Source of the DNA: a virus
Direction: 5' to 3' (one strand)
IMG/VR virus record: IMGVR_UViG_3300020009_000011
Location: 1-20,098 of that record
DNA length: 20,098 bases
Below are positions 1-20,098 of the stretch, piece by piece. Each line of letters starts with the position of its first letter. Positions within the stretch are counted from its first letter, which is position 1. Position numbers and translations under genes: made by a program. The notes under the pieces are model-generated. The model saw nothing but the letters and a program-made list of their open reading frames with translations. It did not search any database and was not told the DNA's origin.

Positions 1-1383
1 CAAGCAGCGGATATTATAAATAAATCTAAGGAACAGTTCATTGTTTGGATAAAACAGAATGAAGAGGGCGAACTACTTAGAAAACTTATCCCAGATGCAA
101 TAGAAGTTAAGGGATCAGATGATAATGAAACGAAAGAATACAATCTTTTAGGATTCGCCGCCGGTTCATTCAGAGTACTAATAACCAAAACAAAGATCGC
201 ATCTTTTGGAATGAACTATCAAAACTGCTACAACCAGGTATTTGCATCACTTGACTTTTCATTCGAAGGACTATATCAGGGCATAAGACGTTCATGGAGA
301 TTCGGACAAACTAAGCCGGTGAATATTTATATCATTACAACAGATACAATGACAAATGTTATTGATACTATAAAACAAAAAGAACTTCAATTTGAAGAAA
401 TGCAATCTGAAATGACAAAACATACTAATACTAAGATCATGCAGGAAAAACACACCCGAACTTTTAGAGAAGTTAAGACTGATAATTTTCATTTGATGCT
501 TGGTGATTGTGTTGAAATGATAAAGAAAATACCAGATGAATCAATTGGACTATCTGTGTTCAGTCCCCCATTTGCTGAATTATACACCTATTCTGATCAG
601 CTAGAAGACATGGGTAATTCAAAAGATTATAACGAGTTCTTTAATGCGTTTAATTTTTTAGTAAAGGACTTATTACGAGTACTTCAATCGGGGAGAAATA
701 TAGTTGTTCATTGTATGGATTTACCTATACAAAAGGGGAAAGAAGGTTTTATAGGATTACGAGATTTTAGTGGCATGATATTACGATCCTTCGAAGATGC
801 AGGATTTATTTATCATAGCAGGGTTACAATCTGGAAAAACCCCGTAACAGAAATGCAAAGAACAAAAGCACTTGGTTTATTACACAAGCAGATTAAAAAA
901 GATGCTGCAATGTCAAGAGTGGGCATACCTGATTATTTATTAGTGTTTAGAAAACCAGGTGAATCAATTAATCCGGTTATTCATCAAGATACTGACAACA
1001 CAAAGGAAAATTATTTACCAGTTGATCTTTGGCAGCGTTATGCTTCCCCAATATGGACTGATATAAATTATTCAAATACTTTAAATAAAATACCGGGTCG
1101 CGGCGACCTAGATGAAAAACATATTGCGCCGCTTCAGTTAGATACAATTGATCGTGCTATACATTTATGGAGTAATGAAGGCGATAATGTATTAACTCCA
1201 TTTGGTGGCATAGGTAGTGAAGTTTACCAAGCAATAAAAGCTAATCGTTTCGGAATAGGAATTGAATTAAAAGAATCTTATTTTAATGTTGCCATTGAGA
1301 ATTGCAAAGAGGCTGAACAATCAAAAGGAAATATATCTTCTATTGATAAGTTCTTACAACGATTTAATACCTCTGGAATATGA
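1..1383 (+). CDS. SNF2-type helicase C-terminal part fused to a DNA methyltransferase (5'-partial)
   Basis: The reading frame is open from base 1, so the true start is upstream; the first ATG in view (211) is internal. Visible residues 70-105 hold the end of an SF2/SNF2 helicase, including the motif VI-like segment QGIRRSWRFGQ (from about residue 93). After a charged, helical linker comes a methyltransferase: LGDCVEMI, then the catalytic motif IV SPPF (residues 188-191), and near the C terminus FGGIGSE (401-407), the SAM-binding motif I. Motif IV before motif I is the beta-class order, and SPP(F/Y) is typical of N4-cytosine enzymes, so m4C methylation is the best guess; N6-adenine is possible. 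The helicase part probably translocates on duplex DNA and the methylase modifies it, perhaps to protect the phage genome. It ends 4 bases into the next gene (ATGA overlap). The N-terminal ATPase motifs lie outside the window. Confidence 0.85.
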   Translation, partial: QAADIINKSKEQFIVWIKQNEEGELLRKLIPDAIEVKGSDDNETKEYNLLGFAAGSFRVLITKTKIASFGMNYQNCYNQVFASLDFSFEGLYQGIRRSWRFGQTKPVNIYIITTDTMTNVIDTIKQKELQFEEMQSEMTKHTNTKIMQEKHTRTFREVKTDNFHLMLGDCVEMIKKIPDESIGLSVFSPPFAELYTYSDQLEDMGNSKDYNEFFNAFNFLVKDLLRVLQSGRNIVVHCMDLPIQKGKEGFIGLRDFSGMILRSFEDAGFIYHSRVTIWKNPVTEMQRTKALGLLHKQIKKDAAMSRVGIPDYLLVFRKPGESINPVIHQDTDNTKENYLPVDLWQRYASPIWTDINYSNTLNKIPGRGDLDEKHIAPLQLDTIDRAIHLWSNEGDNVLTPFGGIGSEVYQAIKANRFGIGIELKESYFNVAIENCKEAEQSKGNISSIDKFLQRFNTSGI

Positions 1384-1856
1384 TCCCCCCAAACTGGAAA
1401 CTCCGCTATAAAGAATCTTACGAGAAGTGGCAGCTAGTAGCTTACCAAGCAGCAAGCAGGGACTTCGGAACGTTACCAGTAAAATATCCAGATGTAACAA
1501 CCCACAACGGGCTTATCAATTTCATGTTGAACTTTTTAAAATGGAATAATCATAGAGCAACCAGGATAAATAATACAGGGCGGATTATTAGTTCTGTTAC
1601 CAAAGGCGAAGCTGGTGGTTACTTTAAAGATGTTAAGCGTATTACATCTTCTACTAGAAATGGGACTGCTGATGTGAGTGCTACGATATTAGGTAGGGCT
1701 GTCATGCTAGATGCAAAGGTTGGGAATGATAAGCCATCGCAGGCGCAATTAGGAGAGCAACAATTGGAGCGTAATAGTGGGGGTGTGTATGAGTTCATTT
1801 CACATCCCGATCAGTTTTTGGAATGGTATGATCAGTTTATATTATCTTTGAAGTGA
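1380..1856 (+). CDS. VRR-NUC-like PD-(D/E)XK nuclease
   Basis: A 158-residue protein whose C-terminal half has the VRR-NUC signature: GTAD (Asp98), then LDAK (Asp111, Lys113), then SQAQ (Gln121), followed by GGVYEFI. This fits the G-x-x-D ... (D/E)xK ... Q pattern of PD-(D/E)XK nucleases. Phage VRR-NUC proteins are usually small and are linked to replication-fork or Holliday-junction cleavage; that role is inferred from the family. The N-terminal 60 residues are not recognised. The middle Asp is in a D-A-K rather than E-x-K form, which the family tolerates. The start overlaps the upstream helicase-methylase stop by 4 bases (ATGA), and the gene sits in the replication block. Confidence 0.72.
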   Translation: MIPPNWKLRYKESYEKWQLVAYQAASRDFGTLPVKYPDVTTHNGLINFMLNFLKWNNHRATRINNTGRIISSVTKGEAGGYFKDVKRITSSTRNGTADVSATILGRAVMLDAKVGNDKPSQAQLGEQQLERNSGGVYEFISHPDQFLEWYDQFILSLK

Positions 1857-1858
1857 AT

Positions 1859-1939
1859 CACCATGTATTGGATAGGAGCTTTACATGGTGGTGGTGAATT
1901 TTATAATAGCCCCTGCGACACTCCTATGTCAATGGGGTT
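1859..1939 (+). terminator. Two stem-loops in the gap before the SLOG gene; terminator-like
   Basis: The gap starts with a perfect 9-bp stem, CACCATGTA (1859-1867) with TACATGGTG (1882-1890). A second hairpin follows: AGCCCC (1908-1913) pairs with GGGGTT (1934-1939), with an inner GACA/TGTC stem (1917-1920/1927-1930) and a six-base loop CTCCTA. It is followed by TTATTTTTCTT, so it could be an intrinsic terminator or attenuator. A 32-codon ORF (1863-1961) starts inside the first stem and is probably chance. Confidence 0.45.
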
Positions 1940-1951
1940 TATTTTTCTTCA

Positions 1952-2320
1952 ATGCGATTAATAGTTGCAGGCACCAGAACATTCAGGGATTATATTTTAC
2001 TTCGTAATAAATTAGATCAATTACTTTCTAATATTAATGAGCCTGTAACTATTATAAGTGGAGCTGCTGCAGGCGCAGATACTTTAGGTGAGCAATACGC
2101 AAAGCAAAAAGGGTATAGCATAAAAAGATTTGTTGCTAACTGGAAAACTCTTGGAAAGAAAGCTGGCTTTGTTCGTAATGAAGAAATGGCAAAAGAGGCA
2201 ACTCATTGCGTAGTATTTTGGGATGGTGGGAGTAAAGGAACTAAGCACATGATTGATCTTGCAAAACAATATAAACTTCACCTTAGAATAGTAAACTACC
2301 GCAATGATCTCCAACATTGA
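1952..2320 (+). CDS. DUF2493 / SLOG-superfamily nucleotide-binding protein (YspA-like)
   Basis: A 122-residue protein matching the whole short DUF2493 domain: MRLIVAGTRTF at the N terminus, ISGAAAGADTLGEQYA (about residues 35-50), then RNEEMAKEA, and FWDGGSKGT near residue 90. These Gly-rich loops form a Rossmann-like pocket in the SLOG superfamily, whose members bind nucleotides or nucleotide-derived ligands. The ligand is unknown here. The gene is common in phages, usually near replication genes as here. It follows the structured gap at 1859-1939 and overlaps the primase-helicase start by 17 bases, so translation of the two is probably linked. No catalytic function is claimed. Confidence 0.8.
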   Translation: MRLIVAGTRTFRDYILLRNKLDQLLSNINEPVTIISGAAAGADTLGEQYAKQKGYSIKRFVANWKTLGKKAGFVRNEEMAKEATHCVVFWDGGSKGTKHMIDLAKQYKLHLRIVNYRNDLQH

Positions 2321-4058
2321 AGAAATAAAGCAAGCCGCAGATATAGTTGACATCATAGGTGATTATATTAAGCTAAGGCCTGAGGGTAAAAATATGGTTG
2401 CTCGTTGCCCATTTCATGAAGAGAAAACAGCTTCGTTTAAGATAGTGAAAGCGGATAATTTTTATAAATGTTTTGGTTGTGGAAGATCAGGTGATTCTAT
2501 TGCATTTCTGATGGAGTTAAAGAATATAAACTACATCGAAGCTATTAAATTAATAGCAGCTAAATACTCGATAGAAATAGAAGATACAAAGAAAGATTAT
2601 GAGCGGCCTGTAATGCGTCAGGAATTACCAGCTGATATAGTTATTCAATACTTCGTTAAAAGAAATATATCGGCATCTACTATTAAGGATTTTAAAATAA
2701 CACAATCAAGAGAATGGATGCCAGCGGCAAAAACTGAGATCCAGGTAATATGTTTTAATTACTACAAGTCTGGTGAGTTGGTAAATATTAAGTTCCGTGG
2801 AAAGGATAAGGATTTTAAGTTAGCTAAGAATGCTGAGCCGATACTTTACAACTTAGATTCTATTATTAACAATAATGAGTGTGTAATCTGCGAGGGTGAG
2901 ATTGATTGCCTTTCACTTCATGAAGCTGGAATCAAAAACGTAGTATCTATTCCTAATGGTACGCCTCCGCCAAATAGTCAATACAACTTAGAGTATCTAA
3001 ATAATTGTTGGTCGTCTTTCGAGGGTAAAGATAAAATTATCATAGCTACAGATAACGACGGTCCAGGGAAAGCTATCCGTGATGAACTAGCTCGCCGTCT
3101 TGGATTTGAAAGATGTTACATGATAGAATACCCTAATGACTGTAAGGATATGAATGATGTTCTATGTAAGTATGGTAAAGCAAAAGTTATTGAGATTATA
3201 TCAGAAGCTAAACGTTGGCCAATTACTGGTATCTTAACAATGGATGATCTTTATCCTATCGTTGCTGATTATTACATAAACGGATATCCGCCAGGCTACG
3301 AGGCAGGACTTGGAGACTTTGATAAACTACTATCATTTACAGGAGGGCAACTTACAGTCATTACAGGTTCTCCTGGTTCTGGTAAATCTGAATTCTTAGA
3401 TTGGATAACTACATCTTTGGCTCGTAGGCATTCATGGAAATTTGCTATATTATCATTTGAAAATCCAGCACCGATTCATGTTACTAAAATAATGGAGAAG
3501 TTTATTGGCTTATCATTTCATAAGCGGGTGGATCCAGAGAATAGAATGAACCAAACTCAATTTGAAGAGGCTATTGGATTAACTGATCTTTATTTTTATT
3601 TTATAGATATTAAGCAGATTGAAGTAACTATTCACGGGATATTGGATAAATGCAGGGAGCTGGTTTTACGGACAGGTATTAAAGGAGTAGTTATAGATCC
3701 TTGGAATTATATCGAGCATAAGGTGCCTAATGGCTATACAGAGACGCAGTATATTTCAGAGTGTCTTTCATTAATAAAGGAATTTGCTATTCGTAACGAC
3801 GTCCATATGTTTCTTATAGCTCACCCTAGGAAACTACAGAAAGATCAAAAGACAGGCAAATATCCAATAGCAACTATGTATGATATTTCAGGGTCCGCAC
3901 ATTTCTTTAATAAGACTGATAATGGTATCTCGATTCATAGAGATTTCGAGACTAAAGTTGTTGATGTTTATATTCAGAAAGTAAGGTTCTCGTGGCTTGG
4001 TCAGATTGGTTTTGTTTCGTATAATTTTGATACATTAACTCGAAGATATATTGAATAG
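2304..4058 (+). CDS. Bifunctional DNA primase-helicase (Twinkle / T7 gp4 type)
   Basis: A 584-residue protein with the full domain order of a fused phage primase and replicative helicase. Residues 35-59 are a CHC2 zinc-binding domain (Cys35, His38, Cys56, Cys59). Residues about 190-265 are a Toprim fold with the glutamate of CEGEID (Glu197) and the TDNDG pair (Asp250, Asp252). Residues about 340-584 are a DnaB-like RecA helicase core: Walker A GSPGSGKS (355-362), Walker B GVVID (Asp465), and a later LIAHPRK motif. It should make RNA primers and unwind DNA ahead of the polymerase as a ring, as in T7. The overlap with the SLOG gene and the short gap downstream place it in one replication operon. 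No polymerase is seen in the window. Confidence 0.93.
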   Translation: MISNIEEIKQAADIVDIIGDYIKLRPEGKNMVARCPFHEEKTASFKIVKADNFYKCFGCGRSGDSIAFLMELKNINYIEAIKLIAAKYSIEIEDTKKDYERPVMRQELPADIVIQYFVKRNISASTIKDFKITQSREWMPAAKTEIQVICFNYYKSGELVNIKFRGKDKDFKLAKNAEPILYNLDSIINNNECVICEGEIDCLSLHEAGIKNVVSIPNGTPPPNSQYNLEYLNNCWSSFEGKDKIIIATDNDGPGKAIRDELARRLGFERCYMIEYPNDCKDMNDVLCKYGKAKVIEIISEAKRWPITGILTMDDLYPIVADYYINGYPPGYEAGLGDFDKLLSFTGGQLTVITGSPGSGKSEFLDWITTSLARRHSWKFAILSFENPAPIHVTKIMEKFIGLSFHKRVDPENRMNQTQFEEAIGLTDLYFYFIDIKQIEVTIHGILDKCRELVLRTGIKGVVIDPWNYIEHKVPNGYTETQYISECLSLIKEFAIRNDVHMFLIAHPRKLQKDQKTGKYPIATMYDISGSAHFFNKTDNGISIHRDFETKVVDVYIQKVRFSWLGQIGFVSYNFDTLTRRYIE

Positions 4059-4081
4059 ATAATTTATTTTACTTATCTTAG
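4051..4081 (+). promoter_or_regulatory. Possible Bacteroidota-type promoter
   Basis: TTG at 4051-4053 and TATCTTAG at 4074-4081 are 20 bases apart, close to the TTG / TAnnTTTG (-33/-7) pattern of Bacteroidota housekeeping promoters. The -7 box has one mismatch. The predicted RNA would begin only a few bases before the ATG at 4087, so the message would be nearly leaderless. The stretch is AT-rich, so a chance match is quite possible. Confidence 0.3.
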
Positions 4082-4086
4082 CTTTT

Positions 4087-4320
4087 ATGGAAATAATAAA
4101 AACAATACAACCAATTAAAAAAGGAATCTGTAAAGGTAGGGAGCCAAAATATCCTTTTAGAGATTTAAAACCAGGTCATACTTTAGTTATTGATCTTATT
4201 AGCGAAGGTGATAGGGGTAGGGTAACTGCTGCTTTTTGGGCATGGAAAAAGTATAATAATCCAGATTTTGAAGCAGTAACACAATTTACCGGATCTCAAC
4301 TTTTAATCCATGCAATATGA
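4087..4320 (+). CDS. Small phage protein of unknown function
   Basis: A 77-residue protein I do not recognise with certainty. It is basic at the N terminus, then has KYPFRDLKPGHTLVID and VTAAFWAWKKYNNPDF, a layout seen in small phage proteins found beside replication genes. It has no signal peptide or membrane span. The stop overlaps the next start (ATGA at 4317-4320), so it is translated together with the DUF4373 gene. A promoter-like sequence lies just upstream. A role in replication or DNA binding would only be guilt by association. Confidence 0.65.
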   Translation: MEIIKTIQPIKKGICKGREPKYPFRDLKPGHTLVIDLISEGDRGRVTAAFWAWKKYNNPDFEAVTQFTGSQLLIHAI

Positions 4321-4910
4321 GAAAAGAAGCATACTATTTTAGCCACGATGCTAACGCACAAGACGATCCAAAGATTATGAAAATGATTGATAATATGGGC
4401 TGGGAAGCGTATGGAATTTATTGGGCTATAATAGAAAAACTACGACAGGAAAAGACATATATGCTATCGCTATCCGTCTGCAATGCTTTAGCAAAGAGAT
4501 GGGCATTTGACGCAAAAAAGCTGGAAGAAATCATAAATGGGTACGAATTATTTAAAATACGGAAAAATTATTTCTGGTCACAACGTCTTAAGGATTCTAT
4601 GGAAAAAAAGACTGAGCTGGCAAGAGCTTCAGCCTTAATAAGATGGAATAATACGGAAGCAATTCCAAAGCATAACGGAAGCAATGCCAACGGTATGCGA
4701 AAAGATGCTATAAAAGTAAAAGAAAAAGAAAGTAAAAAGAGCAATACAGATTCTTCTGCGAAGAATGGAAAAATACAGCTGGATGAAGTACCTGATTATA
4801 CTGATACAACTAAGTGGGCAAAAAACTTAATAGGTGAAGGATATAGTAGGTTACTTACACCTGAAGAAAGGAAGAAAGCTGAACTGGAATGGGAGAATAA
4901 AAATAAGTGA
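4317..4910 (+). CDS. Lin1244/Lin1753-type (DUF4373) replication protein
   Basis: A 197-residue protein. Residues 5-95 match the Lin1244/Lin1753 N-terminal domain: YYFSHDANAQDDPKIMKMI, then GWEAYGIYWAIIEKL, a winged-helix fold found in phage replication-initiation or DnaD-like loader proteins. Residues about 105-155 form a polar, low-complexity linker rich in Lys, Ser, Asn and Glu. The C-terminal 45 residues (DTTKWAKNLIGEGYSRLLTPEERKKAELEW) are not assigned. Its place next to the primase-helicase fits a role in origin binding or helicase loading. The start overlaps the upstream stop by 4 bases. Confidence 0.75.
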   Translation: MRKEAYYFSHDANAQDDPKIMKMIDNMGWEAYGIYWAIIEKLRQEKTYMLSLSVCNALAKRWAFDAKKLEEIINGYELFKIRKNYFWSQRLKDSMEKKTELARASALIRWNNTEAIPKHNGSNANGMRKDAIKVKEKESKKSNTDSSAKNGKIQLDEVPDYTDTTKWAKNLIGEGYSRLLTPEERKKAELEWENKNK

Positions 4911-5344
4911 TTAACTTTACATTAATGGACATTATAAAAAAGGCTATGCTGGATGCGATGAGTAAATCTTATGGAATTATTTCATACGCAGCAGAAGCAG
5001 TTGGGATAAGCAGACAGACACATTATAACTGGATGAAGGAAGATCCAGAATATGCTTTGGCTATTGAGAATGTAAATGAAGCTGCTATTGATTTTGTTGA
5101 AGGTAAGTTACGTGAAAGAATTAATGGAGTAACTATTGGAAAGATACAGGATGGCGAGTTAGTTACGTATGAACAACCACCTTCAGATACTGCAATAATT
5201 TTCTACTTGAAAACTAAAGCAAAGAAACGTGGTTACGTCGAACGTACCGAAGTTTCACCAGTAGATCCAGACGGTAACGCAGTCCAACCTATCATAAACA
5301 TAAACGTAATCAGAACGAAGAAAGAAATTGATGATTCGTTGTAA
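4907..5344 (+). CDS. Terminase small subunit-like HTH protein
   Basis: A 145-residue protein, or 139 residues if the ATG at 4925 is the true start; the GTG at 4907 gives a 4-base GTGA overlap with the upstream stop. Residues 20-45 form a helix-turn-helix (YAAEAVGISRQTHYNWMKED). Then comes a helical region, and PPSDTAIIFYLKTKAKKRGYVER (about 90-114), which is typical of small-terminase or phBC6A51-type phage proteins. Such proteins recognise phage DNA and bring it to the large terminase for packaging. The large terminase here is about 4.8 kb away, which is unusual. A different HTH regulator is the main alternative. Confidence 0.72.
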   Translation: MINFTLMDIIKKAMLDAMSKSYGIISYAAEAVGISRQTHYNWMKEDPEYALAIENVNEAAIDFVEGKLRERINGVTIGKIQDGELVTYEQPPSDTAIIFYLKTKAKKRGYVERTEVSPVDPDGNAVQPIININVIRTKKEIDDSL

Positions 5345-5386
5345 CTTGTTTTCATAGATAAGGTTTAATGGTTTTTTGATAAGTAC

Positions 5387-5412
5387 AGTCCTGGAGTTTC
5401 TACTCTGGGACT
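5387..5412 (+). terminator. TTTCTA-loop hairpin 1
   Basis: A 10-bp stem (5387-5396 with 5403-5412) that includes two tandem G-T pairs, closed by the loop TTTCTA. It is followed by TATTGTAA, a weak U-rich tail. It lies 42 bases after the small terminase stop, so it could end the upstream transcript. Confidence 0.55.
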
Positions 5413-5426
5413 TATTGTAAATAAGA

Positions 5427-5448
5427 AAGCCGGGTAGAAACCCAGCTC
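5427..5448 (-). terminator. TTTCTA-loop hairpin 2 (reverse strand)
   Basis: On the - strand this is an 8-bp stem GAGCTGGG/CCCGGCTT around loop TTTCTA, followed by TCTTATTT. Two pairs are G-U on the - strand but A-C mismatches on +, so the element looks shaped for - strand RNA. It forms a back-to-back pair with hairpin 1. Confidence 0.45.
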
Positions 5449-5486
5449 GTTATCAAAACTAATTGTTATCCTATGAAAACAGACCT

Positions 5487-5502
5487 AACTGTAGAAACAG
5501 TC
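5487..5502 (-). terminator. TTTCTA-loop hairpin 3 (reverse strand, short)
   Basis: On the - strand GACTG and CAGTT pair (5 bp, outer pair G-U) around loop TTTCTA, followed by AGGTCTGTTTTC. The stem is short and the call is supported mainly by the shared loop and by the same bias toward the - strand as hairpin 2. Confidence 0.35.
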
Positions 5503-5591
5503 TGATCGAGAAATTGACTAGTGAATGGCTAAGATAAAAATAAATTTCATAATATCAGAATAATTATTTAGCTTAGTATTTCTAAACTGCA

Positions 5592-5691
5592 TTGTGCCGC
5601 AGATGATCAAAAAATATAACGATAATAAAGGTAGTACATTAACTGCGTCTCCATCTTCGGGTGACGGCGGCACAACTTTTAGTGTACTACC
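5592..5691 (+). ncRNA. Predicted pseudoknotted RNA element
   Basis: Two long pairings cross each other. Segment A TTGTGCCGC (5592-5600) pairs with GCGGCACAA (5667-5675). Segment B (5630-5640, GGTAGTACATT) pairs with 5681-5691 (10 Watson-Crick pairs and one G-U). Between B and A' lies a hairpin (5646-5666) with CGT/ACG, a 3-base bulge, and CATC/GGTG closed by a cUUCGg tetraloop; it abuts A' and could stack on it. The G-U pairs favour + strand RNA. A 34-codon ORF (5603-5707) spans almost the same bases, so the region could be a peptide gene, a leader controlling the gene at 5714, or a separate small RNA. Confidence 0.5.
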
Positions 5692-5707
5692 CTTACTATT
5701 AAAATAA
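5603..5707 (+). CDS. Possible 34-residue peptide inside the structured element
   Basis: The ATG at 5603 opens a frame for MIKKYNDNKGSTLTASPSSG and 14 further residues ending FSVLPLLLK. No recognisable domain or Shine-Dalgarno sequence is present. It ends 6 bases before the next start, which is in keeping with the packed + strand layout, but its sequence is constrained by the pseudoknot pairings, so the open frame may be chance. Confidence 0.3.
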   Translation: MIKKYNDNKGSTLTASPSSGDGGTTFSVLPLLLK

Positions 5708-5713
5708 TTTATT

Positions 5714-5902
5714 ATGACAGAAGCAATCAAGAAAACCAGAACGCCTAAGAATGCAGACAGTATTACCAAGGGCGCATTAGCGTTACCGTTGCAGGAGCGT
5801 GTTGATCTTTGGAGAACATTACAAGATTCAATTATGGCCGAAGTAGAAACTATCAGAGCTGCTTATGAGCACGCTGAAAAGATTGCTAATGGTAACAATT
5901 AG
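5714..5902 (+). CDS. Small hypothetical protein
   Basis: A 62-residue protein I do not recognise. The N terminus is basic (IKKTRTPKN); the rest is predicted helical, with LPLQERVDLWRTLQDSIMAEVE followed by an Ala/Glu-rich helix. The stretch LPLQERVDLWRTLQDSI loosely recalls the short addiction-module antitoxin family, but no toxin gene is adjacent, so I do not call it that. It is flanked by the structured element upstream and a TTTCTA hairpin downstream, so it may form its own small transcript unit. Confidence 0.55.
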   Translation: MTEAIKKTRTPKNADSITKGALALPLQERVDLWRTLQDSIMAEVETIRAAYEHAEKIANGNN

Positions 5903-5931
5903 TTCAATAGGAATTGGAATAACCAAGAAAC

Positions 5932-5953
5932 GGCTGGCGTTTCTACGCTGGCC
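5932..5953 (+). terminator. TTTCTA-loop hairpin 4; intrinsic terminator candidate
   Basis: An 8-bp GC-rich stem GGCTGGCG/CGCTGGCC with two tandem G-U pairs and loop TTTCTA, followed by TCAATTTTAAAA. It lies 29 bases after the stop at 5902. A competing hairpin, GAAACG (5927-5932) with CGTTTC (5938-5943), would use the same bases, which could allow a switch. Confidence 0.6.
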
Positions 5954-5975
5954 TCAATTTTAAAAAACTTATAAC

Positions 5976-6293
5976 ATGAAGATCCATATTTATCATCATA
6001 TTGTTCAGGACGACAACTGCTATGAGTTGGACATAAAACAGTCTCTAAATTCAATTTTTAATATTCTAAAACAAATCCAAATGGAACAATCAGAATTAGC
6101 GCAACAGTTGACAGCTTTAAAAGAACAGGCCGATAAGGCGAAAGCGGAGATCGTTGCTAAGTTAGCTGATCTTGAAGCAGCTCTTGAAGCAGCAGATGAC
6201 GTTACTCCTGAAGTTCAGGCAGCGTTTGATGCTCTTAAAACATCGGTACAGGGTATTGATGATCTTAACCCTGATGCAGAGCCAGAATCTTAA
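5976..6293 (+). CDS. Small coiled-coil phage protein
   Basis: A 105-residue acidic protein. The N-terminal 33 residues (MKIHIYHHIVQDDN...) lead into a long heptad-like helix from about residue 36 (MEQSELAQQLTALKEQADKA, then KLADLEAALEAA), and the tail reads VQGIDDLNPDAEPES. Proteins of this pattern occur in many phages as short conserved hypotheticals, often near structural genes, but I know no proven function. An internal ATG at residue 36 could give a shorter form. It is bracketed by hairpins on both sides. Confidence 0.7.
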   Translation: MKIHIYHHIVQDDNCYELDIKQSLNSIFNILKQIQMEQSELAQQLTALKEQADKAKAEIVAKLADLEAALEAADDVTPEVQAAFDALKTSVQGIDDLNPDAEPES

Positions 6294-6296
6294 CCG

Positions 6297-6320
6297 ATAG
6301 CCCTGAGTGATCGGGGCTAT
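6297..6320 (+). terminator. Hairpin after the coiled-coil gene
   Basis: A 9-bp stem ATAGCCCTG/CGGGGCTAT with one G-U pair and loop AGTGAT, 4 bases past the stop. No U-run follows. It has the same size as the TTTCTA hairpins but a different loop. Confidence 0.45.
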
Positions 6321-6359
6321 TAACATGAATTATGAAACATCATATAAACTTTCTTCTTA

Positions 6360-6372
6360 GGGCTCACAGCCC
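6360..6372. other. Short perfect hairpin GGGCT-CAC-AGCCC
   Basis: A 5-bp GC-rich stem with a 3-base loop in the non-coding stretch between 6294 and 6435. It could be a terminator or a binding site. No clear U-run is present on either strand. Confidence 0.3.
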
Positions 6373-6394
6373 AAAAGGGATAGGTGGATTTTAC

Positions 6395-6416
6395 CCCCTG
6401 AATTTCTATTCGGGGG
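6395..6416 (+). terminator. TTTCTA-loop hairpin 5; intrinsic terminator candidate
   Basis: An 8-bp stem CCCCTGAA/TTCGGGGG with one G-U pair and loop TTTCTA, followed by CTTCTTTAAAA. It ends 20 bases before the first lipoprotein gene, so it separates the small-gene region from the accessory operon. Confidence 0.6.
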
Positions 6417-6435
6417 CTTCTTTAAAACTTATGTT

Positions 6436-6648
6436 ATGCGCTTCCTAATCTTCTTACTTGCTATGTGTTTCATTGCTTCGCTGTGTAGTTGCAGTGACAA
6501 AAGCAGTGATTCGTCAAGATCAAAAAACAACGCAACATTAGTAACTGTTGATAGCTGCGAATATGTTATAATCACAGTTGGGTATTATGACGGCGTTTCA
6601 ATAGTTCATCATGGTAACTGTCATAACCAAAATCATAAAATAAAATGA
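6436..6648 (+). CDS. Small predicted lipoprotein A
   Basis: A 70-residue protein with a short charged start (MR), a hydrophobic stretch, and a cysteine lipobox: LCSC with Cys19 as the likely lipidated residue (Cys17 is an alternative). After that comes a Ser-rich linker and a short domain with paired Cys and His residues (DSCEYVIITVGYYDG, ending HHGNCHNQNH). It should be exported and anchored to a membrane. Its stop overlaps the next lipoprotein start. Possible roles are superinfection exclusion or outer spanin; neither is shown by sequence. Confidence 0.7.
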   Translation: MRFLIFLLAMCFIASLCSCSDKSSDSSRSKNNATLVTVDSCEYVIITVGYYDGVSIVHHGNCHNQNHKIK

Positions 6649-6923
6649 AAATAATAATTGTTATACTGGCTTGTATAGTGTGTAGCTGCACTAAGCAAAC
6701 CGATTATAGTTATCTGAATACTGATCGTACTGGAACATACGAATATCAAATGGTAGTTGATTGGCATTCGTTAGATACTACTGTGCTGCATCACCGATAT
6801 ACACAAGACTTAGGGAAGTTGAAGGAGGAAGATGTTAAGACGTGGCGTGAGATGTGGTATATTGATTGCAATATGTTAGATCGGTTACAGCATCTTTATT
6901 ACAGGAAGAAACCAATACAATGA
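6645..6923 (+). CDS. Small predicted lipoprotein B
   Basis: A 92-residue protein with MKIIIVILACIVCSC, where V-C-S-C gives a lipobox with Cys15 as the likely lipidated residue. The mature part is polar, with several Trp and Tyr, and is not recognised. It overlaps lipoprotein A and the following 33-residue peptide by 4 bases each, so the three are probably translated together. Two adjacent phage lipoproteins suggest envelope-directed work such as exclusion of other phages or lysis. Confidence 0.7.
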   Translation: MKIIIVILACIVCSCTKQTDYSYLNTDRTGTYEYQMVVDWHSLDTTVLHHRYTQDLGKLKEEDVKTWREMWYIDCNMLDRLQHLYYRKKPIQ

Positions 6924-7021
6924 TTACAACTATCTTGATACTAACTGCGTTTAATACCGTCACAACTATATTGTTTATTGCGATAGCTATTGTTAAACAT
7001 GGTAAAGGAGATGAAGAATGA
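6920..7021 (+). CDS. 33-residue single-span membrane peptide
   Basis: ATG at 6920 overlaps the previous stop (ATGA) and the TGA at 7019-7021 overlaps the next start (ATGA). The product has one hydrophobic span over about residues 4-25 (ILILTAFNTVTTILFIAIAI) and a charged tail KHGKGDEE. The double 4-base overlap strongly suggests a real gene. It could be a holin-like or pinholin-like peptide, or a partner of the lipoproteins; the sequence does not decide. The following gene's Shine-Dalgarno sequence (AAAGGAG) lies in its end. Confidence 0.62.
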   Translation: MITTILILTAFNTVTTILFIAIAIVKHGKGDEE

Positions 7022-7665
7022 CGGTAGCCTACCCACTAAAATCACAATCAGATTACACCGAGTTACGATACTCGTTACGATCTATTGAAAGATTCTACCC
7101 ACGACCTACTGAAGTTTTAATCATAGGTGAAAAACTGCCAGACTGGATTACTAATGTAACTCTGATACGAGTTGAAGATATTACAAGCAGGAAGCAATTA
7201 ACGATTAAGTATAAAATATTAGCAGCTTTAGAATATACTAAGGAAATATTCTTTATGAACGATGACGTTTATCTACTTCAGCCACCGGATTACAAGTATC
7301 ATTATCATGGTGATCTTATTTCGGTAGGCGAAGCAGGAGCAAGACCGTTAAGGAATCAACTATTGAATATGGGACTACCTACTAAGAACTTCGACGGGCA
7401 TTACCCGCTGGTGTATAGACAAGACTTCATTCAAATCCTGGATAAGTTTGCACATGATGTTATTGTGAAGTCAGCGTATTGTAACTACTTACAGATCGAA
7501 GGTGAATATGTGCCAGATAATAAACTGATAACGCAGAAAAACCCTGAAGATATAAAAGGTTTCATTCATGGCAGGCCGTCATTCTCAACCGGGGCGCATA
7601 GTTTACATAGAACGTTACCGATACTACATGAATATTTTCCTAATAAATCGAGGTATGAAGTATGA
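7018..7665 (+). CDS. Glycosyltransferase-like protein (GT-A type, NDD motif)
   Basis: A 215-residue protein. The start is well supported: AAAGGAG lies 7-13 bases upstream. ELRYSLRSIERFYP (about 15-28), then EVLIIGEKLPDW, then EIFFMNDDVYLL with Asn81-Asp82-Asp83, form the nucleotide-sugar binding side of a GT-A fold; NDD would serve as the metal-binding DXD-like motif. The C-terminal half (FDGHYPLVY, FIHGRPSFSTGAH) is like Stealth or capsular-transfer type proteins, but the match is loose. It probably transfers a sugar or sugar phosphate to a surface glycan or virion protein. It overlaps the next glycosyltransferase by 4 bases. Confidence 0.65.
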   Translation: MTVAYPLKSQSDYTELRYSLRSIERFYPRPTEVLIIGEKLPDWITNVTLIRVEDITSRKQLTIKYKILAALEYTKEIFFMNDDVYLLQPPDYKYHYHGDLISVGEAGARPLRNQLLNMGLPTKNFDGHYPLVYRQDFIQILDKFAHDVIVKSAYCNYLQIEGEYVPDNKLITQKNPEDIKGFIHGRPSFSTGAHSLHRTLPILHEYFPNKSRYEV

Positions 7666-8885
7666 AGATCCTCGTCACCATAATAGTTTTCAACCGCTAT
7701 CACAACTTAGAAGCGTGGTTAAGGTATTGGAAGGAAGTAGACACAAGGTGTGAAGCTGAACTGGTAGTGATCCATAACGATAACGGTGAATCAGCTAAGT
7801 TTAAACAACTATGCGATGCTAATAACATCCGATACATAAGACGCAATAACATCGGATTTGATATAGGAGCCTTCCAAGATGTTTGCAGGGAACGATTACC
7901 TGGTTTCCCGGACTACGATTACCTGCTATGGATTACTGATGATACAGTTCCGATGGTAAAGGATTTTATCACTCCGTTTATTACTCAGATACAACAGCCA
8001 GGAGTAGGTATTTCATGTATGCAGATTTCTAAATCAGTAACGCCTCACGTTCGTACTACTGGATTCTGCATAGCTAAATCAACTGCAAATAGATTACAAT
8101 TTCCTGCTGACCCCGTAAGTACTAAAGCGCATTGTTATCACTTCGAGCATAGAGGCGGCAAGCAAATTATGACAAACCAGATTAGAGAAATGGGTTTATC
8201 TTGTGAGATGGTTGCACCCCCACAAGTATCACCGTTATGGGACACCGGTTACTGGAAGCGAATGGATAGGCAATCTGAGCATGATAGATTATTCAACCCT
8301 GATAAAGTATCAGGTGATAAAGTGACTTTTATTTGTACTATCTTTAATTCATACCCGCAAATAATATCTTCATTGTTACTTCAGACACATAAGAATTGGG
8401 AATTATATTTAATTCACGACGGGCCTGCGCCTGATTCTGTTAAGAGTTTAATACCTTCAGATGAGAGAATAAAGTTTATTGAATCAGTAGAAAGGAAAGG
8501 TAATTGGGGACATCATTTAAGACAGTGGGCGCTGCATGATTTTAAACTTGGTGATTACGTTGTAATAACCAATGCAGATAACTACCACGTGCCAGTGTTT
8601 ACAGAATATTTACTGAATGGATTTAAAAAGTCACATACCGCAGTAGCAACATACTGCGATTCTATGACTCATAGTTATAAAGCATGGCAAGTTATCCCGG
8701 TAAGTTTCAAACGTGGATTTATTGATTGTGCTGGTGTAATGGTAAAAAGTGAAATAGCTAAAGAGGTTGGTTGGAATGATACCGAAAATCATTCATCTGA
8801 TTGGACGTACTTTTCTGAGATAGCGGCAAAGTATTCTCCAAAAAACTTTATCCCAGTTAAGGGATGTTTGTTAGTACATAATTAA
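7662..8885 (+). CDS. Two-domain glycosyltransferase
   Basis: A 407-residue protein with two consecutive GT-A-like domains. Domain 1 (1 to about 220) starts MKILVTIIVFNRYHNLEAWL, carries NNIGFDIGAFQD, and has LLWITDDTVP as its DXD-like motif. Domain 2 (from about 225) has the family-2 pattern FICTIFNSYPQIISSLLLQT, ELYLIHDGP, RKGNWGHHLRQWAL, and VVITNADNYHVP as its DXD-like motif. Tandem catalytic domains suggest it adds two sugars or builds a short repeat. It has no signal peptide or membrane span, so it acts in the cytoplasm. The start is the ATG of an ATGA overlap, with GAGGT upstream. Confidence 0.82.
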   Translation: MKILVTIIVFNRYHNLEAWLRYWKEVDTRCEAELVVIHNDNGESAKFKQLCDANNIRYIRRNNIGFDIGAFQDVCRERLPGFPDYDYLLWITDDTVPMVKDFITPFITQIQQPGVGISCMQISKSVTPHVRTTGFCIAKSTANRLQFPADPVSTKAHCYHFEHRGGKQIMTNQIREMGLSCEMVAPPQVSPLWDTGYWKRMDRQSEHDRLFNPDKVSGDKVTFICTIFNSYPQIISSLLLQTHKNWELYLIHDGPAPDSVKSLIPSDERIKFIESVERKGNWGHHLRQWALHDFKLGDYVVITNADNYHVPVFTEYLLNGFKKSHTAVATYCDSMTHSYKAWQVIPVSFKRGFIDCAGVMVKSEIAKEVGWNDTENHSSDWTYFSEIAAKYSPKNFIPVKGCLLVHN

Positions 8886-8890
8886 ATTCT

Positions 8891-10135
8891 ATGATAGACA
8901 CCGAACAACTAATCAAAAACAAAGATTATAAGATTCTAACTGAATGCCGTTGCTGCGGATCAGATAGGTTAGCGAAATACCTGGATCTTGGTTTTTTACC
9001 GTTATCGAATAACCTTGCAGCGAGTACAATAGCTTCGTTTAACAAAGAGAAGTTTCCGTTACAAGTTTTATTTTGCGAAGAGTGTGCGTTATCACAGTTA
9101 TCAATTGTCGTGGATCCTTCGGTAATGTTCGGACATTATGTTTACCGCTCGTCTATCAGTAAAACTTATATCAACCATTGCCGGGAAATGGCTATTGAAC
9201 TAAAGCCGAGACTAACGAAAGATTCATTCATGATTGACATTGGTTCCAATGACGGCACGCTACTACGAGAGTTTAAAGAAGAAATAGGGTTGAAGATAAT
9301 GGGTATTGACCCGGCTGAGAACCTGGCAGCTATTTGCGATGCTGCTGGTATTCCTAACATGACTTACTTCTGGGGGCTAGGTACAGCTCGAAAGATCGTT
9401 AATACTTTTGGCTATGCTGATCTGATTACTGCTACGAATGTTTTTGCCCATTGTGATAATGTAAAGGAGTTTATAATCGCAGCTAAACACGCACTGAAGG
9501 ATAACGGGATATTAGTTTTGGAGTTCCCTTACCTGATCGACTTCATAGAGAATAACGAATTTGATACGATCTACTTCGAGCATCTTAGTTACTTCTCTAT
9601 TGCGCCGTTAGCCCGGCTATGTTACGAGTGCGATATGAATGTAATGTCAGTATCGAAGCAAGATATTCATGGCGGTACGGTACGGGTAACTATTGGAACT
9701 GGAGTTATTGATAAGTCGGTGTTTGATTTCATGGAGAGGGAAAAGGAATACGCCACTGCTTCGAAATATATGGATTGGTCAACGAAAGTTAATCATACGG
9801 TAAACGAATTAAAGTATCATTTATCTAAACTAAAATATGAAGGTAAAAAGATTGCTGCGTTTGCTGCTTCTGCAAAGGGCAATACGTTACTTAACTGCGC
9901 TAATATTACAGTCGGAACTATAAACTACATCGTTGACCAAACCCCTGAAAAGATCGGAAGATATTCACCTGGTACGGGCATTCCAATTGTAAGTATGGAT
10001 GATCTGATAAGAACACCACCTGATTATTTGTTGATATTGTCGTGGAACTTCTTTGAAGAGATACAAAGGAAGGTTCGTGATGCTGGTTATAAGGGGAAAT
10101 TTATTATACCGATACCAGAATTTAAAATAGTGTGA
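8891..10135 (+). CDS. Sugar C-methyltransferase (TylCIII / TcaB9 family)
   Basis: A 414-residue protein with all three parts of NDP-hexose C-methyltransferases. The N-terminal zinc site has Cys19, Cys22, Cys62 and Cys65. The SAM-binding core has motif I DIGSNDGTLL (116-125) and the family motif DTIYFEHLSYFS, which keeps the Tyr, Glu and His of the usual YHEH site but has Phe in place of the first His. The C-terminal domain (from about 320) binds the nucleotide sugar. Such enzymes methylate C3 of keto-deoxysugars. Next to two glycosyltransferases it most likely makes or alters a branched sugar for transfer to a glycan. It starts 5 bases after the previous stop and overlaps the terminase by 4 bases. 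Confidence 0.87.
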   Translation: MIDTEQLIKNKDYKILTECRCCGSDRLAKYLDLGFLPLSNNLAASTIASFNKEKFPLQVLFCEECALSQLSIVVDPSVMFGHYVYRSSISKTYINHCREMAIELKPRLTKDSFMIDIGSNDGTLLREFKEEIGLKIMGIDPAENLAAICDAAGIPNMTYFWGLGTARKIVNTFGYADLITATNVFAHCDNVKEFIIAAKHALKDNGILVLEFPYLIDFIENNEFDTIYFEHLSYFSIAPLARLCYECDMNVMSVSKQDIHGGTVRVTIGTGVIDKSVFDFMEREKEYATASKYMDWSTKVNHTVNELKYHLSKLKYEGKKIAAFAASAKGNTLLNCANITVGTINYIVDQTPEKIGRYSPGTGIPIVSMDDLIRTPPDYLLILSWNFFEEIQRKVRDAGYKGKFIIPIPEFKIV

Positions 10136-11415
10136 CACAGGTAAAGCCCTTCCAAATACGAATGGATGAGCTACATCCAGGTCAGCAGAAAGTTATCAGA
10201 GAGAAACGAAGGTTCAATACACTGAAATGTGGCAGACGTTGGGGTAAAACTAAACTTTCTGAAGAGTTGTTGCTATCGCCTGAAGATAAAACCAACGGAG
10301 CGTTAAATGGGTTCCCAGTTGCTTACTTTGCACCAACGTATAAAATGCTTATGGATGTTTGGCGGGCAACGAATAATATAGTTTACGGGATTACAAAAAC
10401 TAAATCAGAAACAGAGAAGAGGATTGAATTAATATCTGGTGGAGTTATTGATTTCTGGAGCCTCGAAGACCCAAACAGTATTAGAGGTCGGAAATATAAA
10501 CGAGTAGTATTGGACGAGGTTGAAGTTGCCCGTAATCTTAAAGAAGGTTGGCAGAATGTTATACGTCCTACACTAACCGATATGAAAGGTGATGCATGGT
10601 TCTTGTCTACTCCCCGTTTTGGTTCAACTTATTTCAAACAACTTGCTAAGCAGAACGATCCAGAGTGGATGAATTGGGTTTTTACAACTTATGATAACCC
10701 GTTCTTAGATCCGGCTGAAATAGATTCTGCAAGGGCGCAGTTAGATGAATCAACTTTCCGGTGTGAGTTCTTAGCTGAAGATGTTACGTTGGCAGTTAAT
10801 AAGTTTATTTACAATTTCGATAGGTCAAAGCACGTTGTAAAAGGGTTGCAAGCTGACCCGAATTTACCAATCTTATTATCGTTCGACTTCAACACTGAAC
10901 CAATAGTTTGTTTAGTTGGGCAGTGTAGCGGATTGGATAAAGTTAGATTCTTAGATGAGTACCGGTTAATGAATAGCGATATTTACGAGATATGCAAACG
11001 GATATTATCCGACTATCCAGATAAACAATTATTAGTAACTGGTGATGCGAGTGGGCAGGCACGAACTGCACTGAAAAGGGATTTGAATTATTACAAAGTA
11101 ATTAAAGAAGTTTTGAAAATTGGAATGGGGCAATTTAAACTACCAGCGGCAAACCCTCGTATTCATAACACAAGAGTTTTATGTAATTCTTTACTTGGTC
11201 GGCATAAGGATTATTTATTTTCCGACAGAGTTAATTATCTTATCTTAGATATTGAAGAGTGTGAAACTGATTCGTCAGGCGGTATTGATAAAACTAAAGA
11301 TAAACATCAGTCGCACTTATTAGATGCGTGGAGATATTTTAACTGGACGTTCTTACATAAGTTTCTTGATCTGAAAATATATGACACCGACCTACAAAGC
11401 AACGGAAATACTTAG
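10132..11415 (+). CDS. Terminase large subunit
   Basis: A 427-residue packaging motor. The ATPase has Walker A CGRRWGKT (33-40), Walker B RVVLDE (Asp128, Glu129) and the coupling motif LSTP (158-161). The RNase H-like nuclease has SFDFN (Asp252), TGDASG (Asp305) and a late LLDAWRYF Asp. It translocates DNA into the prohead and cuts the concatemer. GTG at 10132 overlaps the upstream stop (GTGA); the ATG at 10162 would drop 10 residues. It is unusual for the preceding genes to be glycan enzymes and for no portal gene to follow. Confidence 0.93.
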   Translation: MTQVKPFQIRMDELHPGQQKVIREKRRFNTLKCGRRWGKTKLSEELLLSPEDKTNGALNGFPVAYFAPTYKMLMDVWRATNNIVYGITKTKSETEKRIELISGGVIDFWSLEDPNSIRGRKYKRVVLDEVEVARNLKEGWQNVIRPTLTDMKGDAWFLSTPRFGSTYFKQLAKQNDPEWMNWVFTTYDNPFLDPAEIDSARAQLDESTFRCEFLAEDVTLAVNKFIYNFDRSKHVVKGLQADPNLPILLSFDFNTEPIVCLVGQCSGLDKVRFLDEYRLMNSDIYEICKRILSDYPDKQLLVTGDASGQARTALKRDLNYYKVIKEVLKIGMGQFKLPAANPRIHNTRVLCNSLLGRHKDYLFSDRVNYLILDIEECETDSSGGIDKTKDKHQSHLLDAWRYFNWTFLHKFLDLKIYDTDLQSNGNT

Positions 11416-11416
11416 T

Positions 11417-11584
11417 ATGTGTACCAGTTTTAAATTAGAATACGATACCTTTAAAGTGTTGGTTGACTTAATCGAAGATGAATTACCGTTGTATAGTGAT
11501 GAAGATTTAATAATTTTGATGCAAGCGAGTGTAGTAATGTTTACGAGGTCGTTACTTAAATTAGGATTAAATAATATGAGATGA
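11417..11584 (+). CDS. Small hypothetical protein after terminase
   Basis: From the ATG at 11417, immediately after the terminase stop, it encodes 55 residues (MCTSFKLEYDTFKVLVDLIE...). An in-frame ATG at 11381 would overlap the terminase end by 35 bases and is less likely. The product is helical and acidic in the middle, with no recognised domain. It overlaps the next tiny gene by 4 bases. Confidence 0.55.
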   Translation: MCTSFKLEYDTFKVLVDLIEDELPLYSDEDLIILMQASVVMFTRSLLKLGLNNMR

Positions 11585-11739
11585 GTAAGAACAGATTCAG
11601 GTGGACGAATAGACTTGTTAAGAAGTTTATTATTGATTTGAATAACGGTAAGCCTTATGCGCCTGTTTACTTAGATAGTTATATTAAGAAATTTAAAGAA
11701 GAACAACAAAAGAAAGATGTGGAAACTAGAATCAGATAA
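11581..11739 (+). CDS. 52-residue basic protein
   Basis: ATG at 11581 overlaps the previous stop (ATGA). The product (MSKNRFRWTNRLVKKFIIDL..., ending IKKFKEEQQKKDVETRIR) is very basic and probably helical. It overlaps the chaperone gene by 23 bases. The linked overlaps and an intact frame support it, but I do not recognise it. By position it lies in the slot just before the tail chaperone. Confidence 0.5.
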   Translation: MSKNRFRWTNRLVKKFIIDLNNGKPYAPVYLDSYIKKFKEEQQKKDVETRIR

Positions 11740-12253
11740 CGGTAAAGAAAGAAGTTACTTAAATTCAGCTACAGGCACAAAATCTGTAATGAATTTAATG
11801 TACACTGATAAAGATGGTAATAAATGGTGGTCGTTCTCTGACCTAACTGCAATGCCATACACAAGGAGCTTCGCAGCCACAAAAATAACCTCATTATATA
11901 CTTTGGGGTTGAGTAAGGATGATTTGACTGCTCACATTATTACAATGAAAACGATGCTGAAGTCTAACGATCCAGAGAAGCAAGAAAAGATGTACGCCAG
12001 TGTTCTGGACTTCGAGAATAAAGCTAACAATGCAACGGATGCGATAAAACAAATGTCATCATTAGTCTGCGTGTATTTCACTTTAAACGATGAGCCAATA
12101 GATTCGTTTGATAATAATTTACAGATAAAGAAAATGAGTTTATTGGAGGCCGACATCGAGATGCATGGTTTTTTTTTGAAACATCAGATCGGTATCACAG
12201 AACGGTATTCCAGGTTCTTAAATCAGCTTTCCCAAATTGCTTCTCAAGTGTAG
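11717..12253 (+). CDS. Tail assembly chaperone (gpG-like), zero-frame product
   Basis: A 178-residue protein just upstream of the tape measure gene, the normal place for the tail assembly chaperone. Sequence identity to a named family is not clear. The N-terminal 40 residues contain WWSFSDLTAMPYTRSFAATK; the rest is helical. AAGAAAG lies before the ATG. Near the end it runs over nine T residues (12169-12177), where a -1 shift joins it to a second frame (see the GT feature). By analogy with phage lambda G, it would coat or guide the tape measure protein before tail tube assembly. Confidence 0.7.
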   Translation: MWKLESDNGKERSYLNSATGTKSVMNLMYTDKDGNKWWSFSDLTAMPYTRSFAATKITSLYTLGLSKDDLTAHIITMKTMLKSNDPEKQEKMYASVLDFENKANNATDAIKQMSSLVCVYFTLNDEPIDSFDNNLQIKKMSLLEADIEMHGFFLKHQIGITERYSRFLNQLSQIASQV

Positions 12254-12471
12254 AACGAAAGCATAGTTCATTCGGTTCAGAGATACAGAAAGCGGCAGAT
12301 TCAGAACGATCAATGCAGTTAATGATGCGAAGTATAACAAACGGGGTAATATCAGAGCGGGATCGGCTGTTTCAATATACTACGGGTGAATACTTTCAGG
12401 AGTTATCGTTGTTTATTCAGGAAGTGGAGACAAAGAATGAGGAGTATAAAAAATTGAATAAAACGTTATAA
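11717..12471 (+). CDS. Frameshifted tail chaperone fusion (gpGT-like)
   Basis: At GGT TTT TTT TTG (12167-12178) a -1 slip on T TTT TTT lets ribosomes read on in the other frame to TAA at 12469-12471. The extension adds 97 residues from ETSDRYHRT to EEYKKLNKTL, giving a product of about 251 residues. The -1 frame has a stop at 12115 and no ATG before 12313, so it has no good start of its own and depends on the shift. The layout (G, G-T fusion, tape measure) matches phage lambda and many siphoviruses. A sequencing error in the T run is the alternative, but then the product would be fused and the chaperone pattern would be lost. Confidence 0.8.
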
Positions 12472-12490
12472 TAGCAAAAGGGTAGTAATT

Positions 12491-12535
12491 AGTTGCGAAA
12501 TTTCTTACATACCATAAAATTTAAATTTCGCAACT
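12491..12535. repeat. 13-bp inverted repeat with 19-base spacer
   Basis: AGTTGCGAAATTT (12491-12503) pairs exactly with AAATTTCGCAACT (12523-12535). It interrupts the left arm of the larger repeat and is flanked by TTA on both sides (12489-12491 and 12536-12538), as a small insertion with a 3-bp target duplication would be. It could equally be an operator. Confidence 0.6.
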
Positions 12536-12564
12536 TTACAGGGTCAGTATTAAAAATAATAAAT

Positions 12565-12747
12565 ATGAAAAAGATTCTTATAAGGCTGTTTTATGATAAA
12601 TCGCAGCGTTTGTTTCGTAAGTTTTTTACAACGAAACAAACTATTGGCCGTGAGCGTAGGCTTAAGACTCATCCGTTGGTTCTACATCTGGGAGCTTATC
12701 AACATCTGACAGAAGTTGATTCGAGATGTTTGTCAAGGCTATCTTAA
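12565..12747 (+). CDS. Doubtful 60-residue ORF
   Basis: ATG at 12565 gives a basic product (MKKILIRLFYDKSQRLFRKF...). Its second half overlaps the end of the opposite-strand gene and looks like an antisense reading, and a perfect palindrome (12608-12641) shapes its middle. No domain is seen. I list it only because the stretch has no better + strand gene. Confidence 0.2.
   Translation: MKKILIRLFYDKSQRLFRKFFTTKQTIGRERRLKTHPLVLHLGAYQHLTEVDSRCLSRLS
12608..12641. terminator. Perfect 11-bp palindrome, possible end of the reverse-strand gene
   Basis: GTTTGTTTCGT (12608-12618) pairs with ACGAAACAAAC (12631-12641) around a 12-base loop. It lies 20 bases past the stop of the - strand gene, where a terminator would be expected, but there is no U-run on that strand. 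Confidence 0.4.
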
Positions 12748-12877
12748 ATTCATCTCGACCCTTATCATCAGTTTCGTTATTATGCAGGCAATACCTGAAT
12801 AATAATTCTTCTATTAATAACTCCGTTCTTTTTAATGATATGTAAATATGTTGCAACTCAATTCTTTTTTCTCCCAT
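12662..12877 (-). CDS. Possible reverse-strand small gene (moron candidate)
   Basis: A 71-residue acidic, helical product (MGEKRIELQHIYISLKRTEL, ending LSDVDKLPDVEPTDES), read against all its neighbours. The amino-acid make-up is more protein-like than that of the overlapping + ORF. It sits wholly inside the inverted-repeat segment, with a hairpin after its stop. No domain is recognised. A lone reverse gene between chaperone and tape measure fits a moron, or a segment caught in one of two orientations. Confidence 0.45.
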   Translation of the reverse strand: MGEKRIELQHIYISLKRTELLIEELLFRYCLHNNETDDKGRDEFKIALTNISNQLLSDVDKLPDVEPTDES

Positions 12878-13064
12878 AATAATGATTCTTCATTGTGCGT
12901 TAGCCGTGCGCTGGCCTGACATTTATCATAAAATAATTATAACGAATCTTTTTCTCCTTGACCCTGTAATTACTACCCTTTTGCTAACGGTCCCATGCAT
13001 TTACTATTTTTTTATTATCTTTACCTAACGATTAGAGACAAACGGGAATTTTTCTTTAATCGCT

Positions 13065-16000
13065 ATGGCTGACGAAATACAACGGACAATCTACAAACTC
13101 GAAATTGATGATTCTGGTTACATCAGAGGCATTGATTCGCTTTCAGCATCTACACAAAGATTCGCACAAGTACAAGATTCAGTTAATAAGAAACTCGCAG
13201 AGGCAAAGATTGCCTTAAAAGCTGCTACTGATGAAACCGCAAGGCAACAGCGTGAGCTTGATAACGCAAACCGTAGCGGCAATACTGGCGTTATAAAAGT
13301 CAGGGAGGATGCTTTAAAGAAGGCTCAGACAGAGCAGGCAAAACTAACCGAATTAGTTAAACAAACCGAAATTGAATACGAGAAAGCCACAAAAGCTGCT
13401 ACTGATTTTGCCAATACTACTGCCAAGGCTGGTTCTCTGACGCAAGGCGGGCGTGTTCCTGTTCCGCCAGTAGTACAGCAACCAGTACAGCAGATCGTCC
13501 CGCCAGTAGCTTTACAAGACTTTAACCTAAGTGATGCCGCTTCAGCTTCGGCAGCCGAATTTGAGCAACTCCGGGGAGCTATTGCAGCCGCAGAATTGGC
13601 ACTGGAAGGTATGAATCAGGAATCTGAAGAGTTTAAGGCATTGGCGCCGGCAGTTGACGCAGGGAAAAAAGCCCTTGCGGATTACGACGCAGCGGCAGAG
13701 AAAGCCGGAGGATCTACACTGTCCCTTCGCTCCCAGATCAGGCAGGGCCGGGAAGAGTTGGTTAAACTTGAGGCGCAGGGTAAAGGGAACACAAAGCAAT
13801 ACTTCGAACTTGAAAAGAATGTAGCCCGGTTGACCGATGCTTTCGGGGATCAGCAACAACGGATTAAGATACTTGCCTCAGATACTAAGGCTTTAGACTT
13901 CGGTAAGGGAGCAATTACGGCTGCAACTGCTGCGTTTTCGGCTTATACTTCTGTTTCGATCTTAGCTGGAGAGCAGTCAGAAGAAATGCAAAAGAAAACT
14001 TTGCAACTATTTGCAGCTATGCAGTTGCTTCAATCGTTAGAGCAATTAAGTAACCTAACAAGACGGGAAGGGGTTCTGGCTACGTTGGCGCAATCAGGGG
14101 CGCAGGCTGCTTATACGGCTGTAGTTGGTGCAAGTACTGGAGCAATGAAAGCGTTTAGAATTGCGCTTGCAGCAACCGGGATAGGTTTGGCAGTTATTGC
14201 TATAACTGCACTGATTCAAAAATTTAGAGAATTGCAAGAAGCTGAAGAGGCCGCAGCAGTAGAACAAAAGGCTTTACTTGATATTAGCAAGCAGGCCGTT
14301 GATAGTTACGCCGAAGAGGTTACCCATTTAAAATTACTATCAGCAGAATATTCTAATTCGGCTACGTCATTAAAGAGAAAAAAAGATATTCAGGATGAAT
14401 TACAAAAATCTTACCCAGAATATTTTAAAAATTTAGATACACAGGCAGATAAAGAAGCGTTTGTTGCGGAACAGATCGGTAAAGTAACACAGGCTTTAAT
14501 CTTACAGGCTAAGATCCAGGCAGCACAGGGGTTATTATCTAAGAAGTTTGCTGATTTATTAAAGCAGCAGTTTGATCCTACTGAGGCTGTAGGCTTCTTG
14601 GATGTGGTTGGATCTACATTAAGAAATATAACCGGCTCTTTAGGGGATGTTGGTACTGATTTAAGTAAGACAGCACAGTCAAATATTTCTAAGGCACAAG
14701 CAGAATATAATAAATTTGAGAAGTTTATTATTGATTTTGTTAATGGTTCAAATGCTGAGTTAGAAAAACTGGGTGGTGACCCAAAGAAAGACCCAAAAAA
14801 ACCAACCAAAGCTGTTGATAATGTATTTGAACAGGAAAAACTTAAATTAAATGCGAGGATTGCTGAATTAAAACGGGTAGAAGAAACAGGAATTGAAGCT
14901 ATAAATAGAGAATTTGAATCTAAATTACTCGTTGAGCAAAAACGAATAGCTGATTTATTAAAAGATAAAAAGCTAACAAGGCCACAGGCTAAAATATTAG
15001 TGCAGCTTGCTGTTGATGCAAACCAACTCGAACTTGATAAAGCACTTGCCGACTTCAATAAAAAAGTATTGGATGCAAGAGAAAAACTGAACGACGATCT
15101 TCGCAAACTGCAAGACACGCAAACTGAAGAAAGTTTAAATCTTATTCAGGATGAGTTTGAACGCAGGAGAGCGTTAATTGATTTCAATGAGAAGCAAGAG
15201 TTGGCAGATGCGATAGAACGAAACGAAGATAGATTGGCGGCTTTGGATCTTGATCGTTTACTACTTGGTGAAGAGGCTTATCAGAATGCAAAGAATATTA
15301 TCATTACTACTGGGGAACAGGAGGCAAATAATATACTGGCAAGGTTTGCAGCATTAAGGAAGGATTTAGCTGCCGATACATTCCGTGACTTACTTGATTC
15401 AATAGGTGCAGGACTTCAGACGGGTTTAATATTCCGAGATGAAAACTTGGCTCAGGAAATAAGAGATGCTTCGGATCGTTTCTTACAAGGCAAGATTACC
15501 TACGAGCAGTTTCAAAAAGAACTTACCGCGATCCAGAAACGTGAAGAGGGTATTCGCAGGGATGCTACGTTATCAAACCAGCGTTCTGAATTATCGGATT
15601 TAGATAGCCGTATTGCAACTATAACTGATAAAACATCTGAAGAGTTTAAAGTATTAACACAAAGAAGGAAAGATTTACGGGCGAAGATCGCACAGGGAGA
15701 AAAAGAGGATGCGATTAAGGATGCTGAAGATACCAATACAGATGCAAATACCCAGAAGGTTGAAACCTTAAACGACTATGTTGTTGCCGTTGGTGATCTT
15801 GCTAACTCAGTAATCCAATTCTGGCAAGCTGCTAACGAAGCTGAATCAGCCGCATTAGATAGATCCATTTCATTGCAGGAGAAACGAGTTACGGCAGCAC
15901 AGAGAATTGCTGAACGTGGTAATGCCCAATATCTGAAAGCTGAAGAGGATAGATTGAAAGAACTTACAATAAAACGTGAGAATGCAGCCCGTAGGGAATT

Positions 16001-16622
16001 AGCTATTAATACTGCTTTACAGGCTTCTCAATTATTGGTTGGTATTACAGGAGCAATTAGTAAGATCGCTACGCCTGGTATTGGTATTGCTGAATCAATT
16101 GGAGCGTTTGCGGTTATCGTTTCTTCACTTGCCGCTGGTTACGGGCTGGTAAAATCATTACAAGGAAGTCAACCAAGATTAGCAAAAGGTGATCCGTACG
16201 TTAAGCGGGGTAATAACCCTTCAGGCGTAGATACTATTCCTGCATGGTTGAACGAAGGCGAAGCGGTGATACCAACGGAAACAAACCGGAAATATCACCC
16301 AACTATTAAAGCGATCTATGATGAAAAGATTCCGGCCGAAGATATTAACCAGTTTGTAAAGAACTATCATTCTATAAAGTTGGCTCCGAAAGTAAATTAC
16401 GATCGTATAAAAGAATCGGCTGAATTAAACGTTACGCACGACGGACGGATGTCAGTTGCTTTACAGGAGCAGAATAAATTGATCGTAGAAAATAATGATT
16501 TGCAACGTCAGACTTTACGAGCTATGAAAACAATGTCAGTAAGTGCAAATATTGATCGTGATGGTGTTGCTATTTCGGTAAATGAATATATTGCTCAAAT
16601 GAACTTAAATAAAAAGATATGA
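13065..16622 (+). CDS. Tape measure protein
   Basis: A 1185-residue protein, the longest in the window, in the position straight after the G/GT chaperones. Residues 1-125 are coiled coil; about 125-150 is a Pro/Val/Gln-rich linker; 300-385 includes hydrophobic spans (TGAMKAFRIALAATGIGLAV); 590-960 is long charged coiled coil; 1000-1035 is again hydrophobic (LLVGITGAISKIATPGIGIA); the C-terminal part has GVDTIPAWLNEGEAVIPTE, a typical tape-measure tail motif. It sets tail length by its helical span; at about 0.15 nm per residue the tail would be roughly 170-180 nm. The hydrophobic parts may insert into the host membrane at DNA delivery. It overlaps the next gene by 4 bases. The 78 bases between the inverted repeat and the start show no clear promoter. 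Confidence 0.93.
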   Translation: MADEIQRTIYKLEIDDSGYIRGIDSLSASTQRFAQVQDSVNKKLAEAKIALKAATDETARQQRELDNANRSGNTGVIKVREDALKKAQTEQAKLTELVKQTEIEYEKATKAATDFANTTAKAGSLTQGGRVPVPPVVQQPVQQIVPPVALQDFNLSDAASASAAEFEQLRGAIAAAELALEGMNQESEEFKALAPAVDAGKKALADYDAAAEKAGGSTLSLRSQIRQGREELVKLEAQGKGNTKQYFELEKNVARLTDAFGDQQQRIKILASDTKALDFGKGAITAATAAFSAYTSVSILAGEQSEEMQKKTLQLFAAMQLLQSLEQLSNLTRREGVLATLAQSGAQAAYTAVVGASTGAMKAFRIALAATGIGLAVIAITALIQKFRELQEAEEAAAVEQKALLDISKQAVDSYAEEVTHLKLLSAEYSNSATSLKRKKDIQDELQKSYPEYFKNLDTQADKEAFVAEQIGKVTQALILQAKIQAAQGLLSKKFADLLKQQFDPTEAVGFLDVVGSTLRNITGSLGDVGTDLSKTAQSNISKAQAEYNKFEKFIIDFVNGSNAELEKLGGDPKKDPKKPTKAVDNVFEQEKLKLNARIAELKRVEETGIEAINREFESKLLVEQKRIADLLKDKKLTRPQAKILVQLAVDANQLELDKALADFNKKVLDAREKLNDDLRKLQDTQTEESLNLIQDEFERRRALIDFNEKQELADAIERNEDRLAALDLDRLLLGEEAYQNAKNIIITTGEQEANNILARFAALRKDLAADTFRDLLDSIGAGLQTGLIFRDENLAQEIRDASDRFLQGKITYEQFQKELTAIQKREEGIRRDATLSNQRSELSDLDSRIATITDKTSEEFKVLTQRRKDLRAKIAQGEKEDAIKDAEDTNTDANTQKVETLNDYVVAVGDLANSVIQFWQAANEAESAALDRSISLQEKRVTAAQRIAERGNAQYLKAEEDRLKELTIKRENAARRELAINTALQASQLLVGITGAISKIATPGIGIAESIGAFAVIVSSLAAGYGLVKSLQGSQPRLAKGDPYVKRGNNPSGVDTIPAWLNEGEAVIPTETNRKYHPTIKAIYDEKIPAEDINQFVKNYHSIKLAPKVNYDRIKESAELNVTHDGRMSVALQEQNKLIVENNDLQRQTLRAMKTMSVSANIDRDGVAISVNEYIAQMNLNKKI

Positions 16623-17203
16623 CAGTCGAACAACTCGAAACGTTTAGTAATACTAAACCAGAGCTAAGATACTTAACTGAAGAGATAATAAAATATTTGG
16701 GTGCGAATCCTGGTGGTTCTCCCGGTGGTGATAGTTTAGTATTATCCGCAACGGTTGAATTAACAGATGCACAGATAAAGGCTTTGCCGACTACGCCATT
16801 TGAAATAGTTCCAGCACAAGGGGCTGGAAAGTTTATTTTGCCAGTTTCGGCTATAATTCAATCTAATTTTTCCGGGGGAGTGTACACCAATATAACCGAT
16901 GCTTCTTGGCAGTTGGTTTATAACGATGCCGGTTCTACAAATCTTGCATCTACTCCAATGAGGTCGCAAAGCATTTTAAACACAACAAACGAAAATTTTT
17001 CAATTTTCGCTATCCCTAATATGTTCGCTGGGGTAACAACATTTGACGGTTCTGTGGTTACAAGTACATTAATTGGTGTAGACTACGCTAACAAGCCGTT
17101 AGCGATTTTTGACAGATTTACCGAAAGTTTTTCTGACTACACCGGGGGTAACGCAGCCAACACATTAAAAGTAACTGTTTATTATGTAGTAGTTGATTTA
17201 TGA
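16619..17203 (+). CDS. Beta-rich tail-region protein of unknown function
   Basis: A 194-residue protein. After a short helical N terminus and a Gly/Pro/Ser linker (GANPGGSPGGDS), residues about 45-85 read TVELTDAQIKALPTTPFEIV then PAQGAGKFILPVSA, a motif common in phage structural or virion-associated proteins. The rest is beta-strand-like, ending in VTVYYVVVDL. By position it may be a tail or tail-tip component, or a decoration protein. It overlaps both neighbours by 4 bases. Confidence 0.7.
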   Translation: MTVEQLETFSNTKPELRYLTEEIIKYLGANPGGSPGGDSLVLSATVELTDAQIKALPTTPFEIVPAQGAGKFILPVSAIIQSNFSGGVYTNITDASWQLVYNDAGSTNLASTPMRSQSILNTTNENFSIFAIPNMFAGVTTFDGSVVTSTLIGVDYANKPLAIFDRFTESFSDYTGGNAANTLKVTVYYVVVDL

Positions 17204-19311
17204 ACGGACGTTTCAAAATATTACTAAGGCGCAGACAAAATCAATTCGAAGGGGTTGATATGAACGTTCAATGCGATCCTTTAACCGGAGCGGCTGAATA
17301 TGTACCCGGAACTGTTGACAACGTAACTACGTTCCGTAATATAGTACCCGTCGATGGTTGGTATAACTTTACAAACTTCATAGAAGATGCAGAAAAACTA
17401 AATCTGACATGGGATAAAGTAAATCAGGGTAATACTACTTCAGCACAGACTAACCAAGATGGATCTAACTACGATAAAGGTATTTCATCTGACCTGTTTT
17501 TCTTTGATTCAGCGTACCACTTCATTTATGATTGGTTAATAACTACTGAATGCCAAATACTAAACGCAATTGAAGTAAAGATCATTGATTTAATTGCTGG
17601 TGGTACTTACCGTTTATTTGAAATTAAGAATGACAATATTGAATACGCTCCAATAGATGAGCCTTGTCAGTTCAGAATTAAACTAAGGGAGCAGGACGGT
17701 ACATGGCACTGTATTCATAAAACTTTTATCTGGGATAACTGGCAGAATTGGTTTAAAGATGATTCATTTAAACAGCATCCATGTTTTCTGACCTGTATAG
17801 AACCTCGCCCTCGTTTAGTTCAATCAGCACGGATGGGTTTGTTATTATTCGTTCACTCAAACCCGGTAGCTGAAGCAATAGATTTCTTAACTGGGTTTTC
17901 AATACATGAACACGCACGAAGGATTTTTAATGCGGATAGATTCGTTGACGCTCCATTGATAAGAACGTATATTGAAAACGTAGCTGGTAAATGTGGGTTA
18001 TCAATGGACACTATTTTCGATGAAGGTGAAGATTGGGAAAACTTATGTTTGTATTATCCACAGGCAGGATTTATGCATGAATCAGAGGACGATGCAATTG
18101 CTTCGCCTTCGTTAGCTTTCCACTTTGATAATCGTTGGCTTGTTACTATTCCAGAACTACTGGATAAACTTAAACCAGTCTTTGCCGCTGAATGGTACGT
18201 TACTCCTAATAATACAATAGTATTTAAGCATACTAAAGACTTGATTGATCTTGATCCGATTTATGATTTCACGTTAGATTCATCAACTCCAATTTATAAT
18301 CTTAGGTACACTTTCAACGGTACTAAAAAAGCGGCTTACGGTCGTTATCAATATACCGATGATGGTAGTGATTTAGCTTCTCAGGAAATGTCCACATTAT
18401 ATTCTGATATTATAGATTACGATGGGGCTGCTAATAATCCAATGTTAGAAGGCGAGAAAACAAAGAACATTGAGTTTGCTCCAACCGGATTCGTGAGAGA
18501 CGGAAGGGCGAAGGATTACATGGAGTTATTAATTGATGACGGTACGTTGGTGGCGAATATTTTAATAGCTGCAATATTTGTTGTTGCTGCAGCTTTAACA
18601 CTTGGTGTAATTACTGCTCCAGCTGCGGTTGCTCTTACGGCTTTCATAGTCGCATGGAAAATTGCTCTGAACGCAGAGAATAACGAACTGCAAGAAAGTT
18701 TCCAAAACAATCCGATCTATGACGGAGCAGTCCGCCTTACATCTGAACAAACATTAACGCCTCGTTTACTTCTTTGGGATGGGTCAAGTCAGTTGTCAAG
18801 AGCTAAAACAGTAGTTCAGCAGATACCAACTCCAAATACTTATTACAATCCTGATTCGATACCATATAATGAAAAGAATAAAATCGATCAGGATAATCCG
18901 AACTTAAACGTTTATAATTACCCGCTGTATTTTGATGGAGACTTTACAGGCAATTTATTTGACCGCTACCATGATGAAATAGATAATCCGTTGAAGAGTT
19001 TAGAAACTCATCAGGATGCTAAATGGTCGGTTGATCTTTGTGAAGATATGTTGAATCTGTTTGGAGTATTTCAGAATCAATACGCAGTCATTGGTAAGAT
19101 AGTTAAGCTGGAACAAAGGCAAAATTATAATGTCTTTGTTCGTATAGGAAACATAGCAGTTGATTATGATAACAATACAATCAATTTAAGAGGTACAGTA
19201 ATAAGAAGGCGCAGAACAACCGAAGAAGATTTATTATGTACTACTTTTGAGATAAATACCGAGTGCTTGATTATTAACGGGCATAACATAAAAATAAACG
19301 AAGCGGCATGA
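17200..19311 (+). CDS. Distal tail / baseplate-region protein
   Basis: A 703-residue protein in the slot after the tape measure, where distal tail or tail-associated proteins lie. It is mainly beta-type (many Trp, Tyr and Asp). Residues 451-487 form an unexpected hydrophobic stretch (LVANILIAAIFVVAAALTLG, then APAAVALTAFIVAWKIAL), like a membrane hairpin inside an otherwise soluble protein. The C terminus (VFVRIGNIAVDYDNNTINLR) is beta again. It overlaps both neighbours by 4 bases. I infer a baseplate or tail-tip hub role; a named family cannot be fixed from sequence reading alone. Confidence 0.65.
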   Translation: MNGRFKILLRRRQNQFEGVDMNVQCDPLTGAAEYVPGTVDNVTTFRNIVPVDGWYNFTNFIEDAEKLNLTWDKVNQGNTTSAQTNQDGSNYDKGISSDLFFFDSAYHFIYDWLITTECQILNAIEVKIIDLIAGGTYRLFEIKNDNIEYAPIDEPCQFRIKLREQDGTWHCIHKTFIWDNWQNWFKDDSFKQHPCFLTCIEPRPRLVQSARMGLLLFVHSNPVAEAIDFLTGFSIHEHARRIFNADRFVDAPLIRTYIENVAGKCGLSMDTIFDEGEDWENLCLYYPQAGFMHESEDDAIASPSLAFHFDNRWLVTIPELLDKLKPVFAAEWYVTPNNTIVFKHTKDLIDLDPIYDFTLDSSTPIYNLRYTFNGTKKAAYGRYQYTDDGSDLASQEMSTLYSDIIDYDGAANNPMLEGEKTKNIEFAPTGFVRDGRAKDYMELLIDDGTLVANILIAAIFVVAAALTLGVITAPAAVALTAFIVAWKIALNAENNELQESFQNNPIYDGAVRLTSEQTLTPRLLLWDGSSQLSRAKTVVQQIPTPNTYYNPDSIPYNEKNKIDQDNPNLNVYNYPLYFDGDFTGNLFDRYHDEIDNPLKSLETHQDAKWSVDLCEDMLNLFGVFQNQYAVIGKIVKLEQRQNYNVFVRIGNIAVDYDNNTINLRGTVIRRRRTTEEDLLCTTFEINTECLIINGHNIKINEAA

Positions 19312-20098
19312 AAATGAATCCGGGTTCTGGTACGATTTCTAATTACGGCAGTTATGTAAATAATTGTGTGCGGAATCAGTACCCGTATAAAATACCCGTT
19401 AATTCACTCGATGATGTTCAGCTTTATATTGATATTGGTGGTATTAAACCTTCAGCAGTTCAGTACCAATTAATCCACACTTGCGGAACTTTAGGCGGAA
19501 CGATTGAAACCGTAACACCTTCAAATTATGTAGTCGGGCAAGATCCAGATAACTATTGGTTCGGGGTGTTTAAGAACTTCACAGGAGCTTCGCCGACCTG
19601 CTTCGTAATTGCAATCACTCTGACTATTGGTGAATCAGACACAATTTATTTTTCTGACGAATATTGTTTAGAACAATGCAGGCCACTAACACTTATTAAA
19701 AGTTGTTACGGTAATCTCGATCCTGAAATATCAACCGATTGTCAGGATATTTATTTCGGAGTTCATGCAGGCGAAGATACCGAGATGGGTGACGCAACGG
19801 TTTTCTATGAGCACAAAGCCTTACTAAGGGATGTTGAAGTTTCAAGATCAGCAATAAAAAATACTTTCAAACAAGGTAGGACAAGAACCTTTAGAGTTGA
19901 GAAGGAAAAAATATTTCAGTTCTACGGTGAGTTTATTCCTGAATGGTACTTGGACGAAGTAGATGCGATATTTAGCCGGGGAGAGGTTTTTATTGATACG
20001 ACAACTTATCTGCTTAATGAAACACAGTTTGAGAAGATAGAAGATTGTAAAAAAATATGGAAGCCCTCGGCAACGTTTAAAGAAAGTTGTTTCCAATC
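19308..20098 (+). CDS. Tail-region protein, 3'-partial
   Basis: ATG at 19308 overlaps the upstream stop (ATGA). The frame stays open to the window end, giving at least 263 residues. The N-terminal half is beta-rich with many Cys (NNCVRNQYPY, LIHTCGTLGG, EYCLEQCRPLTLIKSC). The later part (TFKQGRTRTFRVEKEKIFQF, EWYLDEVDAIFSRGEVFID) has mixed helix and strand. It is not recognised; its place after the distal tail protein suggests another baseplate or tail component. Confidence 0.7.
   Translation, partial: MKMNPGSGTISNYGSYVNNCVRNQYPYKIPVNSLDDVQLYIDIGGIKPSAVQYQLIHTCGTLGGTIETVTPSNYVVGQDPDNYWFGVFKNFTGASPTCFVIAITLTIGESDTIYFSDEYCLEQCRPLTLIKSCYGNLDPEISTDCQDIYFGVHAGEDTEMGDATVFYEHKALLRDVEVSRSAIKNTFKQGRTRTFRVEKEKIFQFYGEFIPEWYLDEVDAIFSRGEVFIDTTTYLLNETQFEKIEDCKKIWKPSATFKESCFQ

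Follow-up and report, generated by a model that had tools for sequence, protein, structure and literature searches.

What might a tailed phage gain from several hairpins that differ in their stems and share one six-base loop, TTTCTA? The question is raised by the viral record IMGVR_UViG_3300020009_000011, of which the whole stretch of 20,098 bases that was analysed is called the window here. The window encodes a primase-helicase, small and large terminase subunits and tail-region genes. In the genome collection, its terminase is most closely related to those of Bacteroidota assemblies, and its large terminase subunit (TerL) is about 30% identical to those of the best named phages. Genes for a glycosyltransferase, a Stealth-like protein and a C-methyltransferase lie at 7018-10135, between the small and large terminase genes, which is an unusual site for sugar-modifying genes.

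Hairpins and elements in the window

Four perfect stems enclose TTTCTA within 1 kb (Table 1), and they make up four of the five strong hexaloop hairpins of the window (stem of at least 8, at least 5 G-C). Dinucleotide shuffling of the window (200 replicates) yielded on average 0.175 strong hexaloop hairpins and none with a TTTCTA loop. The hexamer alone is not enriched (22 occurrences in the window versus 23.5 expected), and the signal therefore resides in the hairpin context. When the single strand is folded, the outer U-A pair closes and the apparent hexaloop becomes a UUCU tetraloop on a U-A pair; the hairpin at 5387-5412 has a folding z-score of -4.65. The sequence-only reading had listed five such hairpins. 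The four perfect ones stand, and the fifth, on the minus strand, is real but weak and is probably a decayed tandem copy. The same reading took the hairpins to be directional, which is borne out by the G-U pairs in the stems that set the strand. The complementarity that it saw between plus- and minus-strand loops is true, but is a trivial result of having one loop on two strands. A single large folded RNA at about 5344-5512 (z -4.4) was also considered and is accounted for by two opposite-orientation copies sharing UUUUCAUAG.

The hairpins are not free-standing. Each forms the 3' half of an element of about 60 nt, in which an unpaired block, usually with UUUUCAUA first and then some 15-20 subtype-specific bases, is followed by a 9-bp stem with a U-UUCU-A loop and by a U-rich tail. 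We built covariance models of the hairpin (R1) and of the full element (R2). The upstream block is present on the window hairpins too, and is best developed in element 2, the top-scoring copy, which is convergent with element 1; L293 has a near-identical copy of it, and a promoter search for element 2 gave no match above background. Elements 1 and 4 fit R2 more poorly than elements 2 and 3, and element 4 combines a strong hairpin with a full element that is marginal. By eye, the window copies have 5-6 T in the 8 nt after the stem. Element 1 is kept at the same place in L003, L008 and L009, and in the homologue of element 3 (L007:4706-4762) one stem pair is compensated, C-G to U-A.

Table 1. 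Positions of the elements and of other structures in the window, with covariance-model scores.
Feature	Position	Strand	Description	Model score
Element 1	5349-5418	+	Block UUUUCAUAGAUAAGG..., long spacer, 10-bp stem, TTTCTA loop (hairpin 5387-5412), T-rich tail	R2 38.4 bits, E 2.7e-5
Element 2	5419-5479	-	Block UUUUCAUAGGAUAACAAUUAGUUUUGAUAAC, stem GAGCUGGG, TTTCTA loop (hairpin 5427-5448), U-rich tail	R2 61.9 bits, E 1.7e-9
Element 3	5902-5961	+	Block UUCAAUAGGAAUUGGAAUAACC, stem GGCUGGCG, TTTCTA loop (hairpin 5932-5953)	R2 53.6 bits, E 5.1e-8
Element 4	6352-6424	+	Weak upstream block, stem CCCCUGAA, TTTCTA loop (hairpin 6395-6416), tail CUUCUUU	R1 E 2.4e-6; R2 E 0.071
Degenerate TTTCTA hairpin	5487-5502	-	Just upstream of element 2; 5 bp; fold -9.7 kcal/mol, z -2.4	R1 10.8 bits, E 0.88
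Terminator-like hairpin	6296-6326	+	Strong hairpin with a GUGA (GNRA) tetraloop, 3' of a 105-aa ORF	
Side structure	5593-5690	+	Two helices of 9 bp each, arranged A B A' B', apparent pseudoknot, unrelated to the TTTCTA elements	
ORF	5604-5708	+	34 aa/codons (MIKKYNDNKGSTLTASPSSGDGGTTFSVLPLLLK), overlapped by the apparent pseudoknot	

Several other structures occur in the same region. The GUGA loop of the hairpin at 6296-6326 is also present in near relatives, on one stem. The apparent pseudoknot is built from the interleaved inverted repeats TTGTGCCGC...GGTAGTACA...GCGGCACAA...TGTACTACC; across six phages 108 of 108 cells are paired, with double changes at 7 pairs, all of which trace to the divergent relative L003 and are compensatory, in both helices. 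In the window and in L003, 38-44 bases separate the plus and minus elements, and comparison of L008 (3199-3795) with L003 (3539-3583) reveals an insert of about 0.6 kb between them in L008. It holds one whole ORF and a portion of another reading frame, and the pair of elements in L008 looks as if it flanked a cargo slot.

An RNA motif under selection

Among 18 diverse copies, all but one of 162 base-pair cells are paired (99.4%), double changes are found at seven of the nine pairs, and the covariation score was reached by none of 500 shuffles. Shifting the partner by one base abolishes stem pairing in these copies, and pairing ends abruptly beyond the nine pairs. Close phage relatives carry the TTTCTA loop on at least seven different stems. 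Of 120 distinct copies, 89 have a UUUCUA loop, a count biased by a model that was built with UUUCUA, and the variants include UUUCCA, UUUUUA, UGUCUA and UUUUCA; G-U pairs account for 103 of 890 pairs, and the 8 nt after the stem contain a mean of 5.2 T.

The conserved unpaired block precedes nearly every stem in the cellular Bacteroidota loci. Of 51 TTTCTA hairpins, the majority identified independently of the block, 35 have CATA[AGT] 10-45 nt upstream, compared with 8% of random positions. The 95 + 35 aligned copies share a fixed loop and fall into four block subtypes, A (UUCUCAUAAGCAGUUAGUUUUGGUU), B (UUUUCAUAUGGCAAGCAAUCGUUAG), C (UUUUCAUAGGAUAUUGGAUUUUA) and D (UUUUCAUAGGGUACGGAUUAAAAAC). 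Class B copies (e.g. L183, L165, L155 and L160) have several degenerate GGCAAGCAATCGTTAGAGG repeats ahead of them, as if the RNA bore an array of binding or seed sites. A small ORF on the strand opposite to the element, starting ATGAAAA/ATGAGAAAA, was considered and rejected; the frames are short and unrelated between copies.

The element is an RNA motif under selection, with a strongly covarying stem and fixed loop and block subtypes; the sequence-only reading had proposed such a motif from the fixed loop and compensated stems. A DNA element, in which a REP/IS200-IS605-type or attC-like folded end would serve a transposase or integrase, is disfavoured and seems to us very improbable. Copies that are dispersed, directional and hairpin-bearing would suit such an element, as would the ORF-bearing insert between plus and minus copies in L008. 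However, the G-U pairs indicate RNA, the loop stays fixed while the stems are rewritten with compensation, and a promoter-like box (described below) and the T-rich tail fit a transcript. Unlike REP, IS200-IS605 or attC sequences, the elements have stems that differ from one another and covary with G-U pairs, and no flanking transposase or integrase gene or target-site pattern was seen in the contexts listed.

Distribution, gene context and promoter-like boxes

The sequence-only reading had proposed a covariance-model search for further TTTCTA-loop hairpins, and it survived that search, which found copies in relatives. R1 matches occur in 48 of 61 genomes in the family of G045, versus 31 of 296 across the Bacteroidota. 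With R2, for which genome and copy counts are lower bounds, at least 31 of 41 genomes in this family have matches at E<=0.01 (1-20 copies each, mean 8.3 where present), and at least 8 of 296 sampled Bacteroidota genomes have matches at the stricter E<=0.001. Exact seed patterns were found in 19 (A), 25 (B), 1 (C) and 18 (window type, 17-mer) IMG/VR stretches. R2 confirms 35 elements in IMG/VR, one of them in the 47-kb relative 3300022910_000007; most window-type stretches are chance matches, since few are confirmed by R2. Prophages flanked by bacterial sequence may be among the element-bearing viral contigs. No TTTCTA hairpins were found in 0.98 Mb of distant phage relatives (TerL below 52% identity).

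The elements form a multicopy family that occurs in one lineage of Bacteroidota as well as in phages. Because the elements are shared, the family of G045 is the presumed host of the phage; our guess is that it is the Chitinophagaceae. Given that the hairpins are the 3' ends of elements present at about 8 per genome in this family, the phage seems to possess copies of a bacterial family of small RNAs or terminators that has no Rfam entry. Rfam searches of the window and host loci, with a copy of the database in which a FopS model was unconfirmed, returned no matching family; Spot_42, SorY and STnc430 gave weak matches far under their gathering scores. No tRNA, tmRNA or known Rfam RNA overlaps the elements, and in open-access full text we found no described motif of such kind in these bacteria. 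The selected, directional, terminator-like motif of the sequence-only reading is retained, although that reading had missed both the upstream block and the membership in a lineage of presumed host bacteria.

The position of the elements relative to genes is terminator-like in part. Three window hairpins had been described as placed like terminators, and for two this is correct, as they lie directly 3' of genes; the third (+6395) comes after the terminator-like hairpin at 6296-6326. Element 1 starts 4 nt past the stop codon of the small terminase gene (TerS) and element 3 on the last base of the stop codon of a 62-aa ORF; likewise, 13 of 35 viral copies start 0-10 nt past a stop codon. Cellular copies come after genes whose translations resemble Hsp20 proteins and a glucosamine-6-phosphate deaminase.

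Subtype C has a distinct upstream region. In about half of 19 copies, 7 nt separate the end of a -7-like box (CATCTTTG, TATTTTTA and similar) from the block, and a TTTG-like box at -33 is often found 19-20 nt upstream of the -7-like box. Scored against a sigma-ABfr-type promoter (TTTG-N19-TAnnTTTG), 12 of the 19 copies reach at least 8 of 10, versus 21% of background; the other subtypes are closer to background. Similar arrangements are found in phage L008, with TTTG-N19-TAACTTTA 3 nt before a minus-strand block, and in phage L015, with GTTG-N19-TATTTTTG 1 nt before the block. Transcription of subtype C would start just before UUUUCAU and give a predicted RNA of about 60-65 nt. Subtype C, with a Bacteroidota-type promoter at a fixed 7 nt upstream, resembles a small-RNA gene in its own right.

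The most economical alternative is that the elements are plain intrinsic terminators, for which this lineage prefers a stable UUCU cap together with a constant run-up sequence and which have no action in trans. The stem, the U-rich tail and the position past stop codons fit, as does the location of many phage copies between co-directional genes. However, only 1 of 139 terminator-like hairpins in 260 kb of unselected G045 sequence has a TTTCTA loop, and a terminator has no need of a conserved block of about 25 nt or of four near-invariant subtypes common to genomes. The promoter-like box of subtype C lies just ahead of the block, an arrangement that is sensible only if a short RNA is the product. 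The near-invariant block and the promoter for a 60-nt RNA argue against plain termination as the whole story, and we consider it unlikely.

Proposed action and relation to known systems

The number of RRM_1 genes follows the number of elements across 41 genomes (rho 0.85, or 0.72 with genome size removed), and also among the element-bearing genomes (rho 0.72, or 0.46 after size correction), all values being uncorrected for shared ancestry. Element-free genomes have 0-2 RRM genes. As a control, cold-shock-domain genes have no such correlation with element number (rho -0.27). Within the family of G045, element-free genomes are generally richer in cold-shock-domain genes (up to 5) and poor in RRM genes, which hints at alternative RNA-binding repertoires.

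The duplex energies of five seeds favour start regions over coding regions, and shuffled seeds did as well in 0/40, 0/40, 2/40, 3/40 and 0/40 cases. These results are one signal, as the common UUUUCAU core, complementary to AUGAAAA, drives the start-region preference. A search for long perfect mRNA targets of seeds A and C found that their 17-18-nt reverse complements match essentially only the elements themselves.

We propose, with a probability of roughly 55%, that the elements are terminator-ended small RNAs or 3'-UTR modules that are bound by RRM proteins, aimed at start codons and adopted by the phage. The hairpin would end transcription and leave a short RNA, either from a free-standing small-RNA gene or as the 3' end of an mRNA. 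An RRM-type RNA-binding protein would recognise the conserved loop and block, and the block could pair around start codons (AUGAAAA / AUGAGAAAA) and inhibit translation, like the FopS sRNAs of Bacteroides. The phage would use its 3-5 adopted copies as the 3' ends of its own genes, the minus-strand copy possibly being a small RNA, and its transcripts would thus join or compete in the host small-RNA network. The element family itself is well supported; we infer its action, that is, termination, stable short RNAs, RRM binding, start-codon repression and benefit to the phage. A broader version, possible although tentative, is that an unlisted RRM-dependent Bacteroidota sRNA regulon with a UUUCUA terminator loop and anti-start-codon seeds has been captured by tailed phages, with phage 3' ends acting as sRNAs or decoys that steer host translation during infection.

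The correlation with RRM gene number would also suit a 3'-end module that works without base-pairing, in which an RRM protein binds UUUUCAU and the loop and protects or retires the transcript, as a stability or localisation tag. The repeated GGCAAGCAAUCGUUAGAGG-like units upstream of the element in class B RNAs resemble binding-site arrays. But within each subtype the variable half of the block is constant, and it changes from one subtype to the next, as would be expected of target pairing more than of a single protein site; the seeds also prefer start regions. We regard this module as improbable. Binding of the loop by a phage protein, suggested earlier, is less likely than binding by a host RRM protein. 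An RNA family whose copy number follows that of RRM proteins would also allow direct tests of what these proteins recognise in such bacteria, with the 60-nt element, its loop fixed and its stems exchangeable, as a ready probe.

Intrinsic (Rho-independent) terminators can have stable caps, such as the UUCG loops of T4 and E. coli. The elements resemble them in their stable, G-C-rich 9-bp stem, stable cap, U-rich tail and position after genes. They are unlike them in the attached conserved upstream block and in being a small minority of host terminator-like hairpins. The analogy that had been drawn with the UUCG terminator loops of T4 is weak because the loop, UUCU on U-A with the variants UUCC, UUUU and GUCU, lies outside the YNMG class (Y-N-(A/C)-G). 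In enterobacterial sRNAs, the Hfq-binding module consists of a U-rich stretch and a terminator. The elements are similar in having a single-stranded U-rich stretch adjoining a terminator hairpin, plus a U tail, and differ in that their candidate partner is an RRM_1 protein. To our knowledge, Bacteroidota are generally without Hfq, and their small-RNA systems are known almost solely from gut Bacteroides.

The closest known systems are the FopS family and GibS of Bacteroides thetaiotaomicron (PMC11697453, PMC7366714), with which the RRM-1 protein RbpB associates. The 14 paralogous FopS sRNAs consist of an unpaired 5' seed followed by a terminator and target susC mRNAs close to the start codon; RbpB binds them, and they were also noticed in a phage (PMC11697453). 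The elements are like them in being multicopy, with an unpaired 5' seed and a terminator hairpin, a likeness in architecture, and, in subtype C only, in having a sigma-ABfr-type promoter. Unlike FopS as described in the text considered (PMC11697453), the elements have a conserved UUUCUA loop and UUUUCAUA block, and the R2 model is silent in most of the phylum. Architecture matches, and a common origin with FopS could be argued from architecture at most. If another lineage of Bacteroidota has a multicopy RNA family that tracks RRM gene number and is carried by phages, the RbpB/FopS design would prove to be wider than described.

Follow-up and report, generated by a model that had tools for sequence, protein, structure and literature searches.

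Structured RNAs are usually discovered through conserved sequence. The fluoride riboswitch is a pseudoknot that controls a terminator, the loop of its 5' hairpin pairing downstream beside that terminator, and in the Pistol ribozyme a hairpin loop pairs into a second stem. Within phages, the messenger RNA of T4 gene 32 carries a pseudoknot that is bound by gp32, 67 nt upstream of that protein's own gene (PMC3014915). The putRNA of phage HK022 is a two-hairpin RNA of ~70 nt near an early phage promoter, where it acts on RNA polymerase (PMC9378689), and a third report describes STAXI as tandemly repeated pseudoknots and the c4 antisense RNA as an Rfam family (PMC2864571).

The present analysis concerns leader RNAs in a viral window of 20,098 nt (the whole stretch analysed, positions 1 to 20,098 of IMG/VR record IMGVR_UViG_3300020009_000011), whose plan occurs in at least 19 sequence types in Bacteroidetes phages; the sequences differ and the fold recurs. 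That plan comprises, in order, a −7-like promoter box, a hairpin (P1), a linker, a stem (B) enclosing a segment (A') that pairs with the P1 loop (A), and a start codon. Unlike the fluoride riboswitch, the leader types have no conserved aptamer sequence, and A' lies in the loop of the predicted terminator, not in its stem; they resemble the Pistol ribozyme in loop size, but have neither an Rfam match nor a conserved core. Like the T4 gene 32 operator, they are pseudoknots in a phage 5' leader, upstream of an AU-rich start and in a replication context, whereas that operator serves one gene (PMC3014915) and the leaders head many unrelated first genes, pair loop to loop and usually include a predicted terminator. 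Two promoter-proximal stem-loops are present as in HK022 put, the promoter being assigned by consensus only; in contrast to the put RNAs, which share sequence with one another (PMC9378689), the two leader hairpins pair through their loops, and leader sequences are unrelated between types. Proximity to DNA-handling genes recalls STAXI, and a structured phage RNA recalls c4, but each leader in the regions read holds one pseudoknot, not a tandem array, and the leaders gave no Rfam c4 match.

The preliminary description of this DNA could name no RNA family for the element, and a search of Rfam 15 at the gathering cut-off agrees, with 0 matches in the window and likewise 0 in 17 other loci and in the leaders of the phages Nekkels_1 and phi10:1; at E ≤ 10, only chance-level matches far below the cut-off appear. 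No report of such leaders was found in the literature searched, a search whose reach excluded most subscription papers.

Two leaders in the window

The late leader lies behind the small terminase gene (assigned by a PHROG match) and terminator-like hairpins, shortly 5' of a first gene that varies from phage to phage. Its parts are the following.

5569–5576, plus strand: −7-like promoter box TAGCTTAG, of the form TAnnTT[TA][GA], ending 10 nt before P1
5587–5602, plus strand: hairpin P1, CTGC/GCAG with an 8-nt loop ATTGTGCC; in type II a U-A pair stands in place of C-G, a double change
5592–5600, plus strand: A, the 5' side of the loop pairing, at most 9 bp, 7 of which can form alongside P1; 3/7 compatible pairs changed on both sides, 0 broken
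5603–5704, plus strand: leader reading frame of 34 codons across the fold, with no protein family match
5603–5629, plus strand: A-rich linker from P1 to stem B, 27 nt here versus 15–17 in most types
5630–5642, plus strand: B, 5' strand of stem B; of 13 pairs, 3 with double changes, 3 with one-sided changes, 0 broken
5646–5666, plus strand: hairpin C within stem B; double changes in 2/7 pairs
5667–5675, plus strand: A', 3' strand of the loop pairing, from the covariation count
5679–5691, plus strand: B', 3' strand of stem B, with no U-tract after it, from the covariation count and element table

Both of the pairings that the preliminary description had proposed are present: A joins 5592–5600 (TTGTGCCGC) to 5667–5675 (GCGGCACAA) through 9 Watson-Crick pairs, B joins 5630–5640 to 5681–5691 through 11 pairs (one of them G-U), and the two cross in the order A-B-A'-B', as had been claimed. 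Stem B is longer than first stated, with 13 pairs (5630–5642/5679–5691), and hairpin C, also noted earlier, has 3 + 4 bp, a bulge of 3 nt and a UUCG loop, and ends one base before A'. Overlooked at that stage was P1 (5587–5590/5599–5602, 4 bp), the loop of which is A; the 5599–5600 end of A therefore competes with P1, so that the P1-compatible form of A is the 7-bp pairing 5592–5598/5669–5675, with seven bases of the loop paired and one unpaired. The nested minimum-energy fold of the late leader already holds B and hairpin C (−33.5 kcal/mol, z −2.9).

Homologues of the late leader were found by two DNA patterns in 7 other viral contigs. Six of the eight leaders, including that of the window, are nearly identical (type I), with flanks ~75% alike where compared, and the other two, in L083 and L007, constitute type II. 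Pairing A, TTGTGCC/GGCACAA in type I, is TCGTATC/GATACGA in type II; B is GGTAGTACATT/AGTGTACTACC in the former and TCCGGTACATT/AGTGTGCCGGG in the latter. Across the 8 contigs a 31-pair structure is retained in full (248/248 cells paired, 0 broken, both partners altered in 9 pairs), and no shifted register of it pairs nearly as well; this covariation rests on two sequence classes, I and II, so that the change events are few, each of them compensatory or wobble. The alignment of homologous intergenic regions that had been suggested as a check thus finds both stems covarying, in support of a pseudoknotted RNA, and the outcome that would have spoken against it, a 34-residue peptide kept while the stems are lost, did not occur, since types I and II keep stems and frame alike. 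At the same place, L082 and L092 carry a leader of unrelated sequence and the same plan (type III), with base pairs of B exchanged between the two.

The surroundings of the late leader hold further features. The region from the small terminase to the p62 gene (window 5345–5713; L082, L089, L090, L092) is a hot spot whose cargo immediately after the leader, methyltransferase-like and other small genes, differs among otherwise similar phages. Hairpins between genes at window 5387–5412, 5429–5446, 5932–5953 and 6394–6417 have different stems and a common six-base loop, TTTCTA (TAGAAA on the other strand); such hairpins also occur in related phages, and some have T runs behind them on the minus strand, which would suit terminators with a preferred loop. 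Elsewhere in the window, a stretch of ~515 bp (12472–12986), with a perfect inverted repeat of 20 bp (TAGCAAAAGGGTAGTAATTA) at its ends and situated just before a tape-measure-like gene, looks like a small inserted element.

A second leader in the window, missed by the preliminary description, occupies 1857–1949, before the gene at 1952; its sequence is unrelated and its plan the same. The parts of this early leader (type V) are listed with its promoter box.

1843–1850, plus strand: −7 box TATCTTTG, overlapping the end of the upstream gene
1857–1892, plus strand: P1, ATCACCATGTA/TACATGGTGGT, the loop of which holds A
1872–1878, plus strand: A, ATAGGAG; A-U to G-C double change in L147
1908–1913, plus strand: B, AGCCCC, from the upstream scan and covariation
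1921–1927, plus strand: A', CTCCTAT, from the scan and covariation
1934–1949, plus strand: B', GGGGTT, and the U-rich tract TATTTTTCTT, before the gene at 1952

The late leader is atypical in that it has no U-tract and a 34-codon frame runs through its fold, and control there is for these reasons possibly translational. The frame, possibly a translated one with coupling to the gene that follows, differs between types I and II in 20 codons (13 non-synonymous, 7 synonymous; dN/dS 0.38, from few sites), overlaps the next gene by ATGA in L002, L007, L083 and L090, and is fused to it in frame in L008; types XI and XII, as read from their sequences, have frames of 40 and 34 codons that also stop at the next gene's start (ATGA). 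These observations, with the keeping of the type I/II frame in contigs that carry the leader, would fit a leader peptide with translational coupling, whereby ribosomes reading through the fold would reinitiate at the overlapping start codon, the pseudoknot setting the efficiency. We regard this as distinctly unlikely, because in L147, compared with the window, the type V fold is kept and covaries while the leader frame is destroyed (ATG TAA), so that the peptide is not the common denominator of the leaders; moreover, no comparable whole-leader frame was seen on reading the sequences of types III, IV, VI, VII and X, and types I and II are two sequence classes only.

Chance expectation and recurrence in other phages

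Crossing pairings were scored by their stacking sum in kcal/mol, on which scale the late leader reaches −40.9. With P1 required, the two best matches on the plus strand of the window are the late leader and 1858–1971; the whole-window scan is not specific, as whole-window shuffles also reach −41 to −48, and scanning was consequently restricted to upstream regions. There, the earlier assertion that such crossings exceed chance was borne out, with 11 cases at ≤ −36 kcal/mol versus 0.2 per shuffled set (705 upstream regions, 17 contigs). The scan with P1, for a hairpin loop that pairs into a stem ending just 5' of a start codon, found 20 versus 0.3 expected at ≤ −36 (656 regions, 14 contigs), a count that takes close homologues separately (for example, five type I copies) and in which G007 7801, G005 541 and G005 15876 were scored, these three being left out as leaders. 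A strict pattern with a U-tract gave 18 versus 0.33 shuffled in 286 regions and 13 versus 0 in 644 regions, and no excess in 1032 regions of other phages (3 versus 4.0) or 380 regions of named phages (1 versus 1). Phages with more distant small-terminase relatives (L009–L081) likewise show no excess, at 3 versus 1.3 for ≤ −36 and 3 versus 4.0 for the strict pattern. A candidate before a ParB gene (PJN03) passed the strict pattern, but its p of 0.48 in the plain crossing test led to its omission from the leader count.

Strong stems by themselves can be products of chance, and shuffles of the whole window reach similar sums; nevertheless, that the leaders reflect chance, a DNA-level palindrome or a packaging site is scarcely credible, given the crossing compensatory changes, the occurrence at one place in many phages and the U-tract on one side only. 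The packaging signal entertained in the preliminary description finds no support, the same plan being present where early operons begin and ahead of methyltransferase-like genes and those for primase and helicase. Its alternative of a riboswitch-like leader came near the mark in position and anatomy, but not in respect of conserved aptamer nucleotides, which the members do not share.

Besides the operons and gene classes just named, leaders of the plan precede small genes, and the first genes behind them differ (p62, a SLOG-family protein, primase/helicase); types XI and XII were found only once P1 was no longer required. Twenty-five loci were fetched via the protein encoded just 5' of the early leaders, for which 'VRR-NUC' is a working name only (a Pfam scan of two members gave no match). 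Crossing stems stand directly after this early gene in 23 of 24 sources, including the window (each p ≤ 0.01 versus 200 shuffles), and a score of −30 is reached there in 22/24, versus 8/122 other gene ends of the same loci; these counts leave out L151, whose locus stops at that gene, and take in redundant contigs (7 of 23 loci had been seen before, and some pairs are near-identical), so that the independent cases are fewer, about 13 sequence types. In L144 the crossing leader lies two genes further on instead; in L152 none was found, and with L152 counted 23 of 25 sources are positive after the early gene. The leader is absent behind bacterial homologues of the early gene, where 0 of 5 cases were significant (one homologue having an E-value of only 1e-6). 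A collection of bacterial and archaeal genomes yielded a single distant TerL relative, in a Bacteroidetes MAG; 50,697 phage records held no DNA similarity to 4 kb of the window, and the named phages no close relatives of two early-gene proteins.

Double changes, with no pair broken, were also counted in other types: 3 in IV/IV', 2 in XIV (a count that omits hairpin C), 1 in V and 2 in III. Among near relatives, compensatory changes in A separate L135 from L143/L145, the window from L147, and G002 from G007, and hairpin C is swapped outright among L135, L143 and L145. In the cultured Cellulophaga phages phi10:1 and Nekkels_1, leaders lie between a methyltransferase gene and the gene that follows, where a common promoter stretch precedes unrelated leaders, each with crossing stems and a U-tract (p 0/300 each); the phi10:1 leader is at about 10255–10340 of NC_021802, and phi19:1 is 99% the same as phi10:1. 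The pair phi10:1 and Nekkels_1 is the clearest case among isolates of the same place and the same fold with a new sequence. The Nekkels_1 leader (L117 45055–45195) possibly has two loop pairings, GTCTAAC/GTTAGAC and, by eye, ATTGGAA/TTCCAAT.

An anatomy table of 29 elements (whose automatic assignment of A/B in types V and X, and of P1 in VIII, X, XI and XII, departs from the anatomy reported here) indicates that the types share plan and lengths and no common sequence, some loop bases recurring within IV/IV' and VI. The P1 loop is mostly 6–10 nt (longer in type V), the linker in most types 15–17 nt (type III has 8, I/II have 27, and XVI has up to 31) and stem B 6–20 bp, A' being reached 0–17 nt before B'; in types XIV–XVI hairpin C adjoins B directly, with A' forming a bulge, whereas elsewhere A' lies in a larger loop. 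At least six U in the 8 nt after B occur in 18/29 elements versus 1.6% of comparable windows; types I/II, X, XI and XII have no U-tract after B. In 17/19 types and 30/33 elements (background 4–5%), a −7 box, of the form that we take to be the Bacteroidetes −7 element, is separated by no more than 16 nt from the first paired base downstream; the proportion is 17/20 types if type IX (L005 5813), left out of that count and showing no box, is included. In the type X leader (G001 22137–22250, L004 1782–1892), a second copy of A (AGCGGCACC / AGCGACACC) touches the start codon, and could pair with A' and shut the start.

These boxes place the predicted RNA start 3–15 nt before the fold, an arrangement that would suit a compact terminal pseudoknot shielding the mRNA from decay and exposing an AU-rich start, with the U-tract as ribosome entry region. 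Such a steric role would permit a sequence-free, conserved architecture and would accommodate late types I/II, with no U-tract; we nonetheless think it unlikely, as 6–7 U right after a strong stem, at the frequency above, is more than an AU-rich start needs.

Proposed working of the leaders

Fold, covariation, recurrence and position are established by comparison of sequences, and the crossing structure very likely exists; to judge from the promoter boxes only, the leader likely lies at the 5' end of its transcript. We infer a transcription start beside P1, termination at B, and a switch and its direction. The best reading, to which we would give an even chance, is that the leaders are cis-acting, promoter-proximal kissing-loop attenuators of phage operons, and for attenuation itself the odds are about even.

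With a U-tract after it in most members, B would be an intrinsic terminator there, making the leader an attenuator whose terminator docks onto a promoter-proximal hairpin. The combination expected of an intrinsic-terminator attenuator, a stable stem and U-tract in a leader before the first gene, is found in 18/29 elements and not in type I/II. The P1 loop (A) would pair with A', held in a loop or bulge of stem B, which ends just 5' of the first start codon. As polymerase leaves the promoter, P1 would emerge, then A', and A-A' would form before B' is made; the speed with which B closes, on top of or instead of A-A', would then set the proportion of short terminated RNA to read-through, and a protein, a trans RNA or a ribosome holding P1 would tip the balance. 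For the late leader, where B has no U-tract, the same fold acting on translation of the first gene or on 5'-end stability may be favoured.

When transcripts are truncated right after A', A-A' is part of the best nested fold in 9/10 leaders tried; adding B' turns that fold into P1 plus B. In typical members A-A' shares no bases with P1 or B, so that all three can coexist as a kissing pseudoknot; for the same reason, and unlike in classical mutually exclusive attenuators, docking could do no more than stabilise the terminator or the mRNA. Termination, moreover, cannot be the job common to types I/II, X, XI and XII, as these have no U-tract.

A promoter-proximal two-hairpin RNA, with terminator-like hairpins recurring between genes downstream, might also recall the processive antitermination of HK022 put, with the folded nascent RNA travelling on RNA polymerase past those terminators. 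This seems quite improbable, since many leaders themselves end in a terminator-like stem, and since leader sequences are unrelated between types, whereas both put RNAs share sequence similarity (PMC9378689).

The diversity of the kissing loops raises two further ideas. Phages P4 and P1 provide a precedent for RNA immunity, in which manner the terminated leader RNA of a resident phage would pair in trans with the leader of an incoming relative, the loops setting specificity. Kissing loops that vary in sequence on an unchanging fold, placed where early operons begin, would accord with this, but among near relatives the A pairs show no clear excess of variation over the B pairs, and trans RNA and lysogeny are only hypothetical here; we hold it to be very improbable. 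A broader, rather improbable conjecture is a sequence-free, swappable RNA gate: Bacteroidetes phages would start each major operon with a cassette of promoter and kissing-hairpin terminator in which only fold and spacing matter, and loop pairs would drift or be swapped so that leader RNAs recognise their own kind only, allowing self-specific control or RNA-based exclusion of relatives.

Meaning for Bacteroidetes phages

The leaders are cis-acting leader RNAs, and as such known in kind; what sets them apart is a plan kept without sequence. An architecture that persists at set positions in the genome through the replacement of its sequence is missed by sequence-based searches and by Rfam, and the kissing-hairpin leaders point to a way of gating phage genes that is unrecorded in the literature searched. 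Since the same plan is present in cultured Cellulophaga phages, it is open to experiment now, and the leaders offer concrete, testable RNA switches for Bacteroidetes phages.

Follow-up and report, generated by a model that had tools for sequence, protein, structure and literature searches.

A foldback cassette with covarying helices and a variable passenger in late gene gaps of phage contigs

A conserved fold around a variable passenger

The 20,098-base virus record analysed here (the source contig, taken at its full length and called the window) carries a 515-bp cassette whose fold is conserved in other phage contigs, while the sequence enclosed by this fold is not. The helices of the fold covary beyond the relatedness of the copies, in the few sequences available. 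Selection on the folded strand best accounts for a fold that is kept while its helices are exchanged and its passenger varies. One strand of the cassette folds on itself in such a way that a closing helix, consisting of P1, P3 and P4, and two hairpins on the 5' side hold the passenger. The parts of the cassette are listed below (window coordinates).

12472..12986, + strand: whole foldback cassette, 515 bp, with its + strand co-oriented with the late genes; further related copies lie at L024:8917-9351 and at L032:8567-9128
12472..12491, + strand: closing helix P1, 5' strand, 20 bp exact; in the other copies the sequence is replaced and the pairing kept
12967..12986, + strand: closing helix P1, 3' strand; its first bases may belong to P3 too
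12492..12534, + strand: side hairpin A, stem 12492-12503 with 12523-12534; double-sided change in 8 of 12 pairs in three copies
12537..12546, + strand: helix P3, 5' strand; pairs with 12959-12968, double-sided change in 4 of 10 pairs
12959..12968, + strand: helix P3, 3' strand, from the pairing alignment and the three-copy helix alignment
12568..12606, + strand: core helix P4, 5' strand, with constant TTCTTATAAGGCTGTTTTATG and a GGC bulge; invariant in four copies
12916..12953, + strand: core helix P4, 3' strand, with constant AATTATAACGAA; three copies aligned
12608..12641, + strand: side hairpin B, stem 12608-12618 with 12631-12641, constant loop AAGTT.TTT; 4 of 11 pairs double-changed and none broken in four copies
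12642..12915, no strand: variable passenger region, not common to the other copies
12662..12877, - strand: putative antisense open frame of 71 aa, from the ORF list
12565..12747, + strand: putative sense open frame of 60 aa, with its ATG at the foot of P4; the ORF list starts this frame at an upstream TTG
12987..12995, + strand: ACGGTCCCA tail past the helix, common to the G004 copy

The first-pass annotation had described exact 20-bp inverted arms enclosing 475 bp, and this was confirmed: the P1 arms (12472-12491 and 12967-12986) are 20 nt long, 100% complementary and spaced 475 nt apart. The window holds five perfect inverted 16-mer words at most 900 bp apart, against none in each of 20 shuffles. 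The further 8 matching bases per arm, which had been placed beyond a small insert in the left arm, are also present (CAGGGTCA and TGACCCTG) and continue the P1 arms once this insert is removed. The insert (12492-12534) is a hairpin itself, with a perfect 12-bp stem. The arm pairing extends much further than the approximately 28 bp noted before; with the two side hairpins set aside, the pairing alignment of the arms contains 64 Watson-Crick pairs closing the segment. Gapped alignment of the left arm to the reverse-complemented right arm gave a score of 75.4, the maximum in 500 dinucleotide shuffles being 58.4. The folding z-score of the segment was -10.3 for the + strand and -9.87 for the - strand, and -10.6 when the + strand was folded as DNA. 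In 16 stretches, i.e. the window and related contigs, the listed inverted pairs (for several stretches the five longest each) include arms of at least 19 nt with at least 95% complementarity only at the three complete copies; the nearest other pair listed, in L024, was 17 nt long with 94% complementarity.

Copies in other phage contigs

Two further complete copies and one half copy were found in other phage contigs. A search of the whole records of ten relatives gave a strong match in G004 (the record of L009) at 8918-9354, with E values of 1.9e-26 for the left part and 1.2e-8 for the right part. This copy lies between two late genes, away from the chaperone site. Another relative, G005, has counterparts of the genes that flank the G004 copy, with 91% and 89% identity; in G005 they lie close together, without the element. 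Core patterns in IMG/VR yielded two more copies. One, in L032 (G012, a 48-kb contig), has an HNH endonuclease gene on one side and a small gene on the other; the second, in L031 (G011, 6.8 kb), lies upstream of a terminase that is 53% identical to that of Flavobacterium phage 11b. L031 begins inside hairpin A and contains the left part only; the right arm was not found in the rest of this contig. The intergenic stretch before the terminase gene of L031 (1080-1500) contains many short TAGTAATG or GTAGTG-like near-repeats, which possibly form a tandem array.

All four copies are located in gaps of late gene blocks, in one orientation relative to the late genes. P1 is 20, 23 and 19 bp long in the three complete copies, and the + strand folding z-scores of these copies are -10.3, -7.85 and -12.7. 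The enclosed sequence is not common to the window and G004 copies.

Model R1, for which the left cores of all four copies were used, recovered the four known copies and nothing else below E 0.09 in 34 sources (in which L083 repeats L032). The IMG/VR pattern matches L026, L028, L029, L030 and L044 were inspected and dismissed as chance; R1 was blank in all of them. Named phages and plasmids searched for similar DNA gave short, weak matches only. In cellular genomes (genome_contigs) the core 18-mer was present in 11 stretches, of which L034 scored best with R1 (E 0.095) and no other reached an E value of 1 or lower. A 19-mer with at most 2 mismatches was found in 21 of the 395 Bacteroidota genomes, a reversed control pattern being at least as common (table read by eye).

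Covariation of the helices

A manual alignment of the helices in the three complete copies, with the helix ends as anchors, gave 78 pairs. These comprised 41 invariant pairs, 36 pairs with double-sided changes and 1 with a single-sided change; 232 of the 234 pair cells in the three copies were Watson-Crick, with one G-T and one T-T. P1, which was anchored at its inner end despite indels, is the source of 13 of the 36 double changes, and in the L032 copy the P1 sequence shows no relation to the P1 of the window. The 23 double changes outside P1 consist of 9 of transition type, for which a passage through G-U is possible, and 14 of transversion type, for which a passage through a mismatch is obligatory.

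When arms were swapped among the complete copies, the best partner of each left arm was its own right arm (pairing score 89.6-96.6, versus 31.2-57.2 for swapped arms). In hairpin B, which could be compared in four copies, 4 of the 11 pairs were double-changed and 100% of the cells were paired. Its covariation score was matched by 0 of 500 shuffles, a control that leaves relatedness in; versions slid out of register, which like the swap test are independent of relatedness, paired at 44-56%. Unpaired or asymmetric features persist in all complete copies as well. The left side alone has the GGC bulge and both hairpins, an A-rich stretch faces TCCTTG, and hairpin B keeps its loop. Since the copies keep their pairing where the letters differ, it seems to be the folded shape that matters, rather than a flipping switch.

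Such a switch, in which an inverton would flip a small gene or alter transcription into the tape measure gene, had been among the layouts proposed at first, and exact arms do flank the segment. It found no support and was dismissed as highly improbable. The tyrosine and serine recombinase families (integrase PF00589 and resolvase PF00239) were absent from 7 of 7 contigs, with positive controls, although the contigs may be incomplete and a gene may lie outside them or in the host. A single orientation was seen in four of four copies, the passengers of the copies are unrelated, and the arm sequences vary between copies yet stay self-complementary, unlike recombinase sites.

A MITE-like DNA foldback element that depends on an enzyme provided in trans for its movement, with the arms of the P4 core as the recognised part, is a realistic possibility, if short of probable, and a close rival to the RNA clasp described below. 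Its arms could have been matched by copying each other on replication foldback, or the folded single strand could be the substrate. The strict Watson-Crick pairing and the double transversions point to a cause at the DNA level, and the P4 core alone is constant. Copies occur at different places in different phage contigs and the relative G005 lacks the element at the place where G004 has it, as would suit the small transposable element suggested in the first-pass annotation. On the other side, neither a Y1 transposase nor an integrase or resolvase was found in the seven contigs (the Y1 controls were positive), no clear target duplication was seen by eye at the G004/G005 junction, where the flanks have diverged, and the outer ends are not constant among the copies. 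Moreover, the left-right asymmetries persist, beyond what arm-to-arm copying alone explains.

Open reading frames and the insertion site

Within the 475 bp a gene reading against the tail operon had been noted. The open frame is present (71 aa, antisense); as a gene it is putative. It may be a chance frame, because shuffling the 475 bp gave a frame at least as long 96 times in 2000, and it had no match, and so no relatives, in Pfam, PHROGs, the named-phage collection or IMG/VR. The sense frame that begins at the foot of P4 is open in all three remaining copies as well, for 11, 29 and 74 codons (read by eye). In L031 this frame is a 74-aa ORF with a hydrophobic stretch, for which no family match of weight was obtained; it begins in the conserved left core and is followed by a 97-aa ORF, in an overlapping region (L031 40-566). 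Both L031 ORFs could encode small membrane proteins.

The neighbours in the window are the terminase large subunit, the tail chaperone frame with a second frame, and a tape-measure-like gene of 1185 codons. Between 12160 and 12260 a run of nine T ends the tail chaperone frame and a second open frame follows to 12471. The two frames seem to be joined by a frameshift at the T run near 12169-12177, and the run together with the second frame looks like a programmed frameshift that would give a longer form of the chaperone. Elsewhere in the window (7018-10135), two glycosyltransferase-like frames and one methyltransferase-like frame lie between the terminase subunits (translations read by eye).

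Relatives of the tail chaperone were present at ten loci, and a chaperone alignment search found none in genome_contigs. The insertion gap, defined from the stop of the second frame to the start of the tape measure gene, was measured in 10 of 11 contigs including the window; L008 ends too early and was left out. The gap is 593 nt in the window, 56 nt in L006, 46 nt in L010, 200 nt in L011, 275 nt in L015, 629 nt in L009, 511 nt in L013, 742 nt in L007, 1089 nt in L012 and 531 nt in L014. Sense ORFs occupy the gap in L015, L009 and L013, the longest gap ORF is antisense in L007, L012 and L014, and no ATG ORF of at least 35 aa is present in L006, L010 and L011. The 157-aa ORF in the L013 gap appeared HNH/AP2-like by eye. 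As the gaps of the relatives are empty or hold either sense or antisense ORFs, this stretch between the tail chaperone and the tape measure gene, at 12469-13065 of the window, is a variable site of insertion, and antisense frames are common in it. Foldback arms were missing from the nine other measured gaps, and R1 found no copy at the chaperone site of the ten relatives. The comparison with related phages that the first-pass annotation had put forward was thus carried out, and at this site the segment was absent or replaced by other ORFs (gaps of 46-1089 nt). A moron-type insertion site is supported by the close relatives that lack the segment (46 and 56 nt versus 593 nt) or carry other ORFs.

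An ordinary moron, acquired through illegitimate recombination, would suit a site that hosts so many different inserts. The arms would then be signals of its own antisense gene, with a promoter in the right arm and a terminator before the left arm, and their pairing a by-product of shared descent; a terminator-like site on the - strand of the G004 copy and a promoter-like match in the right arm of the L032 copy are in line with this. We consider this origin improbable. By-product pairing would drift out of step over 36 double changes, promoter-like sites are no commoner than in shuffles, the window copy has no terminator-like site, the ORF is within chance, and the copies share no common passenger.

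A possible RNA clasp in the late message

Our best guess, put forward tentatively, is that the cassette is a structural clasp in the late mRNA, possibly a target of RNase III. The fold would act in RNA. The cassette is read in the same direction as the late genes, so their message would presumably include it. In that message the nearly perfect helix, of which P1 alone makes up about two turns, could form a clasp that is bound or cut. Host RNase III would be the simplest case of the putative cutter, and the constant core would be the part recognised. The clasp would separate the upstream from the downstream message and excise or silence its contents, and extra or antisense DNA could in this way be carried inside the late operon at low cost.

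RNA is favoured on two grounds: all four copies share the direction of the late genes and would be co-transcribed with them, and RNase III needs a helix of about the length of P1 (20, 23 and 19 bp). The identical orientation of four of four copies is weak support for RNA. Against the clasp, only 1 of the 234 cells is a G-U pair, whereas RNA helices are usually richer in G-U; 14 of the 23 double changes outside P1 are of transversion type; and the two strands differ little in how well they fold. A function for which every carrier must have both arms is at odds with the half copy in L031. The case for the RNA clasp is built on three complete copies, aligned by hand.

Rfam covariance models gave no match of weight for the three copies (best E 0.3; GOLLD and ROOL are covered if in the library), and known RNA families were dismissed on this ground. 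A retron was rejected, no reverse transcriptase (PF00078) having been found in the seven contigs, with positive controls. An HNH-linked RNA was also rejected, an HNH gene having been identified beside the L032 copy only and hence not being a common trait.

Comparison with known elements

A limited survey of the literature showed no description of the element, which does not prove its absence from print. It may represent an undescribed class, a large folded phage element (RNA or single-stranded DNA) common to otherwise differing phages, with a constant core helix, two side hairpins, a replaceable closing helix and a passenger slot. If the fold is under selection, phages would have in it a portable structural clasp for hosting extra or antisense DNA inside the late operon. 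Such a clasp would offer a mechanism by which small passenger segments are gained and lost, and the element might also be a new class of large phage RNA. Should it be no more than a foldback DNA element, its arms evolving in step would still make it an unusual case.

Invertons are segments flanked by exact inverted repeats, as is the cassette, which differs in that no recombinase was found, one orientation is seen in four assembled copies and the repeat sequence is inconstant. Phage morons are optional cargo between late genes; the cassette likewise is optional cargo among such genes, but here a conserved foldback structure encloses it and the gene content is putative. With MITEs and foldback elements, which are small, lack an enzyme of their own and have inverted arms and varied locations, the cassette shares all of these properties; its end sequences are inconstant, however, its arms are asymmetric and there is no clear target duplication. 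GOLLD and ROOL are large phage-borne RNAs of several hundred nucleotides with covarying helices. The cassette resembles them in size, in covariation and in being phage-borne, and differs from them in its lack of an Rfam match, its unconserved passenger and its near absence of G-U. Finally, the intervening sequences of 23S rRNA are optional inserts, closed by a long stem and excised by RNase III, with variable content that sometimes includes an ORF. The cassette is likewise an optional insert with a long closing stem, variable content and sometimes an ORF; it differs from them in that its processing is putative, in its location between phage late genes, and in its constant core helix and two side hairpins.
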